Assembly (NCBI GenBank): GCA_002841885.1
Contig: PHBE01000001.1
Coordinates: 124,001 to 188,000, forward strand
Length of the DNA: 64,000 nt
Origin: Deltaproteobacteria bacterium HGW-Deltaproteobacteria-18
Lineage (GTDB): Bacteria > Desulfobacterota > Desulfovibrionia > Desulfovibrionales > Desulfomicrobiaceae
Direction of reading: 5' to 3'
The translations under genes and the position numbers were made by a program. How positions within the stretch are numbered: position 1 is the stretch's first letter; every line of letters starts with the position of its first letter. This document shows positions 1-64,000 of the stretch, piece by piece. The notes under the pieces are model-generated. The model was not told the origin of the DNA, searched no databases, and saw only the letters and a list, made by a program, of their open reading frames with translations.

Positions 1-1
1 G

Positions 2-436
2 GTACAGGAGGGCCTGAGCCTCATGCTCCCGACCCTGCGCAAGGCCGGGATCACCGTGGACACGGAGTTTACCGCCGCGCCGGCAATCCTCGGAGACCGC
101 ATGCAGCTTGAACAGGCGGTCATCAACATCGTGGACAACGCGGCCCGGGCACTGCGCCACAACGAGGGGGCCAAGAACATTGCCCTGCGCATCCTGTCCG
201 GACAGGACCGCCTGAGCCTCTGCATAGCGGACAACGGGCCGGGCATAGCCCCGGCCGATCGGGAACGGATTTTCGACCCATTCTATACAACGGCGAGCGA
301 CGGCACGGGCATCGGCCTGTCCATCGTGCAACGCATCGTCGCCGACCACAGCGGCACCATCCATGTGGGCGAAAGCCTCGCCGGCGGAGCGGAGTTCAGG
401 CTCGAATTCCCCCTGCCGGTCCCGGAGCACTCATGA
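2..436 (+). CDS. Sensor histidine kinase, C-terminal ATPase part (5' end outside window)
   Basis: The reading frame is open from the first complete codon at base 2, so the gene starts upstream of the window. Only the HATPase_c domain is present: an N box (NIVDNAARA), a G1 box (DNGPGIAP) and a G2 box (GTGIGLSIV). The His-phosphotransfer region and any sensor part are missing from view. The stop overlaps the next start in an ATGA, so it is translationally coupled to the sigma54-activator response regulator, which is its likely phosphorylation partner. The signal sensed cannot be told from this fragment. An internal ATG at base 23 exists but is not the true start. Confidence 0.85.
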   Translation, partial: VQEGLSLMLPTLRKAGITVDTEFTAAPAILGDRMQLEQAVINIVDNAARALRHNEGAKNIALRILSGQDRLSLCIADNGPGIAPADRERIFDPFYTTASDGTGIGLSIVQRIVADHSGTIHVGESLAGGAEFRLEFPLPVPEHS

Positions 437-1794
437 ACTACTCCCTGCTCATCATCGACGACGAAGAATCCATCCGCGACAGCCTGTCCATGGCCCTCGG
501 CCGCCACTACAAGGTCAGCGCCCTGGCCAGCGGCAAGGAAGCCCTAGAGGCGCTGCCCTCCCTGGCCCCGGATCTTGTACTCCTGGACATCGGGCTGCCC
601 GACATCAGCGGCCTTGAGGTGCTGGATCACATTCGCAGACAGTCGCCTCATGCCGCCGTGATCATGATCACGGCCTTCGAGGATTTGGACACTGTCATCT
701 CGGCCATGAAGCGCGGCGCCTTCGACTACCTCCTGAAACCGCTGCGCATGGACGCTCTCAAGCTCTGTCTGGAACGGGCGGGGAGTTCCATCCGGCTCGG
801 CAAGGAGATCCGCCTTCTGCAGGACAAGGCCCTGCGCGAGCAGATTCCCTTTTTCGTGGCCGAGAGCGAGGCCCTGACCGATGTGGTTCAGACAGTGGCC
901 AAGGTCGCGGTCAGCCCGGACACGCCGGTGCTGGTCGAAGGCGACACGGGCACGGGCAAGGAACTCATCGCCAGCGCCATCCATTACCGCAGTCCAAATT
1001 TTCGCGGCCCTCTGGTCACGGTCAACTGCGCGGCCATCCCGGCGGAACTCATCGAGAGCGAACTCTTTGGCTATGCGCCGGGGGCCTTCAGCGGTGCAGG
1101 GAAGAAAGGCAAGTCGGGGCTGGTGGAGGAAGCGGCGGGAGGCACGCTCTTTCTGGATGAGATCGGAGAGCTGCCGGGCAGCGCCCAGGCCAAGCTGCTG
1201 CGCTTTCTGCAGGAAGGGGAATTCTACGCCCTGGGCTCCACGGCCAAGCGCACGGTACGCACCCGGGTCGTGGCCGCGACCAACCGCGACCTCGAAGACA
1301 TGGTCCGCACCGGCGCTTTCCGGCAGGATCTCTTCTACCGGCTGGCCGTGGTCCGCATCCGGGTGCCGTCGCTGGCGCGGCGCAAGGAGGACATCCTGCC
1401 GCTGGCGCGGCTTTTCCTGCATCAATACGGGGAGAAATTCGGCAAGAAATTCAACGACCTCACCCAAAGCGCCCGCGACGCCCTGCTCGGCCATTCATGG
1501 ACAGGCAACGTGCGCGAGCTGCGCAACATCATGGAGCGGGCCACTCTGATGGCTTGCGGACCGGATCTGGACGCCGAAAATCTGGGACTTGCGGCGGAAT
1601 GCCCACCGGGCGCCGAAAACCGGGAACCGCTCACCATGGAGGGAGTGGATCTGCCGGCCCTGCTGCACGCTTTTGAGCGCGAATATTACGAAGAGGCCCT
1701 GACCCTGGCGGAAGGCAACGAATCCCAGGCCGCCAGGCTGCTTGGCGTCTCCAGGGACACCTTCAGATACAGGCGCGGCAAATTGGGCCTCTAA
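433..1794 (+). CDS. NtrC-family sigma54-dependent response regulator (GAFSGA variant)
   Basis: 453 residues: receiver domain (about 1-118, phospho-acceptor D52, conserved K102), AAA+ sigma54-interaction domain (Walker A around 170-177, Walker B LFLDE around 239-243) and a Fis-type helix-turn-helix at the C terminus. The loop that contacts sigma54, normally GAFTGA, reads GAFSGA at 217-222. The Thr is important for sigma54 engagement in characterised family members, so this protein may be weaker or tuned differently. It should activate sigma54 promoters after phosphorylation by the kinase encoded just upstream (ATGA overlap). It converges on ntrX with only 28 bases between the stops. Confidence 0.9.
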
Positions 1795-1822
1795 AGCATG
1801 TGCCCTCTACCTGCCTGCCCAG

Positions 1823-3208
1823 CTAACGCCCCTCTTCCGAGCCGATACCGTAGATCTTGAGCTTGCGGTACAGATACGTCCGCTCCAGGCCGATGTTTTC
1901 CGACAGACGCGCGACGTTTCCGTCCGCGCGGGCCAGCTCCCGGCGCAGGAAGGCCTCCTCGAACCGGGCCCGGGCCTCCTTGAAATCAGTGATCCCGTCC
2001 GGCACCATGACCAGGGAGTCAAGAGCGGCGCCGACCCTGTATTCCGGCGGAAGCATGGATACGTTCACCTCCTGGCCCTGATACAGGATGAAGAGCCGCT
2101 CCACGAAATTCTTGAGCTCGCGCACATTGCCGGGCCAGGCGTAACGCTTGAGCAGATCCAGGGACTCCCGATCGAAGCGCACGGGCCGCAAGGTTTGTTC
2201 CTCGATCATGCGTCGCGAAAAAAACTCGATCATCTCCGGAATGTCCTCGGCCCGTTCGCGCAAAGGCGGGACGCAAATGGGAAAGACATTGAGCCGGTAA
2301 TACAGATCCTGCCTGAAACGCCCCTCGACCATCTCCTGCACGAGGTCCTTGTTGGTGGCCGCGATGACGCGCACGTCAACCTTGAAGGTCTTGGTGCCCC
2401 CGACCCGCTCGAATTTCTGTTCCTGCAGGATGCGCAGGATCTTGGCCTGGGTCTTGAGACTCATGTCGCCTATTTCATCCAGAAACAGGGTGCTCTTGTC
2501 GGCCAGCTCAAATTTGCCCTTCTTGGCCTTGTCCGCACCGGTGAAAGCGCCCTTTTCGTGACCGAACAGCTCGGATTCGATCAGCTCCTCCGGGATGGCT
2601 GCGCAGTTGACGCAGATCATTTCCTTTGCTGCCCGTCTGCTCGCCCGATGTATGGCTCTGGCCGCGATCTCCTTGCCAGTCCCGTTTTCACCGGAGATGA
2701 GCACCCAGGCCTCGGTGGGCCCGACCTGGGCGACAAGCTCACGCAGACGGACGATGCCCGGTGACGACCCGGTGATGGTCGGAGTCTCGTCGGGCTGGAT
2801 ACGGGAACGCAGCTCCCTGTTTTCACGCTTGAGCAGGGACAGCTCCAGGGCCTTGCCTGCCGTGACCAGGACGTTGTCCAGGGACAGGGGCTTCTCGATG
2901 AAATCGAAGGCTCCTTTCTTGAGGGCCGTGACCGCCGTCTCGATGTTTCCGTGACCTGAAATCATGATCACCGGAGTATCCACGCCCTTCTCCCGCAGCG
3001 CGCACAGAACAGCCATGCCGTCCATGCCGGGCATCCAGATGTCGAGGAAGATGAGGTCGAAATCTCCGTCCAACGCCAGCCCAAGGCCCTCGGTTCCGGT
3101 ACCGGCCTCGGCCACCTGCCAGTCTTCGTCCTCGAAAATTCCGCGCAGGGACAGGCGGATGTCCTGTTCATCGTCGATGATGAGAATGGAAGCGTTGGAA
3201 TGCATCAT
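1823..3208 (-). CDS. NtrX-like sigma54-dependent response regulator
   Basis: 461 residues with a receiver domain (phospho-acceptor D56 in FLDIWMP), a central AAA+ domain with Walker A GENGTGKE, a canonical GAFTGA loop, Walker B LFLDE, and a short C-terminal Fis-type DNA-binding helix-turn-helix. It overlaps the upstream NtrY-type kinase gene by ATGA, so the two are co-translated. Two consecutive ATGs begin the gene; the second (base 3205) is better spaced from the GAGG upstream, a one-residue difference. NtrY/NtrX systems are linked to nitrogen, redox or envelope control in other bacteria; the regulon here is unknown. Confidence 0.88.
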   Translation of the reverse strand: MMHSNASILIIDDEQDIRLSLRGIFEDEDWQVAEAGTGTEGLGLALDGDFDLIFLDIWMPGMDGMAVLCALREKGVDTPVIMISGHGNIETAVTALKKGAFDFIEKPLSLDNVLVTAGKALELSLLKRENRELRSRIQPDETPTITGSSPGIVRLRELVAQVGPTEAWVLISGENGTGKEIAARAIHRASRRAAKEMICVNCAAIPEELIESELFGHEKGAFTGADKAKKGKFELADKSTLFLDEIGDMSLKTQAKILRILQEQKFERVGGTKTFKVDVRVIAATNKDLVQEMVEGRFRQDLYYRLNVFPICVPPLRERAEDIPEMIEFFSRRMIEEQTLRPVRFDRESLDLLKRYAWPGNVRELKNFVERLFILYQGQEVNVSMLPPEYRVGAALDSLVMVPDGITDFKEARARFEEAFLRRELARADGNVARLSENIGLERTYLYRKLKIYGIGSEEGR

Positions 3209-5415
3209 GCCTCGCTGCGTGCGGCCGGAAGTTCAATGACAAAAGTCGTCCCCCCCGGCTCGTTGGGTTTGACCCGGATATGACCATGATGGTCGCTGAC
3301 GATGGATTTGACGATGGCCAGGCCAAGGCCGGTGCCGCTACGTTTGGTCGAATAATAGGGCTCGAACATGCGGGACTGCTCCTCGGGCTTGATGCCGGGA
3401 CCGTTGTCACTGATTTCTATGTAGATCCGGCCCTTGCGCTTGCGTGCGTAGAGCACTGTCTCGACCCGCCCGTCTTTCTGATCCGCCAAGACCTCGGCCG
3501 CGTTCAGCAGGATGTTGTAGATCGCACGGCCCATGGCTTCGCGATCCAGCATGACCGCCGGCACGTCCTCGGTCCGCAGAATCCAGCGAATGGAGGCATG
3601 GCTGTTCGAGAAAACGGAGAGGGCCTCCTGCAGCAGCGGCTCGACGCGACCGGTGGTCAGCATCACCTCGGGCAATTTGGCAAAGCTGGAAAACTCCCGC
3701 ACCATCTCCTGCAAGTGCTCGACCTGCTTGACGATGAGCCCCGTGCACTGGGTGAAGACGGGGTCCGCCACCACGGGCCCGAACTTGCGCTCCAGGCGCT
3801 CGGCCGAGAGCTTGATGGGCGTGAGCGGATTCTTGATCTCGTGGGCGATGCGCCGGGCCACTTCCTTCCAGGCGTCGATGCGCTGCATCTTTTCCAGTTC
3901 GGAGATATTTTCGAAAACCGCGACGATGCCGCTGTCCCCGCCTTCGTTGTCCATCAGCGCCACCGCGTTGATCAGAAGCTTGATCGTCTCGCCGCGCACC
4001 TCCAGATCGAGCCTGCGCTGCCACTGGGAACCAGGGCTGCCGCGCAGCAACTGGCTGACCTCCTGCACCAGCCCGCGATGGGCCGGCCCCATCAGGTCGA
4101 GCGCGGACTCACCGATGAGCGCTCCGGCTTCCAGACCGAGGATGCCCTCGGCCGCGCGGTTCATGGTCGTGATCCGCCCGGATCTGTCCAGGGAGACGAC
4201 TCCTGCGGTGATGTTCTCCAAGATGGCCTGCACGTAGTGATTCTTGGCAATGAGGGTCTGATACTGCTCTTCGAGCTGCAGGTTTGCGCGGGTCAGATGC
4301 GTGCGGCTCTGCTCCAGATCCTCGGCCATGCTGTTGAAGGATTGGACCAGAAGTCCGAGCTCGTCGCGGGACTCGTCCACGAGGCGAACCGAAAGATCCC
4401 CTTGGGCGATGCGCTGGGTCCCCGCCGCCAGCGCCTGAATGGGAGCGCTGAGTTCCCTGGCCAGCCGAAAACCGAACCAGGTCGCCCCGAGAAAGATGAG
4501 CATGGTCATGAGACCAAGGACCATGTAAAGTGTCATTTTCAAGGGATACTTGAGACTACGGAGCTGTTTGTACTCGCCGACACCCTTGGCGATCAGCTCC
4601 AGGCGGTCCAGAAAGCCGGGCCCCACCTCCACGCCCACGACAAGAAAGGCCGACCCGGCCTTGTCCACGGGCATTACTCCGACCGCCAGATCCGAATCCG
4701 GATGCGGCCAAAGCGTGGCCCAATATTTTGAGCCCTTGCCAAGCTCCCCAAAAGGCACCTCGTCCCTGATCCGGGGCCAGGCGTCGTTCCAGACCGGAGC
4801 GGCCTCCCAGTATTTTTGCTGCATGGTCCCGGTGATCAAACCGCTCAGACTCAATTTATATTCCCGGCTTTTTTGCCGCAGGGCCTCATTGGCTTTCTTG
4901 GCGTTAAAATCCAGCCCCCGTTCCCGCATGTGTTCCAGGATACCCAGCGCCTTGATTTCGAGCCCGGATTCGGCGGCCGCGTAAAAATCCTGCCCCACGC
5001 TCAAGGCCTGATCCATGGACGTCTCGACCTGAGCCTGGAACCAGTAGTCGACGGAAGTCTGCACAAACCATGTCGAGAGGATGAACATGATGAAGGTCGG
5101 CACCATGGACAGGGTCACGAAAATGAGGACCAGTTTGGTCCTCAGGCCCGATCCAAGCACGCGTCTGCGCCTGTCGAGCACGAGTTTTATGACATTGCGC
5201 AGGACCAGAAAGAGGACAAGGATGAGAAGAATCAGATTGACGTTGAAGAGGGCGAAGAAAAGATAGGAATTGAGGCCCAGCAGGCGCAGCTCGATCCAGG
5301 TCAGGACGACGATAAGAAAGATGCCCACCGCGGCCAGGGTGATTTCCCGTTGCCGCTTGCGACGTTCATGAGCGGTGCGTTCCTGCACAGGAATGTGACG
5401 GGATGACTTGTCCAT
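3205..5415 (-). CDS. NtrY-like membrane sensor histidine kinase
   Basis: 736 residues. Two hydrophobic helices near the N terminus (about 26-45 and 50-75), another at 97-118, a periplasmic region of about 175 residues, and a fourth helix at about 295-315. Then come HAMP (about 316-370), PAS (about 390-500), a His-kinase H box with H525 in RRIAHEIKNP, and an HATPase with DNGPGI and GTGLGLAIV. This order is the NtrY layout. A GAGGAG ribosome site precedes ATG 5415. It lies between a DUF4390 gene and an NtrX gene, and its partner is almost certainly the NtrX product. Confidence 0.9.
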   Translation of the reverse strand: MDKSSRHIPVQERTAHERRKRQREITLAAVGIFLIVVLTWIELRLLGLNSYLFFALFNVNLILLILVLFLVLRNVIKLVLDRRRRVLGSGLRTKLVLIFVTLSMVPTFIMFILSTWFVQTSVDYWFQAQVETSMDQALSVGQDFYAAAESGLEIKALGILEHMRERGLDFNAKKANEALRQKSREYKLSLSGLITGTMQQKYWEAAPVWNDAWPRIRDEVPFGELGKGSKYWATLWPHPDSDLAVGVMPVDKAGSAFLVVGVEVGPGFLDRLELIAKGVGEYKQLRSLKYPLKMTLYMVLGLMTMLIFLGATWFGFRLARELSAPIQALAAGTQRIAQGDLSVRLVDESRDELGLLVQSFNSMAEDLEQSRTHLTRANLQLEEQYQTLIAKNHYVQAILENITAGVVSLDRSGRITTMNRAAEGILGLEAGALIGESALDLMGPAHRGLVQEVSQLLRGSPGSQWQRRLDLEVRGETIKLLINAVALMDNEGGDSGIVAVFENISELEKMQRIDAWKEVARRIAHEIKNPLTPIKLSAERLERKFGPVVADPVFTQCTGLIVKQVEHLQEMVREFSSFAKLPEVMLTTGRVEPLLQEALSVFSNSHASIRWILRTEDVPAVMLDREAMGRAIYNILLNAAEVLADQKDGRVETVLYARKRKGRIYIEISDNGPGIKPEEQSRMFEPYYSTKRSGTGLGLAIVKSIVSDHHGHIRVKPNEPGGTTFVIELPAARSEA

Positions 5416-5436
5416 GCTCCTCGCGTTTGTTTGAAA

Positions 5437-6003
5437 TCAGAAATCGAAATCCAGAACGTACACCACTTCGGGGACCAGGTCCCAGCTGACGAAAAAGAGA
5501 GGTTTGCTGACCCAGCCGGGTACATTGGTGCGCGTGACGCTGAAAGTGAGCACAACGCGGTAGGCCTTGCCGCGCTCGATGATGTCCCAGCTGCCCATGG
5601 GCAGGGACAGGCGCGACCAGAAACGGTTCAGTTCGTCCTGCAGTCCGTCAAAATCGAAGGTGTGGCTGCCCCGGTGATCCGTGACCACGCATTCTCGCGC
5701 GATGGGCTTGCTCGCCACCGTGCACAAATACTCGGCATCGGCCAGAAACTCGTCCCAGAAACCAAGGCGGCGCTTGTACAGCTTACCGGAACAACGCACC
5801 TCGTATTGCCCGCCGTTCTGTAGGGCCTCCATGAGGGGGGCCATGTCGCTGATCGCGACGCTGAAGCCCAGGGAAACGGAGCCCTGGGCGTTGTCCACCC
5901 CGAGGTCGGCAATCGCAATGGAATCGGCCCTCAGCACGGACGCCAAAAAAAGATTCGACGTCAAGACCAATCCAAGGATGATTAAAATTCTTAATTTTTG
6001 CAT
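5437..6003 (-). CDS. DUF4390 family exported protein
   Basis: 188 residues with a signal peptide (hydrophobic stretch about 4-22, then SVLRADS) and a predicted periplasmic beta-rich body. The RRLGFWDE segment and the C-terminal stretch with a conserved-looking WDLVPEV match my memory of the DUF4390 family, which typically sits directly upstream of NtrY kinases. It is 21 bases upstream of the kinase start, so probably the first gene of a DUF4390-ntrY-ntrX operon. A periplasmic signal partner for NtrY is an inference from position only. No good ribosome site is visible before ATG 6003, although the signal peptide supports this start. Confidence 0.75.
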   Translation of the reverse strand: MQKLRILIILGLVLTSNLFLASVLRADSIAIADLGVDNAQGSVSLGFSVAISDMAPLMEALQNGGQYEVRCSGKLYKRRLGFWDEFLADAEYLCTVASKPIARECVVTDHRGSHTFDFDGLQDELNRFWSRLSLPMGSWDIIERGKAYRVVLTFSVTRTNVPGWVSKPLFFVSWDLVPEVVYVLDFDF

Positions 6004-6195
6004 TTTTGACGGATTACATGAATGAAAAAAGAGTGTTGTCGTAATTTTTCTTGATTTTCAACCCAAGGCAGGTATGCAACAGACAAAATCGCGCAGCCTG
6101 GGCCGGCCCTACCCCAAAGCCCCGCCCCCGAATGTCATTTCGCGGTGATAGTCCAAGGCATGGTGTTTGACAACAGTTGAAGCGAGGAGAGAGTC

Positions 6196-8265
6196 ATGAA
6201 GCTCAATGAACACAACAGCAAGCAGCTTTTCCATGAAGCCGGCATCCCTGTGCCCCTGGGCACGCTTCTCGGCCCGGGAGACGATCCGGCTCCCTCCTTC
6301 GCGCTTCCATGGGTCCTTAAATCACAAGTCCTTAGCGGCGGCCGGGGCAAGGCCGGCGGCATCCGCATGGCGGACACCCCTGAACAGGTTCGCTCCGAAC
6401 TGGCCAAGCTTTTCACGCTGACCATCAAGGGGGAAAAGGTCAAGCTGGTGCGCGTCGAACCCAAGGCCGCCTACATCCGCGAAATCTATCTCTCCATCAC
6501 CCTTGACCGTCAAAGCCGATCTTTCTGCGTCACCGCCGGTCGCTTTGGCGGCGTGGACATCGAGTCCTGCGACCCGCAGACCCTGCTGATCGAACACGCC
6601 GCTCCCGACACCGGGCTGGCGCCTTTTCAGATCCGCAATATTTTCTTTCACCTGCAGTTGCCCAAAGAACTGCTGAAGGCCTTTTCCTCCCTGCTCGCCA
6701 ACCTCTTCGATTGCTGCCTGCGCCATCGCCTGCTGCTGGCCGAAATCAACCCCCTGGTCATCACGACGGACGGCCAGCTTCTGGCCCTGGACGGCAAGGT
6801 CGAAATCGACGGGCACAGGATCGGCATCGACCCGTCCCTGAACCGTTTCTTCGAATCCGCGCACTTGAGCGAAGAGGAAAACAGATCCTGCGAGGCGGGA
6901 CTGAGCTACCACAAGCTCGACGGGTATGTCGGGCTCATGGTCAACGGCGCGGGCCTGGCCATGGCCAGCATGGACATCCTCAACTACTCCGGGCTCGAGG
7001 CGGCCAATTTCCTGGATCTGGGCGGAGGCGCGGACAGCGAGGCCATGCGTACGGCCCTGGACATTCTTTTTGACGACACCCGCGTGGGCATGGTGTTCAT
7101 CAACATTTTCGGCGGAATCCTGTCCTGCCACAAAGTGGCCCAGTCCATGCTGGAAGCGCTGGACGGCCAGGAGCCGCGCAAGCCCATCGTGGTCCGCTTC
7201 GCGGGCAACGGTTCGACCCAGGGGCTGGAACTCCTGAACCAGGCGGCCCTGAACGGCCTGCATCTGTGTCCCGACCTGGCATCGGCCCGCACTGCGCTGG
7301 AAAAACTCAAAGGCGACAGGCCTGCGGCTCGGCACAAGCCCCTGATCGTCGAATCCACAACTCCCCTGCTCCCGGCCCGGCCGCGCCAGACAAGCAAACC
7401 CTTTCCCCTGCCGGAGGGCTGCCGCATCCTGGTCCAGGGCCTGACCGGCAAACAGGGCCAGCTGCACTGCCGCCTGATGCAGGAATACGGCTCGAAAGTC
7501 GTGGCTGGAGTGACGCCCGGCAAGGGCGGAACCGAGGTTCTCGGGGTCCCGGTCTTCGACACCGTGCGCGAGGCCGCCAAGGCCATGCGCATCGACGCGT
7601 CCATTATCTTCGTACCCGGGGCCATGGCCCCGGACGCGGTGCTCGAGGCGGCGGCCGCGGGGATCGGCTGGGTGGTCTGCATCACCGACGGCATCCCCCA
7701 GCTCGACATGCTGCGCGCCCTGGAACGACTGAAAGGAAGCCCGACACGCGTCATCGGACCCAACTGCCCCGGCCTGGTCATGGCCGGCAAAACCAAGATC
7801 GGCATCATGCCCGGCGACATCTTCACTCCCGGCCCCGTGGCCGTCTTCTCACGCAGCGGCACGCTGACGTATGAATGCGTGGACCGCCTGACCAAAGCGG
7901 GCATCGGACAATCCGTGTGCGTCGGCATTGGCGGAGATCCCTTCGTCGGCACCTCCTTCACGGACCTGTGCAAGCTGGTTCGCCACGATCCGCACACCAG
8001 GGCCGTGATCATTCTGGGCGAGATCGGCGGAAAGGCCGAGGAAGAGCTTGGGCAATACATGCAGGAAAGCGGCTTCGAGCTTCCGGTCTTCGGCTTCATC
8101 GCAGGGCGCACGGCCCCTCCCGGCAAACGCCTGGGCCACGCCGGAGCCATCCTCGAAAATGGAGCGGGCGGCATCGAGGTCAAGCTCCAGGCCATGGCCG
8201 ACTCCGGCTTCCACCTCATCGACGACCTGGATCAGATCGCGGGAGCCGTGGCAAAAGTTCTCTAG
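6196..8265 (+). CDS. Fused succinyl-CoA-synthetase-like acyl-CoA synthetase (SucC-like plus SucD-like)
   Basis: 689 residues joining what are usually two subunits. Residues 1 to about 375 resemble the beta subunit (ATP-grasp; Lys and Gly-rich SGGRGKAGG; later GVMVNGAG-like and FGGI motifs). From about 408 on it resembles the alpha subunit: CoA-binding Rossmann fold (LVQGLTGKQG), RSGTLTYE, and the phospho-His region RLGHAGAI. The reaction should be reversible ADP- or GDP-forming acyl-CoA synthesis, conserving energy as ATP, with the acid substrate undetermined. GAGGAG lies 9 bases before ATG 6196. A LUD-domain gene follows about 140 bases downstream. Order beta-alpha differs from the alpha-beta order of archaeal-type acetyl-CoA synthetases, which makes succinyl-CoA ligase the closer relative. 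Confidence 0.8.
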   Translation: MKLNEHNSKQLFHEAGIPVPLGTLLGPGDDPAPSFALPWVLKSQVLSGGRGKAGGIRMADTPEQVRSELAKLFTLTIKGEKVKLVRVEPKAAYIREIYLSITLDRQSRSFCVTAGRFGGVDIESCDPQTLLIEHAAPDTGLAPFQIRNIFFHLQLPKELLKAFSSLLANLFDCCLRHRLLLAEINPLVITTDGQLLALDGKVEIDGHRIGIDPSLNRFFESAHLSEEENRSCEAGLSYHKLDGYVGLMVNGAGLAMASMDILNYSGLEAANFLDLGGGADSEAMRTALDILFDDTRVGMVFINIFGGILSCHKVAQSMLEALDGQEPRKPIVVRFAGNGSTQGLELLNQAALNGLHLCPDLASARTALEKLKGDRPAARHKPLIVESTTPLLPARPRQTSKPFPLPEGCRILVQGLTGKQGQLHCRLMQEYGSKVVAGVTPGKGGTEVLGVPVFDTVREAAKAMRIDASIIFVPGAMAPDAVLEAAAAGIGWVVCITDGIPQLDMLRALERLKGSPTRVIGPNCPGLVMAGKTKIGIMPGDIFTPGPVAVFSRSGTLTYECVDRLTKAGIGQSVCVGIGGDPFVGTSFTDLCKLVRHDPHTRAVIILGEIGGKAEEELGQYMQESGFELPVFGFIAGRTAPPGKRLGHAGAILENGAGGIEVKLQAMADSGFHLIDDLDQIAGAVAKVL

Positions 8266-8406
8266 ACAGCGTTCGGGCCGGAGTCCGGAACATTCACGAA
8301 ACAGACGGCCCCTGCCGACGCGCCTGTGAGGGATCTTCCTTTTCCCGTCCGGAGCGTCCGTCAAACGCGAATCCGCTGCCGGGCAGCTACGAATATGGAG
8401 GAAAAA

Positions 8407-9066
8407 ATGGACGAACCGACACGAAAATTCCGGCAAATGACCGCCGAGCGGCTCATCGCGCACTTCAAGAAACGCCGCATGCACGGCAGCTACGTCGAAA
8501 CAGCCGGGCAGGCTCGCGAGCTCGTGTTGTCAATGATACAGGGGCCGTGCTCCGTGATCCGTTGCGGCTCCGAATCCGTCGGCGCTCTCGGGCTCTGGAG
8601 GGACATCGCCGCCCTGCCCCAGGTCGAACTGATCGATCCGTACGTTGCGGGCCTGACGCCCCAGGAAGGGGACGCCCGCCGCCGCCGGGGACTGACCGCC
8701 GACATCATGGTCACCAGCTGCAACGCCGTGACCCTGGACGGCCGACTGGTCAACCTGGACGGCACGGGCAACCGCGTCGCGGCCATGATCTTCGGCCCCC
8801 GGAAAGTCATTCTGGTGGTGGGCATGAACAAGATCGTCAGCGACCTGGACTCGGCCATGGACCGGGTGCGGGACTTCGCCGCGCCCATGAACAACCTGCG
8901 CCTCAACGCCCTGAACCCGGCCCACGAGCCTCCCTGCGCCAAGGACGGACGCTGCCACCGCTGCGCAAGTCCGCAGAAGATCTGCAACGCCTGGAGCATC
9001 ATCGAAGGCCAGAGGGACGAGGGACGAATCCATGTGGTGCTGGTCGGGGAAGATCTGGGATATTGA
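8407..9066 (+). CDS. LUD-domain (LutC-like) protein with C-terminal cysteine cluster
   Basis: 219 residues. The LUD (DUF162) fold is suggested by GPCSVIRCGSES, the segment ADIMVTSCNAVTLDG and GPRKVILVVG. The C terminus has a cysteine-rich tail (CAKDGRCHRC...C) typical of the stand-alone lactate-utilization-like LUD proteins of anaerobes, perhaps binding metal. Start: an ATG at 8395 lies 12 bases earlier, but a GGAGGA at 8397-8402 is ideally spaced for ATG 8407. LutC homologues take part in lactate oxidation; here no LutA or LutB neighbour is present, so the role is uncertain. It may be transcribed with the acyl-CoA synthetase upstream. Confidence 0.75.
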   Translation: MDEPTRKFRQMTAERLIAHFKKRRMHGSYVETAGQARELVLSMIQGPCSVIRCGSESVGALGLWRDIAALPQVELIDPYVAGLTPQEGDARRRRGLTADIMVTSCNAVTLDGRLVNLDGTGNRVAAMIFGPRKVILVVGMNKIVSDLDSAMDRVRDFAAPMNNLRLNALNPAHEPPCAKDGRCHRCASPQKICNAWSIIEGQRDEGRIHVVLVGEDLGY

Positions 9067-9194
9067 ACGCCCGGAAGGGTCCAGGGCAGGTTCATGGCCG
9101 GGCTGCCGGTGCCGCCCAGGCCTGCCGGAGCCTCGCCCAAGGTGGACGGGCAGATCCACAAATCAAGGCCGAGCCCTCCTTGAGCGGCCAAAAC

Positions 9195-10880
9195 CTATCC
9201 CCCGCCCTCCATCGGCTTGAATCTGGCCCCGACCAGATTGGCCAGGATGACCAGAATCGTGGAGATGAAAATCATCATGATCCCCAGGGCCGAAAGCCTG
9301 CCCCACAGCCCGTCCTCGGCGAAACGCAGGATCTGCACGGCCAGTACCTCCGTGCCGGGGCGGGACAGCACCACCGAGAGAGTCAGTTCGCGCACGAACA
9401 TGGTGGCCATGAGAATCCACCCCGAGACCATGCCCGGCACCAGCAGCGGAATGATGATGCGGCGCATGGTCGTCATGCGGCTGGCCCCGCAGACCAGTGA
9501 CGATTCCTCCAGATGGCTGTGCACCTGGATGAAAGCGCTGGCCAGGGGGCGGATGCCGTAGGGCAGATAGGTGGCGATGTAGCCGATGAGCAGCGCCCAG
9601 ATGGTGGCATAGAGCGGCGTGCGCACGAAAAACCACATGAACCCCATGCCGATGACGATGCCGGGAAAGGAAAAGGACAAAAAACTCAACGATTCAAGGA
9701 TGCCTGCGGCCCTGGTCCGGACCTTGACGATGGTGTAGGCCACGAAGACCGACAGAGTCACTCCCAGCGTGGCTCCGCCCAATCCGAGCATCAGACTGTT
9801 CTTGAGCGACAGCAGGGAGATGGGATCTTTGAGGACCTCGATCCAGTGCTTCCAACTCATGAGCGAGAAGGCGCGGGCGCTGGGCACCATGGAGTACGGA
9901 ACCAGGGAGGTATAGAAGAGCACCACCACCGGCAGGACGATGAGCACGAACGACAGCAGGGCCACCACGGCGAAAAGGGGAATCCGCGCTCCTTTGAGGG
10001 GGATGACCGTGGGTCGGTAGCCCCGGCTGGAAATGGTCACGTATTTTTCGCTCTCGCTCGTCAATGCCCGATAGACCAGGATGAGCGTGACGGACGCGGC
10101 CAGAACGCTCATGCCGATGGCCGCCGCCTTGCCGTAGTCCACGGAAAACCCCGTGGCGATCATCTGGTACAGATGGGTGGCCAGGACGTAGACCCGGCCG
10201 GGCATGCCGATGACCGACGGCACTGCGAAGGAAGCCAGGCTGCGCACCACGCCCAGGATGAACGCGGCCAGGATGGCCGGACGAAGCACCGGCAGGGTGA
10301 CGCGCAAAAGGGTTCTCAAGGGGCTGGCCCCGCAGACCTTGGACGACTCTTCCAGGGCCACATCGAAGGAAGCCATGGCCGGGGCGATGATGAGATAGGC
10401 GATGGGCAGGTCGAGCAGTCCCTCGACCAGAATCATGCCCCACAGGGAATAGATGTTGAGAGGCGCGTGATCAAGGAACAAGACCTGCTTGAGCACCAGG
10501 TTGATGAGCCCGTTGGAGGGGTTCAAGAGCAGCGCCCAGCTCACGGAAAAGAGAATGTGCGGAATCATCATGGGAATGATGGAGATGATCCGAAACATGA
10601 ACTTGCAGGGAATGTCCGTGCGGTTGTTCAGATACGACAGAAACAGGGCCAGGACCGTGGCCAGGGTCGACGAGCCCAGAACGAAAACCACGGTGTTGAG
10701 GATGATTTCCGCCAAGGCGGGGTCGGTGTAGGCCTCGACGTATTTCTGCAGGGTGAAGGTTCCAAAAGCGGTCAGGCCTTCGGAAAAGCTGCCGATGACG
10801 AGCATGACCACGGGACAGACGGTCAAGACTCCCACAATGAAAATCAGGGAAAACGTCAGTTTCGATCGATTGGCGTCCAT
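9195..10880 (-). CDS. ABC importer permease, double-domain FbpB type
   Basis: 561 residues with two homologous permease halves, each having about six membrane helices and an EAA-type loop (for example EESSKVCGASPLRTLLRVTLP in the first half and EESSLVCGASRMTTMRR in the second, each beginning with EESS). This is the single-chain layout of the ferric-iron (FbpB/SfuB) and 2-aminoethylphosphonate-type importers. It follows the ATPase gene by 9 bases and is the last gene of the operon binding protein - ATPase - permease. The substrate is not decided by sequence; a Pho-box-like site upstream of the operon favours a phosphorus compound over iron. Confidence 0.85.
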   Translation of the reverse strand: MDANRSKLTFSLIFIVGVLTVCPVVMLVIGSFSEGLTAFGTFTLQKYVEAYTDPALAEIILNTVVFVLGSSTLATVLALFLSYLNNRTDIPCKFMFRIISIIPMMIPHILFSVSWALLLNPSNGLINLVLKQVLFLDHAPLNIYSLWGMILVEGLLDLPIAYLIIAPAMASFDVALEESSKVCGASPLRTLLRVTLPVLRPAILAAFILGVVRSLASFAVPSVIGMPGRVYVLATHLYQMIATGFSVDYGKAAAIGMSVLAASVTLILVYRALTSESEKYVTISSRGYRPTVIPLKGARIPLFAVVALLSFVLIVLPVVVLFYTSLVPYSMVPSARAFSLMSWKHWIEVLKDPISLLSLKNSLMLGLGGATLGVTLSVFVAYTIVKVRTRAAGILESLSFLSFSFPGIVIGMGFMWFFVRTPLYATIWALLIGYIATYLPYGIRPLASAFIQVHSHLEESSLVCGASRMTTMRRIIIPLLVPGMVSGWILMATMFVRELTLSVVLSRPGTEVLAVQILRFAEDGLWGRLSALGIMMIFISTILVILANLVGARFKPMEGGG

Positions 10881-10889
10881 GATTTCCCC

Positions 10890-11975
10890 CTAAACCGCGA
10901 CCAGCAGGCAGTGGGCGGGATCAAGGGTGAAGTGCAGCGTGTCCCCGACCTGGGTGCGGGTGTCGGCATCGACCTTGGCCAGCAGCAGTTCGCCACCGGC
11001 CCGTATCTCCATCTCAAAAGCTTCGCCGATGAAGACCAGGGTTTCGACCTTGCCCCGAACCACATTGGCTCCCGCCTCGCCGCTGCCCGGAGCCACGCGG
11101 ATGAACTCCGGACGCAGGCACAGGGTCACCGACGCGCCCTCGGCCAAATCGCGCTTCTGGCAATTGATGACGCCAAGGGGGCTCTCGACCACGGTGGCGT
11201 TTTCGGTCTGCTTGACGACCTTGGCCGGGATCAGGTTCGCCCGGCCAATGAAGTCGGCCACGAAACGGTGATCCGCGTCGAAATAGATTTTCTGCGGAGA
11301 ACCGATCTCGATGATCCGCCCCGAGCGCATGACCGCAATGGAATCGGACAGGGCCAGGGCCTCGATGCGGTCATGGGTCACGTACACCGCCGTGATGGAC
11401 AGCTCGGTCAGAAAGGTCCGCAGCTCCTTGCGCGTCTCCTCGCGCAGCTTGGCGTCCAGATTGCTGAGCGGTTCGTCGAAAAGGATGACCTTGGGCTCGG
11501 CCACCAAGGCCCGGGCCAGGGCCACGCGCTGCTGCTGGCCTCCGGAAAGCTTGGTGGCCGGACGTTTCTCGAAGCCTTCCAATTGCACGAAATGCAGGGT
11601 CTTCTCGACTTTGCGGCGAATGACGTCCCGCGGCACGTTCCGGGTTTGCAACGGATAGGCGACGTTGTCGAAAACGTTCATGTGCGGCCAGATGGCGTAG
11701 GTCTGAAAAACCATGCCCAGGCCCCGCTCTTCCGTGGGCACGTAGATGCCCTTGTCCCTGGACCAGACCACCTCGTCGCCGATGCTGATCTCTCCGCAAT
11801 CGGGCGATTCAAGGCCCACGATGCACCGAAGCAGCGTAGTCTTCCCGCACCCGCTCGGACCGAGCAGCGTGAAGATCTGATTGGCCGGGATGGTCAGGGT
11901 GACGTCATCCAGTGCCTTTATGGTCTTGCCTTCGGAAAAATAATGCTTGCTGACGCCTTGGATTTTGATCTCCAT
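10890..11975 (-). CDS. ABC importer ATP-binding protein, FbpC/PotA type
   Basis: 361 residues with Walker A GPSGCGKTT, signature LSGGQQQR, Walker B VILFDEP, the H-loop THD, and a C-terminal TOBE-like region (about 270-360) as in FbpC, PotA and PhnT. It energises the double-domain permease encoded 9 bases downstream. I place the start at ATG 11975 (MEIKIQG); a GTG at 12002 would add nine poorly conserved residues. A strong hairpin lies between this gene and the binding-protein gene upstream, which would lower its expression relative to the binding protein. Confidence 0.88.
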   Translation of the reverse strand: MEIKIQGVSKHYFSEGKTIKALDDVTLTIPANQIFTLLGPSGCGKTTLLRCIVGLESPDCGEISIGDEVVWSRDKGIYVPTEERGLGMVFQTYAIWPHMNVFDNVAYPLQTRNVPRDVIRRKVEKTLHFVQLEGFEKRPATKLSGGQQQRVALARALVAEPKVILFDEPLSNLDAKLREETRKELRTFLTELSITAVYVTHDRIEALALSDSIAVMRSGRIIEIGSPQKIYFDADHRFVADFIGRANLIPAKVVKQTENATVVESPLGVINCQKRDLAEGASVTLCLRPEFIRVAPGSGEAGANVVRGKVETLVFIGEAFEMEIRAGGELLLAKVDADTRTQVGDTLHFTLDPAHCLLVAV

Positions 11976-12066
11976 GGTGAGTTTCCATAAGCGCCTTCGC
12001 ACCGGACCCGGCCGGGTACGAAAGGCGGTGAGGTTTAGGCTGATGGACTCTGCGCCCGGAAGAGGA

Positions 12067-12095
12067 GGCCGCCCGGACCGATGGTCCGGACGGCC
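12067..12095 (-). terminator. Intra-operon hairpin between binding-protein and ATPase genes
   Basis: Two 13-base arms (12067-12079 and 12083-12095) pair with a single mismatch around a 3-base loop. No T run follows on the minus strand, so it is more likely a processing or attenuation hairpin that protects the binding-protein mRNA than a full terminator. Confidence 0.6.
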
Positions 12096-12104
12096 TGCCG
12101 CTGA

Positions 12105-13103
12105 TCACTGCACGTCGAAGATGACCTTGAACTGGTCGCCCCACTTCTGGATCTCCTCGTCGGAGAGATCGCGGATGGGCATGACCGTGGCCTTGTCCAT
12201 GCCGTCAATGGGCGGATAGACACCGGGCGCGAGGACGTATTCGCCCACGTCCTTGGCCAGGACGCCCATGGCCTTTTCAGACAGCCAGTAGTCCACGAAA
12301 AGACGGGCGGCGTTGGGATGCGGGGCCTTGGAGGTCACGGCGATGGCGCGCGGAGTGCCGAGCAACGGCTGTTCCACCCGAGCCCAGTCCAGGGGGGCCG
12401 GAGCCTTGGTGATAATGTACTTGGGCATGGAGATGGCGATGAGCTTCTCGCCGCTCTCCACCGGAGCCGGCGTGGGGCCGAAAGAGGCCACGAACATGGG
12501 CTTGTTGGCTGCCAGCCCCTTGAGAAAGCTCATCCATTCCTCTTCGGACGCGAAAACGGTTTCCTTGAGGCCCACCAGCCAGGAGATTGTGGTGGCATGA
12601 TTGGCGGGGTTGGCCATGACGATCTTGTCCTTCCACTTGGGATCGGCCAGATCCTCGTAACGTTTGGGAACGTCGGCCGCCTTGACCAGTTCTTTATTGT
12701 AGATGAGCCCCACATACTCGATGCCGAAAAGCTGAATGGTGTCGTCCTTCCTGGTCCAGTCCGCGTAACCCGCGGCGGCGGGTGAACTGTAGGAGGCGAG
12801 CACGCCCTTGGATTTAAGGATCTCCAGGACCGGAAGCGGCCCCTGCACCACGTCGGCCATGAGCTTGCCCGCCTCGAATTCCGTCAGGACCGTGGCGAGG
12901 AATTTCGAAGTGGAAATTCTGGTGTACGCGCCCTTGACCCCGGTGTCGGCCTCGAAAGCCTCCATGATCGGTTCCACCGCAGTGATGTTGGCATAAAAGG
13001 TCGCCGTGCCCTCGGCCTTGGCCTTGGCCGGGTCCAGTTCCGCCGCCTGGGCGGACAGAACCGGGCACAACAGAATCGCGATCACAACCACCAATCTTTT
13101 CAT
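12105..13103 (-). CDS. Periplasmic solute-binding protein of the Fbp/phosphonate-type ABC importer
   Basis: 332 residues. A clear signal peptide (KRLVVVIAILLCPVLSAQA) precedes a mature protein of the iron/AEP-type extracellular binding family (FYANITAVEPIMEAFE, ADVVQG, PKRYEDLADPKWKDKI, ANPANHATT). It delivers ligand to the permease encoded two genes downstream. ATG 13103 is preceded by AAGGAGG at 8 bases; a GTG at 13109 is too close to it. A Pho-box-like sequence lies 47 bases before the start. The ligand could be a phosphonate, another phosphorus compound or ferric iron. The Tyr pair typical of ferric binding proteins near the C terminus is not evident to me. Confidence 0.82.
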   Translation of the reverse strand: MKRLVVVIAILLCPVLSAQAAELDPAKAKAEGTATFYANITAVEPIMEAFEADTGVKGAYTRISTSKFLATVLTEFEAGKLMADVVQGPLPVLEILKSKGVLASYSSPAAAGYADWTRKDDTIQLFGIEYVGLIYNKELVKAADVPKRYEDLADPKWKDKIVMANPANHATTISWLVGLKETVFASEEEWMSFLKGLAANKPMFVASFGPTPAPVESGEKLIAISMPKYIITKAPAPLDWARVEQPLLGTPRAIAVTSKAPHPNAARLFVDYWLSEKAMGVLAKDVGEYVLAPGVYPPIDGMDKATVMPIRDLSDEEIQKWGDQFKVIFDVQ

Positions 13104-13149
13104 CGACACAACCTCCTTCGGACCCGACAGGCCCCAATGTTACGAAACT

Positions 13150-13167
13150 GTGACACAAGAATGACAA
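13150..13167 (-). promoter_or_regulatory. Pho-box-like operator before the Fbp-type ABC importer
   Basis: Read on the minus strand the site is TTGTCATTCTTGTGTCAC: two 7-base half sites (TTGTCAT and GTGTCAC) separated by 4 bases. The enteric Pho box is CTGTCAT-N4-CTGTCAT, so the halves match at 6 and 5 of 7 positions with exact spacing. It lies 47 bases upstream of the binding-protein ATG. A TAACAT hexamer 7 bases downstream could be the -10. Confidence 0.5.
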
Positions 13168-13304
13168 TTATGCGCAAAAACTTAGCCCTGCGGCAGGGGG
13201 ATGTCAACGCGACAAAATCAATACAAATGCTCGGACGACTGCTTGGTGCGCAACGCCGCAAAGACATGGAAAAAGGATGCGCTCCCGCTGCGCGCAAAAC
13301 TGCG

Positions 13305-13338
13305 AAGGCCCCGCCCGGATTTCTCCGAACGGGGCCTT
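13305..13338 (-). terminator. Terminator downstream of ugd
   Basis: Perfect 9-base arms AAGGCCCCG and CGGGGCCTT (13305-13313 and 13330-13338), 16-base loop. On the minus strand a GTTTTG follows. It sits 22 bases past the ugd stop. Confidence 0.7.
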
Positions 13339-13359
13339 GATTCATGAAAACGACCAGGC

Positions 13360-14685
13360 CTAGCGGCCCACGCAGAAATAGGCGAACCCCTCCGCCGCCA
13401 TGAGGGCCGGGGAGTAGAGGTTGCGGCCATCGAAGAGGATGGGGGCACCCAGGGCCTTCCTGATCCTGGCGAATTCGGGGTTGCGGAACTGGTTCCATTC
13501 CGTGACCACGGCCAGGGCTTCGGCGCCCTGAAGCGTCTCGTACTGGTCCTCGCAGATTTCCACCAGCGGGTTGTCCTGCAGAATGCGGCGGGCATTGGAG
13601 CCGGCCACGGGATCGAAAGCGCGAATCTTCATGCCCAGGTCCGTCAGGTGGCGGATCAGTTCCAGGGACGGAGCCTCGCGCATGTCATCGGTGTTGGCCT
13701 TGAAGGCCAGGCCCCACAAAGCCAGGGTCTTGCCCTTCACCCCGCCCTGCTCGGCGAAATAGGCCTCGATCTTGCGCGCTATGACGGTCTTCTGGCGGTC
13801 GTTGACCTCGTCCACGGCATTCAGGAGCTGCGGTTCGTAGCCCACACCCTGGGCCGTCCCGATGAGGGCCTTCACGTCCTTGGGGAAGCAGGACCCGCCG
13901 TAACCCACGCCGGGATAGATGAACTGGTAGCCGATGCGATGGTCAGCCCCGATGCCATGGCGCACGTCGCGCACGTCGGCCCCGACCTTCTCGCAGATGT
14001 TGGCGATCTCGTTGATGAAGGAGATCTTGGTGGCCAGCATGCAGTTGGCTGCGTATTTGGTCATTTCCGCGCTGCGCACGCCCATCACGATCAGCTTCTC
14101 GCGACTGCGGGCGTAGGGTGCGTAGAGGCTCTTCAGGAGCTCAGCCGTGCGGACGTTGTCCGTGCCCACGACCACGCGGTCGGGTTTCATGAAATCGTTG
14201 ACCGCGTCGCCTTCCTTCAGGAACTCGGGGTTGGAGACCACGTCGAACTCGATCTGGAGCCCACGCTTGTCCAGCTCCTCCTGCACGGTGGCGCGTACGC
14301 TGTCGGCGGTGCCGACGGGTACCGTGGATTTGTCCACGATAATCTTGTAGTCGTTCATCTGGCGTCCCACGTCGCGGGCCACCTGATGCACGTAGCGCAG
14401 GTCGGCGGTGCCGTCCTCACCCTCGGGGGTGCCTACGCAGCAAAAAACGAAGAGGCTGTCTTTCAATCCCTCGGCCAGTTCCGTGGTGAAGGTCAGGCGG
14501 CCTTCCTGGGAATTGCGACGGACCATGGCCTCAAGGCCGGGCTCGTAGATGTGCACCTCGCCTTTCTTCAGCCGTTCGATGACATCGGGGTTGATGTCGA
14601 CGCAGGTCACCGCGTTGCCCATCTCGGCGAAGCAGGCCGCTGACACCAGCCCTACGTAACCCGTTCCTACAATGCATATGTTCAT
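13360..14685 (-). CDS. ugd: UDP-glucose 6-dehydrogenase
   Basis: 441 residues, normal for the family. N-terminal Rossmann fold with GTGYVGLVSAACFAEMG; central dimer domain; catalytic cysteine C266 in GGSCFPKD; C-terminal UDP-binding domain. It oxidises UDP-glucose to UDP-glucuronate with two NAD+, feeding capsule, lipopolysaccharide or exopolysaccharide synthesis in the cytosol. AAGGAG lies 9 bases before ATG 14685. It is the downstream gene of a two-gene run with the CdsB-like gene (32 bases apart), and is closed by a hairpin terminator. No polysaccharide genes adjoin it in the window. Confidence 0.95.
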   Translation of the reverse strand: MNICIVGTGYVGLVSAACFAEMGNAVTCVDINPDVIERLKKGEVHIYEPGLEAMVRRNSQEGRLTFTTELAEGLKDSLFVFCCVGTPEGEDGTADLRYVHQVARDVGRQMNDYKIIVDKSTVPVGTADSVRATVQEELDKRGLQIEFDVVSNPEFLKEGDAVNDFMKPDRVVVGTDNVRTAELLKSLYAPYARSREKLIVMGVRSAEMTKYAANCMLATKISFINEIANICEKVGADVRDVRHGIGADHRIGYQFIYPGVGYGGSCFPKDVKALIGTAQGVGYEPQLLNAVDEVNDRQKTVIARKIEAYFAEQGGVKGKTLALWGLAFKANTDDMREAPSLELIRHLTDLGMKIRAFDPVAGSNARRILQDNPLVEICEDQYETLQGAEALAVVTEWNQFRNPEFARIRKALGAPILFDGRNLYSPALMAAEGFAYFCVGR

Positions 14686-14717
14686 TGGAATGTACTCCTT
14701 TTGGCTGGCGCCTTGAA

Positions 14718-16025
14718 TCAGAATCCGGAGAAGCGTTTGGCCAGCATTATTTTTAAAATGGTCCGGTCGGTCTCGATCATGCCTTCGGTGCTGAGCATGC
14801 CTATGTTCTGCATGGTCTGCTCGGGCGAAGTGCCGATGATGCCGTCGGTATCCATGACATTGACGCCTTGCAGCGAAAAAAGCGCGGCCTGCACGGCCGT
14901 TCCCGCAGCCGTGGCCAGCTTCAGCGAACAGCCGGCCTTGGCTCCATCGCAGATGACCCCGGCCAGGTCCTCGATGATGTTTTTGATGGCCCCGGCGATA
15001 TGGGCCAGGTTGCCGCCCAGCAGGTAGGCCACTCCGGCGCTGGCTCCGGCCCCGGCCGCCACGGAGCAGCCGCAGATGGCGGAAAGGCGTCCGGTATGGG
15101 CCTTGACGTAGGCCGTGACCAGATGACTGAGCGCCATGGCTTCGAGCACGTCCTTCTCTTCGCAGACGATGAATTCGCGGATGGCCCAGATGGGCAGGAT
15201 GGCGGTCAGCCCGTGGTTGCCGCTCCCGGCGGAACTCATGGCCGGAAGCTTTACCCCGCCCATGCGCGCGTCGGAGGCGGCCGAGGTCAGGATGCGGGCG
15301 GCCAGAATCATGTCCCGGCAGACGAGCTTCTGCCGGACCAGCCGGTCCAGGGCCTTGCCTATGCCAAGACCGGGCCCGAACTTGAGGCCATGCTCGGCAA
15401 GACGCACGTTGGTGCGCACCCCTTCCATCAGAAATTCACGGTCCTCGTCGTCCAGGTCGTCGAGCAGACGGACCAGATCCTCCAGGGACAGGCCCTTGAT
15501 CCAGGCTTCGAGGCGCGGCATCTCGCTCGATGCGGCGACTTTCCCCGAAGTCTGGGCACGCGGCAGCAAGGCGCCGTCCAGGCTCACGCTGACCACGTTG
15601 TCATGCATGTCGCGAACGACGGCTTCGGCCACATGCGAGCCGTCAAAAACCTCGGCGCGGATGAAAAGACCGCGCTGCTCATGCAGCAGATTGAGGGTCA
15701 CCCCGCCGTCGCGCACCAGGGTCCGGGCGGTCTGCACGGACTCGTCGGTCAGCGGTTCGAGAACTTCCAGGCCCAGCGCGGCATCGCCGCCGAAAACGCC
15801 CAGCGCCCCGGCCAGATCCAGGCCGCTGAGACCTCCCGTGCCGGGAATGATCACGGCCAGACCATTCTTGTAAATATTGGGATCGACCCACAAATCCAGC
15901 CGCTCGGGCCTGCCCGGCAGCACGGCGGCGGCAGCGGCGGCGGCCAGGGCCACGGCCACGGGCTCGGTGCAGCCCAGTGCCGGCGCGACCTGCATACGCA
16001 GAATATCCTTGACGCAAAAGCTCAT
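14718..16025 (-). CDS. L-cysteine desulfidase / serine-dehydratase-alpha-like protein (UPF0597, YhaM/CdsB type)
   Basis: 435 residues. The start CVKDILRMQVAPALGCTEPV, the middle MSSAGSGNHGLTAILP and the cysteines of AICGCSVAAGAG and VICDGAKAGC match the UPF0597 family, which carries an oxygen-labile 4Fe-4S cluster and releases sulfide or ammonia from L-cysteine (or L-serine). No PLP enzyme motif is present. GAGG lies 7 bases before ATG 16025. In this likely sulfate reducer it may detoxify or catabolise cysteine. It shares a transcript direction with ugd but no obvious pathway link. A separate iron-sulfur serine dehydratase is encoded at 45718. Confidence 0.8.
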   Translation of the reverse strand: MSFCVKDILRMQVAPALGCTEPVAVALAAAAAAAVLPGRPERLDLWVDPNIYKNGLAVIIPGTGGLSGLDLAGALGVFGGDAALGLEVLEPLTDESVQTARTLVRDGGVTLNLLHEQRGLFIRAEVFDGSHVAEAVVRDMHDNVVSVSLDGALLPRAQTSGKVAASSEMPRLEAWIKGLSLEDLVRLLDDLDDEDREFLMEGVRTNVRLAEHGLKFGPGLGIGKALDRLVRQKLVCRDMILAARILTSAASDARMGGVKLPAMSSAGSGNHGLTAILPIWAIREFIVCEEKDVLEAMALSHLVTAYVKAHTGRLSAICGCSVAAGAGASAGVAYLLGGNLAHIAGAIKNIIEDLAGVICDGAKAGCSLKLATAAGTAVQAALFSLQGVNVMDTDGIIGTSPEQTMQNIGMLSTEGMIETDRTILKIMLAKRFSGF

Positions 16026-16094
16026 TGAAGCCTCACGAAAATGTTCGCAAAAGCCGAGTTCATGGCCGACTTGGGCAGGGCTGTCAATTCAGCG

Positions 16095-16286
16095 CTAGTC
16101 GCGGACATCAAGCCGGGGCTCGAAAAGCTGAACCAGACGCACAAAAAGATCCGGAATCTTGTCCGGATCGGCCGCCGCCGACCCGGCGTAAATCTTGGTG
16201 ATCTCCAGGGCCGTGTCGATGCCGGTGGTCTTGCCGAAACCCACATCGAAAAAGTCATCCAGGCGCTTGCGCAATTCGGAATCCAT
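16095..16286 (-). CDS. Small protein of unknown function
   Basis: 63 residues starting at ATG 16286, preceded by a G-rich GGGGGTG ribosome site. The product is mostly helical, mixed charge, with LRKRLDDFFDVGFGKTTG near the start and no signal peptide or membrane helix. A longer reading frame upstream exists but its N-terminal part looks non-coding, so I chose the internal ATG. The gene lies 69 bases upstream of the UPF0597 gene on the same strand and could head that transcript. I do not recognise the family. Confidence 0.55.
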   Translation of the reverse strand: MDSELRKRLDDFFDVGFGKTTGIDTALEITKIYAGSAAADPDKIPDLFVRLVQLFEPRLDVRD

Positions 16287-16442
16287 GGTCACCCCCAGAA
16301 TAAATTCATGTAAGGCAAAGATGTTTACCACTTTGATGCATTCGCTGAACCTTCTAACATGTCCAGGCGCGAATTCCAACGGCAATCCCACAAAAAGGCG
16401 ATTTGCAACACGATCGGCACATACGTGCCCGACAAATACAGC

Positions 16443-16473
16443 AAAAAAGGCGCGCCCCCGCCGGGACGCGCCT
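16443..16473 (-). terminator. Rho-independent terminator of the pot operon
   Basis: On the minus strand arms AGGCGCGTCCC and GGGGCGCGCCT pair (one G-T wobble) and run directly into TTTTTT. It is about 25 bases downstream of the potD stop. Confidence 0.85.
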
Positions 16474-16497
16474 CGAAGATCCATCCAAGTCTTCCTG

Positions 16498-17526
16498 CTA
16501 CTGCGTCTTGAGCCGCATCCAGCATTCCTCATACGCCTTCACGGCGGGTCCAAGGTCGGTCTCGAATTCACCCCGAGCCATTTCTTCTGACGCAGGGTAG
16601 ACAATGGCGTTGCCGCGCACGTCTTCGGGCAGGATCGCCTGGGCTGCCAGATTGGGAGTGGAATAGCCCATCTCCTGACAGATGAACGCCGCCACTTCGG
16701 GGCGCAGGAGATAGTCGATGAAGAGATGGGCGTTGTCCGCGTTGCCCGCATTTTTGGGGATGCACAGATTGTCGATCCAGAGACTGTAGCCTTCCGCCGG
16801 GTAGACGTAGCGGATATCCGGATTTTCACTGGTGGCGATGTACGCCTCGCCGTTCCAGAGCACCGCCGCCTGCACCTCGTTGTTGAGCAGGGCCTGCTTG
16901 GGCGAGTCGGAATCAAAGACACGCACGCTGGCCATGAGCGGCAGCAGAAGCTCGCAGGCCTCGGCGACCTTGGCCGGGTCGGTCTCGTTCAGCGAATAAC
17001 CGAGCCGTTTGAGGCCCATGCCGATCACGCCGCGCATGTCGTTGGGCAAAAGGATCTTGCCGGCCAGTTCAGGCTTCCACAGGTCGGCGAAGGAAGTCAC
17101 CGAGGCTGCGGCAGGATCCTTGGTGTTCACGGCGATGGCCGTTGATCCCCACATGTAGGGCACGCTGTAGGTGTTGTCCGGATCAAAGGACTGGTTCATG
17201 AGCTTGGGATTGAGGTTGCCAAGATTGCCAAGCTTGGACTTGTCCAGCTTCATGAGCAGGCCTTCCTTGTGCATGCGCGCCACAAAATCGGTGGACGGCA
17301 CGACAAGATCGTATCCCTTGGCTTCGACCATCCTGATCTTGGCATACAGGGCCTCATTGCTGTCGTAGGTCGACATGATGACCTTGACCCCGGTCTCCTT
17401 CGTGAAATCCTCAAGCACACTGTCCGGCATGTATTCGGACCAGTTGTAGACATAGAGTTCCTTGGATGCCGCAAGAACCTGGGTGGCCAGCATGAGGCAC
17501 AGGACCGTCAGTACCAATCTTTTCAT
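16498..17526 (-). CDS. potD: Spermidine/putrescine-binding periplasmic protein
   Basis: 342 residues. Signal peptide MKRLVLTVLCLMLATQVLA, then LYVYNWSEYMPDSVLEDF, the hallmark start of PotD/PotF. Other family marks are the YDLVVPS segment and VPYMWGSTAI. Trp and acidic residues suited to polyamine binding are present (WNGEAY, WIDNLCIP). The frame extends upstream without a stop, but ATG 17526 is right: it begins the signal peptide, has AAGGAG before it, and overlaps the potC stop as ATGA. Whether spermidine or putrescine is preferred cannot be read from the sequence. Confidence 0.92.
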   Translation of the reverse strand: MKRLVLTVLCLMLATQVLAASKELYVYNWSEYMPDSVLEDFTKETGVKVIMSTYDSNEALYAKIRMVEAKGYDLVVPSTDFVARMHKEGLLMKLDKSKLGNLGNLNPKLMNQSFDPDNTYSVPYMWGSTAIAVNTKDPAAASVTSFADLWKPELAGKILLPNDMRGVIGMGLKRLGYSLNETDPAKVAEACELLLPLMASVRVFDSDSPKQALLNNEVQAAVLWNGEAYIATSENPDIRYVYPAEGYSLWIDNLCIPKNAGNADNAHLFIDYLLRPEVAAFICQEMGYSTPNLAAQAILPEDVRGNAIVYPASEEMARGEFETDLGPAVKAYEECWMRLKTQ

Positions 17527-18287
17527 GATTTCTCCTTCAGAAAGCGCTGCGACACGAAGACCGCCACAACGGTTATAAGAATCATGATCGCGCACAGGGC
17601 GTTGACCTCGGGCTTGAGTCCCAGGCGGACCATGGAATAAATTCGCAAGGGCAGGACCTCGAAGGTGGGTCCGGTGGTGAAGAAACTGATGATCACGTCG
17701 TCGATGGACAGGGTGAAACTCAAGAACCAACCGGCCAGGACGGCAGGAAAGACCATGGGCAGGACCACGTGGCGAAAGACCTCGTACTCCCCTGCCCCGA
17801 GATCCCGGGCGGCTTCCACCACATGCGGGTCGAACCCCTGGAGCCGGCCGTAGACGGTGATGCTGACAAAGGGCACGCAAAGAGTGACATGGGCCATGAG
17901 CAGGGTCCAGAAGCCCAGCGGCAGGGACAGGGCCATGAAGAGCACCAGAAGCGAAATGCCGATGACGATGTCAGGTGACATCATCATGACGAAAAGCGAG
18001 GTGCGGATGATCTTGCGCGTCGGAAAACGCCAGCGCTGCAACGCCATGGCGACGAGCGTGCCGAGGATGCTGGAGCAGGTCGCCGCCAGGGCCGCGATCA
18101 AGAGCGAATGCAGGGCCGCCTGCATGAGCGCGGTGTTGCCAAAAAGTTTCACGTACCAGTCCAGGGTCAGGCCCTTCCAGGCCATGGAAAACCGGGACGA
18201 GTTGAAGGAATAGGCGACCATGACGCCAAGCGGCAGATACAGGAACACAAAGACCAGCGTGGCGTAAAGAGCGCGCAGTTTTCGCAT
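17523..18287 (-). CDS. potC: Polyamine ABC importer permease PotC
   Basis: 254 residues, six predicted membrane helices, and the EAA loop EAARDLGAGEYEVFRHVVLP in the cytosolic loop that docks on PotA. FxYxPLGVMVAYSFN at the N terminus is typical of PotC/PotI. Its ATG overlaps the potB stop by one base (TGATG) and its stop overlaps potD (ATGA), so the whole operon is tightly coupled. It forms the heterodimeric inner-membrane channel with PotB. Confidence 0.92.
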   Translation of the reverse strand: MRKLRALYATLVFVFLYLPLGVMVAYSFNSSRFSMAWKGLTLDWYVKLFGNTALMQAALHSLLIAALAATCSSILGTLVAMALQRWRFPTRKIIRTSLFVMMMSPDIVIGISLLVLFMALSLPLGFWTLLMAHVTLCVPFVSITVYGRLQGFDPHVVEAARDLGAGEYEVFRHVVLPMVFPAVLAGWFLSFTLSIDDVIISFFTTGPTFEVLPLRIYSMVRLGLKPEVNALCAIMILITVVAVFVSQRFLKEKS

Positions 18288-19138
18288 CAGGCCTCCTTCC
18301 TGCCCAGCCGGGCGGCGCTTTTCCAGTACAGGAGGAGCATGAGTCCCATGAGCACGGTCAGGGTCACGCTGGCCGCAGCGCCAAGAGGCCAGTCGCGGGT
18401 GGTCAGGAACTGGTCGCGGATGAAGTTGCCGAGCAGCATGGCCTTGGCACCGCCCAGCACGTCGGACACGTAGAACATGCCGATACCCGGCAGGAAAACC
18501 AGCATGCAGCCGGAGACGATGCCGGGCATGGTCAGGGGCACGACCACTTTCCAGAACGCCCGCCAGGGGCTTGCGCCCAGATCCCGCGCCGCTTCGAGAT
18601 AGCGGCGGTCGAGCCGCTCCAGAGCCGCGTAAAGGGGCAGGATCATGAACGGCAGCAGCGTGTACACAAGCCCCAGCACCACGGCCCCGGGGGTGTACAT
18701 CATGGCCAGGGGCGAATCGATGATGCCCAGAAACAGCAGCACGTTGTTCACGATGCCGCTGGAGTTGAGCATGGCGGTCATGGCGTAGGTGCGCACCAGG
18801 GAATTTGTCCAGAAAGGGATGACTACCAGGAGCAGCAGTGTGTTGCGAAGCGGCTTGCGGGTCCGGGCCAGAATGGCGGCGAAAGGATAGGCCGTGACCA
18901 GGCAGATGACCGTGACCAGGCCCGAAAGGCGCAGGGATGACAGCAGGATGTCCAGATGCGTCGTGTCCATCAGCCGGGCGTAGTTGTTCAGGGAAAAGCC
19001 GGGCTCGATGAAATTGGCGGACGACGTGGAGCTGAAACTGGCCAAAAAGACCAGTATGTTGGGCACAAAAGCGAAAATCGCCATCCAGCAGATGACGCCG
19101 ACAATGACGGCAAGCTTGAAGAAGCCGTCATTTTTCAT
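18287..19138 (-). CDS. potB: Polyamine ABC importer permease PotB
   Basis: 283 residues with six predicted membrane helices. The EAA loop EAARDLGASPWRAFWKVVVP and the segment RTYAMTAMLNSSGIVN are typical of PotB/PotH. The start overlaps the potA end by 11 bases and the stop overlaps the potC start by one. It pairs with PotC in the membrane. Confidence 0.92.
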   Translation of the reverse strand: MKNDGFFKLAVIVGVICWMAIFAFVPNILVFLASFSSTSSANFIEPGFSLNNYARLMDTTHLDILLSSLRLSGLVTVICLVTAYPFAAILARTRKPLRNTLLLLVVIPFWTNSLVRTYAMTAMLNSSGIVNNVLLFLGIIDSPLAMMYTPGAVVLGLVYTLLPFMILPLYAALERLDRRYLEAARDLGASPWRAFWKVVVPLTMPGIVSGCMLVFLPGIGMFYVSDVLGGAKAMLLGNFIRDQFLTTRDWPLGAAASVTLTVLMGLMLLLYWKSAARLGRKEA

Positions 19139-20273
19139 ATGGCAGCACCACTTCCCAGCCCTCGACCCAGCTCACGGCCACCCGGTCCGAAGCCTTGAAA
19201 TAGACGGTCTCGTCGTCCTCGTTGAAAAATTCCGTGGCCGTGACGGTGCCACCTGCATCCAGCCTGACCACGACATCGTAGGTCGCGCCCTTGTAGATGG
19301 TCTCTTCCACCGTGCCTACCAGGGAACGATCGCGAGAAAAGACATCCTCCAGTTCGGGGTCCTCGGCCAGGTCCTTCAGGGTCTCGACTCGCAGATCCTC
19401 CGGACGCAGCAGGATGTGGACCTTCTCCTGCGGCCGGAAGGCGTGGCTGGTGCGCATGAACACGTCCAGTCCCTGCGCCCGCACCCTGGCGCGTCCCTCG
19501 CCCAGTTCCACCACCTCGGCATCGATGATGTTGATCTCGCCCACGAAGCGGGCCACGTAAAGGTTGCGGGGTTCCTCGTAGACGCTGACCGGAGTGCCGA
19601 TCTGCTCGATGTGGCCGTTGTTCATGACCACAACGCGATCGGACATGGAAAAGGCCTCCTCCTGATCGTGGGTGACGAGGACGAAGGTGATGCCGAGCTT
19701 GCGCTGCAAATGTTTCAGATCGAGTTGCATCTGCTTGCGCAGCCGGTAATCAAGGGCGGAGAGCGGTTCGTCCAGAAGCAGCACGAGCGGCCTGTTGATG
19801 ATGGCGCGTGCGATGGCCACCCGCTGCTGCTGTCCGCCGGAGAGCTTGCCGACCATGCGCGACTCGAAGCCCTCGAGCTGAACCAGGCGCAGGGTCTCAC
19901 GCACTTCGATGCCGATCTCGGCGGCAGAACGCTTCTTCATGCGCAGCCCGAAGGCGACGTTGTCGAAGACATTCATGTGCGGAAAAAGAGCGTAGCTCTG
20001 AAAGACCGTATTGACGTTGCGTCGCTCCGGTGGGAGATCGGTCACGATCTTGCCGTCAATGGAGATGACTCCGGCGGTGGCGCTTTCAAAACCGGCCACG
20101 AGACGCAGGATGGTTGTCTTGCCGCAACCGGAAGGCCCAAGGATGGTCAGAAACTCTCCGCGCTGCACGTCGAGAGACACGTCCGTCAAGGCATGCTGCC
20201 CCTCGTAGCTCTTTGCCACGTTCCGTAATTGAACCACCGGCAATGCCTGACTCTGCGCCGCGCAATCCGTCAT
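19128..20273 (-). CDS. potA: Polyamine ABC importer ATPase PotA
   Basis: 381 residues. Walker A GPSGCGKTT, signature [14 protein letters not shown], Walker B LLLDEPLSALD, H-loop VTHDQEEA, and a C-terminal TOBE regulatory region (about 275-380). It is the first gene of potABCD and powers uptake. Start chosen at ATG 20273 (MTDCAAQ), which has GGAGGGG 4-5 bases upstream; the frame remains open for 190 further bases but that part is unlike the family. The potA-nnr intergenic space must hold divergent promoters; I see no clear consensus there. Confidence 0.92.
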   Translation of the reverse strand: MTDCAAQSQALPVVQLRNVAKSYEGQHALTDVSLDVQRGEFLTILGPSGCGKTTILRLVAGFESATAGVISIDGKIVTDLPPERRNVNTVFQSYALFPHMNVFDNVAFGLRMKKRSAAEIGIEVRETLRLVQLEGFESRMVGKLSGGQQQRVAIARAIINRPLVLLLDEPLSALDYRLRKQMQLDLKHLQRKLGITFVLVTHDQEEAFSMSDRVVVMNNGHIEQIGTPVSVYEEPRNLYVARFVGEINIIDAEVVELGEGRARVRAQGLDVFMRTSHAFRPQEKVHILLRPEDLRVETLKDLAEDPELEDVFSRDRSLVGTVEETIYKGATYDVVVRLDAGGTVTATEFFNEDDETVYFKASDRVAVSWVEGWEVVLPYEK

Positions 20274-20540
20274 GACCCCTCCAGACAAATAATTCAGCCG
20301 GGGCGCAGACATGGCGACAATTCCCAGCAAGCCCTTTTTTTTGGAGAAGATAGAGTGCCGAGTCAAGGACAATTTTCCCGTATGCGGCCTGACCCGGGGA
20401 CAAGATCGTGAGGAAAAGGACATGGGTGGCGCATGACGAAAAATAATGGCACAGAGCCCTCTCATATCAAGCAGGCCGCAACCGGGCCCTGGATTCCACT
20501 TTGGAAGACAAAGACGAAGACCTCACGTGAAGGAGATCAA

Positions 20541-22097
20541 ATGGTTACCCTTTTGCCCACTCCCGAGGAAATGTCCCGCTGGGACAGACTGACAATTGAT
20601 GAATTCGGACTGTCCGGACAAATCCTGATGGAAAACGCCAGCAGGGCCGCTCTTTATGCCCTCAAAAAAGAATTCGGGCCCCTGCGTGGTGCCTCGGTCA
20701 TGGTTTTTGCCGGTCCCGGCAACAATGGCGGCGACGCCTTCGCCTTCGCCAGGCATCTGGTCAATCTGGGGGCGACAGTCCTCATCCTGCACGCCAAGCA
20801 TCTCGCGCAGTATACCCATGACTCCGCCTACCACCTGAAACTGGCCATGGACATGGGCATCCCCTGCTCCTACCTGCCCGAATACGAAATGGATCTGGTG
20901 CCAAAGATCGACATCATCGTGGACGGCCTGCTCGGAACCGGCTTCGAGGGCCCGCTGCGCCCGAGCATGAAGGATTGGATCAAGTCCATCAACAAGCTCG
21001 GCGCAGAATCCTATGTCCTGTCCCTGGACATCCCCTCGGGGCTCAGCGGCACCACGGGCCAACCCATGCCCATCGCGGTCGAGGCCGACCTGACCGTGAC
21101 CTTCGAGGAGGCCAAGCTCGGGTTGTTCCTGCCACCAGCCAAAGGCCATATCGGCAAGCTGGTCACGTCCAAGATCGGCATTCCGCGACACATCAAGGAA
21201 CAGCACCCGCCCACCCACATCGCCCTGGGACCGAATCTTGCGAACCTGCTGCCCGAACCGGGCTCGACCATGCACAAGGGAGAAGCGGGGCACATCATGA
21301 TCCTGGGGGGCTCCCCCGGGCTGACCGGAGCGCCCATGCTCGCGGCCCGTGCGGCTTTCCGCTCCGGCGCGGGTCTGGTCAGCATAGCCTGCCCAAAGGC
21401 CCTGACTCCGGCTTACGGCAGCTTTCCCGAAGTCATGACCCTGGGCCTTGGCGATTCGGATCAATGGAGCGCCGATTGCTTCGATTCCCTCCTGCCTAGC
21501 CTTTCGCGCTTCTCGGCCGTGGTCTTCGGGCCCGGCCTTGGACGCAGTGATGGAGCCATGGCATTTTTGGAGCGCTATCTGACCAATCCTCACGCCAGGA
21601 CCCTTTACGACGCCGATGCCCTCTTTCTGCTGGCCCAGCGCCCCGATCTCCTGACTCTCACCGGTCCGGACGCCGTACTGACCCCGCATCCCGGGGAGAT
21701 GGCCAATTTCTTCGGGGTCACGCCTGGGGACATCAATCTCTCAAGGGCCAGCTTTGCCAGGGAATTCTCTTTTGGACACCGCGTCAATCTGGTCCTCAAA
21801 GGCGCGGCGACCATTGTCGCCGGGCACGAGGACCCCATCGCCATATCTCCGTTCTGTGCCCCCAACCTGGCCATTGCCGGATCGGGCGACGTGCTCGCCG
21901 GAATCATCGGCAGTCTCATGGCCCAGGGGCACCCGCCATTGACCGCCGCCCAGATCGGCGTGTACTGGCACGGGTATGCGGGCACTCAGCTCGCCGATGA
22001 TTTCCCATACCGGGGCAACACACCCATGGAAATCGCCGATCACCTGCCAACCGCCCTGAAGGAGTGGAAAAAATGCGTACAGCTCAAGATATCATGA
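20541..22097 (+). CDS. nnr: Bifunctional NAD(P)H-hydrate epimerase/dehydratase
   Basis: 518 residues. N-terminal YjeF_N epimerase domain (about 1-220, with MENASRAA and VFAGPGNNGGDAFAFARHL) and C-terminal ADP-dependent dehydratase domain (about 235-515, with LGGSPGLTGAPMLAARAA, DADAL, TPHPGEMA and the NLAIAGSGDVLAGIIG phosphate loop). Together they repair hydrated NADH and NADPH damaged by heat or GAPDH. ATG 20541 has AAGGAG 6 bases upstream; an in-frame ATG at 20433 has none. It overlaps the CBS gene by 25 bases, starting a run nnr-CBS-tsaE-rarA. Confidence 0.93.
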   Translation: MVTLLPTPEEMSRWDRLTIDEFGLSGQILMENASRAALYALKKEFGPLRGASVMVFAGPGNNGGDAFAFARHLVNLGATVLILHAKHLAQYTHDSAYHLKLAMDMGIPCSYLPEYEMDLVPKIDIIVDGLLGTGFEGPLRPSMKDWIKSINKLGAESYVLSLDIPSGLSGTTGQPMPIAVEADLTVTFEEAKLGLFLPPAKGHIGKLVTSKIGIPRHIKEQHPPTHIALGPNLANLLPEPGSTMHKGEAGHIMILGGSPGLTGAPMLAARAAFRSGAGLVSIACPKALTPAYGSFPEVMTLGLGDSDQWSADCFDSLLPSLSRFSAVVFGPGLGRSDGAMAFLERYLTNPHARTLYDADALFLLAQRPDLLTLTGPDAVLTPHPGEMANFFGVTPGDINLSRASFAREFSFGHRVNLVLKGAATIVAGHEDPIAISPFCAPNLAIAGSGDVLAGIIGSLMAQGHPPLTAAQIGVYWHGYAGTQLADDFPYRGNTPMEIADHLPTALKEWKKCVQLKIS

Positions 22098-22528
22098 CCA
22101 CCGAGGTCATCACCATCAGCCCCGAGGCAGACATAACCGAAGCCGTGAAGATCCTGCTTGACAAGGGTGTCAACGGACTTCCCGTGGTCGATGAAAGCGG
22201 CCACCTGGTCGGCATTCTGTGCCAGAGCGATCTGGTCCGCATGCAGAAAAGCCTGCCCATCCCCTCTCTTTTCACCCTGCTGGACGGCTTCGTGCCCCTG
22301 TCCTCCTCGGCCCTGCTCGAGGCGGAAGTCAAACGCATCGCCGCTTCCAAGGTTTCCGACGCCATGAGCACCAAAGTGGTCACCATCGGCCCGGACATGA
22401 CCATCGACGAGATCGCGGCCCTCATGGTCGACAAGAAGTTCCACACCCTGCCCGTCACGGACAACGGCAAACTGCTGGGGGTTGTCGGCAAGAAAGACGT
22501 CATCAAAACGCTGATTCCGCATTCATGA
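22073..22528 (+). CDS. CBS-domain pair protein
   Basis: 151 residues consisting of two CBS motifs (about 1-60 and 92-150), each with the MTTEVITISPEAD / MSTKVVTIGPDMT type start and GLPVVDESGHLVGI / TLPVTDNGKLLGV type end. CBS pairs bind adenine nucleotides and act as energy sensors, but no effector domain is attached, so its role is unknown. It starts inside the end of nnr (AAGGAG with 8-base spacing to ATG 22073; a GTG at 22064 lies too close to that site) and overlaps tsaE by ATGA, so all three are coupled. Confidence 0.9.
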   Translation: MRTAQDIMTTEVITISPEADITEAVKILLDKGVNGLPVVDESGHLVGILCQSDLVRMQKSLPIPSLFTLLDGFVPLSSSALLEAEVKRIAASKVSDAMSTKVVTIGPDMTIDEIAALMVDKKFHTLPVTDNGKLLGVVGKKDVIKTLIPHS

Positions 22529-23001
22529 TCCTTGTCCTGACCTCTCTTGAAGCGACGGCCGCCCTGGCGCAGGCCTTTGCGGCCTGCGTCGCGGACAGCC
22601 CGGCCCTCCCCCCCGTGCTGCTGCACGGCCAGCTCGGGGCCGGGAAAACGACCTTCATCCGGGAACTGGTCCAGAATCTGCCGGGAAGCGAAAACGCCGA
22701 GGTCAGCAGCCCCAGCTTCAACATCCTGAACCTCTACCCCACGACGCCGCCCGTGGGGCATTTCGACCTTTACCGCACCGAGGGCCGGGGCTTTGATCCC
22801 GATCTGGAAGAGACCCTCTTCGCTCCGGACCACTTCTGCCTGCTGGAATGGGCCGAATTCCTCCCTAAGGACAGCATGCCAGACTCCCACATCGACATGT
22901 TCTGGACAGCCGAGGCAGAGGCCAGAACCGTGCAGATCACCGCCCACGGGCCCGAAGCCCAGGCCTTTCTGGATTGCCTGGAAAAGGCCGCAAGCATTTA
23001 G
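22525..23001 (+). CDS. tsaE: tRNA t6A synthesis ATPase TsaE
   Basis: 158 residues, usual size. Walker A GQLGAGKTTFIREL, switch-like SSPSFNIL, HFDLYRT and LLEWAEFL are the standard TsaE blocks. With TsaB and TsaD it makes threonylcarbamoyl-adenosine at position 37 of ANN-decoding tRNAs, an essential modification. ATG 22525 overlaps the CBS stop. Its partners are not in the window. Confidence 0.93.
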   Translation: MILVLTSLEATAALAQAFAACVADSPALPPVLLHGQLGAGKTTFIRELVQNLPGSENAEVSSPSFNILNLYPTTPPVGHFDLYRTEGRGFDPDLEETLFAPDHFCLLEWAEFLPKDSMPDSHIDMFWTAEAEARTVQITAHGPEAQAFLDCLEKAASI

Positions 23002-23015
23002 CCGGAATTATCATC

Positions 23016-24266
23016 GTGTCCCAAAAAAGACCTCTCGCCGAATCCCTGCGCCCGGAGTCCCTCGACGACTTTATCGGCCAAAGCCATTTTCGCCAGCGCC
23101 TGCGCACCCTGATGCAGTCCAAGGACCTGCCGAGCCTGCTGCTCTTCGGCCCTCCCGGCTGCGGCAAATCCACGGTGGCCCTGCTGCTGGCCAAACACGC
23201 GGGCAAGCCCTTCGTGCGGGTCAGCGCTCCCGAGGTGGGCATCACCGCCCTGCGCAAACAGCTTCAGGACAAGGAAATCCTGATCCTGGACGAATTGCAC
23301 CGCTATTCCAAGGCCCAGCAGGATTTCTTCCTGCCGCTCCTTGAGACGGGCGAACTGACGCTCATCGCCACGACCACGGAAAACCCGTCCTTCAGCGTCA
23401 CGCGCCAGCTTCTTTCCCGGCTGCACGTATTGCGCCTGCGCTCGCTCGGCATGCCTGAACTGGTGGATGTGGGCAAGCGGGGCATGGAAAAACTCGGCTC
23501 GCTCATCCCGGAAAAAAGTCTGGAGCTTTTGGCCACGCTCTCTGGTGGGGATGCGCGCACCATGCTCAATCTGGTGGAATTTGCGGCGGGACTCGAAGAA
23601 AAGGATCTGGAACCCGATCAGCTCAAGACCCGATTGCCGGAGATCGTGCTGCGCGGAGACAGGGAAGGCGATTCACATTACGAGCTGGCTTCGGCGCTGA
23701 TCAAGTCCATCCGGGGCTCGGACCCGGATGCGGCACTGTACTACCTGGCCAGCCTGGTTGAGACCGGCGAAGACCCGCGCTTCATCTGCCGCAGGCTGAT
23801 CCTCTCGGCCGCCGAGGACGTAGGCCTCGGCGACCCAATGGCCTTGCCCCTGGCCGTATCCTGCGAGCAGGCGGTGGAACGCGTCGGCATGCCCGAGGGC
23901 TGGATTCCCATGGCCGAAACCACCGTGTATCTGGCCCTGGCGCCCAAGAGCAACTCGGCCTACGCCGGATACCTCTCGGCCGTGAAGGAAATCCGCACCA
24001 ACGGCGCAAAGCCCGTGCCGCTGCACCTGCGCAACGCCTCCACCAGCCTGCAAAAGGAGTGGGGCTACGGCCAGGGCTACAAGTATCCCCACGCCTATCC
24101 CGAAGCCTGGGTCGAACAGGACTACCTGCCCCCGGAACTCAAAGGCCGCGTCTTCTATCAGGCCAAGAACCAGGGCCACGAGGAACGCCTGGCCCTTTGG
24201 ACCCGCAAACTCAAGGCCTCTCGCCTGAGACCCAAGGGAAAGGATGCCAAGGATTGGACGGGATGA
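23016..24266 (+). CDS. rarA: Replication-associated recombination ATPase RarA (MgsA)
   Basis: 416 residues. AAA+ core with LAESLRPESLDDFIGQ, Walker A GPPGCGKST, Walker B ILILDELHR, sensor 1 ATTENPSF, then the C-terminal MgsA domain (AGYLSAVKEI, LPPELKGRVFYQ). RarA acts at stalled or blocked replication forks, with clamp-loader-like architecture. I chose GTG 23016 because family members start at VSQKRPLAES-like sequence; an ATG at 22974 would overlap tsaE by 28 bases and add residues not typical of the family. The ribosome site before GTG is weak. Confidence 0.9.
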   Translation: MSQKRPLAESLRPESLDDFIGQSHFRQRLRTLMQSKDLPSLLLFGPPGCGKSTVALLLAKHAGKPFVRVSAPEVGITALRKQLQDKEILILDELHRYSKAQQDFFLPLLETGELTLIATTTENPSFSVTRQLLSRLHVLRLRSLGMPELVDVGKRGMEKLGSLIPEKSLELLATLSGGDARTMLNLVEFAAGLEEKDLEPDQLKTRLPEIVLRGDREGDSHYELASALIKSIRGSDPDAALYYLASLVETGEDPRFICRRLILSAAEDVGLGDPMALPLAVSCEQAVERVGMPEGWIPMAETTVYLALAPKSNSAYAGYLSAVKEIRTNGAKPVPLHLRNASTSLQKEWGYGQGYKYPHAYPEAWVEQDYLPPELKGRVFYQAKNQGHEERLALWTRKLKASRLRPKGKDAKDWTG

Positions 24267-24289
24267 CTTAATGCAAAAGCCCGAGCGTT

Positions 24290-24454
24290 CCGGTGCGGCC
24301 CGGGCGAGGGCCGTCGACTGTTTGACTGAGCCAGGCATCGCAAGGCTCACGCGTTGCCTGACGCGCTGTCACGGCCTCGCGCCTTGTCACGCAACGCTTG
24401 AGCCTTACGAGGCCCGCGAAGGAGTTTCGACGGCCATCGCCCGGGGTGCACCGG
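24290..24454. repeat. Structured inverted-repeat element, family 1, copy 1
   Basis: 165 bases in the rarA/PAPS-reductase-like intergenic space. Outer arms (about 24290-24315 and 24429-24454) pair with few mismatches. An inner stem pairs 24342-24348 with 24400-24406 and 24351-24357 with 24391-24397. Between outer and inner stems lie GACTGAGCCAGGCATCG on the left and TTACGAGGCCCGCGAAGGAG on the right, which are shared with copy 2 at 36906. No reading frame. Confidence 0.8.
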
Positions 24455-24499
24455 AGCGCGACCGCGCCGTCGCTATTCCCGTTTCATGGAAAGGCATGG

Positions 24500-24519
24500 A
24501 TTCCCGCCTGCGCGGGAAT
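24500..24519. repeat. Short palindromic repeat of the ATTCCC...GGGAAT type
   Basis: Perfect palindrome ATTCCCGC-ctgc-GCGGGAAT. Similar intergenic palindromes are scattered through many proteobacterial genomes (the neisserial dRS3 is one). It lies 45 bases beyond the family 1 copy 1 element. Confidence 0.6.
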
Positions 24520-24550
24520 GACATTGAGGCGTATCAGAAACGCGGTATCC

Positions 24551-25213
24551 CTAAAAATAACCCAGGCTCCTGAGCTGTCCCATCCTCTCCTCCTTGGCCG
24601 AATCCCGCCCCGAGCGCTCTCCCCGGGCCGAGCGCAAGGTGCAGGGCATGCAGCCCAGCGACCGGTAGCCCTGGTCGTAGAGGGTGCACCACGGGATGGA
24701 CTCGCGCACCATGAAGGTCCAGACGTCCAGCTCCGTCCATTCCAGGATGGGCAGGGCCCGGACGTGATCTCCGTGATCCTCCAGCCATGGCCGGTCGGCC
24801 CGGTCCGGATTCTCGTCGGCGCGCACGCCGGTCAGCAGGGCCGGAATTTCAAGTCGTGCGACGGCCTCGTTCAGGGGACGGATCTTCAGATCGCCGCAGC
24901 AGGCCACCGGGTCCACGGCCAACGCATAGCGTGTCAGCTCGACTTCGGGACGTGCGACATGCAGTTCCAGATTCCACTCCCGGGTCAGGCGATCGCGAAA
25001 GTCCAGTACTTCCGGAAACTTGCAGCCTGTATCCAGGTTCAGGACACGCACCGGCGCCGGACCTGCATGCTCGCGCAGCACCTCCCGCCACAGGGCCAGC
25101 ACCACGGTCGAATCCTTGCCTCCGGTCCAGCCCACGGTCGCGCCGGGACCGAAACGCTTCAGCACTTCGACCATGCGATTCCTGGCGAGGGCCTCTTTTT
25201 CGGAAAGAGTCAT
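24551..25213 (-). CDS. PAPS-reductase-like (PP-loop) protein
   Basis: 220 residues. PP-loop VGWTGGKDSTVVL, then LNLDTGCKFPEVLDFRD and C-terminal GYRSLGCMPCT, the layout of phosphoadenosine-phosphosulfate reductase/CysD-like proteins. True assimilatory reductases have a CGLH motif or paired cysteines; here only CC (VDPVACCGDLKIRPLNEA) and the CMPC pair are seen. PAPS/APS or another adenylated substrate is plausible. Start set at ATG 25213 by family alignment from memory; the ribosome site is poor (GGGCGGGTCGGGGC). It is 55 bases downstream of the sensor kinase gene and may be co-transcribed. Confidence 0.75.
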   Translation of the reverse strand: MTLSEKEALARNRMVEVLKRFGPGATVGWTGGKDSTVVLALWREVLREHAGPAPVRVLNLDTGCKFPEVLDFRDRLTREWNLELHVARPEVELTRYALAVDPVACCGDLKIRPLNEAVARLEIPALLTGVRADENPDRADRPWLEDHGDHVRALPILEWTELDVWTFMVRESIPWCTLYDQGYRSLGCMPCTLRSARGERSGRDSAKEERMGQLRSLGYF

Positions 25214-25268
25214 GCCCCGACCCGCCCAAGGCAGACCGCGTCCCGTACACATTTCAAAAGACAACGCA

Positions 25269-27584
25269 TTATTCCCGCCTTTGATTTTCCGCCGGAAGTT
25301 CAATGATGAAGCGCGTCCCACGCCCCGGATCGGACTCGACATCCATGGTGCCGCCATGCCCCTTGGTCACTATGAAGTAGGACACGGAAAGCCCCAGGCC
25401 CGTACCCTGTCCGGGCGGCTTGGTGGTGAAGAAAGGCTCGAAGATGCGCCGGCTGATATCCGCCTTCATGCCGGGTCCGTTGTCCTCGATCTCGATCCTG
25501 ACCCGATCGCCAACGCCGAACGCCCGGATCTCCAGACGCGGATTCTCGACGGGGGGCGTGACCTCGGCCATGGCCTGGGCCGCGTTGCGCAGGATGTTCA
25601 GAAACACCTGTTCGATCTCCGTCTCGGTGCAGGGCAGCTTGCAGAGCCCCTCCTCGACAACTACCCGCAAGTCCATTTTCTTGAAATCGTAGAATTTCTT
25701 CAGATCGTAATCATTCCTTGCCAGCGTCAGGGAGTGTTCGATGATGGTCCCAAGATCGCACTGGGAGCGCCCCGATTCCGCCAGTCTGCTAAAGTCCAGC
25801 ATGCGCCGGATGATACCCGCAGCCCGCGTGGCCGCCTCCTGAATGTCAGCGATGAAGAGGTCGAGCTTGCGTGCGCGCATGTAACGCGCCATGAGCTCCA
25901 TATCCAGTCCTATGCTCTGCGCAATCTCGTTGTTCTTCGGGAAATCGGGCCGCGTGCGCCGCACGAGGTTGTAGGATGCCTGCAGGATGATGCCCAGGGG
26001 ATTGTTGATCTCGTGGGCGATGCCCGCGGCCATGCCCCCCACCGAGCGCATCTTCTCGCTCTGGATCATGACCTCCCGCAACTTCTTCATCTGCGTGATA
26101 TCGCGCAGCACGGCCAGCAGGTGCGGAACTCCGTCGAGTTCCAGGGTCTGGCAGGTCATGGCGCTGACCACGGTGGAGCCGTCCTTGTGCAGGGCCTCGA
26201 ATTCAAAGTCGCGCAGAAAACCGTCGTGCTCAAGACGTCTGTAGATTTCTTCGCGTTCCCCGGAATTACGGTAAATGCTCAGATCCATGAGCGTCCGGCC
26301 CAAAGCCTCTTCACGGCTGTAACCAGAGATGTTCGTAAAGGACTCGTTGACGTCGACAAGGCGTCCGCTGCCGACGACGAGCAGCACGATGGCATCAGGC
26401 GAGAGGCGGAAAAGCTGGGAAAACTTCTCTTCGGACTGACGGAGCCTCTCCTCGGCCAGACGCCGCTCGGTGACATCGGTATGGGTCCCGCTCAAAAGCA
26501 GCGGCTTTCCGGCGGCGTCGCGTTCGATGACATCGCCGCGTCCCAGAATCCATCTCCAGTCCCCGTATTTCGTATGCATGCGAAATTCGGAGTTGTACGA
26601 CTTGGCCCCGTTGGAGTTCACGACATCTTGAATCTGCGGATAAACCTGTAAAAAATCCTCGGGATGACAAAGATCCTTCCAGGTCTGAAAGCTCATGGGC
26701 AGTTCCTGGTCCGCGTAGCCGAGCATCTCGTACCAGCGAGGGCTGAAATAGGCCTGTCCGGTGTCGAAAGACCATTCCCAGATGCCGTCGGAACTTGCCA
26801 GAATGGCACGGGAAAGCCGCCGCTCGCTCCGGGCCAGGGCCTGATGCGCGTCATCGAGATCGCGGTAGGAGGTGTTCAGACGTTCCAGCAGCTCCTGAAA
26901 GGCCCGGCCAAGATTCGCGATTTCCTCATCAGCCTTCAAAGCCGGAACCTTGAAATTGCGGGTCTCGGTGTTCACTTGCCGCATGGCCGTTCCAAGGCTG
27001 CGCAGGGGACTGACCACAGACTTTCGCAAACGGCGACGCAACAACAGCTGCGTGCAGAGCAGGGTCATGACGAGAATGCCGAACATGAAGACGAAAAAAC
27101 TGAGTGTCTGCTTGCGCAAAAGAGACAGGTCATGGTTGATGCGCAGCCACCCGATGGTTTCGCCCGCCGCGACGATCGGCCGGGTGAAGCGCAATGCCGA
27201 GAAGTCATGATCGAAGGCATAGCCCAGAGCAGGGTCCCAGCGATCAACGTCAAGCGGCTTTGAGACCTCCACCGCCGTGCCCTTCGACGCGGCGGCCAGA
27301 GGGAGACCCTGTGCATGGTACAGTTCGACCCGCAACACGTCCTCGACCATGCTGATCTCGGCCAGACGCATGTCGAGGGCCCGGATGCGCCGCTCGAAGA
27401 GTTCATTGGCCAGACTGTCCTGCTCCCTGGCGGCCAGGGTATCGAGGATGCGGCAGACGATATGGATATTGTCGTCCTTCCAGCGCACCAGCATGAAACT
27501 GGCCAGGGCGACAAAAAGGACTGCGATCACGGCGAAGGTGATCAGGATATCCTGATTCATTCGCTGGGAGATGCTTTTGTTCAT
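25269..27584 (-). CDS. Membrane sensor histidine kinase with two PAS domains, coupled to a periplasmic binding protein
   Basis: 771 residues: membrane helix (about 14-33), periplasmic loop of about 125 residues, second helix (about 161-182), HAMP (about 183-240), PAS 1 (about 258-375), PAS 2 (about 385-498), HisKA with H524 in AGIAHEINNPLG, and HATPase with NILRNAAQA, DNGPGM and GTGLGLSV. No receiver domain. Its ATG overlaps the stop of the upstream ligand-binding-protein gene (ATGA), which suggests the binding protein presents the signal to the kinase, as LuxP does to LuxQ. No response regulator adjoins it, so its target is unknown. Confidence 0.9.
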   Translation of the reverse strand: MNKSISQRMNQDILITFAVIAVLFVALASFMLVRWKDDNIHIVCRILDTLAAREQDSLANELFERRIRALDMRLAEISMVEDVLRVELYHAQGLPLAAASKGTAVEVSKPLDVDRWDPALGYAFDHDFSALRFTRPIVAAGETIGWLRINHDLSLLRKQTLSFFVFMFGILVMTLLCTQLLLRRRLRKSVVSPLRSLGTAMRQVNTETRNFKVPALKADEEIANLGRAFQELLERLNTSYRDLDDAHQALARSERRLSRAILASSDGIWEWSFDTGQAYFSPRWYEMLGYADQELPMSFQTWKDLCHPEDFLQVYPQIQDVVNSNGAKSYNSEFRMHTKYGDWRWILGRGDVIERDAAGKPLLLSGTHTDVTERRLAEERLRQSEEKFSQLFRLSPDAIVLLVVGSGRLVDVNESFTNISGYSREEALGRTLMDLSIYRNSGEREEIYRRLEHDGFLRDFEFEALHKDGSTVVSAMTCQTLELDGVPHLLAVLRDITQMKKLREVMIQSEKMRSVGGMAAGIAHEINNPLGIILQASYNLVRRTRPDFPKNNEIAQSIGLDMELMARYMRARKLDLFIADIQEAATRAAGIIRRMLDFSRLAESGRSQCDLGTIIEHSLTLARNDYDLKKFYDFKKMDLRVVVEEGLCKLPCTETEIEQVFLNILRNAAQAMAEVTPPVENPRLEIRAFGVGDRVRIEIEDNGPGMKADISRRIFEPFFTTKPPGQGTGLGLSVSYFIVTKGHGGTMDVESDPGRGTRFIIELPAENQRRE

Positions 27585-28810
27585 CGCTCCGGATCCACCC
27601 TTTTCACGAATTCGACCTTGTCGGGGGTAATGCGCAGAACGACCAGAGACTTTTGGGGATCGCGCGAATTCTTGAAGGTTATGAGCCCCGTCACGCCCGG
27701 ATACTTTTCGGTCACGGCCAGAGCGTCGCGAATGGCGGCCGGAGAGTCGCTGCCGGCCCGCAAGATCGCGTCGGCCAACAGGCCCATGGCGTCATATGCA
27801 TTGGCGTTGCCGGCGTCGATCATCTGCAGGGCGTTCGGCCCGAACTCCTCCAGCAGGAGGGCAAGGAATTCTTGACCGGCTTTTGAACCGGAATCGGGGT
27901 GCCAGTGGGAGACGTAATAGTTTTCGCCCTTGGCCGGATCAAGATAGGGATAGTGTTCCAGTGCCGTCCATCCGTCGCCGCCCAGGATGGGCATGTCCAG
28001 ACCTGCGCTACGCGCCTGCTTGAGGAACAATCCCGAATCGCGGGTGAAACCAGCCACAAAAACCAGATTCGGAGCTTTTTCGCCGACGACGCGAACCTGC
28101 TCATCAAAGTTCATGGCGTTCTGAAGATAGCGCAGCTGCGCCTCGACCTTGCCTCCGCGTGCGGCGAACCGCTCGATGAAACCGGCGCTCAGCCCTTCGC
28201 TGTAGACATCTCCGGCGATGGTCACCACTATGGCCCGTCGGGCTTTCAGCTCGTCATAGGCAAAGCCGGCCAGCGCACTGGCCTGCAGGGCGTCGGTATA
28301 GCAGACCCTGAAAATGAAATCGCCGATTTCGGTGACCTCCGGAGCGGTAGTGGTCGAGCCGAGCATGGGAATTCCCGCCTCCTGAAGCACGGGCCCCATG
28401 GCCATGGCCTGCGAACTCCAGGAAGGGCCGACTACGGCCGCGACCCTGGCTTCAATGGCTGCCATGGCCGCCTGCCGTGCTCCAAGGGCCGAGCTCCCGG
28501 TGTCGAATTCCAGCACTTCGACGGGGCGACCCAAAAGACCTCCCCCTGCATTGATCTGTCTGGCGGCGAGCATGACCATTCGGTAATTGGGTGAATTTTC
28601 CTCCGCGCCAGGCCCGGTCTTGGCAAAGATGCTCCCGATCCTGATGGGCTGGACCGGCTGAGCCTGGCAGATGGCGGACATCCAGAAAAAAAACGCCACC
28701 ACGCTCACGGCGCAGATCATGACTGCCCTGGCGCCGGGCCATGAAAATGGAATACGGCGACCCGAAAAAAACACGGAAAAAAAATCGTGTCTGCGCACAA
28801 AATCCTTCAT
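27581..28810 (-). CDS. Periplasmic ligand-binding protein, branched-chain amino-acid type
   Basis: 409 residues. A long N terminus with a signal/anchor helix (about 20-40, ending ICQAQ) is followed by a type I periplasmic-binding fold: IRIGSIFAKTGPGAEENSPNYRMVMLAARQINAGGG-like opening (family hallmark), VVGPSWSSQAM, and DAMGLLADAI. No permease or ATPase genes are near; instead it overlaps a sensor kinase gene by ATGA. I infer a sensory rather than transport role. Start at ATG 28810 with GAGGGG upstream. The ligand is unknown, likely an amino acid or amide. Confidence 0.85.
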   Translation of the reverse strand: MKDFVRRHDFFSVFFSGRRIPFSWPGARAVMICAVSVVAFFFWMSAICQAQPVQPIRIGSIFAKTGPGAEENSPNYRMVMLAARQINAGGGLLGRPVEVLEFDTGSSALGARQAAMAAIEARVAAVVGPSWSSQAMAMGPVLQEAGIPMLGSTTTAPEVTEIGDFIFRVCYTDALQASALAGFAYDELKARRAIVVTIAGDVYSEGLSAGFIERFAARGGKVEAQLRYLQNAMNFDEQVRVVGEKAPNLVFVAGFTRDSGLFLKQARSAGLDMPILGGDGWTALEHYPYLDPAKGENYYVSHWHPDSGSKAGQEFLALLLEEFGPNALQMIDAGNANAYDAMGLLADAILRAGSDSPAAIRDALAVTEKYPGVTGLITFKNSRDPQKSLVVLRITPDKVEFVKRVDPER

Positions 28811-28996
28811 GATCGCCCCTCGCATTGACGCCATCGCGCCTGCATCCGCCGAGCATGGCACAAGGCCGGACAAAACTCCATCCACTTGTCATACATTAAA
28901 ATACGACTCGAGCACCGGCAAGCACAAGAGCCAAGTCTTACAAAAACAAGTACGCTTGTCTTCATGGAATCCTGAGTTGACACTAGGCCACAGTCA

Positions 28997-29024
28997 TTGC
29001 AATGTACTGAAAATTCGGTATAAA
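28997..29024 (+). promoter_or_regulatory. Candidate sigma70 promoter for siaABCD
   Basis: TTGCAA and TATAAA separated by 16 bases, in an AT-rich stretch, 45 bases before the siaA start. Match is moderate. Confidence 0.4.
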
Positions 29025-29068
29025 CTTCATAAAACCAAATAGTCCGACAACCCCTGCAGGCAGACGTC

Positions 29069-31120
29069 ATGAACAATCCAGCCCAGCTCCCCGACGACCA
29101 GCGTGCCTCCGGCTTGCGCCGCAAGGTCGGGACCCTGCTGCTGTTCATATCAGCGGCGGTCCTGCTGCTCTCCTTCGCGGTAGGTCAACGGGTACTGAGC
29201 GACCTGACAACGGACCTGAGCCGCAGACTGGCCGTTGCGGAAGCGCAGCTTACCCGTGAGAAAATCCAGGCCCTGGTCGGCCGCGAACTGGCCATAGCCC
29301 AGCGTTTCGCTGGCCTCAGCGCCCTTGAGGACTGGCTGCTGAAAGAACAGGATGCCTTCTCTCGCTCCCACTTTCTGGCCGAGGCCACGGGATTTCGCCA
29401 AGCGTTCGCCGACCAGTCCTATTTCGTCATACATCACCGCACGCTGGCCTATTATTACGCCGACCCCAAAAGCCCCAGCGCCAGATATCGCTACACACTG
29501 GAAGCGGGCAAAGCCGACGACGCCTGGTATTTTTCGACCATGGACGTCCCGGTCCCCTACACCCTGAACGTCAACCCCGACGCCACCCTCAAGGTGACCA
29601 ACCTGTGGATCAACGTGCAGGTGCGCAACGCGGCGGGCATGCCCCTCGGGCTGGTCGGCACCGGCATGCAGCTGGACAGGTTCCTCAGTACCATGCTCGC
29701 GCCCCGATCGGCCGGCGCCATGAGTTTCATCATCGACTCCCAGGGACGCATCGTGGCCCATCCGGACCCGGACAGGATCGAGTATGGGGCCATGGGCAAA
29801 CAGGAATCCTCCAAGACCGTTTTCGCCGAACTGAACGGAAACCGCGACCACGAGGCCTTTGCCCACGCCCTGGCCGAGACCAGGCGCAGGGGCGAGCAAG
29901 TGCTTCCGCTGCAGGTCGCCACGGAACAGGGGACGCGCATGATGGCCCTGGCGCACCTCCCGGAGCTGGGTTGGACTGTTGTCAGCAGCGTCAATCCGGC
30001 GGCCGAGGGCATCCTTTCTACGGATATCATTCACCTGGCCCTTGCCGGGGGTGCCGTGATTCTGCTGCTGGTCATTCTGACCCTGACCCTGGGCTTTGAC
30101 CGCCTTGTCCTGCACCCGCTGCTGGTTCTGACCGATTCGGCCCGCAGCATCGCCGAGGGGCGTTACGACACCCGGCTGCAATCGAACCGGAACGACGAAC
30201 TCGGAGCCTTGTCGCGCGCCTTCGACAGCATGGCCTCCCAGGTCCAGGCGCACACCAGGGAACTGGAACAACGGGTGGCCGAACGTACAGCCGAGCTGGA
30301 AGCGACCCATGCACAGCTGTCGAACACGCATCGCCAGTTGACCGAAAGCATCCGCTACGCGAGCCTCATCCAGCGGGTCATTCTTCCGGATCGGCAACTC
30401 GGCGAGCGCCTGCACGGACAGTATTTCGTGGTCTGGCATCCGCGCGACGTGGTCGGCGGCGACTTCTACCTCTACCGGGAACGTGCCGAGGGCTGTCTGT
30501 TCGGCGTCATCGACTGCGCGGGTCACGGAGTGCCGGGAGCCTTCATGACCATGATCGCTCACGCGGCCCTTGAACGAGCCACCCTGGAGCAGAGCTGGAA
30601 CAACCCGGCCGCGCTGCTGGAGAGTGCGGACAAGGCCGTGCGCGCCATGATGCCGGACACCAAACGCCTGGAGCGTCTGGCCACGTCCATGGACGTCGGG
30701 CTGTGCTTCGTCGAATGGGAGACCCGAAAGGTTCATTTCGCGGGAGCACATATCGACCTCTTCACTGCCAGGGGAGCGCAGGTCGAACACTACCGGGGAG
30801 ATCGGGGCGGAATCAACGACCGCAGGTCCAGAAGCTTCACCTGCCGAACTCTGGAGCTTGAACCGGACAGTGTTTTTTATCTTGTCACGGACGGAATTCT
30901 GGACCAATCCGGGGGAGACAGGGGTCTGCCTTTCGGACGAACCGGCTTCGTGAACTGGCTTGAGGCCCACTCCGGCCTGGCGCTCGAAGCCCAGGAAAAA
31001 GCCCTTGCAGCAGCCCTGCAGGAGTACCGGGGAGAATACCCGCAACGCGACGACATCACCGTGCTGGCCTTTCGTTTCGACCAGACGCCGGCAGATTCCT
31101 CCGAGGAGACCGTTTCATGA
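29069..31120 (+). CDS. siaA: SiaA-type membrane PP2C phosphatase with sensor domain
   Basis: 683 residues. Helix at about 21-40, a long periplasmic dCache-like sensor region (about 45-320), second helix (about 325-348), HAMP (about 350-405), a coiled linker with RVAERTAELEATHAQL, and a C-terminal SpoIIE/PP2C phosphatase domain with metal-binding acidic motifs (VVGGDFYLY, IDCAGHGVPGAFMT, LVTDGILDQ, QRDDITVLA). In Pseudomonas SiaA dephosphorylates SiaC and so turns on the diguanylate cyclase SiaD. Its stop overlaps siaB by ATGA. The gene order siaA-B-C-D is complete. The signal bound by the sensor domain is unknown. Confidence 0.88.
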   Translation: MNNPAQLPDDQRASGLRRKVGTLLLFISAAVLLLSFAVGQRVLSDLTTDLSRRLAVAEAQLTREKIQALVGRELAIAQRFAGLSALEDWLLKEQDAFSRSHFLAEATGFRQAFADQSYFVIHHRTLAYYYADPKSPSARYRYTLEAGKADDAWYFSTMDVPVPYTLNVNPDATLKVTNLWINVQVRNAAGMPLGLVGTGMQLDRFLSTMLAPRSAGAMSFIIDSQGRIVAHPDPDRIEYGAMGKQESSKTVFAELNGNRDHEAFAHALAETRRRGEQVLPLQVATEQGTRMMALAHLPELGWTVVSSVNPAAEGILSTDIIHLALAGGAVILLLVILTLTLGFDRLVLHPLLVLTDSARSIAEGRYDTRLQSNRNDELGALSRAFDSMASQVQAHTRELEQRVAERTAELEATHAQLSNTHRQLTESIRYASLIQRVILPDRQLGERLHGQYFVVWHPRDVVGGDFYLYRERAEGCLFGVIDCAGHGVPGAFMTMIAHAALERATLEQSWNNPAALLESADKAVRAMMPDTKRLERLATSMDVGLCFVEWETRKVHFAGAHIDLFTARGAQVEHYRGDRGGINDRRSRSFTCRTLELEPDSVFYLVTDGILDQSGGDRGLPFGRTGFVNWLEAHSGLALEAQEKALAAALQEYRGEYPQRDDITVLAFRFDQTPADSSEETVS

Positions 31121-31653
31121 GCACGCCAGACCTATACGACCTGCGCGAAATTTTTGACCGTCAACAGATCATGGTCTGCTTCAACGGCCCCATCAACGCC
31201 GCCCTGATCGAAGAGATCGGCCGCGCCCTGCGCGACTATCTCAACCATCAGCAGGAAGCGCCCAGTGCCGTGGCCGACATTTTTTCCGTCTATATCGAAA
31301 TGACCCAGAACATCCGGCGCTACGCGGACCAGCACCCGGATTTGACGGGCGCGGCCAGCGCGGCCATCGTCGTATCCCGCGAGAGCGAACACTACGTGAT
31401 CAGCGCTGGCAATGTCGTCACCCGCGAGGACGGCATCACCCTGAAGGATCGCGTGGACGAACTGGCGGTCCTTGACCGCGCCGCACTCAAAACCCTTTTC
31501 AAGACCCAGCTGCGTCAGCCGCGTGAAGGCCTGAACGGCAGCGCCGGTCTGGGACTCATCGACATGGCCCGCAAGGCATCACGCCCTCTTACCGCCACGG
31601 TGCGCGACATTGACGTTCAAAGAAGCTTCCTGAGCCTGCGTGTGATGTTGTAG
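31117..31653 (+). CDS. siaB: SiaB family kinase/anti-factor
   Basis: 178 residues, matching SiaB in size and in blocks: ICFNGPI-like opening (MVCFNGPINAALIEEI), IEMTQNIRRY (the helix with the N box), NVVTREDG, and GSAGLGLIDMARKAS (the G-rich ATP-lid part). SiaB kinases are GHKL-like and phosphorylate a Thr of SiaC. ATGA overlap with siaA, so the two opposing activities are made in fixed ratio. Confidence 0.85.
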   Translation: MSTPDLYDLREIFDRQQIMVCFNGPINAALIEEIGRALRDYLNHQQEAPSAVADIFSVYIEMTQNIRRYADQHPDLTGAASAAIVVSRESEHYVISAGNVVTREDGITLKDRVDELAVLDRAALKTLFKTQLRQPREGLNGSAGLGLIDMARKASRPLTATVRDIDVQRSFLSLRVML

Positions 31654-31681
31654 AAAGAATCAATAAATGTACGAGAAGAGC

Positions 31682-32059
31682 ATGAACAACCTAGAAATAC
31701 ACCAGACATCCAGCACCCCGATGGTCCGTGCCGACAACGAGCAGGGACGTGTCTTCATGGCTGGAGATTCATATCCCGAGAACCCCTTTGAATTCTTTCA
31801 GCCGATCATCGACTGGATCGACGATTTTCTGAAGAACGACGACCGGCCCCTCGCCTTCGACCTGCAGCTGATCTATCTGAACACCAGCAGCATCCGGGCC
31901 ATGATGGACATTTTCGACCGTCTGGAGGAGTCCCATCTGGCAGGGCGCCCGGTCAGTGTCGACTGGTGCTACGATCCCGACAACGAGCGCGTCGGCGAAC
32001 TGGCCGAGGAATTCAAGGAAGACTGCACCTTTCCTTTCACCATCGCCCCGAGGTCATGA
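31682..32059 (+). CDS. siaC: SiaC (DUF1987) partner-switch protein
   Basis: 125 residues of the DUF1987 fold. The conserved YLNTSS motif carries the Thr phosphorylated in Pseudomonas SiaC; unphosphorylated SiaC binds and activates the diguanylate cyclase SiaD. Starts at ATG 31682 (MNNLEIHQTSSTP), preceded by GAGAAGAG; an ATG at 31667 adds five residues. Its stop overlaps an ATG of the siaD frame. Confidence 0.87.
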   Translation: MNNLEIHQTSSTPMVRADNEQGRVFMAGDSYPENPFEFFQPIIDWIDDFLKNDDRPLAFDLQLIYLNTSSIRAMMDIFDRLEESHLAGRPVSVDWCYDPDNERVGELAEEFKEDCTFPFTIAPRS

Positions 32060-32061
32060 CC

Positions 32062-32850
32062 ATGCAACAGTATCCGCCCGAAGACAGTCTGGAGCGGAGC
32101 ATCGAGACCATTCTGAGCGCGGACACACCTCCGGACGGATGGAAGGAGGCCCTGGGAGAACTCTTCGAGCGCTATCTCGACCAGCAGCGCCTGCTGGACC
32201 GCCTGACCCACATCGCGGACCGTTTTCAGGCCGCCGAACGTGAACGCAGCCAGGGCTATCTGGCCAACTACGAGAAGAAAGTCAGGCAGTTGGAAAAGAT
32301 CGTGCGCATTAGCGACCAGTACCAGACCATGCTGCATCAGCTCAAGGAACGCCTGGAGCACGCCTCCAACTACGATTCCCTGACTAGCCTGCCCAACCGC
32401 CGCTACATGACCGTTCGTCTGGAAGAGGCCGCTTCCCGGGCAACGCGTGAACCTGACGGCGGATTTGCCGTCATGATCGCGGACCTGGACCATTTCAAGA
32501 CGGTCAACGACAACTTCGGTCACGCTGCCGGAGATCGGCTGCTGCAGGCCGTGGCCCGTGCCCTGGAACTCTCCCTGCGCGAATACGACCTGTGTGCACG
32601 CTGGGGCGGAGAGGAATTCCTGTTCCTCTTCCCGTCCTGCGACCAGACCAACGCCCCGATCGTGGCGGAACGGCTGCGTCAGTCCGTGACAAAGGCGCAG
32701 AGGATCAACGACGAGATTCCTGCCCCGACGGTCAGCATCGGCTTCACGATCCACCGTCCCGGCGAGCGTGTCGACACCACCCTGCTGCGCGCGGACCAAG
32801 CCCTGTACAAGGCCAAGGACGCCGGGCGGAACTGTGTCGTCGGTGAGTGA
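32062..32850 (+). CDS. siaD: SiaD-type diguanylate cyclase
   Basis: 262 residues. N-terminal helical/coiled-coil SiaC-binding region (about 1-100, AERERSQGYLANYEKKVRQ) and GGDEF domain with the active-site motif RWGGEEF and substrate motif DLDHFKTVND. No RxxD inhibitory site is visible four residues before the motif (LCARWGGEEF), so product inhibition may be absent. It makes cyclic di-GMP and so promotes aggregation or biofilm. Two starts are possible: ATG 32056 (overlapping siaC as ATGA) and ATG 32062, which has better spacing (8 bases) from GAGG. Confidence 0.88.
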   Translation: MQQYPPEDSLERSIETILSADTPPDGWKEALGELFERYLDQQRLLDRLTHIADRFQAAERERSQGYLANYEKKVRQLEKIVRISDQYQTMLHQLKERLEHASNYDSLTSLPNRRYMTVRLEEAASRATREPDGGFAVMIADLDHFKTVNDNFGHAAGDRLLQAVARALELSLREYDLCARWGGEEFLFLFPSCDQTNAPIVAERLRQSVTKAQRINDEIPAPTVSIGFTIHRPGERVDTTLLRADQALYKAKDAGRNCVVGE

Positions 32851-32892
32851 GCTTGACAGCCAATCCGGCTTGTCCTAGCCAGAAATGAGTTT

Positions 32893-32972
32893 TTTGCAGG
32901 GGTGGCGAGGAGCCTGAGATGATACCCGTTGAACCTGATCTGGATCATGCCAGCGAAGGGAATTGCAAGACG
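32893..32972 (+). promoter_or_regulatory. TPP riboswitch aptamer
   Basis: Contains the thi-box core: GGGGT in the 5' part, CTGAGAtgATACCC, GAACCTGATCTGGATCATG, and CAGCGAAGGGAA, closed by a TTGCA...TGCAA P1 helix. These are the invariant parts of the thiamin-pyrophosphate aptamer. It precedes thiM by about 75 bases and should shut down the operon when TPP is plentiful. Confidence 0.95.
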
Positions 32973-33001
32973 TAAGGCCGTAACCGGCCAATCCCCCCAT
33001 T

Positions 33002-33041
33002 CCTCGCCCCTGCTGCCCCAAACACCAACAGCAGTGCGAGG
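33002..33041 (+). promoter_or_regulatory. Expression platform: ribosome-site sequestering hairpin of the TPP riboswitch
   Basis: CCTCGC and TGCTG (33002-33015) can pair with CAGCA and GCGAGG (33029-33041). The right arm contains the GAGG ribosome site of thiM, 6 bases before GTG 33048. The left arm can instead pair with GCAGGGG and GCGAGG in the aptamer's 5' strand (32896-32911). This is a plausible two-state translational switch. No T run follows, so a transcriptional terminator is less likely. Confidence 0.6.
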
Positions 33042-33047
33042 TGCACC

Positions 33048-33863
33048 GTGTCCGATCTTGCCATGAAGGCCGCAGAGAACCTGCGCGTCCTCCGTCAGAC
33101 AAAGCCCCTGATCCACAACATCACCAATTTCGTGGTCATGAACTACACCGCCAACGCCCTTCTGGCCTGCGGTGCATCCCCGGTCATGGCGCATGCCGAA
33201 AACGAAGTCGAAGAGATGGTCGCCTACGCCGGCGCGCTGGTGCTCAACATCGGCACCCTTACCGACCTGTGGGTGGCGTCCATGCTCAAGGCCGGACGCA
33301 AGGCCACGGCGCTGGGCAAGCCCATCATCCTCGACCCGGTGGGCTCCGGGGCGACGGAACTGCGCACCGAGGCCGCCAAATCCATTCTGGCCTGGACAAA
33401 GGTCAGCGTGGTGCGCGGCAATGCCTCCGAAATCCTGTCCCTGGCCGGACAGAATGCTGCAACCAAAGGTGTGGACTCCACAAACTCCATCGAGGAGGCG
33501 GCCAAGGCCGCAGGGGCCCTGGCCCGCGAACTGGGCACGGTCCTGGCCATCACCGGCCCCACCGATCTGGTCACCGACGGCCGCCGCACGCTTGTCATCG
33601 AGGGCGGACACTCGCTCATGCCCTACGTCACGGGCACGGGCTGCTCCGCCACTGCCTTGGTCGGCGCCTTCCATGCCGTTGATCCCGACCCCGTCTCCGC
33701 CGCCGCCTCGGCCCTGGCCTTTTTCGGACTGGCCGGAGAAAGGGCGGGCGCACTGGCGGACGGCCCCGGCTCCTTTCAGATTCATCTTCTGGACGCCCTC
33801 TTCAACCTGACTCCCGAGGAACTGGCCAATGAATGCCGTATCCGCGAGGAACACCATGCCTGA
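33048..33863 (+). CDS. thiM: Hydroxyethylthiazole kinase
   Basis: 271 residues, full length. Family blocks: PLIHNITNFVVMNYTANALLA-like opening, LVLNIGTL, LDPVGSGAT, VVRGNASEI, ITGPTDLV, and the catalytic VTGTGCSATA. Phosphorylates 4-methyl-5-hydroxyethylthiazole for thiamin salvage. Starts with GTG whose ribosome site GAGG lies in the riboswitch hairpin. Overlaps thiE by 8 bases. Confidence 0.95.
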   Translation: MSDLAMKAAENLRVLRQTKPLIHNITNFVVMNYTANALLACGASPVMAHAENEVEEMVAYAGALVLNIGTLTDLWVASMLKAGRKATALGKPIILDPVGSGATELRTEAAKSILAWTKVSVVRGNASEILSLAGQNAATKGVDSTNSIEEAAKAAGALARELGTVLAITGPTDLVTDGRRTLVIEGGHSLMPYVTGTGCSATALVGAFHAVDPDPVSAAASALAFFGLAGERAGALADGPGSFQIHLLDALFNLTPEELANECRIREEHHA

Positions 33864-34491
33864 TCTGTCCCTGTACCTGGTCACGGACCGGGAACTGTCC
33901 CGTGGCCGCTCCACCGTGGACATCGTCCGCGCCGCCGTGGCCGGCGGGGTGACCTGCGTGCAGCTGCGGGAAAAGCGCTGCGCGACCCGCGAATTCGTGA
34001 CCGAGGCGCGGGCCGTGCGTGAACTGCTGGCCGGAACCGGCGTCCCGCTCATCATCAACGACCGCATCGACGTGGCCCTGGCCGTTGGTGCGGAGGGCGT
34101 GCACCTGGGCCAGACCGACATGCTCATCGCCGACGCCCGCCGCCTGACGGGACCGGACATGCTCATCGGCATCTCGGCCGAATGTGTGGCGGACGCGATC
34201 CGCGCCGAGGCCGAAGGCGCGGACTATGTGGGCGTAAGCCCCGTCTTTTCCACGCCCACCAAGACCGACACGGCCCCGGCGCTGGGGCTTGACGGCGTCG
34301 CCGCCATACGCGCGGCCGTGTCCCTCCCGCTCGTCGGCATCGGCGGCATCGGTCCCGGCAACGCGGCCGAAGTCATCCGCGCCGGGTGCGACGGGGTGGC
34401 CGTGGTCTCGGCCATCGTCTCGGCCCCCGATCCCGGGAAAGCCGCCGCCGAACTCAAAACCATCATTCATGCAGCCAAGGAGCTTTCATGA
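33856..34491 (+). CDS. thiE: Thiamine-phosphate synthase
   Basis: 211 residues. SLYLVTDRE opening, QLREKR, INDRIDVALA, GVHLGQTDM, IGISAE, DYVGVSPVFSTPTK and LVGIGGIGPGN match ThiE throughout. Joins HMP-PP to thiazole phosphate. ATG 33856 lies within the end of thiM, with GAGGAA upstream, so it is coupled; an in-frame ATG at 33829 would add nine residues. The stop overlaps thiD by ATGA. Confidence 0.95.
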   Translation: MPDLSLYLVTDRELSRGRSTVDIVRAAVAGGVTCVQLREKRCATREFVTEARAVRELLAGTGVPLIINDRIDVALAVGAEGVHLGQTDMLIADARRLTGPDMLIGISAECVADAIRAEAEGADYVGVSPVFSTPTKTDTAPALGLDGVAAIRAAVSLPLVGIGGIGPGNAAEVIRAGCDGVAVVSAIVSAPDPGKAAAELKTIIHAAKELS

Positions 34492-35303
34492 ACCAGCGCA
34501 AATATCACCGGGTACTGACCATCGCCGGGTCCGACAGCGGCGGAGGGGCGGGAATCCAGGCCGACCTCAAGACCATCGCGGCCCACGGCTGCTACGGGGC
34601 CAGCGTCATCACCGCCCTGACCGCCCAGAACACCCTGGGCGTGACCGGCATCCACGCAGTGCCCGTGGAATTCGTGGCCGCACAGATGGACGCGGTGCTG
34701 GGCGACATCGGGGCCGACGCGGTCAAGATCGGCATGCTCTTCTCTCCGGAGCTGATCCGCACCGTGGCCATGGGCCTGGCCAGACACGGGGTGGGGATCA
34801 TCGTGCTCGACCCGGTCATGGTGGCCCAGAGCGGAGACAAGCTGCTCCAGGACGAAGCCATCGACGCCCTGAAATCGGAACTCATCCCCATGGCCACGCT
34901 CATCACGCCCAACCTGCCCGAAGCCTCGGTGCTGCTGGGCCGGGACATAGCCACCCCGGGGGCGGCCATGGAGGCACTGACCGACCTTGCGGCCATGGGC
35001 CCGGGGAGCGTGCTGGTCAAGGGCGGACATCTGGAATCGGGAGACAGCGACGACGTCCTCTACATCGGCTCCGAAAAGCGCGTCGTGACCCTGCCGGGAG
35101 TGCGCATCCCGACCCGCAACAATCACGGCACGGGCTGCACCCTGTCCTCGGCCATCGCTTCGAACCTGGCCAGAGGCGAAGACATGGAAACGGCCGTCCG
35201 CAACGCCAAGGAATACATCAGCCAGGCCATCCGGGCCGGAGCCGCCTACGTCATCGGCCAGGGACACGGGCCGGTGCATCACTTCCACCGGTTCTTCGAA
35301 TAG
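34488..35303 (+). CDS. thiD: HMP / HMP-phosphate kinase
   Basis: 271 residues of the ribokinase-like ThiD family: VLTIAGSDSGGGAGIQADLKT-type opening, ALTAQNTLGV, KIGMLFS, LDPVMVAQSG, TPNLPEA, VKGGH and NNHGTGCTLSSAIA with the catalytic Cys. Phosphorylates hydroxymethylpyrimidine twice. AAGGAG precedes ATG 34488. Only salvage genes (thiM, thiE, thiD) are present here; thiC and thiG are not in the window. Confidence 0.95.
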   Translation: MNQRKYHRVLTIAGSDSGGGAGIQADLKTIAAHGCYGASVITALTAQNTLGVTGIHAVPVEFVAAQMDAVLGDIGADAVKIGMLFSPELIRTVAMGLARHGVGIIVLDPVMVAQSGDKLLQDEAIDALKSELIPMATLITPNLPEASVLLGRDIATPGAAMEALTDLAAMGPGSVLVKGGHLESGDSDDVLYIGSEKRVVTLPGVRIPTRNNHGTGCTLSSAIASNLARGEDMETAVRNAKEYISQAIRAGAAYVIGQGHGPVHHFHRFFE

Positions 35304-35305
35304 CC

Positions 35306-36067
35306 GTGCACGCTCCCGCCACCGTGCAGGCCGCGCCAGGAATCGCCCTCGAAGGCATCTCCCTCGACTTCGAAGGCCGCCCGCTGTTCTCGGATCTGAG
35401 CCTGACCCTAAGGGGCGGCCGCACGAGCTGCATCCTGGGCCCAAGCGGCTGCGGCAAATCGACCCTTTTAAAGCTCATGGCCGGCGCTCCGAGCCTGGGG
35501 TTTTCCGGGCAAATCCGTTTCGACTCCGGCGGGAATACCTCGGAACAGGTGGCCTGGATGAGCCAGAACGACCTGCTCCTGCCCTGGCTGACCTTGCTGG
35601 ACAACGTCCTGCTCGGAGCCAGGCTGCGGGGCGAACTCTCGCCCGAAAAGCGTTGCAGGGCCCTGGAACTGATCCACGAAGCGGGCCTTGCCGGATACGA
35701 GGGCAAGCTGCCTTCCGCCCTGTCCGGAGGCATGCGTCAGCGCGGGGCGCTCCTACGCACCCTCATGGAGGAGCGGCCCGTCATTCTCATGGACGAGCCC
35801 TTCTCCGCCCTGGACGCCCTGACGCGGGTGCGCCTGCAGAATCTTTCCGCGCGCCTGACCACGGGAGCGACCGTGGTGCTGGTCACTCACGATCCCATGG
35901 AAGCCCTGCGCCTGGGTCACGAAATCATCGTGCTCGGAGGCACGCCGGTGCGAGTGCTGGAAGTCATCGAACCCGCCGGTCCGCCTCCGCGCGAAGCCGG
36001 AGACTCGGAGGTGACCGGACTCTACGCCGGGCTCCTGAGACGGCTCATGAGCGGGGAGGCGGCATGA
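35306..36067 (+). CDS. thiZ: ThiZ-type ABC ATPase, probable HMP-precursor importer
   Basis: 253 residues. Walker A GPSGCGKST, signature LSGGMRQRGALLRTL, Walker B VILMDEPFSALD, H-loop VTHDPMEAL. Belongs to the nitrate/sulfonate/taurine and ThiZ branch. Start at GTG 35306, two bases after the thiD stop; no good ribosome site, so it is probably translated by reinitiation. Overlaps thiX by ATGA. Function as thiamin-precursor importer rests on its place in a TPP-riboswitch operon. Confidence 0.85.
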   Translation: MHAPATVQAAPGIALEGISLDFEGRPLFSDLSLTLRGGRTSCILGPSGCGKSTLLKLMAGAPSLGFSGQIRFDSGGNTSEQVAWMSQNDLLLPWLTLLDNVLLGARLRGELSPEKRCRALELIHEAGLAGYEGKLPSALSGGMRQRGALLRTLMEERPVILMDEPFSALDALTRVRLQNLSARLTTGATVVLVTHDPMEALRLGHEIIVLGGTPVRVLEVIEPAGPPPREAGDSEVTGLYAGLLRRLMSGEAA

Positions 36068-36813
36068 ACTTCCTGCGCCCCTTGATCCTGGCGGCAGGCT
36101 TTCTTGTCCTGTGGCAAATCCTGGTCACCCTGACCGGAGCTCCGCCGTACATCCTGCCCGGCCCCCTGCCCGTGGGCGAGGCTCTGGTCGAAAAGTTTCC
36201 CCTGCTGCTCTCACATCTGAGCACGACCCTGGCCGAAATCCTGCTCGGGCTGGCCCTGGGCACGATCCTTGGCACGAGCGCGGCCCTGGTCATGGTCCTC
36301 TCGCCGCTGCTGAAGCGCTGGATGCTGCCCGTACTGGTGATCAGCCAGGCCATCCCGGTATTCGCCCTGGCCCCGATCCTGGTGCTGTGGCTCGGCTATG
36401 GCATGGCCTCCAAGGTGGCCATGGCGGTGCTGATCATCTTTTTCCCGGTGGCGTCATCCTTCTACTCGGGCATGCAGCGCACCGAACCCGACCTGCAGGA
36501 ACTGGCCCGCATCATGGGAGCGGGGCCACTGGCCGTGCTACGCAACATCATCATCCCCTCGGCCCTGCCCGCCTTCGCCTCGGGCCTGCGCGTGGCCACG
36601 GCCGTGGCGCCCATCGGGGCAGTGGTCGGGGAATGGGTCGGATCAAGCGCAGGCCTTGGCTTCTACATGCTCCACGCCAACGCCCGCATGCAGATCGACG
36701 TCATGTTCGCGGCCTTGACCGTCCTGGCGGTCACATCCCTGACGCTCTACTTCATTGTGGACCGACTGTTGGACAGGCTGGTTTTCTGGCAGCCCAGGCA
36801 GGGGATGCAGTGA
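36064..36813 (+). CDS. thiX: ThiX-type ABC permease, probable HMP-precursor importer
   Basis: 249 residues with six predicted membrane helices and the EAA-like loop LQELARIMGAGPLAVLRNIIIP. The SsuC/TauC/ThiX family opening (LRPLILAAGFLVLWQILV) and PGPLPVGEAL are clear. Overlaps thiZ by ATGA. The binding protein thiY is normally adjacent, but here it starts 368 bases downstream, after an inserted repeat element. Confidence 0.87.
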   Translation: MNFLRPLILAAGFLVLWQILVTLTGAPPYILPGPLPVGEALVEKFPLLLSHLSTTLAEILLGLALGTILGTSAALVMVLSPLLKRWMLPVLVISQAIPVFALAPILVLWLGYGMASKVAMAVLIIFFPVASSFYSGMQRTEPDLQELARIMGAGPLAVLRNIIIPSALPAFASGLRVATAVAPIGAVVGEWVGSSAGLGFYMLHANARMQIDVMFAALTVLAVTSLTLYFIVDRLLDRLVFWQPRQGMQ

Positions 36814-36836
36814 CAGCGACGTCGTGGCCAAGCGTC

Positions 36837-36863
36837 ATTGCGAGCCCCTTAGGGCGTGGCAAT
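36837..36863. repeat. Short palindrome ATTGC...GCAAT
   Basis: ATTGC (36837-36841) pairs with GCAAT (36859-36863), and GCCC with GGGC inside. Repeats of this kind (CATTGCGAG...GCAATCC) are scattered in many bacterial genomes. It lies about 40 bases before family 1 copy 2. Confidence 0.5.
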
Positions 36864-36905
36864 CCATGTCTTTTCAGCCTCTGACCGTGACACCGTCCCA
36901 GCGTG

Positions 36906-37071
36906 CCGGTTCGGTCCGGGTCGGGGGCGGCAACTGTCTGACTGAGCCAGGCATCGTTTGTTTTCCCGTCGCCTCTCGCCCGGAGCGCGGCTTTATCTTC
37001 GGCAGCAACGACGGGAAAACATTACGAGGCCCGTGAAGGAGTTTTGGCGCCCCCGGCCCGGATCGAACCGG
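36906..37071. repeat. Structured inverted-repeat element, family 1, copy 2
   Basis: 166 bases between thiX and thiY. Outer arms start with CCGGTTCGGTCCGGGTCGGG at 36906 and pair with 37044-37071. A perfect 13-base inner stem pairs 36959-36971 with 37009-37021. The strands between the stems carry GACTGAGCCAGGCATCG and TTACGAGGCCCGTGAAGGAG, the same as copy 1 at 24290 except for single differences, whereas both stems differ in sequence from those in copy 1. Confidence 0.8.
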
Positions 37072-37181
37072 AACGCGGCCGCGCTGCACAAGCCTTTTTC
37101 TGAAAGGACGCCAAGCTTTTGTACCGAAACAAGATTTTGCTTTGCTCATTCTCCCATTCTTCAAACCACAAGGACAACCAC

Positions 37182-38117
37182 ATGAAAAAAATCACCCTCT
37201 TCCTCGCAACCCTTCTCCTCCTGGCCACCCAGGCCCAGGCCGAAAAGCTGACCGTCCTCTTGGACTGGTTCATCAATCCCGACCACGCCCCCCTCTACGT
37301 GGCTCTGGAAAAAGGCTTTTTCAAAAACCACGGCCTGGACGTGGAACTCATCGCCCCCTCCAACCCCAACGACCCGCCCAAACTCGTGGCCGCGGGCAAG
37401 GCCGACATCGCCGTGTCCTACCAGCATCAGCACCAGATGCAGGTTGCCGAGGGACTGCCGCTGACCCGCATCGCCACCCTCGTAGCCACCCCGCTCAACT
37501 CCCTGGTCGTGCTTGAGGACGGGCCCATAAAGTCCATAGCCGACCTGAAGGGCAAGACCATCGGCTATTCCGTGGGCGGTTTTGAGACCGTGCTTTTGAA
37601 AGTGATGCTTGAAAAAGAAGGCCTGACCTTGGACGACGTCAAGCTGGTCAACGTCAACTTCTCCCTGTCCCCATCCCTGTTCACGGGCCAGACCGACGCC
37701 GTCATCGGCGCGTTCCGCAACTTCGAACTGAACCAGATGGATATCGAGGGGCGTCCCGGAAGAGCCTTTTTCGTGGAGGAGTACGGGGTTCCGGCCTATG
37801 ATGAACTCATCCTCGTTGCGGCCGGCAAGAACGTGGCCGACCCGAAGCTGCGTGCCTTTGTCGATGCCCTGGAGGAAGGCGTGCAGTACATGATCAATCA
37901 TCCGGAAGAAAGCTGGAAGCTCTTTGTCGGCAATGGCCGCGAAAGCCTCGATGACGAACTGAACCGCCGCGCCTGGAGAGACACCCTGCCCCGCTTCGCC
38001 CTGCGTCCCGGCGCTCTCGACAACAGGCGCTACATCCGTTTCGCGGAATTTCTGATGCGCGAAAAGATCGTGACCGAAGTGCCTGCGCTCGACACTTGGG
38101 CGGTGGAATTGCGCTGA
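37182..38117 (+). CDS. thiY: ThiY-like HMP-precursor binding protein (NMT1/THI5-like)
   Basis: 311 residues. Signal peptide MKKITLFLATLLLLATQAQA, then LTVLLDWFINPDHAPLYVALEKGFF-like opening of the NMT1/THI5 family, DVELIAPSNPNDPPKLVAAGKADIAVSYQHQ, and GYSVGGFETV. Binds N-formyl-4-amino-5-aminomethyl-2-methylpyrimidine or a related HMP precursor in characterised homologues. AAGGA precedes ATG 37182. It would be the third part of ThiXYZ. The gene may have lost riboswitch control through the inserted repeat, or have its own promoter. Confidence 0.88.
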   Translation: MKKITLFLATLLLLATQAQAEKLTVLLDWFINPDHAPLYVALEKGFFKNHGLDVELIAPSNPNDPPKLVAAGKADIAVSYQHQHQMQVAEGLPLTRIATLVATPLNSLVVLEDGPIKSIADLKGKTIGYSVGGFETVLLKVMLEKEGLTLDDVKLVNVNFSLSPSLFTGQTDAVIGAFRNFELNQMDIEGRPGRAFFVEEYGVPAYDELILVAAGKNVADPKLRAFVDALEEGVQYMINHPEESWKLFVGNGRESLDDELNRRAWRDTLPRFALRPGALDNRRYIRFAEFLMREKIVTEVPALDTWAVELR

Positions 38118-38149
38118 TCGGATCGAAAATCCCCGCCTTGAATATGTCG

Positions 38150-38185
38150 AAGCCGGGCGGCTGCATTCTCGCAACCGCCCGGCTT
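38150..38185 (+). terminator. Terminator of the thi operon
   Basis: Perfect 11-base arms AAGCCGGGCGG and CCGCCCGGCTT (38150-38160 and 38175-38185), followed by CATTTTGTG. About 30 bases past the thiY stop. Confidence 0.8.
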
Positions 38186-38222
38186 CATTTTGTGTCAGGC
38201 TGGAGTATACCGGACAATACGA

Positions 38223-39572
38223 CTAGATTTCGCGCTCCCGCGAAAAGAATGCCCCGCCCAGCATGATCACGCCAAAGATGGCCAGATAGGCAACAACGGC
38301 CATGCCATGAGAAAAACAGGCGGCGAACATCATGAACAGGCTACCGAACACTGCCAAGGAAGGCATTATGTAACGCTTGAACGTCGAGAGATCGGCTTCC
38401 TTTTTCATGAACACCACGAAAATCGGGATGTACAGGGCATAGATTGTGACAATCGGAAGTTCCGAAGGATCGAAGCAGAAAAAACCGAACCACGGTTTGG
38501 TGAGGTTCGCCCCGTAGAAATACACCAGCCAGAACGCGGACAACAGTAGTCCCAGCACGGCGGAGTTGGTGGGCATGTTCGTCGCGTTGTCGATCTGCTT
38601 GTACATGGCCGGAAGCGGTCCCTGGTTCCTGGCGGAGATGGAGTAGATGCCTCGGGTACACCCGAGCATCAGGCCATTCAGGGTGCCAAGGCAGGAGATG
38701 ATGACGAAGACGAAGATGAGCGTTCCGCCAAGACTCGAAAAGACGGTCTCGAAAGCCAGTTTCGCGCCTTCCTGACCGCCTTCCATGAGGGTCTGATTGG
38801 TGACCGCGCCCGCGAGGCCAACGTAATACAATATGTACACGACCATGACCGTGAAGGTTCCGGCCATCAGGGCCAGGGGGAGATTCCTCTTGGAATCCCT
38901 GAGCTCGGCGTTGATGCTGGTGGCGATGATCCATCCCTCGTAGGCGAAGGACGTGGCGACGACGGCGGTAAACACCGCGATGAGCGGATCGACTTCAGTC
39001 ACGGAGGTGGTGAAATTCTGTACGATCATGCCGTTGCCTAGGCCGAAGACAGTGCCAACCACCGCCATGAGAAGGAGCGGGATGAGCTTGATTACGGTCG
39101 TCGCGACCTGGAATTTACCGGCCAGAACGGGCGACAGGGCGTTCAGGGCATAGCTGGCCACCAGAAAAAAACCGGAGAAGGTCATGCACTCGCCCCCGGT
39201 GATATCCCATCCGAACAGTACGGCGGTGTAGCGGGCCGAAACCCACGCCAGGACGGCGGTCAGGGTCGGATAGTAGATGAGCGCCATGAACCAGCCGACA
39301 TAATAGCCGTATTTCTTGCCCATGGCGGCTTCGGCGTAGTCGACGATCCCGTTCACGCGCTCATACTTGGTGGCCATCAGAGAGAATGTGTAGGCGCAGG
39401 AGATCATGATGAATCCGCCAATGATCCAGGCAAGAATTCCAAGGGGCAGATTGCCTCCGGTGGCGGTGAGAATTTTTTCCGCCTTGAAAAAGACGCCGCT
39501 GCCAATGACAATGCCTACAACCATCGCAATCGCGGTAAAAAGGCCGAACTTCTTGTTCAACTCCGATCCCAT
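38223..39572 (-). CDS. APC-family amino-acid permease
   Basis: 449 residues, about twelve predicted membrane helices. N-terminal FGLFTAIAMVVGIVIGSGVFF is the APC/LAT helix 1 substrate-binding signature (IGSGVF). VATSFAYEGWIIATSINAEL matches helix 6. Transports an amino acid across the inner membrane, either with protons or by exchange; the nearest group from memory is the LAT/SteT-type exchangers, but specificity cannot be read. AAGGAG precedes ATG 39572. Single-gene unit with AT-rich upstream DNA. Confidence 0.85.
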   Translation of the reverse strand: MGSELNKKFGLFTAIAMVVGIVIGSGVFFKAEKILTATGGNLPLGILAWIIGGFIMISCAYTFSLMATKYERVNGIVDYAEAAMGKKYGYYVGWFMALIYYPTLTAVLAWVSARYTAVLFGWDITGGECMTFSGFFLVASYALNALSPVLAGKFQVATTVIKLIPLLLMAVVGTVFGLGNGMIVQNFTTSVTEVDPLIAVFTAVVATSFAYEGWIIATSINAELRDSKRNLPLALMAGTFTVMVVYILYYVGLAGAVTNQTLMEGGQEGAKLAFETVFSSLGGTLIFVFVIISCLGTLNGLMLGCTRGIYSISARNQGPLPAMYKQIDNATNMPTNSAVLGLLLSAFWLVYFYGANLTKPWFGFFCFDPSELPIVTIYALYIPIFVVFMKKEADLSTFKRYIMPSLAVFGSLFMMFAACFSHGMAVVAYLAIFGVIMLGGAFFSREREI

Positions 39573-40018
39573 TGTCCGATTCTCCTTATCGTTTCAGAAC
39601 CAACACTTTATGCAAACAATATATTATCGAAAAAATATTGCCGGTCATTCCATGCATCGTCACGCCAGGGCACTGCAACCGCATCGGGGATAAAATCAGA
39701 TGGCCGAAATACCGGAGGCCGTGCTTCCGTAAAAAAAGACTCTCAAAGTCGACATTGATCCATTGGACTAAAGATGCAGAGGGGCCGTAACCGATGAAAG
39801 GAATATTGTAAACGCGGATAATGCATCAAAATTATTAAACCCGTAATCGCACGATTTTTAATAAATTTCAGGAACGGTATTCACGCCGTGTGTAAAAAAT
39901 ACAAAAAATGGACGTCCCGGGCATATCCTTTGCTTCCGGGGAAAGCCTGATGGGTAAAGAATTCTCACTTCAAGACCGATAAGAAGGAAAATGGGCAATT
40001 GTCCAAGGAGCACAGATC
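39573..40018. other. Long AT-rich intergenic region between divergent genes
   Basis: 446 bases without a gene, clearly more AT-rich than the surroundings (for example AATATATTATCGAAAAAAT and the run around 39820-39870). It should hold the APC-permease promoter on the minus strand and the sigma54-like promoter at 39919 on the plus strand. I see no reading frame and no repeat. Confidence 0.6.
39919..39934 (+). promoter_or_regulatory. Candidate sigma54 promoter
   Basis: GGGCATATCCTTTGCT fits the -24/-12 pattern TGGCAC-N5-TTGC: invariant GG and GC with exactly 10 bases between them, and TTGC complete. It is 85 bases before the 40019 gene. The window encodes at least two sigma54 activators. Confidence 0.5.
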
Positions 40019-40927
40019 ATGAACGTGCACGGCGCCGGAAATCAGCATGCCTGGATGAAGGCAAACCATGTCGAACTCATAGGCAACACCTCGGAAAAAA
40101 AGGTCAAAGCTGCCCAAACCGAGGTCACTCCCCAGCCCGCCGCCAGCGACGAGCAAGAAAGCAGAGGAGTGATTCGCCTCTTGCAGGCTGGACACTTCCA
40201 AGGAGTGGCGGACGTACGACTGCGCATCAATTTCCACGACGAGCTGCAGCAGGCGGGAGAGCAAAACGCCGCCAACGATTTCCAGAACGCAAGCACGGGG
40301 CTATTTGACGATCTGGCCGCGAAACTGGGCGCTCTCGGAGAAGAGCACGGCATGCCCGGACAGACAGCGGCACTCTCCGAAGACTTCGCGGCCGACATCA
40401 GGCAATTGCTCGAAGATGCAAAGGCGGAGCAGACGCCGCTGTCCACCAGCCTTGAGAACATAAGCTCCAGATTTTCCGAGCTCCTTGAGTCTCTGAACGG
40501 GGCGTACTCCGGACTGATCTCTCCTGCCGCCCCGCAAGAGCCGGACGATACGGAACCGGAACTGGCCGGGCTGCTTGAGGACGAGGACGCACTCACTCCA
40601 GAGGAACAGGCAGCCGAACAGATGGCCGCAGATCCGGATGAAGCGCTGACGGAGGAACCGGGGGGAGAAATTGCCGTGAACGAGGACCCGGGGCTCACGG
40701 CCTTCAAGGCGGGCATGCAGGAGCTTGAAGGCTGGTTCACCCATAGCCTGGCCGAACTGCACGGCGAAGTGACTGCCGCAAGCGAGTTGCCGCCGCTGAG
40801 CGAACCACGGGGCAACGGCGCGGCCTATGCCAAATTTCTGGAGATATACCGAAACATGAACGCAGGAGGGGAAATTCCCGGTGCGCAGCCTGAATCGTCC
40901 GCAGGGGAGCTGCTCGCCGTGGTCTAG
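40019..40927 (+). CDS. Acidic protein of unknown function
   Basis: 302 residues, strongly acidic, no signal peptide or membrane helix. N-terminal 60 residues are polar; a short segment GVADVRLRINFHDEL could be a small folded unit; the middle (about 175-225) is a Glu/Asp/Pro/Ala-rich, probably unstructured stretch; Leu-rich helical segments flank it. AAGGAG precedes ATG 40019. It stands alone with a sigma54-like promoter upstream and a terminator downstream. I do not recognise the family. Possible ties to surface or motility functions would be guesswork. Confidence 0.7.
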   Translation: MNVHGAGNQHAWMKANHVELIGNTSEKKVKAAQTEVTPQPAASDEQESRGVIRLLQAGHFQGVADVRLRINFHDELQQAGEQNAANDFQNASTGLFDDLAAKLGALGEEHGMPGQTAALSEDFAADIRQLLEDAKAEQTPLSTSLENISSRFSELLESLNGAYSGLISPAAPQEPDDTEPELAGLLEDEDALTPEEQAAEQMAADPDEALTEEPGGEIAVNEDPGLTAFKAGMQELEGWFTHSLAELHGEVTAASELPPLSEPRGNGAAYAKFLEIYRNMNAGGEIPGAQPESSAGELLAVV

Positions 40928-40951
40928 GCCGGGTCAGGAGACTACCCACGC

Positions 40952-41000
40952 AGGGGCGTTCTCGCATTTTTGACAATGCATGGGCGCCCTTTGTTTTTAT
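40952..41000 (+). terminator. Terminator after the acidic protein gene
   Basis: AGGGgCG (one bulged G) pairs with CGCCCT (40985-40990), followed by TTTGTTTTTAT. About 25 bases past the stop. Confidence 0.6.
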
Positions 41001-41217
41001 AAAAATCCTGCACGACCCTCCCTTCAACGGGCCGCGCCCTTGGCACTGCGCTGTTTCGGCATCTACGCGAAAAATGTCCGACAACATATTGGCATCGTGA
41101 TCAAAAACGAATATGTTCGTCTGACAAAACAGGGTCATTGAGGAAGTTGCCATTACGCGTTGCCAGCCAGCTCCGCGCACGCAACCGTTTGCCACTTTTC
41201 CACACGCGGAGCACCAT

Positions 41218-41544
41218 ATGCCAGAAAACAGAAAATACAACAGAACCGCAAGCCTGCAGCGCTGCGCTGTTGTATCCCCTTCCCTGGGCACTCCCTGCCC
41301 GGCCAGGATCATCAATCAAAGCCCGGACGGCCTGCTGCTTGAAATGGATTGCGAGCTGCCCATCGACGACGTGCCCGTAAGCATCTACCTCGCCGACGAG
41401 TTGAGGGGAACCGTGGATTACGAGAGCAGCGCCTTCCTGACAGGCTTCATCCGCTGGTGCAAGAAAGAGGAAGGTGGATGGTCCGGCTTTTTTCAGGCGG
41501 GAGTGCAGCTCGTGGCCACGGCGCCGCGAAAGGACTGGAGATAG
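41218..41544 (+). CDS. PilZ-like domain protein
   Basis: 108 residues. The RKYNR at residues 5-9 and NQSPDG about 25 residues later fit the PilZ cyclic-di-GMP signature RxxxR...(D/N)xSxxG, and the rest (LLLEMDCELPIDDVPVSIYL, GFIRWCKKEE) fits a small beta barrel. If right, it is a cyclic-di-GMP receptor, consistent with the diguanylate cyclase SiaD encoded at 32062. GGAGC lies 6-7 bases before ATG 41218. Alternative: an unrelated small barrel protein. Confidence 0.65.
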   Translation: MPENRKYNRTASLQRCAVVSPSLGTPCPARIINQSPDGLLLEMDCELPIDDVPVSIYLADELRGTVDYESSAFLTGFIRWCKKEEGGWSGFFQAGVQLVATAPRKDWR

Positions 41545-41582
41545 GCGCGGACAATCCAGGCAAACGGGAAAACCTTGCCGGG

Positions 41583-42050
41583 TCAGACCCTGATCGAGGT
41601 CACACCCTTTGATCCGGCCTGCAACCGCGAGAGGATGTCCAGCACGCGTTCGTCCTGGCCGGCGGATGAGCTGTCTCCTTCCTTCTTGTGCTTGGCCAGA
41701 CGAGCCTGAAACTCGCCCATCCAGTCCACGCGGCCTGAGCCGTCGGCCGCTGTCAGAAGGTTCGTGGAACCCGCAAAGCTGGGATCAAAACTCAATGTAG
41801 CATGATCGCGCAGACTGATGAGGCCGTTGTCGTAGAGCATGGACGAGACCTTGGCCAGTTCGTCCCTGGTCATGGAACTCAAATCCACCTCCTTGCCGAT
41901 CTGGTGCCATAGAGACTCCTGCGCCGGGGCCGCAGTCATGGCGGAACCGGTTGATTCGGGGGCGGGACGCTTCATTGCGTCGGCCAGGGAACCGATGATC
42001 GAAAAGGCTGTCTTGGCGATGCCGAGGGCAGCCAGGGGTGCTATGCTCAT
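41583..42050 (-). CDS. Unknown protein with small N-terminal hydrophobic stretch
   Basis: 155 residues starting at ATG 42050 with GGAGG 7 bases upstream. The N terminus (LAALGIAKTAFSIIGSLADAM) is moderately hydrophobic and Ala-rich. A helical middle includes LSSMTRDELAKVSSMLYDNG, and the C terminus is polar. No catalytic motif seen. Convergent with the PilZ-like gene. The frame is open upstream of 42050, but that part lacks coding character. Confidence 0.6.
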   Translation of the reverse strand: MSIAPLAALGIAKTAFSIIGSLADAMKRPAPESTGSAMTAAPAQESLWHQIGKEVDLSSMTRDELAKVSSMLYDNGLISLRDHATLSFDPSFAGSTNLLTAADGSGRVDWMGEFQARLAKHKKEGDSSSAGQDERVLDILSRLQAGSKGVTSIRV

Positions 42051-42223
42051 GTGATACCTCCGGAAAAATCTTCCTGCACGGTCATCATTGTGCAGGGATT
42101 GTTCCACCCATGCTCCCGCCGTTCCCCCCCCCCGAACAAAAGCGAAAATAAAATCCCCCGGAGTTTTGCTTGCCTGCCCACCACGCGAAGAGTAGGCGAA
42201 GCCCTCAAACACCAAATAACACC

Positions 42224-43396
42224 ATGACAATACCAGCCCCCCTCAAAATACGAGCCCTGCTCATTCTGGCCCTGCTCGCGGCCTTTCCGCCGCTGTCCAC
42301 GGACATGTATCTGCCGGCCCTGCCGACCATGGTCGCGACCTGGCAGACCACGGAAGCAGTCATCAACCTGACCCTGGTCGGCTTTTTCATCAGCTTCAGC
42401 CTGGCCCTGCTTTTCTACGGCCCGCTCTCGGATCGCTATGGGCGCAAGCCGGTGCTCCTTGGCGGCATCTCCCTCTATGTGCTGTCCTGCCTGGTCTGCG
42501 CCCAGGCCCAGAGCCCCACGGCCCTGATCGTCGGACGCATCCTGCAGGGCATGGGCGCGGCCTCGGCATCGACCCTGTCCCTGGCCATGACCAAGGACTA
42601 TTTCGTGGGCGCGGAACGGGAAAGAGTCCTGGCCCACATGGCCGTCATCGTCTCCCTGGCCCCCATGCTCGCGCCCGTGCTCGGCGGAATCATGCTCACC
42701 TTCGCCGACTGGTCCGCCATCTTCCTCGCCCAGACGCTTCTTGGCGTCGTGGCCATCTGCGGAGTCTGGAGACTCAAGGAACCGGCCCCTGCCACGACCC
42801 GCACCCTGGCCCAGGTCATGGGCGGTTACTTCAGACTGATGTGCAACCTGCGCTTCATGACGCAGTGCACCCTCATCGCCCTGGGCATGACCCCTCTTTT
42901 CTGCTTCATCGGCGGATCTTCCTTCATCTTCGTGACCTATTTCGGTCTCAGCGAGCAGGAATACAGCTACTTCTTCGCTTTCAATTCAGCCGCGCTCATG
43001 CTCGGATTCTGGATCTGCGGCAGGCTGCTGCGACGCATGCCCGGATTTCGCATCATCCTGCTTGGCTACGTCGGAATCCTGGTCAGCTCGGCGATCCTGG
43101 CCCTTTGCTCGGACCTGGGCCCCTGGGGCATGGCCCTGCCCATGGCCTGCCTGACTTTCAGCCTTGGCATGTCCCGCCCGCCGAGCAGCAACTTCCTGCT
43201 CGAACAGGTCAAGAACGATGCCGGCTCGGCGGCCTCGCTCATCATGTTCACGTATTTCGTGGGCGGCGCCACGGCCATGTGGTTCATCGCCCTGCCCTGG
43301 GACAACAAGATCCTGACCTTGGCCCTGGTGGGCATGGCCACGAGCGCGCTAGTCCTCACGCTGCTGCCGAGGCTGGGACGGGTGCGGCCGGAGTGA
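42224..43396 (+). CDS. MFS drug-resistance transporter, Bcr/CflA type
   Basis: 390 residues, twelve predicted membrane helices. FPPLSTDMYLPALPTM in helix 1 is the Bcr/CflA signature; GPLSDRYGRKPVLLGG is MFS motif A; GRILQGMGAASASTLSLAM is motif C-like. Proton-driven export of small compounds such as bicyclomycin, sulfonamides or cysteine-related metabolites is known for the family; the substrate here is unknown. ATG 42224 is chosen; no strong ribosome site is visible. Confidence 0.88.
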   Translation: MTIPAPLKIRALLILALLAAFPPLSTDMYLPALPTMVATWQTTEAVINLTLVGFFISFSLALLFYGPLSDRYGRKPVLLGGISLYVLSCLVCAQAQSPTALIVGRILQGMGAASASTLSLAMTKDYFVGAERERVLAHMAVIVSLAPMLAPVLGGIMLTFADWSAIFLAQTLLGVVAICGVWRLKEPAPATTRTLAQVMGGYFRLMCNLRFMTQCTLIALGMTPLFCFIGGSSFIFVTYFGLSEQEYSYFFAFNSAALMLGFWICGRLLRRMPGFRIILLGYVGILVSSAILALCSDLGPWGMALPMACLTFSLGMSRPPSSNFLLEQVKNDAGSAASLIMFTYFVGGATAMWFIALPWDNKILTLALVGMATSALVLTLLPRLGRVRPE

Positions 43397-43451
43397 TGAT
43401 TTTTTGAGTTGATGCGGGTCTGCAAAGATACTCGGGGTTGGTCGTCAGCGA

Positions 43452-44459
43452 TCAGTCATTGGCCTGATCCGCCAGAAACCATCGCCCCTTTTCGGTCAGG
43501 CGGTATTGCTGCAGACGGCTGCTGGGTTTGGCGGGAAGGGTCATCTCGATCAGGTCAGCGTCCAACGCCGGCCTGAGATACCTTTCGTGGAACGATTTAC
43601 GATCACGCAGCCCCAAGGCGGACTGCAGGACTTCGCGGCTCATCTCCCCGCGCATCGCCGCAAGCAGTTCGCCGACCTGGGGGGTGACTTGGGGGGTGAC
43701 CTGGGGGGTGACGCAGTACAAGGTGTCCAGAATCATCTGCAGCATGAAGGTGATAAACGGAGCGGAATCGGCCTGGCCGGAGCTCTCCTGCAAGGCCTGA
43801 TAGTATTCGCGCTGGTGGTCAAAAACGAGGCTTTCCACCGGCATATCCGCGAACAGCGGGTTCCAGTGCGCCAGAATGAGGCTCTGCCACAGACGCCCCA
43901 CACGGCCGTTACCGTCGGCAAAGGGATGGATAAACTCAAACTCGTAATGAAAGACCGAAGCGGCGATGAGCGGATGGACATCTGCCGTCGCCAGCCAGTC
44001 GAACAGGTCGCCCATCAACTGCGGGACCCGACCCGCCGGAGGAGCCATGTGGACCACCCGCAGGCCCGCCATCACCCCCACTCCGCCGCTTCTGTACCTG
44101 CCCGCTTCATCGATCAGGCCGGACATCAGGATGCGGTGCGCTTCGAGTAGATCCGTTTCGCTCTCCGGACACCAGATTCCGAAAAACTCATAAGCCGCCA
44201 GCGCGTTTTTGACTTCCTGCACCTCCCGGGGCGGAGCAATGATCCGCTTGCCATCCAGGATCGCGGTGATCTGCGCCTCGCTCAGGGTATTGCCTTCGAT
44301 GGCAAGGGAGCCTTGAATGGTGCGCACCCGGTTGATGCGCCGCAGTCGCAGCGCTCCGGACTGTTCAGCAGGCACGGTCAACCGACCGACAGCCTCGCTG
44401 ATCCCGGCGACCAGGTTCAGAATGTGCGGAGTAATGGTAAAGGGAGGCAGGTAGTTCAT
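43452..44459 (-). CDS. Fic/DOC family protein with N-terminal inhibitory motif
   Basis: 335 residues. Fic core with the active-site loop HPFADGNGRVGR (H178), a self-inhibitory (S/T)xxxE(G/N) motif SLAIEGN at 51-57, and a C-terminal winged-helix-like region (about 265-335). It should AMP-ylate or otherwise modify a target hydroxyl, normally kept off by E55. A linker at about 250-262 has VTPQVTPQVTPQV, encoded by three 12-base repeats at about 43675-43715. Start ATG 44459 has GAGG at 7 bases; a TTG at 44465 is also in frame. Target unknown. Confidence 0.9.
   Translation of the reverse strand: MNYLPPFTITPHILNLVAGISEAVGRLTVPAEQSGALRLRRINRVRTIQGSLAIEGNTLSEAQITAILDGKRIIAPPREVQEVKNALAAYEFFGIWCPESETDLLEAHRILMSGLIDEAGRYRSGGVGVMAGLRVVHMAPPAGRVPQLMGDLFDWLATADVHPLIAASVFHYEFEFIHPFADGNGRVGRLWQSLILAHWNPLFADMPVESLVFDHQREYYQALQESSGQADSAPFITFMLQMILDTLYCVTPQVTPQVTPQVGELLAAMRGEMSREVLQSALGLRDRKSFHERYLRPALDADLIEMTLPAKPSSRLQQYRLTEKGRWFLADQAND
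43678..43715 (-). repeat. Three tandem 12-base repeats in the Fic gene
   Basis: Unit GTCACCCCCCAR, encoding VTPQ three times in the linker between the Fic core and the C-terminal DNA-binding-like domain. Each contains a run of six C. A change of unit number keeps the frame. Confidence 0.75.
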
Positions 44460-44621
44460 GCCCAATCCTCTTGATCTTGGACGCGCGGGCGTGGAAAATC
44501 GAAAACAAAGTACAATCGGCGAATACGGTTATCCACGCAATAGAATACGTTCATCGGCTTTTCTTGGTGACTTGAAGCCAAGCCATGCCGTTGGTGATAA
44601 TGGATTTGAAAGCAAAGGTCA

Positions 44622-44723
44622 TTATGTCTCAGCCCTCATTTCAAGAGGCAACCACTGCAAAACGCGTAAATGACCCGTGGCATCGGAAAGTACACGCATG
44701 ACGCCGGGATTCTTTTCGACCAT
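44622..44723 (-). other. Possible small gene or remnant
   Basis: A 33-residue frame (ATG 44723) ending LRVLQWLPLEMRAET has coding-like composition, and the same frame stays open upstream to about 44790 (SEDHLEEIIE) without a start. There is no ribosome site. It looks like the tail of a lost or frameshifted gene. The rest of 44460-44920 shows nothing I can support. Confidence 0.25.
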
Positions 44724-44922
44724 TTCGATGATCTCCTCGAGATGGTCTTCAGAGCCGTTTCTTGGTGTTAAGCTTGACTGTCATTGCAGTCGTCGGTGCA
44801 AAAAGTAGTCATCCCTTTGAAAAAAAGGACTCATGACTTTTAACCACGAAACGACGCCCAGGGTTCCTTCGTAACTTTGCGCGGTGCCGGCACAGCATGG
44901 AATCGCGCCCAAAAGAGCACAC

Positions 44923-44967
44923 AAAACAAAAGAACCCGCCAAAGACTTGTTCGTCCGTGGCGGGTTC
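44923..44967 (-). terminator. Terminator of tRNA-Lys
   Basis: On the minus strand GAACCCGCCA pairs perfectly with TGGCGGGTTC, followed by TTTTGTTTTG. Confidence 0.85.
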
Positions 44968-44978
44968 GTGAGTGCAGC

Positions 44979-45054
44979 TGGTGGGCCAACAAGGAATCGA
45001 ACCTTGAACCTGCTGATTAAGAGTCAGATGCTCTACCAATTGAGCTATTGGCCC
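44979..45054 (-). tRNA. tRNA-Lys (anticodon CTT)
   Basis: 76 bases including an encoded CCA. Acceptor GGGCCAA/TTGGCCC, D arm with AGCTCAATTGGTAGAGC, anticodon stem CTGA/TCAG around the loop CTCTTAA giving anticodon CTT, T arm GGTTCGATTCC. All arms close. Confidence 0.95.
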
Positions 45055-45059
45055 GGCTT

Positions 45060-45340
45060 GTTGATCGGAATATGCAAATCATGTCAAAGTATTAGCTCTA
45101 AAACTTGCTTTGCGCCGACAACGAAAAGGCTTCTACGGTTTTCCAGGTTGCCCGTCAAGGGGAAATTTTGCGAATGCTGAATTGTGAAGGACGATTGAAG
45201 AAAAAAAAGGGGGCGAGGCAACGTAACCATCTGAAATAATACTAATTCCATCCTACGCTCCGGGCTGTTCGAATCCCAAGCTTGCCCAGGTCAGCCTCCG
45301 CCCTGCCTTTTTCCACGCACCATTCACTGTTCATCATCAA
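45060..45340. other. Intergenic stretch without recognised features
   Basis: About 280 bases between tRNA-Lys and the DUF493 gene. I see no convincing reading frame, repeat or hairpin. The tRNA promoter must lie in its first part; a TTGACA is present on the minus strand but has no well-spaced -10. Confidence 0.5.
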
Positions 45341-45595
45341 TCAGAGCAGATACTTCACGCCTTCGCAGCCTGCCAGAGCGGAGCTCAGGGCGTCGAGGAC
45401 GTCACGACTCTTGATGTGCATGCGCACGGTATAGGTCACGTAGGAACCGTTGCGTGAAACGTTGCTGGCGCGGGGTGTTTCAGCAAAGCCCTGGCTTTTT
45501 ATGACATCGCAGATGGCGGCAAAGGCCTCGTCAGTGCGCACGGCTATGATTTTGTACTCCCAGTGCAGGGGAAACTCGAGTTCCGGCTTATTCAT
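45341..45595 (-). CDS. DUF493 (YbeD-like) small regulatory protein
   Basis: 84 residues of the YbeD/DUF493 alpha-beta fold: ELEFPLHWEYKIIAV, ETPRASNVSRNGSYVTYTV, LSSALAGCEGVKYLL. The fold resembles ACT-like regulatory domains; the function is unknown. AAGGAG precedes ATG 45595. Divergent from sdaA, whose start is 122 bases away. Confidence 0.8.
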   Translation of the reverse strand: MNKPELEFPLHWEYKIIAVRTDEAFAAICDVIKSQGFAETPRASNVSRNGSYVTYTVRMHIKSRDVLDALSSALAGCEGVKYLL

Positions 45596-45717
45596 CGGGG
45601 CTCCTTGTTGACGGATGTGTGCGGTACAGCTAGTCCAAGGACCAGCGTCCGTGACGGACTCCATGGCCCAAGCTTTTTCGGACAGTCAATACCAAATTTC
45701 CACATGGCGAGGTGCGG

Positions 45718-46938
45718 ATGGAATCCATCCGGGAAATATATCGAATTGGCGCAGGTCCTTCCAGCAGCCACACCATGGGCCCCAAGCTCGCCGCCGAGCG
45801 ATTTCGGGCCCGCGCCAAGGGTGCGGCCTCTTTCCAAGTGGTCCTGTACGAGAGCCTGGCCGCCACCGGCAAGGGGCATCTCACCGACAAGGCCATCCGG
45901 GAAGCCCTGACCCCCTTCCCCGTCGAAATCCTCTGGGCCCAGGACCAGCAGCAGCCTGAGCATCCCAACGCCATGGACTTCACGGCCCTGGACGAAAGCG
46001 GACAGGTCGTGGACAGCTGGACGGTTTTCAGCATTGGAGGCGGCGCCCTGCGCGACCGGGGATCGACCTTCACCACGCCCGAAGTCTACCGGTTGCAGAG
46101 CCTCACGGAAATTATGGAGCTTTGCGGCGAGGACGGCATCACCTACTGGGAGTTCGTGGCACGTCAAGAGGGCGAGGACATCTGGGTCTTCCTTGAAGAG
46201 ATCTGGACCGCCATGCAAAGCTGCATGGAGCGAGGTCTGACCACCGAAGGCGTGCTGCCCGGCGGTTTGAAACTGGCCCGCAAGGCCAGCTCATACCATC
46301 AGAAGACCCTGCTTGGCGGGGCCGAGATGCGCCGGACCGGACTTCTGGCCGCCTACGCCCTGGCAGTTTCCGAGGAGAACGCCTCCGGCGGAACCGTCGT
46401 CACGGCGCCGACCTGCGGTGCGAGCGGCGTCTTGCCCTCGGTGCTGCGCTACCTGAAGGAAAACATGAAGGCCCGGCCCAGGTCCATCCTGCAGGCGCTG
46501 GCCACGGCAGGATTGATCGGACTGATCATAAAGAAGAACGCGTCCATCTCCGGGGCCGAAGTCGGCTGCCAGGGCGAGGTCGGCTCGGCCTGCGCCATGG
46601 CAGCTGCTGCCGCGGCCCAGCTCATGGGCGGCACCATCCGCCAGATCGAGTACGCCGCCGAGATGGGGCTCGAGCATCACCTGGGCCTGACCTGCGACCC
46701 CGTCGGGGGGCTGGTTCAGATACCCTGCATCGAACGCAACGCAATGGCCGCCTCCAAGGCGGTCAGCATCGCGCACATGGCGCTTTTATCGGACGGCTCG
46801 CACCGCATCCCCTTTGACGAAGTGGTGCGAGTCATGAAAGAAACAGGACACGACCTGCCAAGCCTCTACCGGGAAACATCCCACGGGGGCCTGGCCAAAG
46901 CATATGGCGAACGCAAGGAAAAACGAGGATCCGCATGA
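45718..46938 (+). CDS. sdaA: L-serine dehydratase, iron-sulfur type
   Basis: 406 residues, single-chain form. N-terminal beta part begins SIREIYRIGAGPSSSHTMGP (family hallmark), the alpha part has TAPTCGASGVLPS, GCQGEVGSACAMAAAA and LTCDPVGGLVQIPCIERN with the cysteines that hold the oxygen-labile 4Fe-4S cluster. Converts L-serine to pyruvate and ammonia. GAGG lies 5 bases before ATG 45718. It overlaps the next gene by ATGA. Size is a little below the usual 450, reflecting a shorter N-terminal part. Confidence 0.93.
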   Translation: MESIREIYRIGAGPSSSHTMGPKLAAERFRARAKGAASFQVVLYESLAATGKGHLTDKAIREALTPFPVEILWAQDQQQPEHPNAMDFTALDESGQVVDSWTVFSIGGGALRDRGSTFTTPEVYRLQSLTEIMELCGEDGITYWEFVARQEGEDIWVFLEEIWTAMQSCMERGLTTEGVLPGGLKLARKASSYHQKTLLGGAEMRRTGLLAAYALAVSEENASGGTVVTAPTCGASGVLPSVLRYLKENMKARPRSILQALATAGLIGLIIKKNASISGAEVGCQGEVGSACAMAAAAAAQLMGGTIRQIEYAAEMGLEHHLGLTCDPVGGLVQIPCIERNAMAASKAVSIAHMALLSDGSHRIPFDEVVRVMKETGHDLPSLYRETSHGGLAKAYGERKEKRGSA

Positions 46939-47873
46939 AGAGAGATGAAGAAGATTTCGAAGAGCTGCCTACCACCAGGGAATCAGAAGAACCGACCAGC
47001 CGTGGCAAGGAACTCAAACTCTTCACGATGTGCCTGAAGAAATTCATAAAGAAGATCTTTCAGCACATGGTCGCGACCCGTTTCGCTTCCTGGAAGGAAC
47101 TGGCCATCCACGACCAGGACGGCCTGGCCTATCCTATCTACAACTACGTTCTCGACGCCGCCGACCCCCGCCTGCGCCAGTCCTACGCCGAGTTCGGCCT
47201 GGAAATAGACGGCGGCACGCTGCTTGCGGACCTGTCCGTTTCCGCCATCCTGGAGGAGGAAGGCTCCATTGGCCTGGAATTCTACCTCTACGAGACCACA
47301 TCCATCGTGCCCTATGTGTGCGAGGATTTCGAAGCCGTGGAAAACGAACGGCCGGACATGTCCCATTTCCGCAAGATCAACCACGCTGACTTCGAGACGC
47401 TCTACGACGAATTAAAGGAGAGCGGCATCTTCGACGACATCTATTACGAGCTCAACAAGTCCATCCTGCTCATCGAGCTTTCCGAACGCGAAGCACTGGC
47501 CCAGATGAAAAAAGACAGCCTGCGCATCATCTCCGGCATCTTCGCCCGCGCCAAGTCCATCTCGAACCTGAACACCATCACCAACACCGACATCAAGGAA
47601 TTCAAGCTGGATTTCGAACTCGATGGACGCAAATTTTCCCTTGTGGTCCTGAACGGCCATGACGCGGACAACCTGCCGGTCTACTCTTCCGTGCTGACCA
47701 TGCCAGAATACAAATCCGTGGCGCAGTATGTGGATCTGGACACTCTTTATGAAAAATTTCTAAAGGTGCTGCGCGCCAAAAACATCGCCGACCCCGAGGC
47801 GATCCTTCTTGAAGCGCTCAAGCCCCACGATCGCGCAGCACAGATCGCGGCATTGGCAATGTCCACTCCATGA
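46935..47873 (+). CDS. Unknown cytosolic protein translationally coupled to sdaA
   Basis: 312 residues, acidic, no signal peptide or clear membrane helix. The first 40 residues are charged and low complexity; after that a mixed alpha/beta protein with VATRFASWKELAIHDQDGLAY and LELDGRKFSLVVLNGHD-like segments. No known catalytic motif. The start overlaps the sdaA stop (ATGA) with GAGG upstream, which suggests co-regulation, but nothing connects it chemically to serine breakdown. I do not recognise it. Confidence 0.65.
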   Translation: MKRDEEDFEELPTTRESEEPTSRGKELKLFTMCLKKFIKKIFQHMVATRFASWKELAIHDQDGLAYPIYNYVLDAADPRLRQSYAEFGLEIDGGTLLADLSVSAILEEEGSIGLEFYLYETTSIVPYVCEDFEAVENERPDMSHFRKINHADFETLYDELKESGIFDDIYYELNKSILLIELSEREALAQMKKDSLRIISGIFARAKSISNLNTITNTDIKEFKLDFELDGRKFSLVVLNGHDADNLPVYSSVLTMPEYKSVAQYVDLDTLYEKFLKVLRAKNIADPEAILLEALKPHDRAAQIAALAMSTP

Positions 47874-47900
47874 ACCGATTGCAATCGGCGCGGCGAATCC

Positions 47901-47928
47901 TTGACCACCATCGCCAAACCACTATAGA
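47901..47928 (+). promoter_or_regulatory. Candidate sigma70 promoter of the lipoprotein gene
   Basis: TTGACC and TATAGA separated by 16 bases, about 75 bases upstream of ATG 48002. Good match. Confidence 0.6.
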
Positions 47929-48001
47929 TTGATTCCATGATTCTTTTCCATGCGTGGTTCAAAGAAACCCCGCGTCTCAAATTGCAACCCAGGAGCCTAT
48001 T

Positions 48002-48472
48002 ATGCGCCATAACAAGACGTTGCTCATTCTTTGCCTCTTCCTGATCGCAAGCACCGGCCTTATCACGTCATGCGCCTCCAGCCGTTCGGCACAGGTCTAT
48101 TCCCGTGACCAGGCCATGCAGGAGATGCGGGTCAATTACGGGACGGTGCAATCGGTCCGGGCCGTACAGCTCGAAGGTACAAAGAGCGGAATCGGCGCGG
48201 TGGGAGGCGGCGTGACCGGCGGCGTCCTCGGCAGCATGGTCGGCGGCGGCCGGGGTCAGGTGCTTGGTGCGGTGATCGGCGCCCTGGGCGGCGCGGCTGT
48301 CGGCGCCATGGCCGAGGAAGGCGTGACCAGAAAAAACGCGCTTGAAATCACGGTGGAACTGGATTCGGGCGAAATTCTGAGCGTGGTGCAGGAAGCCGAC
48401 CTGGACTTCTATGCCGGTGAAAGAGTGCGCGTGCTGCGCGCCAACGACGGCTCGTCCCGAGTCCAGAAGTAA
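48002..48472 (+). CDS. Glycine-zipper outer-membrane lipoprotein (SlyB/Pcp type)
   Basis: 156 residues. Lipoprotein signal ending LITSC (Cys at about 24), then a polar stretch and a glycine-zipper hairpin (about 60-105: GIGAVGGGVTGGVLGSMVGG, then GAVIGALGGAAVGAMAEEG), and a C-terminal small beta region (EITVELDSGEILSVV). This is the 2TM glycine-zipper family of SlyB/Pcp/OmpA-linked lipoproteins, tied to envelope stability. AGGAG precedes ATG 48002. A family 2 repeat follows. Confidence 0.85.
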   Translation: MRHNKTLLILCLFLIASTGLITSCASSRSAQVYSRDQAMQEMRVNYGTVQSVRAVQLEGTKSGIGAVGGGVTGGVLGSMVGGGRGQVLGAVIGALGGAAVGAMAEEGVTRKNALEITVELDSGEILSVVQEADLDFYAGERVRVLRANDGSSRVQK

Positions 48473-48517
48473 CTTTCCCGAACGCTTTTGGCTGACTGCT
48501 CAAAAATACAAAATTCA

Positions 48518-48642
48518 CAGGCCGTTCAAAAATGGTGAGATGCAAGGAAACAAAGAAATCCAGGACGCGCAGTGTATCAAGCATACATAAGTGGTCTGGA
48601 TTTTTTCGCTGACGCAGCAGATTGCCGTTTTTGAGCGGCCTG
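48518..48642. repeat. Long inverted repeat, family 2, copy A
   Basis: 125 bases forming an imperfect hairpin: ends CAGGCCG and CGGCCTG, inner AAATCCAG and CTGGATTTTTTC. It shares CATACATAAG, GGTCTGGATTTTTTCGCTG and other blocks with copy B at 60791. Its right end touches the ribosome site of the adenosine-specific kinase gene. No reading frame. Confidence 0.8.
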
Positions 48643-48655
48643 TCAGGAGATGAAG

Positions 48656-49138
48656 ATGGAACTCTCGCTCGTACCCATCAAGAATCCGCACGGCCTCAAT
48701 CTGATCCTCGGGATGTCCCACTTCATCAAGACCGTGGAAGACGTGCATGAGGCCATGGTCAACACCGTTCCCGGGGCAAAGTTCGGCCTGGCCTTCTGCG
48801 AAGCCTCGGACGTCTGCCTGATCCGGACCACGGGCACTGACCCCGAACTGATCGAACTGGCCACCCAGAACGCCCAGGCGCTCTCTGCCGGACACAGCTT
48901 CATCCTGTTCATGCGCGACATGTTCCCGGTCAATGTGGTCAACACCATCCAGAACGTGCCCGAAGTGGTGCGCCTCTTTTGCGCCACGGCCAATCCGGTC
49001 CAGGTCATCGTGGCCCAGACGGATCAGGGCCGGGGCATCCTCGGCGTGGTTGACGGTTTTGCATCGAAAGGCGTCGAGACCGACGAAGACAAGGAAAAAC
49101 GCACCAAGTTCCTGCGCATGATCGGCTACAAGTTCTGA
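48656..49138 (+). CDS. Adenosine-specific kinase
   Basis: 160 residues matching the COG1839 family: IKNPHGLNLILGMSHFIKTVEDVHEA-type opening, PGAKFGLAFCEAS, LIRTTGTD, GHSFILFMRDMFPVNVVN, FCATANPVQVI and GRGILGVVDG. These proteins bind and phosphorylate adenosine, feeding purine salvage. ATG 48656 has AGGAG at 6 bases; an ATG at 48650 is also in frame. Family 2 repeat copy A ends 14 bases before the start, so it may influence transcription. Next gene starts after 1 base. Confidence 0.85.
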   Translation: MELSLVPIKNPHGLNLILGMSHFIKTVEDVHEAMVNTVPGAKFGLAFCEASDVCLIRTTGTDPELIELATQNAQALSAGHSFILFMRDMFPVNVVNTIQNVPEVVRLFCATANPVQVIVAQTDQGRGILGVVDGFASKGVETDEDKEKRTKFLRMIGYKF

Positions 49139-49139
49139 C

Positions 49140-50774
49140 ATGCAGGCTGCACAGCCCAAACGCCCGAAAACAGTTCTGGTGGTGGACGACGACCCGTTCA
49201 TCCGGGCCACCACCGGAGCGAGCCTGCGTCCCCGAGGTTTCGAGATCCTGGAGGCCGGCAACGGCCAGGAAGGCTTGGAAATGTTTCAGGCCCACGGACC
49301 CGACCTGCTCATCGTCGACCTGAAAATGCCGGTCATGAACGGTCTGGAACTCCTTGCCAGGCTGTCCGACGCAACTCCCCGCACCCCGGTGCTTGTGGTT
49401 TCCGGCGAGGGCGGCCTGGACGAAGCGGTGGAAGCCCTGCGGCTGGGGGCCTGGGACTATCTGGTCAAGCCCATCGTCTCGCCCACGGTCCTGCTGCATG
49501 CCGTGGACAAAGCCCTGGAACGGGCGGCGCTGATCCGCGAGAACGAGGACTACAGGCTCAACCTCGAGCGCCAGGTCAAAGAGCGCACCCTGGAGCTGCA
49601 AAAGGCCAACCGCGAACTCGAACATCAATTCATAAAGCAGCAGAAGCTGGGCATCATCGGCACCCTGGCCGGAGGCATGGCCCACGACTTCAACAACATC
49701 CTGGCCTCCATCGTGTTCTCCACGGAACTCATCCGCGGCTCCGTCGGGGCAAGCGAGACCCCGGACCCGGAAGACCTGGAACGCATCCTTCGCGTTTGCC
49801 AGCGCGGAACCTCGCTCATCCGCAGCGTGCTGCATTTCACCGGCAAGATGCACGAGGAATTCATCCATTTTTCCGTGCGCGACACCATGCTCGAAACCCT
49901 GGACATCATCAGGGGAACCACGAATTCACGCATCGAGATCAAGACCCTGGTGGCCCGCGATCTGGGCACGCTTTTTGGCGACCCTGTCCATCTGCAGCAG
50001 ATTCTCATGAATCTGACCAACAACGCCATCCATGCCCTTGCAGGCACCGAAAAGCCGTGCATCGAGATCTCGGCCACCGCGTTCGATGAGCAGCGGCCGG
50101 ACATCATGATCACCAATCCCGAAAGCATGCTCGTGGTCATCAGCGTGAACGACAACGGCCCCGGCGTGCCGGATGAGGACCTGCCAAGGCTGTGCGAACC
50201 CTTCTTCACCACCAAACCAAGGGACGAAGGGACCGGGCTTGGACTTTTTGTCACCCAGAAGATCGTCAAGACGCTGCGCGGGAAGCTGCTCTTCTCCCGG
50301 AACCAGGCTGGCGGCACAACTGCCCGGGTCTGCCTGCCTGCCAACCCCGACCGGACTCCGGACTGCGCCGAATGCCTTGCCATTCCGGACATCCGGGGCA
50401 ATGCCGAGCGCGTCCTGATCATCGAGTCACACCCGGAGGTGCGGGCCTCCATCAACTCCTGCCTGACCGAACTCGGCTACCAGGTCTGGCAGGCCGAGAA
50501 CCTTGCGCACGGACGCGGGATGATACAGGCGGAGCCGCTGCTGTTCGATCTCATCCTGACCGACGACAGTCCGCCGAACAGCCTCGACGAGTTCTGTGCG
50601 GCTGTGCGGCAGCTCAATCCGGCCATTCGCATCATGCTGATAACCGCCTCGCCTCTGGGGAGCATCGCCTGTTCGCACCATGCCGTCTGCCGGGTGATTC
50701 CCAAACCGGTGAACATGGTCGCACTCGGGCAAGCCATGCATCACTGCCTGGCCGAGTGCCACTGCAAAATTTGA
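49140..50774 (+). CDS. Hybrid REC - histidine kinase - REC protein
   Basis: 544 residues, no membrane helix. First receiver domain (about 10-125, D60), coiled linker (about 130-165), HisKA with H182 in GGMAHDFNNIL, HATPase (about 275-400, DNGPGVPDEDL, GTGLGLFV), and a C-terminal degenerate receiver (about 420-540) where the acidic pair reads ES, though a candidate phospho-acceptor Asp persists (LILTDD). Cytosolic phospho-relay component that integrates an upstream kinase signal. No clear ribosome site at ATG 49140; it starts one base after the previous stop. Partners unknown. Confidence 0.87.
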   Translation: MQAAQPKRPKTVLVVDDDPFIRATTGASLRPRGFEILEAGNGQEGLEMFQAHGPDLLIVDLKMPVMNGLELLARLSDATPRTPVLVVSGEGGLDEAVEALRLGAWDYLVKPIVSPTVLLHAVDKALERAALIRENEDYRLNLERQVKERTLELQKANRELEHQFIKQQKLGIIGTLAGGMAHDFNNILASIVFSTELIRGSVGASETPDPEDLERILRVCQRGTSLIRSVLHFTGKMHEEFIHFSVRDTMLETLDIIRGTTNSRIEIKTLVARDLGTLFGDPVHLQQILMNLTNNAIHALAGTEKPCIEISATAFDEQRPDIMITNPESMLVVISVNDNGPGVPDEDLPRLCEPFFTTKPRDEGTGLGLFVTQKIVKTLRGKLLFSRNQAGGTTARVCLPANPDRTPDCAECLAIPDIRGNAERVLIIESHPEVRASINSCLTELGYQVWQAENLAHGRGMIQAEPLLFDLILTDDSPPNSLDEFCAAVRQLNPAIRIMLITASPLGSIACSHHAVCRVIPKPVNMVALGQAMHHCLAECHCKI

Positions 50775-50838
50775 AAAATGCATTGCCTCACGCTGCATCC
50801 GTCCTTATCTGACCTGCCACAAGCAAAGGAGAATCATT

Positions 50839-51756
50839 ATGGAAAGCGTAGACATCCTCATCATAGGTCAAGGTCCGGCCGGTCTCTCATCCGCCATATA
50901 CACCGCACGTGCAGGCATGCGCACCCTGATTCTGGGCTGCGCCCCCAAGGTGGCCGGCGATTATGAAATAGACAATTACTTCGGCTTCACTGAAACCATC
51001 ACCGGAAAGGAACTGATCGAACGGGGCAAGGCCCAGGCCGCCAAGTTCGGTGCGGATATCCGTTGCGACCGAGTGCTCGGCATCCATCAGGATGAGACGG
51101 GAGCTTTCGTGGCCAAGACCGAGGACAAGGAAATCAAGGCTGCGTCCATCATCCTGGCCACAGGAGTGTCCCGCATCAGGCCCGGCATCTCGAACCTGGC
51201 CGACTATGAAGGAAAGGGCGTGTCCTATTGCGTGAGCTGCGACGGCTTCTTCATGCGCGGCAAACCGGTCATGGTTGTCGGAGAAGGAAATTTCGCCGCC
51301 AACCAGGCCCTTGAACTCCTGCAATACACCCCGGACGTGAAGGTCTGCTCCCAGGGCAAAGAGCTGTCCATCAGCGAGGAGTTCCTCTACCGTCTGGCGG
51401 AAAGCAACATCCCCGTCCTGGAAGGAAAGATCACCTCTCTTGCAGGGGAAAACGGGCTTGAAAAGGTGCATCTGGAATCAGGCGAACAGATCGACGCCCA
51501 AGGCCTCTTCGTGGCCATGGGCCAGGCTTCCTCCAGCGATTTCGCCTACAGCCTTGGCCTGATGCGCAACGGCCAGTTCATCGAGACGGACCGGGAACAG
51601 CGCACCAACGTCCCCGGAATCTTCGCGGCCGGTGACTGCGTTGGGCGTTTCCTGCAGATCAGCGTGGCCGTGGGCGAAGGCGCTCTGGCAGGACGCGCGG
51701 CCATCAGCCACGTCAAGGAGAGACGCCGCGCTCTTCTTGACAAAGAAGCGAACTAG
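50839..51756 (+). CDS. Thioredoxin-reductase-like flavoprotein without the NADPH phosphate-binding motif
   Basis: 305 residues. FAD site IIGQGPAGLSSAIYTARAG, redox pair C131-V-S-C134 in CVSCDG, and a C-terminal FAD site FAAGDCVG. Where NADPH-dependent TrxB has GGGDSA and HRRxxxR, this protein has GEGNFAANQ and VCSQGK, so the basic residues that bind the 2'-phosphate of NADPH are gone. It may use NADH, ferredoxin, or another donor. AAAGGAG precedes ATG 50839. No thioredoxin gene is adjacent. Confidence 0.82.
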   Translation: MESVDILIIGQGPAGLSSAIYTARAGMRTLILGCAPKVAGDYEIDNYFGFTETITGKELIERGKAQAAKFGADIRCDRVLGIHQDETGAFVAKTEDKEIKAASIILATGVSRIRPGISNLADYEGKGVSYCVSCDGFFMRGKPVMVVGEGNFAANQALELLQYTPDVKVCSQGKELSISEEFLYRLAESNIPVLEGKITSLAGENGLEKVHLESGEQIDAQGLFVAMGQASSSDFAYSLGLMRNGQFIETDREQRTNVPGIFAAGDCVGRFLQISVAVGEGALAGRAAISHVKERRRALLDKEAN

Positions 51757-51784
51757 GACTTAACAACCGTTGCTCCTCACGAGA

Positions 51785-51860
51785 GGGCCAATAGCTCAGT
51801 TGGTAGAGCCCCCGGCTCATAACCGGATGGTCCCAGGTTCGACCCCTGGTTGGCCCACCA
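51785..51860 (+). tRNA. tRNA with CAT anticodon (elongator Met or Ile2)
   Basis: 76 bases including encoded CCA. Acceptor GGGCCAA/TTGGCCC, D arm AGCTCAGTTGGTAGAGC, anticodon stem CCGG/CCGG around CTCATAA, T arm GGTTCGACCCC. The full G1-C72 pair argues against initiator tRNA. Deciding between elongator Met and lysidine-modified Ile2 needs identity elements I cannot score. It marks the left edge of the defence island. Confidence 0.9.
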
Positions 51861-51867
51861 TTCACAC

Positions 51868-51898
51868 AAAAAAAAGCCCGCGCAATGCGGGCTTTTTT
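51868..51898 (+). terminator. Terminator of the CAT tRNA
   Basis: GCCCGC and GCGGGC around a 5-base loop, flanked by A and T runs (TTTTTT). Confidence 0.9.
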
Positions 51899-52095
51899 CG
51901 TCAATAGCAAATAATTCCGGATCGTTATATTCACTATCTTTCAGCAGCTTTCATTTCGCTACAAACTTTCGGCAGCGCCATGAGCACCGACAAGAAAGGT
52001 CGCATATAAGGCGATGACTGGTGGGCAGAAAAAGTACCCACCTTGGCGGATCTCGAGTTTGCTTTCCCCTGACTCACGCAGTTGCATCCAAAGAT

Positions 52096-52425
52096 ATGCA
52101 AAATGCTATCCCCTTTATTTTCCGAGAAGATCGGGGTCAAAATGTCATCTTGGTCTTATTTGATCCGCGCTCAGACAAGCTCATCCTGCGTGCATGCGTA
52201 CGTGCCGGAGAAAAGCTTACAAGTAAGCTCCCTCAGGGAGAAATGGCGTTTTTGATCGCAACCGGTTCGTCATGGAGAGGTTTCGGCGAACTTTTCGGAA
52301 AAAATACCGATGCACGTAAGGCCAAAACAGTATTGAGTTCTTCGCCCGAACAAGGCACCTTCCCAAAGTTTACAGCGTCAACCAGTCTCCTTTTTTCAGC
52401 ATGGAGCCCGGAGCACCTGGCCTGA
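52096..52425 (+). CDS. Small uncharacterised protein
   Basis: 109 residues from ATG 52096. The middle (VRAGEKLTSKLPQGEMAFLIATGSSWRGFGELFGKNT) recalls a family of small proteins of mobile regions with the pattern V-R-G/A-G...LP-G...A-T-G..W-G...L-F-G. The C-terminal part is Ser-rich. The frame is open from 52021, so a longer form is possible. No ribosome site of note. Function unknown. Lies at the start of the island and could be decayed. Confidence 0.35.
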   Translation: MQNAIPFIFREDRGQNVILVLFDPRSDKLILRACVRAGEKLTSKLPQGEMAFLIATGSSWRGFGELFGKNTDARKAKTVLSSSPEQGTFPKFTASTSLLFSAWSPEHLA

Positions 52426-52774
52426 AACAAAAGCTTTGCTTGACTTTGAGATCTTGAAAAGCTTCCCGGAAACGGTCAGCGAAGCCTTTGACCAGTTCAT
52501 CGGTCAGCACAACAACCTGTCCAGCCGCCAGCTGGAATTCCTGAACCTGCTCAAAGGCTTCATCATTGACCGCGAGAAGGTGGAGAAAAAAGACCTCATC
52601 AATGCGCCGTTCGCGGTGCTTCATCCGCAAGGGATTCGCGGCGTTTTCAGCCCTTCTGAGATCAGCGAAATCTTGCAGCTCACCGAACGTTTGGCGGGTT
52701 GTTGGATTGAACCGCGAAAAGCGCGAATGACACGAAATGAAGAAGGTATGCTCTCATGGACAAATCAACCCTGA
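52424..52774 (+). pseudogene. C-terminal fragment of a type I restriction subunit HsdR
   Basis: The frame FEILKSFPETVSEAFDQFIG...NNLSSRQLEFLNLLKGFI...VEKKDLINAPFAVLHPQGIRGVFSP...EILQLTERLA is the C-terminal end of HsdR, the part after the helicase motor that docks on the methylase. The nuclease and helicase domains are entirely missing upstream, and no hsdM or hsdS is in the window. So it is a remnant of a type I restriction system. A TTG at 52436 could start a 112-residue peptide but no function is expected. It overlaps dinD. Confidence 0.7.
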
Positions 52775-53619
52775 TTACATTGCAAAACCGATTTGATGGC
52801 TTGAGCCAAACTGTGCCGGACGAAGGCATTGAATTCTGGTTCGCTCGCGATCTGATGGAGCCGCTGGGCTATGTCCGATGGGAAAATTTCCAGACTGCCA
52901 TTCAACGAGCCATTACATCCTGTGAAACAACAGGTTATGAGCCAAACGACCATTTTCGTGGCGTCACGAAAATGGTCAAGCTGGGCAGTGGAGCCGAAAG
53001 GGCTGTCGATGACTTCATGCTCACCCGCTACGCCTGCTATCTCATTGCCCAGAACGGCGACCCGCGCAAGGAACCGATCGCCTTCGCCCAAAGCTACTTC
53101 GCCATCCAGACCCGCAAGCAGGAACTCATCGAAGACCGCATGCGTCTTTTGGCGAGGATGGATGCTCGTGAGCGGCTTCGGGAATCGGAAAAAACCCTCT
53201 CTCAGAACATCTATGAACGGGGCGTCGATGATGACGGATTCGGCCGTATCCGTTCCAAAGGTGATGCGGCGCTTTTTGGTGGACACACCACGCAGGTGAT
53301 GAAAGACCGCTACGGCATCACCAAAACTCGCCCATTGGCTGATTTTCTGCCGACCCTGACCATTGCCGCAAAAAATCTGGCCACCGAGATGACCAACCAC
53401 AATGTCCGGCAGGATGATTTGCGGGGCGAGCATGCCATTACCAGCGAGCACGTGCAGAATAATGTGAGTGTGCGCGACATGCTCGGGCAGCGTGGCATTA
53501 AACCAGAGCAGCTCCCGCCGGAAGAAGACATCAAGAAGCTGGAGCGTCGGGTCAGGTCGGAAGAAAAGAAACTCGTCCAGCGGTCCGCCAAGCTGCCCGA
53601 ACCGAAAGAAGAATTATGA
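52756..53619 (+). CDS. dinD: DinD-like DNA-damage-inducible protein
   Basis: 287 residues. GIEFWFARDLMEPLGYVRWENF with the BRO-N-like fold, FMLTRYACYLIAQNGDPRKEPIAFAQSYFA, and GDAALFGGHTTQVMKDRYG match DinD, which in E. coli is SOS-induced and interferes with RecA filaments. DinD genes are often carried inside type I restriction loci, as here next to the HsdR remnant. ATG 52756 overlaps the hsdR fragment. C terminus is charged and Lys/Glu-rich. It appears intact, unlike its neighbours. Confidence 0.85.
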   Translation: MDKSTLITLQNRFDGLSQTVPDEGIEFWFARDLMEPLGYVRWENFQTAIQRAITSCETTGYEPNDHFRGVTKMVKLGSGAERAVDDFMLTRYACYLIAQNGDPRKEPIAFAQSYFAIQTRKQELIEDRMRLLARMDARERLRESEKTLSQNIYERGVDDDGFGRIRSKGDAALFGGHTTQVMKDRYGITKTRPLADFLPTLTIAAKNLATEMTNHNVRQDDLRGEHAITSEHVQNNVSVRDMLGQRGIKPEQLPPEEDIKKLERRVRSEEKKLVQRSAKLPEPKEEL

Positions 53620-53801
53620 ACCGCGAAACACGCGAAAGGCGCGAAAAAATTCTTTTCACGGATGAGTGCTACGCCGTTCAAGGGGTAGTTTTTGATGTGT
53701 ACCGGGTCGACCTGCTCGTCAATTTCGGTACCTATCCCAAAGCTGAGATCATCAGGATAGCCAACACAAACTTTCGCGTTTTTCGCGCCTTTCGCGGTTA
53801 A
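53616..53801 (+). pseudogene. Internally deleted copy of the GxxExxY gene
   Basis: 61 residues. The first 26 or so (ILFTDECYAVQGVVFDVYR) match the start of the gene at 53813 and the last 30 (DLLVNFGTYPKAEIIRIANTNFRVFRAFRG) match its end. About 80 codons, including the GxxExxY motif and the nuclease-like core, are gone, by an in-frame deletion joining VYR to VDLLVNFG. It begins ATGAACCGCGAAACACGCG, a repeat seen around the sister gene. Probably inactive. Confidence 0.8.
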
Positions 53802-54275
53802 AACTCTCAGAAATGAAGCTCGAAACACACGAAAAGGTTCTTTTCCCTGATGAATGCTATGCCATTCAAGGGGCCGTGTTCGATGTGTACCGGGAGATGG
53901 GCTGTGGCTTTCTTGAAGCTGTTTATCAGGAGTGCCTCGAAAGGGAATTTCGACTGCGGCAACTATCATTCGAGGCCCAGAAAGAGCTTGTTCTTTCATA
54001 CAAGGGCGAACAACTTACCCAAACCTACAAGCCTGATTTTATCTGCTACGGCAAAATCATTGTCGAACTGAAGGCGGTCAAAGAAATCGCCCCAGAGCAT
54101 AAAGCCCAGCTCTTGAACTACCTGAAAGCAACCGGCCTGGAACTTGGCCTGCTCGTCAACTTCGGTAGCCATCCAAAGACCGAAATTGCCCGCATCGCCA
54201 ACACCAACTTTCGCGATTTTCGCGCCTTTCGCGGTTAGAACTCTCAGAAATGAACCGCGAAACACACGAAAGGGG
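53617..54275. repeat. Tandem duplication of a GxxExxY unit with inverted ends
   Basis: Units begin with a CGCGAAACAC(A/G)CGAAA block (53622, 54255; decayed at 53819) and end with TTTCGCGCCTTTCGCGGTT followed by ARAACTCTCAGAAATGA (ending near 53817 and 54252). The ends are inverted relative to each other (AACCGCGAAA versus TTTCGCGGTT). A related AACCGCGAAAAGCGCGAA stands before dinD (52712). Confidence 0.75.
53813..54238 (+). CDS. GxxExxY protein (PD-(D/E)xK-like)
   Basis: 141 residues. The motif GFLEAVYQECLERE gives GxxExxY; YKPDFICYGKIIVELKAV carries the D and ExK-like residues of a PD-(D/E)xK nuclease fold; LLVNFGSHPKTEIARI is the standard end. Function of the family is unknown; genes are scattered and mobile. 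The gene is bracketed by AACCGCGAAA-type sequences in opposite orientation at its two ends and sits next to a broken copy. GxxExxY genes in other genomes show similar surroundings. Confidence 0.87.
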   Translation: MKLETHEKVLFPDECYAIQGAVFDVYREMGCGFLEAVYQECLEREFRLRQLSFEAQKELVLSYKGEQLTQTYKPDFICYGKIIVELKAVKEIAPEHKAQLLNYLKATGLELGLLVNFGSHPKTEIARIANTNFRDFRAFRG

Positions 54276-54409
54276 GCAGATATCTGTTTGGCCCAGACAA
54301 CGATTCAAAACTTCACCAACCCTGGCACAGCTGTTACCAAGAGCATGAAAAGTTGCTGAAATTCGAGATCCGCTGCTGACATTTCCTCCGTAGGGCGCTA
54401 AAAAGCTCC

Positions 54410-55354
54410 ATGCTTCAGCCATCATTCGCTTTTTCATCCATCAGGCAGGACACCAACAGAAGCACCTGGCCGTCCGAGACACTCGGCCGCGCGCCGTAAA
54501 AGCCGTTCCTGCTCCTGGCCGTGCTGGACCTCATGGATGCAGGCAGGGTCACGGAAAACCGGATCGTTCCTGACCAGGACCTGACCGATGCGTTCATGCT
54601 CTACTGGAACGCCATCCTGCCCGACCGCCTGCGCCCGAGTATCCACCTGCCCTTTTTCTACCTGCAGACGGACGGCTTCTGGACCCTGCACCCCCTCCCC
54701 GGCAAGACGCTGCCTGCCACGGAACCATCCTCCTGGAAGAACGTGCGGGAACGCTACGCCTTCGCGTCCCTGGACGACGCAGCCTTCGAACAGATGCTGA
54801 ACCCGCTGACCCGCGTAACTGCCAGGCTGGACCTGATCCGCCGCTGCTTCGCCCCCGCGCTGGAAACAATCCTGCTCGACCTGGCCAATACCCAGGTCTC
54901 GGCCTTCAACTATGCCGACAAACTCCTCCGGGAAGCTCCGGCGGCCTTCGAAAAACCCGTGGAAAAACCCGTCCGCGACCAGGCGTTCCGCAGGGTCATC
55001 GTCAAGGTCTACGATCACCGCTGCGCCCTGTGCGGCATCCGCATCATTTCCCCGGACAGCAGCACCGCGGTTGACGCAGCCCACATCAAGACATGGGCCA
55101 TCTCCCATGATGACAGCCCCACCAATGGTCTGGCCCTGTGCAAGCTCTGCCACTGGACCTTCGACAGCGGGCTGGTGGGTTTCGATGACGACTACCGCGT
55201 CATCGTGGCTCGTTCGATAGCACGGGACGGCAACCTGCCGGGGCATATCCAGCAGTTTGCGCACCGGCCCATGATCCTGCCAGAGAGGGAATGCTATTAC
55301 CCTGCGACGGAGAATCTGGCGTGGCACCGGCATCAGTACGGGCTTGGTGGATGA
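54410..55354 (+). pseudogene. HNH restriction-type endonuclease gene interrupted by one stop codon
   Basis: Continuing one frame from ATG 54410 reads SIRQDTNRSTWPSETLGRAP, then TAA at 54497-54499, then KPFLLLAVLDLMDAGRV and on without break to 55354. In relatives the interrupted place is usually RAP(H/Y)KP, so a single base change made a Tyr or His codon into a stop. The downstream part carries an HNH site (CALCGIRI, VDAAHIKTW, NGLALCKLCHWTFD) at about residues 170-230. A GTG at 54521 could restart translation of a 277-residue protein lacking the N terminus, so residual activity is possible. Confidence 0.7.
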
Positions 55355-55588
55355 TCGCGTCAACCCTTATGCATGGGAAATATCCAACCAATTTCAGTAT
55401 TGAGCCAAAGCCTGTATGACGCCGCCAAAAAATTCAGCAACTCAAATGCAGCTCACTCAAACGTCTTACAGCCTATTATTCTTGACAGTTCTGAATACTT
55501 AAGGCTTATTTTTCGCTGGCAAAAGTTACCCAACCAGATCCCAGGCGAATGAATTTACAGCGCACTCTCTCATATTGACTGTCAGCAT

Positions 55589-56014
55589 ATGGACAACAAT
55601 TCCCAAACCGCAGGTAAGCACATTCACGTAACATGCGCCATCATCGAGCGCGAGGGGCGCGTGCTCGCGACCCAGCGCAGCGCAGCCATGAACATGCCCC
55701 ACAAGTGGGAATTTCCCGGCGGCAAGATTGATCCAGGCGAAACAGCCGAGGAATGTCTGCGCCGCGAACTGCTGGAGGAAATCGGAATTCAGGCCCGCAT
55801 TGGACGCAGCCTTCCTGCCAGCACTCATCAGTATCCAACATTCACAATCACCCTCTACCCCTTCGTCTGCGCCATTGAAGAAGGCGAAATCTTCCTCCAT
55901 GAACACGCCGCGTTGCTCTGGCTGCCGCCAAGCCAATTGCACACCCTGGACTGGGCCGAGGCCGATATTCAGGTGTTAGCGGCGTATTTGTCCACAAACG
56001 GCGGAAAGTCCTGA
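55589..56014 (+). CDS. NUDIX hydrolase (MutT-like), partner of the helicase
   Basis: 141 residues. Nudix box GKIDPGETAEECLRRELLEEIG fits GX5EX7REUXEEXGU, and WEFPGGK precedes it. Usual size of 8-oxo-dGTP or (deoxy)nucleoside triphosphate pyrophosphohydrolases. Its stop overlaps the helicase start by one base (TGATG), so both are one translational unit. I recall that NUDIX genes often pair with DUF3427 helicases. The substrate in this pairing is not known to me. It may be a nucleotide signal or a damaged nucleotide rather than housekeeping 8-oxo-dGTP. Confidence 0.87.
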   Translation: MDNNSQTAGKHIHVTCAIIEREGRVLATQRSAAMNMPHKWEFPGGKIDPGETAEECLRRELLEEIGIQARIGRSLPASTHQYPTFTITLYPFVCAIEEGEIFLHEHAALLWLPPSQLHTLDWAEADIQVLAAYLSTNGGKS

Positions 56015-59000
56015 TGCGACACCCGGTGGCAGGAATCTACGATGCGCTTCTTGATGAACTGCTGCGCGAGTCGCTGGATCGGCACCCGGAACTGCGGACG
56101 ATCTTTGGCAAGATCGATCAGGAAGAGTTACCGAGCCGTTATGCCGCCTTTGTCGCCAAAGTGCTGGAGCAGGCTCTGCGTGAAGAATCGGATCCGCTGC
56201 GTCGGCTGGCCTTGTGCAACGAAATACTCGGACAGGTCGCCAGTCAACCGGGTAAGGAGCACCTTCGCAAGCACTGCCTAATCCCGGAACAAAAACCTCT
56301 TCTTCTTGAAATTACCCCGCCAAACTTCGGCAAATCCGGCATTCCTCGCCCGCACACGTCCCTCTCGGAAAGCAGTCTATTTACAGGTTCACCCCAGGAA
56401 CCTCAGCTTGCCCATGAACTCAATGAGGAAATGCGCTCGGCAGATGGCGTGGATATCCTGCTCTCGTTCATCAAGTGGTCCGGCCTTCGCCTCCTGATGG
56501 CCTCGTTTGAGGATTTGCGTGCACGGCGCATTCCGGTTCGCGTGATCACCACGTCGTATATGGGGGCATCAGATGCCAGGGCGGTGGAATGGCTTGCAGC
56601 CCTCCCAAACGTGCAGGTGCGCGTTTCCTACGACACGGAGCGCACCAGACTGCACGCAAAGGCATACCACTTCCTGCGTCATACCGGATTTTCAACGGCC
56701 TACATCGGTTCGGCCAACATGTCGCACGCCGCCATTACCAGCGGCTTGGAGTGGAATCTCAAGATTACCGCCCAGGACATGGGGCATATACTGGAAAAAT
56801 TCTCCATCGAGTTTGAAACGTACTGGAATAGCCGCGAGTTCATCCCCTTCGACCCGCAGAACCCGGCCCTATTTCGCACAGCCATCGCGCGGGCGAGAAA
56901 CCCGCAGACCAATGCTCCGACAGTCTTCTTCGATCTTTGCCCCCATCCTTTCCAGGAGCGCATCCTTGAGGCGCTGCACAGGGAGCGCTCTCTTCATGAC
57001 CGATGGAAGAATCTGGTGATTGCCGCCACGGGCACAGGCAAAACGGTGATCACTGCGTTCGATTTCAAACGGTTTTATGAAGAAAACGGCCGCCAAGCAA
57101 AATTGCTCTTTGTGGCCCACCGACAGGAAATCCTGCAGCAAGCCATGGCTACGTTCCGTCAGGTCTTGAGAGACCAGAATTTTGGAGAATTACAGGTTGG
57201 CACTCATGAGGCAGGCCGAATGGAGCATCTGTTCTGCTCCATCAACATGCTCTCAACGCGACGTCTGTGGGAACTCGTTGGTCCGACTTTTTATGACTAT
57301 ATCGTCATAGACGAAGCACATCACGGTGTAGCCAACAGCTACAGGCCAGTTTTCGACCACTTCGACCCAAAGGTCCTGCTCGGCCTTACGGCAACGCCGG
57401 AGCGCATGGATGGCGGCAACGTGGCGGCGGATTTCGGCAATCGTTTCGCTGCAGAAATCCGCCTTCCCGAGGCCTTGGAAGAAAAACTTCTCTGCCCTTT
57501 CCACTACTTCGGTGTTGCCGACCCCATCGCCATCAATGGTGACCAGTTCTGGAGCAATGGCCGATATGATGAATCCGCCCTCGAGAATGTCTACGTTCTG
57601 GATGAGGTCCGCGCCCAGCAGCGCCTGGAAACGATCATATCCGCCCTGCATCGCTATGAACCCGAGTTGCATGCCCTCAAAGGAATCGGATTCTGTGTCA
57701 CGATCCGGCATGCGCAGTTTATGGCCGAACAACTCAGCCTGCGCGGCCTGCCGTCTGCGGCCTTTGTCTCCGGCCTGGATGGACACGCATGCGCTGAACT
57801 TTTGAACAAACTGAAAAATGGCGCTCTCACGTTCCTGTTCACAGTCGACAAACTCAGTGAAGGCGTGGAAGTGCCCGAGGTCAATACGATCCTTTTTTTG
57901 CGTCCGACCGAGAGCCTGACCGTGTTTTTGCAGCAACTCGGTCGCGGTCTGCGCCACGCCCCGGAGAAAGACTGTCTCACGGTCCTCGATTTTGTCGGCC
58001 AAGCGCACCGCCGGTTCCGCGCGGACAGCAAATTCAAGGCCCTCCTTCCCAGGCATCGTTTTGCCATCGACAAGGAGGTGGAGCTCGATTTCCCGCATCT
58101 TCCAGCCGGCTGCTCCATCCAGCTTGACCGGCTTTCGCGGGAATACGTTCTGGAGAATATCAAGGAGAACCTGAGACGCCTTGCCGTTCAAGTTCCCGAA
58201 CGACTCCAGTCTTTCACCAGCGAGACGGATCAGGACCTGACCTTCAGCAACTTCATCCGTCACCACGACTACGAACCGGAAGTGCTGCTGGCCAGGGAAA
58301 CATGGAGCGGGTGGAAGGCAAAAGCGCAACTGGGGCCGATTCCCACCGATCCCGATTTCAACAGGCTGAAGAAGGCATTGATTCGCGCAGCATTCGTCAG
58401 CGGCCCTCATGAAGCCGCGCTCTATCGCCGGATTCTCAGCAAGATCAGGGATGGAAATATGCGTGAGGCAGTATCTCTGGCCGGTGAGTCTGCCTTCCTC
58501 ATTTACTATCGTATCTGGGGCGACAGAGGGGAGAAAGCTGGCATTGCCACACTTGAAGAGGCCTTCTCGCGATTGGCGGCAAACCCGACGATTTGCGCAG
58601 ATCTGGATGAAATATTGGCATGGTCGCAGGAAGCCAGCCATGCAGCAGGCCAGAAAATGCAGCTTCCCTATGCCTGCCCGCTGGAACTGCATGCCTTTTA
58701 CGGCATCAAGGAGATCCAGGCGGCCCTCGGTAAAGCAACTTTGGAATCAGCCGGTCAGACCGGTGTAGGCGTGCTGCATTTCGCCGAAATCAAAACCTAC
58801 GCACTGCTTGTGACCTTCCAAAAAACTGAAAAAGAGTTTTCGCCAAGCACCATGTACGCAGACTACCCGATCAGTCGCGAACTGCTGCATTGGGAGTCCC
58901 AGGCCAACACCGCCCAGCATCACGCTGACGGCCAGAACCTGATCCATCACAAAGCCCGAGGGTACACGATCCTTGTCTTTGCCCGCGGTCAGAAGAAAAG

Positions 59001-59142
59001 AAACGGCGTCACCGCCCCTTTCACATGTCTGGGGCCAGTGCAGCTGATCAAATTCGAGAGTGAACGACCGATTATAATGACGTGGTGTCTGGATTATCCG
59101 ATGCCCGTCGAGATGTTTGAAGATAACAAGAAAGGCGGTTGA
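56014..59142 (+). CDS. PLD-nuclease / SF2 helicase / DUF3427 protein, probable phage defence
   Basis: 1042 residues. N-terminal helical part (1-110); phospholipase-D-like domain (about 130-275) with H214-A-K216 and GSAN 232-235, one HKD motif, so probably dimeric; SF2 helicase with Walker A AATGTGKT at 337-344, DEAH at 433-436, TATPER at 459-464 and motif VI QQLGRGLR at 640-647; C-terminal DUF3427 (about 770-1035). The set resembles restriction-like defence nucleases that move on DNA and cut. All motifs look intact. It follows the NUDIX gene by overlap and lies in a decaying defence island. Confidence 0.88.
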   Translation: MRHPVAGIYDALLDELLRESLDRHPELRTIFGKIDQEELPSRYAAFVAKVLEQALREESDPLRRLALCNEILGQVASQPGKEHLRKHCLIPEQKPLLLEITPPNFGKSGIPRPHTSLSESSLFTGSPQEPQLAHELNEEMRSADGVDILLSFIKWSGLRLLMASFEDLRARRIPVRVITTSYMGASDARAVEWLAALPNVQVRVSYDTERTRLHAKAYHFLRHTGFSTAYIGSANMSHAAITSGLEWNLKITAQDMGHILEKFSIEFETYWNSREFIPFDPQNPALFRTAIARARNPQTNAPTVFFDLCPHPFQERILEALHRERSLHDRWKNLVIAATGTGKTVITAFDFKRFYEENGRQAKLLFVAHRQEILQQAMATFRQVLRDQNFGELQVGTHEAGRMEHLFCSINMLSTRRLWELVGPTFYDYIVIDEAHHGVANSYRPVFDHFDPKVLLGLTATPERMDGGNVAADFGNRFAAEIRLPEALEEKLLCPFHYFGVADPIAINGDQFWSNGRYDESALENVYVLDEVRAQQRLETIISALHRYEPELHALKGIGFCVTIRHAQFMAEQLSLRGLPSAAFVSGLDGHACAELLNKLKNGALTFLFTVDKLSEGVEVPEVNTILFLRPTESLTVFLQQLGRGLRHAPEKDCLTVLDFVGQAHRRFRADSKFKALLPRHRFAIDKEVELDFPHLPAGCSIQLDRLSREYVLENIKENLRRLAVQVPERLQSFTSETDQDLTFSNFIRHHDYEPEVLLARETWSGWKAKAQLGPIPTDPDFNRLKKALIRAAFVSGPHEAALYRRILSKIRDGNMREAVSLAGESAFLIYYRIWGDRGEKAGIATLEEAFSRLAANPTICADLDEILAWSQEASHAAGQKMQLPYACPLELHAFYGIKEIQAALGKATLESAGQTGVGVLHFAEIKTYALLVTFQKTEKEFSPSTMYADYPISRELLHWESQANTAQHHADGQNLIHHKARGYTILVFARGQKKRNGVTAPFTCLGPVQLIKFESERPIIMTWCLDYPMPVEMFEDNKKGG

Positions 59143-59668
59143 GAATCATGACAACGGGAGACGTCATGGACTGAGGGACAAAGCATCTTCGACTACCGGT
59201 CTCGATCCGGACTGCAACACCTGGGGCAACGCCACGCACACCCTTCCGTATTGGGAGGACGCCCATCGCTCCATGATCGCAACCGGCTGCCCAACGACAA
59301 GCGAGCATTCTGGATTCTTCGACAAGGGCGCCATACAAGCCACCATCAACACCATCCACAACCTCTGCCTGGGCTGGCTCCGGGAAGAATACGACCGAAG
59401 CAGGCAGCGGCCGAAACAGCTCGTCAGCTTGCACGGTATCGAGGAGAGCAGAGAGGGACAGGCCAACAACTATTCCTGCTTCAAGGATGCTTGAATAAGA
59501 GGATGTCCACGATCCGTGCGCCCGTCGCTACTCATGCGACAGCCTTCAGGTACGGGCGCATGACCCTGGACACCCGGTCGGCTTCGGCAACCTGCATCAG
59601 TTAGCGTTTAACCCTGTCGGGAGCACAGAGGGCTTTCGTATCCAGGCGCTTTCTGAACTGCAGCAGGA
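59143..59668. other. Gene-remnant region after the helicase
   Basis: 527 bases without a credible intact gene. A plus-strand frame reaching 59494 reads LDPDCNTWGNATHTLPYWEDAHRS...INTIHNLCLGWLREEYDR and looks coding in composition, but has no start of its own. A second one (59499-59672) ends GFGNLHQLAFNPVGSTEGFR...ALSELQQD and starts right after a stop. I recognise neither. They look like decayed gene ends. Confidence 0.4.
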
Positions 59669-60646
59669 TTAAGCGAGGAAGCCCTTTTGCAACTCCAGGC
59701 GGGATTCATGTCCCGCAGCCAAAAGTACCATGAGTTTGATTCGCGCCTTCAAGCTCGTGTAGTCATGCCCGAGGATCACGCCCCTCGATTGCAGGTCTCT
59801 GACACCTCCGGCAAAATCGTACACGGGATAGACACGCCCCTGGCCGCAGTTGGTGGTGATGACTACGTGCACGCCCTTGTCAACCGCCCGCTGCACCGCA
59901 TTCATACAACCAGGGGGAACATGTCCACGCCCCAGGCCCTCAAGAACAATGCCCGACACGCCGGAGTCCGTGCAAAAGTCGATGATCTTACCGTCGCACC
60001 CCAAATACGCCTTGATGATATCAACCCGCCCCAACGTTCCGGTCAGTTCGTAATGTACACGTTGGACCGGATTCTGGGTCATGAAGCATTCTCCATTGTC
60101 TACATAACCGAGTTGGCCAAAGCCGGGAGATGTGAAGGCCTGTACGTTGTACGCGTGCATCTTGCGAACGTGCCTCGCGCTGTACACCCCTTCGTTGAAG
60201 ACAACGAGCACCCCAATTCCCTTACAATCAGGAGAGGCTGCGACTGCAATGGCATCACGGATGTTGGTATAGGCATCCGTACCCTCCCCGCAAGGCGTTC
60301 GCTGTGCGCCGGTAAAGACCACAGGTTTTATCGACTCGAGAATCAGGTCCATGAAATATGACGATTCTTCGAGCGTGTCCGTACCATGCGTTACGACAAC
60401 GCCATCGACGTCGGGATCGTTTATGTGGTGGAGAATCCTGTCGCGCAATTTGAGCAGTTTATCGAAGTCCATAGCGTTGCTCGGCACTTGAAAGACGGAC
60501 TCGACCTCAATTTCCGCGACAGGCCTGACACGATCCCTGTCAACGAGTTGCTCTCCAGACATGGCACCAGCCATATAGAGTCCTGAAATTTCGTTTTTTA
60601 TGCTGGCAATAGTTCCGCCAGTGGTGAGAACTGCTATTTTGTTCAT
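59669..60646 (-). CDS. L-asparaginase
   Basis: 325 residues of the asparaginase/glutaminase family: IAVLTTGGTIAS with the first catalytic Thr, and VVVTHGTDTLEESSYFMDL with the second Thr-Asp-Lys triad region; QRTPCGEGTDAYTNI also conserved. No signal peptide, so cytosolic. Hydrolyses L-asparagine to aspartate and ammonia. ATG 60646 has GGAG 6 bases upstream. Its end overlaps the remnant frame on the other strand by a few bases. A small membrane ORF lies just upstream. Confidence 0.92.
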   Translation of the reverse strand: MNKIAVLTTGGTIASIKNEISGLYMAGAMSGEQLVDRDRVRPVAEIEVESVFQVPSNAMDFDKLLKLRDRILHHINDPDVDGVVVTHGTDTLEESSYFMDLILESIKPVVFTGAQRTPCGEGTDAYTNIRDAIAVAASPDCKGIGVLVVFNEGVYSARHVRKMHAYNVQAFTSPGFGQLGYVDNGECFMTQNPVQRVHYELTGTLGRVDIIKAYLGCDGKIIDFCTDSGVSGIVLEGLGRGHVPPGCMNAVQRAVDKGVHVVITTNCGQGRVYPVYDFAGGVRDLQSRGVILGHDYTSLKARIKLMVLLAAGHESRLELQKGFLA

Positions 60647-60670
60647 ACATTTCTCCATGATGGATATGCA

Positions 60671-60784
60671 CTATAAAGATGTGGCCAGCAACTGCTGCAC
60701 AAAGGCGAAAATCACGAACATGACGGCGTAGACAAGAAAAAAGGGCACGATGTCCTTGAAGAAATGATTGCCTTGAAAATTCAT
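60671..60784 (-). CDS. Small membrane protein or truncated transporter end
   Basis: 37 residues: NHFFKDIVPFFLVYAVMFVI followed by FAFVQQLLATSL, one strong membrane helix (about 11-33). No good ribosome site, and the family 2 repeat begins six bases upstream of its ATG. So it could be the last helix of a permease gene cut off by the repeat, a common partner of asparaginase, or a true small membrane protein. It ends 24 bases before the asparaginase start. Confidence 0.4.
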   Translation of the reverse strand: MNFQGNHFFKDIVPFFLVYAVMFVIFAFVQQLLATSL

Positions 60785-60790
60785 AATTCG

Positions 60791-60912
60791 CAGACCGCTG
60801 AAATAAATGGCGAGATGCCGGAAAGCGAAAAAATCCAGAACACGCGATCATGAGGATACATAAGCGGTCTGGATTTTTTCGCTGGCGCAACAGATCGCCT
60901 TTTGGGCAGCCT
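60791..60912. repeat. Long inverted repeat, family 2, copy B
   Basis: 122 bases: left end CAGACCG, right end CAGCCTG, and a perfect inner stem GCGAAAAAATCCAG / CTGGATTTTTTCGC. It shares GATACATAAG, GGTCTGGATTTTTTCGCTG and CAGAT-GCC blocks with copy A at 48518. It sits 10 bases past the end of the M20 gene and could act as its terminator. Confidence 0.8.
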
Positions 60913-60921
60913 GCTCACGGC

Positions 60922-62037
60922 CTATGCACCACCCCAGTCGCGGCAGAGATCGAGATACATGTGCATGGCGGCGTCGATCTGCCGGACTTCGCAGTGTTCG
61001 TCCGTGCGATGGGCCAAGCCCGGATCGCCCGGGCCGAGGATGATTATGGGCATGTTCGGCAGGGCCTGACGAAAGGCGGAAGCGTCGGTGAAGAACTGCA
61101 CGGTCTCGATACCCGGAGCGGTGTTCAGATGCCCGCGCAGCAATTCGAAGCTGCGGCGCACCCAGGGGTCGTCAGCCTCGGTCCAAACAGCCGGAATATC
61201 CAGCAGCGTGTCAAATTCCACGTCCGGTCCCGCTGTCCGGGCCAGACGCGCGATCAACTCCTGTCCGGTCATGCCGGGCAGGGTGCGCAGATCCATGGTG
61301 AAGATCGCCTTGTCGGGCACGGAGTTGGTGTTCTGCCCGGCGCACAGGGTGTTTATGCTCATGGTCGCCGGACCGAGATGCACATGAGGCGCCTGGCCCA
61401 ACTCCATGGCCCGCAGACGCGCGATAGCGTCAACGGCCTTGTACAGGGCATTATCCCCCAGTTCGGGCATTGAACCATGAGCCGTTTTGCCCGCAGTGCG
61501 TCCCTGCAGCCACAGGGCGCCCTTGTGCCCCAACAGAGGCCGGTTGCGACTCGGCTCGCAGACCACCATGGCGCCGGGACGTCCCAGCAACTCCGGGTTT
61601 GCGGCCAGGCGAAAGGAACCCTGACATCCTGTTTCCTCGCCGCCACAGACAAAAAGGGCGACCTCCCCCGGTACCTTCTCCGCAGCAGCGGCCATGGCTG
61701 CGCAGCACATGGCTGCGATGCCACTCTTCATGTCGCTGGCTCCACGGCCATAAAGCAACCCGTCATGAACTTCCGCGCCAAAGGGCGGCCGGATCCAGGC
61801 TGCATTGCCAAGGGGCACGGTATCGATGTGCCCGGCAAAACACAGGGACGTGTCCGTCGCCCCACGGTTATACCGGGCCACGAGACTGCCCCGCCCCTCC
61901 CCAAACAGATCCAGAGTCACCTCGAACCCGGCATCCCCCAGGAGACTTTCGAGATGACGCAGAGCCTTCTCTTCGCCCCCCGGAGGATTGCAGGTGTCGA
62001 TGCCGATGAGTTCGCGGGTCAGCCGGAGCGGATCCAT
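60922..62037 (-). CDS. M20 metallohydrolase (ArgE/DapE/acylase type)
   Basis: 371 residues. FAGHIDTVPLG (metal ligand H and D), GRGASDMKSGIAAM (bridging D), CGGEETGCQGS (catalytic EE), and C-terminal RTDEHCEV (last metal His). The lid domain is present (KTAHGSMPELG). Removes an acyl or similar group from an amino acid. Starts at ATG 62037 (TGATG overlap with DUF1989; GGGAGG upstream). The operon also imports an amino-acid-like solute, so uptake and deacylation of an N-acylated or N-carbamoyl amino acid is a fair guess. Confidence 0.88.
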   Translation of the reverse strand: MDPLRLTRELIGIDTCNPPGGEEKALRHLESLLGDAGFEVTLDLFGEGRGSLVARYNRGATDTSLCFAGHIDTVPLGNAAWIRPPFGAEVHDGLLYGRGASDMKSGIAAMCCAAMAAAAEKVPGEVALFVCGGEETGCQGSFRLAANPELLGRPGAMVVCEPSRNRPLLGHKGALWLQGRTAGKTAHGSMPELGDNALYKAVDAIARLRAMELGQAPHVHLGPATMSINTLCAGQNTNSVPDKAIFTMDLRTLPGMTGQELIARLARTAGPDVEFDTLLDIPAVWTEADDPWVRRSFELLRGHLNTAPGIETVQFFTDASAFRQALPNMPIIILGPGDPGLAHRTDEHCEVRQIDAAMHMYLDLCRDWGGA

Positions 62038-62642
62038 CACGCCTCCCCGAGCACCACGAAGTGAGCTTCGGTGGGCTTGCAGGCCTCGCCGTTGATCGGA
62101 ATGATATCCTGGGGACAGGCCGACATGGCCACCACACAGTCGATGGCAGCTTCCAGCACCACATAGTCACCAGGCTTGGAGACAGGGGGCAGCCACACTA
62201 TGGCGTTGTCTTTGGCGGGCGTGTTCATCCACAGGTTCAGAGGACTTGGGCAAGTCGGCGCGCTTACTCCAAGTTCGCGCAGGGCTGCGTACATGTTGTC
62301 CTGGCAGTTGTCGTGGTATTCCGTAACCCCGAGACCGATATAGCGGTATATGTCACAGGCCGCGATGAGGGTGTCGTGCACGCCCGGGGAGGTGTCTTCC
62401 ACGAACTGCAGCATGGGACGGCGACGGTTGGAAACCAGCGTGTCGCCGGCCGCCGGGATGACCTTGTCCAGATAGGCGCGGGTATGCTGCATGGAGAGAT
62501 ATTCGCTGGGATCATGGGGATTGAAGGCCCAGGTATCAACGATCTGTGCGCCATGGGTGTTGATGATCTTGATCCGCTGTCCGGCCTTGACCAAGGCGGC
62601 CTTGCCGGAACGGGCGGGAATGGTGACGAGTTGCTCGGACAT
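62037..62642 (-). CDS. DUF1989 (urea-carboxylase-associated-type) protein
   Basis: 201 residues. IPARSGKAALVKAGQRIKIINTHGAQIVDTWAFN-type opening, GVHDTLIAACD, YHDNCQDNMYAALRE and CPSPLNLWMNTP are standard DUF1989 blocks, with His and Cys positioned for metal. The family accompanies urea carboxylase and guanidine/allophanate genes. Lies 43 bases downstream of the ABC ATPase gene and overlaps the M20 gene by TGATG. Suggests a nitrogenous ligand such as a guanidino or ureido compound. Confidence 0.87.
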   Translation of the reverse strand: MSEQLVTIPARSGKAALVKAGQRIKIINTHGAQIVDTWAFNPHDPSEYLSMQHTRAYLDKVIPAAGDTLVSNRRRPMLQFVEDTSPGVHDTLIAACDIYRYIGLGVTEYHDNCQDNMYAALRELGVSAPTCPSPLNLWMNTPAKDNAIVWLPPVSKPGDYVVLEAAIDCVVAMSACPQDIIPINGEACKPTEAHFVVLGEA

Positions 62643-62685
62643 GATAATCTCCTGTTATTGTTCTGGAAGGTTGCACGGTTCCAGG

Positions 62686-63486
62686 TTAGCTGTTGGTCCT
62701 TCGATTCCAAGAACTCAGAAACGTGGCCAGTCTCGGACTCTCCGGAGCGTTGAAAAGTGTCTTTGGGTCGCCCTGTTCGACGATCTTGCCATCCTCCATG
62801 AAGACGACGCGGTCGGCCACATCCATGGCGAAGCCCATTTCATGGGTAACGATGACCATGGTCATGCCCTCGGCCGCCAGGGAGCGCATCACGGCCAGCA
62901 CGTCGCCGACCAGTTCCGGGTCCAGGGCGCTGGTCGGTTCGTCGAAGAGCATGATGGACGGGTCCATGGCCAGGGCACGAGCGATGGCCACCCGCTGCTG
63001 CTGGCCTCCGGAGAGATTTGCCGGATAGCTGTCCAGCTTGTCCCCCAGCCCGACCTTCTCCAGCATGGCCTTGCCTTTGGCTTCGGCCTTGTCCCTGGGC
63101 CTGAGCTTGACCGAGCGCAGAGCCTCGGTAACGTTCTCAAGCACGTTCATGTGCGGCCACAGGTTGAAATGCTGGAAGACCATGCCCAGATCGCGTCGCG
63201 ACTCGAGCACCCTTGCCGCAGGGGCCTTGCGCAGGGTGCCGTCATACATCTTGACGAACCCCATGGGTTCTTCGTTGATCTTCACCAGGCCCTGCTCATA
63301 GCTCTCCAGGAAATTGATACAGCGCAGCAGCGTGCTCTTGCCCGACCCCGAGGGACCAATGAGGCAGACCACCTCGGACTGGTAGATGTCGAGGTCGATG
63401 CCCTTGAGCACTTCCAGATTGCCGAAGCGCTTGTGCAGGTTCGTGATGTTGATGACAGGGGGAATGTTCGTGCGTGCCAGGCTCAT
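62686..63486 (-). CDS. Polar amino-acid ABC importer ATPase (GlnQ/HisP type)
   Basis: 266 residues. Walker [16 protein letters not shown], signature [16 protein letters not shown], Walker [19 protein letters not shown]-loop VTHEMGFA. All agree with GlnQ/HisP. GGAGG precedes ATG 63486, which overlaps the permease stop by ATGA. An insertion of about 25 residues before [11 protein letters not shown] ([20 protein letters not shown]) is somewhat longer than in E. coli GlnQ. Confidence 0.93.
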
Positions 63487-64000
63487 GACGTCCTCCCGGC
63501 GGATGAAGTGATATGGCGATTCATGCGGGTTTCCAGGAGCCTGCCCAGGCGCGAAAGCCCTTCCACCAGCGCCCAGTAGAGCAGCGCCAGCACGAGCAGC
63601 GGCTCGGCGATGGTGAAGGTCTCGTTGATTATTTTCGAGGTCTGCTTTGTCAGTTCCGGCACGGTGATGACGGACAGCACAGCGGAGTCCTTGATCAGGA
63701 TGATGGACTGGTTGACCAGGGGCGGCAGCACCAGGGCGGTCATCTGCGGCAGCTTGATACGCCACAGGACTCTGGAGGGAGAGATGCCCAGACACTCCGC
63801 CGCCTCGATCTGCCCTTTGGGTACCGCCTCGAATCCGCTGCGGAAGATTTCCGCGTAGTAGGCAGCACCGTAGAGGGCCAGTCCGACCACACCTGCGGTG
63901 ACGGGACTGAGCAGCAGCCCGAAGTGCGGGCCTGCGTAGTAGATAAGAAAGATCTGGATCAGAATGGGTGATCCTCGAAAAAACTCCACGTAAATCCGGC
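63483..64000 (-). CDS. Polar amino-acid ABC importer permease (HisM/GlnP type), 5' end outside window
   Basis: The frame runs off the right edge. Visible part: [20 protein letters not shown] (the helix-2 region), the EAA loop [21 protein letters not shown], and two later helices. This is the C-terminal two-thirds of a HisM-type permease. The upstream start and the binding-protein gene lie outside. It works with the ATPase encoded next. Confidence 0.9.

Follow-up and report, generated by a model that had tools for sequence, protein, structure and literature searches.

The window analyzed here, a 64,000-nucleotide stretch of contig PHBE01000001.1, contains two copies of a repeat whose stems differ in sequence while each still pairs with its own partner. 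What does this repeat fold into, does selection keep the fold, and does it act as RNA, as single-stranded DNA, or only as a remnant of a mobile element? The initial annotation left a REP/RAYT-type element and an undescribed structured RNA both open. Both copies were found where that annotation had put them, and the fold it described was reproduced, with z-scores of -9.1 and -7.9. The positions given (24290 to 24454 and 36906 to 37071) were right, but the lengths were slightly short; the copies span 24285 to 24459 and 36901 to 37076, because the outer stem is 33 bp long and pairing stops sharply there. The near identity of the "loop" strands between copies, next to stems that differ yet match their own partners, was also confirmed. 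This part is constant, as described, but not simply unpaired, since it contains short paired segments and a co-varying one. The element represents an uncatalogued family of folding, intergenic elements of about 175 to 200 nt in Desulfomicrobium. The parts of the two copies are as follows, with the basis of each assignment in parentheses.

24285 to 24317, + strand: copy 1, 5' arm of the outer stem, 33 bp (sequence, fold and pairing profile)
24318 to 24340, + strand: copy 1, left core CTGTTTGACTGAGCCAGGCATCG (sequence and alignment)
24341 to 24405, + strand: copy 1, inner stem and apical loop, variable in sequence (fold and covariation)
24406 to 24426, + strand: copy 1, right core TACGAGGCCCGCGAAGGAGTT (sequence and alignment)
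24427 to 24459, + strand: copy 1, 3' arm of the outer stem (sequence, fold and pairing profile)
36901 to 36933, + strand: copy 2, 5' arm of the outer stem, 33 bp (sequence, fold and pairing profile)
36934 to 36956, + strand: copy 2, left core CTGTCTGACTGAGCCAGGCATCG (sequence and alignment)
36957 to 37022, + strand: copy 2, inner stem and apical loop, variable in sequence (fold and covariation)
37023 to 37043, + strand: copy 2, right core TACGAGGCCCGTGAAGGAGTT (sequence and alignment)
37044 to 37076, + strand: copy 2, 3' arm of the outer stem (fold, pairing profile and the sites in relatives)

Nine genomes of the genus carry the element at the site of copy 2, their stems altered in concert. 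In all nine, the copy is kept between genes that we read from their sequences as an apparent permease gene and a substrate-binding protein gene. This region (32888 to 38114) has a TPP riboswitch (56.1 bits with the Rfam model), and the genes after it resemble an operon for thiamine synthesis and transport. Short palindromes adjoin both copies, at 36837 to 36872 (gtcattgcgagc...) and at 24493 to 24525 (...attcccgcctgcgcgggaatgac), and they resemble the CGTC-tagged REP repeats described previously (PMC3733652). Elsewhere in the window, direct repeats D2, D6 and D16 (81 to 84% identity) lie near CGAAA-rich sequence at 53617 to 54274, and a 51-base direct repeat with 88% identity occurs twice, 12 kb apart, at 48580 to 48630 and 60853 to 60903.

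To describe the family, a covariance model (R1) was built and used in a profile search. It gave 44 matches in the source genome, about 40 of which were full copies; the others were one partial copy located where a contig ends, matches to the reverse strand of true copies, and one marginal hit. The sequence GACTGAGCCAGGCATCG, with up to 3 mismatches, was found at 60 places in this genome, mostly in copies of the element. Further copies were present in relatives, including two closed genomes, G015 with 42 copies and its close relative G009 with 53, and several Desulfomicrobium species carried roughly 40 to 55 copies per genome. In all, 168 distinct copies were gathered. They were intergenic, sometimes in tandem about 88 to 330 bp apart, and head-to-head pairs also occurred; one genome, G026, had four near-identical tandem copies about 226 bp apart (L299:8925-9790).

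The covariation initially seen between two copies extended to the whole family. An RNAalifold consensus of 31 copies from the source genome contained 44 pairs, 31 of them with at least one double change. For 26 diverse sequences from several families, with the structure set by hand, 93.0% of the stem cells were paired versus 63.6% after shuffling and 33 to 44% after sliding. Double changes were found at 44 of the 49 pairs of this set, and the covariation score was 0.776 versus 0.205. Nearly every copy paired, and the stem sequences differed from copy to copy. Across the 168 copies, the outer stem was paired position by position over 33 bp and then ended; conservation stopped near the stem ends, and more than about 50 bases away from the core, sequence information was down to background. 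Within the core, GGC pairs with GCC and TCGT with ACGA, and a GA-NN-GA segment faces another GA-NN-GA. The NN pairs between the conserved GA/GA steps co-varied, as CT/AG in 117 cases and CC/GG in 51 with few intermediates, and as GC/GC in two copies from distant families. The GA/GA steps themselves probably form tandem sheared G.A pairs, judging from the sequence. This covariation fits a conserved fold of the structured-RNA kind. Protein coding was rejected, as the core-to-core spacing varied from 63 to 68 nt and not in threes.

Which of the two strands folds was examined through mismatches flanked on both sides by Watson-Crick pairs. Among the 168 copies, there were 269 G.T/G.U combinations versus 34 A.C combinations; therefore, the strand carrying CTGTYTGA...GAGTT is the folding strand. 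The bias had the same sign in copies of lagging polarity (87:15) and in leading-oriented copies (9:1), and it therefore tracks the element and not the replication strand. A mutation bias of the replication strands as the cause of the G.T excess was rejected because the leading-oriented copies, albeit with few sites, showed the same sign. RNA would be the natural reading of such an excess, although folded single-stranded DNA could show it as well.

We then compared G015 with G009, where 37 of the 42 G015 copies could be assigned a syntenic copy, a few of these assignments being common to tandem copies. Between orthologs, 14 double Watson-Crick changes were found, versus 2.2 under random placement (maximum of 7 in 500 trials), while changes from pair to mispair or back numbered 31 versus 67 expected. 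The cores were 96.5 to 97% identical, the arms 92% and the inner part 93%, figures that are somewhat inflated by a filter at an element identity of at least 0.8 and that include tandem copies that are not independent. The adjacent intergenic DNA was only 52 to 63% identical (49% for unrelated DNA), and the neighboring genes were 86 to 91% identical. These data show purifying selection on the element in place, at fixed orthologous sites. Presence/absence differences between close species also exist. The corresponding sites in G009 and G015 were not clean, and no target-site duplication was recognizable at them; the one apparent empty site still held a stretch resembling part of the 5' flank, as after a deletion. 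One copy was inverted against its flanks (G015:C1:1040194 versus G009:C1:1127517), as template switching or recombination between the arms would give.

The initial annotation took compensatory change as the mark of selection on structure. That selection is supported by the covariation over many copies, the double changes between orthologs, the purifying selection in place and the asymmetry between G.U and A.C; the stems do co-vary, but as proof by itself compensatory change is too strong an argument, because polymerase template switching also makes paired changes and is a documented source of them in hairpins (PMC8794818). The element could thus be an old palindromic mobile element without function, its arms kept paired by such switching and not by selection, and the inverted copy and the placement in promoter-poor intergenic space are consistent with this. 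We consider this explanation unlikely. Switching should repair the G.A and other non-Watson-Crick positions of the core as well as the G.T pairs, all of which persist, and conservation of the core and inner stem far exceeds that of the adjoining intergenic DNA. Template-switch repair may contribute to the covariation of the stems, but it leaves three features unexplained: a core whose mispairs are conserved, the asymmetry between the strands and the conservation of copies at their sites. An element still mobilized in trans by a transposase, of the REP/RAYT or MITE type, is more doubtful again. It would account for a dispersed, patchy, palindromic family with tandem and head-to-head pairs and with presence/absence differences between close species. 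Nevertheless, most copies occupy shared orthologous sites, and a search for a linked RAYT transposase found 14 Y1_Tnp loci without a single copy. Y1_Tnp was not found in the copy-bearing genomes G003, G007, G014 and G041 (about 6, 16, 26 and 50 pattern matches, respectively), some of which are incomplete assemblies (63% for G007). An autonomous, gene-carrying form was also rejected, as at none of the loci examined did a left core and a distant right core enclose a gene; at the low-copy loci among them no partner gene was linked, the neighbors being ordinary-looking by their sequence and different from locus to locus. The element, with its 33-bp outer stem, core and inner stem, is also much longer than the 20- to 40-bp palindromes of REPs. 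The REP/RAYT reading was therefore abandoned; the element is independent of RAYT genes, which are neither required nor linked. Of the two options first proposed, an undescribed structured RNA is the more likely. No Rfam 15 family scored above its gathering threshold, and the scores below threshold were far under the curated cutoffs; a weak match to the Methylosinus-1 RNA (15.7 bits versus 145 needed) was taken as chance. No description of the element was found in the literature.

The placement of the copies bears on how the fold might act. In G015 and G009, the flanking genes were convergent in 42 cases, tandem in 22 (++) and 23 (--), and divergent in only 5, so that copies avoid divergent promoters and show no preference for gene direction. 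GC skew and the direction of the rRNA genes put the origin near 3.5 Mb; on this basis, 81 of the 95 copies in these two closed genomes lay on the lagging-polarity strand, tandem copies not being independent. Gene strand does not explain this orientation, since 64 of the sampled genes were leading and 88 lagging. Several syntenic copies that lie in opposite chromosome halves in G015 and G009 had switched their absolute strand accordingly. These observations, including the independence from gene direction, raise the possibility of a role in DNA, where the hairpin of the sense strand would form during replication or repair, aligned with the fork, and be recognized by a protein of replication, segregation or repair. 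We regard this as a possible but less favored explanation. The better-folding strand corresponds to the nascent lagging strand or the leading template and not to the exposed lagging template, short relatives in G636 and G633 show no polarity by eye, and Desulfomicrobium includes species without a single copy. That the copies are separate small-RNA genes, every one with a promoter and a terminator of its own, would fit the strong RNA-like covariation and the use of G.U pairs. This reading is nonetheless highly improbable, for the best upstream promoter scores (7.24) did not exceed those of shuffled sequence (7.46), the mean longest T-run was 3.0 downstream versus 3.4 on the other side, where an intrinsic terminator would predict enrichment, and sequence information fades outside the stems.

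Taken together, we favor, with a probability of about 0.5, the reading that these are intergenic elements kept by selection on the fold of one strand, which spread long ago and now act mainly as RNA. RNA appears to be the more likely acting form compared with single-stranded DNA. The plan of the fold is an outer stem of 33 bp that is free in sequence, a noncanonical core (CTGTYTGA...GAGTT with GA/GA steps) and an inner stem-loop. The family would have spread as a nonautonomous element, and the folded strand would now act within intergenic transcripts or transcripts reading through the site, in which a host protein would bind the core and the stems would probably serve as a rod that gives shape. 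Several points stand against this RNA reading: no promoter or terminator signal is common to the surroundings of the copies; their placement does not depend on gene direction, which is unexpected for a simple 3'-UTR role; an RNA role leaves the strong replication orientation unexplained; and the G.T excess could also arise in folded single-stranded DNA.

The distribution of the family is patchy. Within the genus, the element was present in 11 of the 16 genomes and absent from 5. A second family of the same order, f4, which appears to include Desulfonatronum contigs, had many copies, and other families had few. In another order of the phylum, it was found in 20 of 116 genomes, with the shared core reduced to CTGTYTGA, a stem and GAGTT within the outer stem. 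This order also has short forms, about 80 nt long, in which the inner hairpin takes up some 20 nt; G636, G635 and G633 gave 53 to 100 matches to the short-form pattern versus 1 to 8 for the reversed pattern, and one short form matched a second model, R2, with an E value of 9e-8. The short and long forms are likely akin. Searches of 2.9 million viral contigs with one exact pattern and of plasmids with one BLAST query gave no match to the element. Tentatively, the forms of about 190 nt and 80 nt, which share only the core and outer stem, might belong to a CTGTYTGA/GAGTT two-stem superfamily that spans two or more orders of sulfate reducers and whose Desulfomicrobium copies have been domesticated as chromosome-wide, replication-oriented folded nucleic-acid sites for a putative host protein.

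Dispersed hairpin repeats are common in bacteria and are usually treated as selfish debris. By description, the element is like ERIC, YPAL and bcr1, which are long intergenic hairpins of about 130 to 170 bp. Compensatory changes are known in bcr1 repeats, and KOPS- and Chi-like polar sequences, whose orientation follows the direction of replication as that of our element does, are short duplex motifs of about 8 bp and not folding elements. YPAL measures 168 to 169 bp and has a conserved predicted structure (PMC2267715). The element differs from ERIC, YPAL and bcr1 in its host organisms, its free stems around a noncanonical core, its replication orientation and the measured purifying selection. 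REP repeats (GTAG/CGTC) are likewise intergenic, palindromic and biased to unidirectional and convergent gene pairs (PMC3733652), as is the element, which is about 175 to 200 nt long in contrast to their smaller size. In the scale of its covariation and its noncanonical core it is like the structured RNAs of Rfam, none of which it matches. What sets this family apart is dozens of copies per genome, conserved in place above the level of the neighboring genes, in which the stems are free and the noncanonical core is fixed. It allows structural selection to be told apart from template-switch repair and supplies an alignment ready for an RNA-family database, and it makes the function of intergenic palindromes testable in a cultured species.
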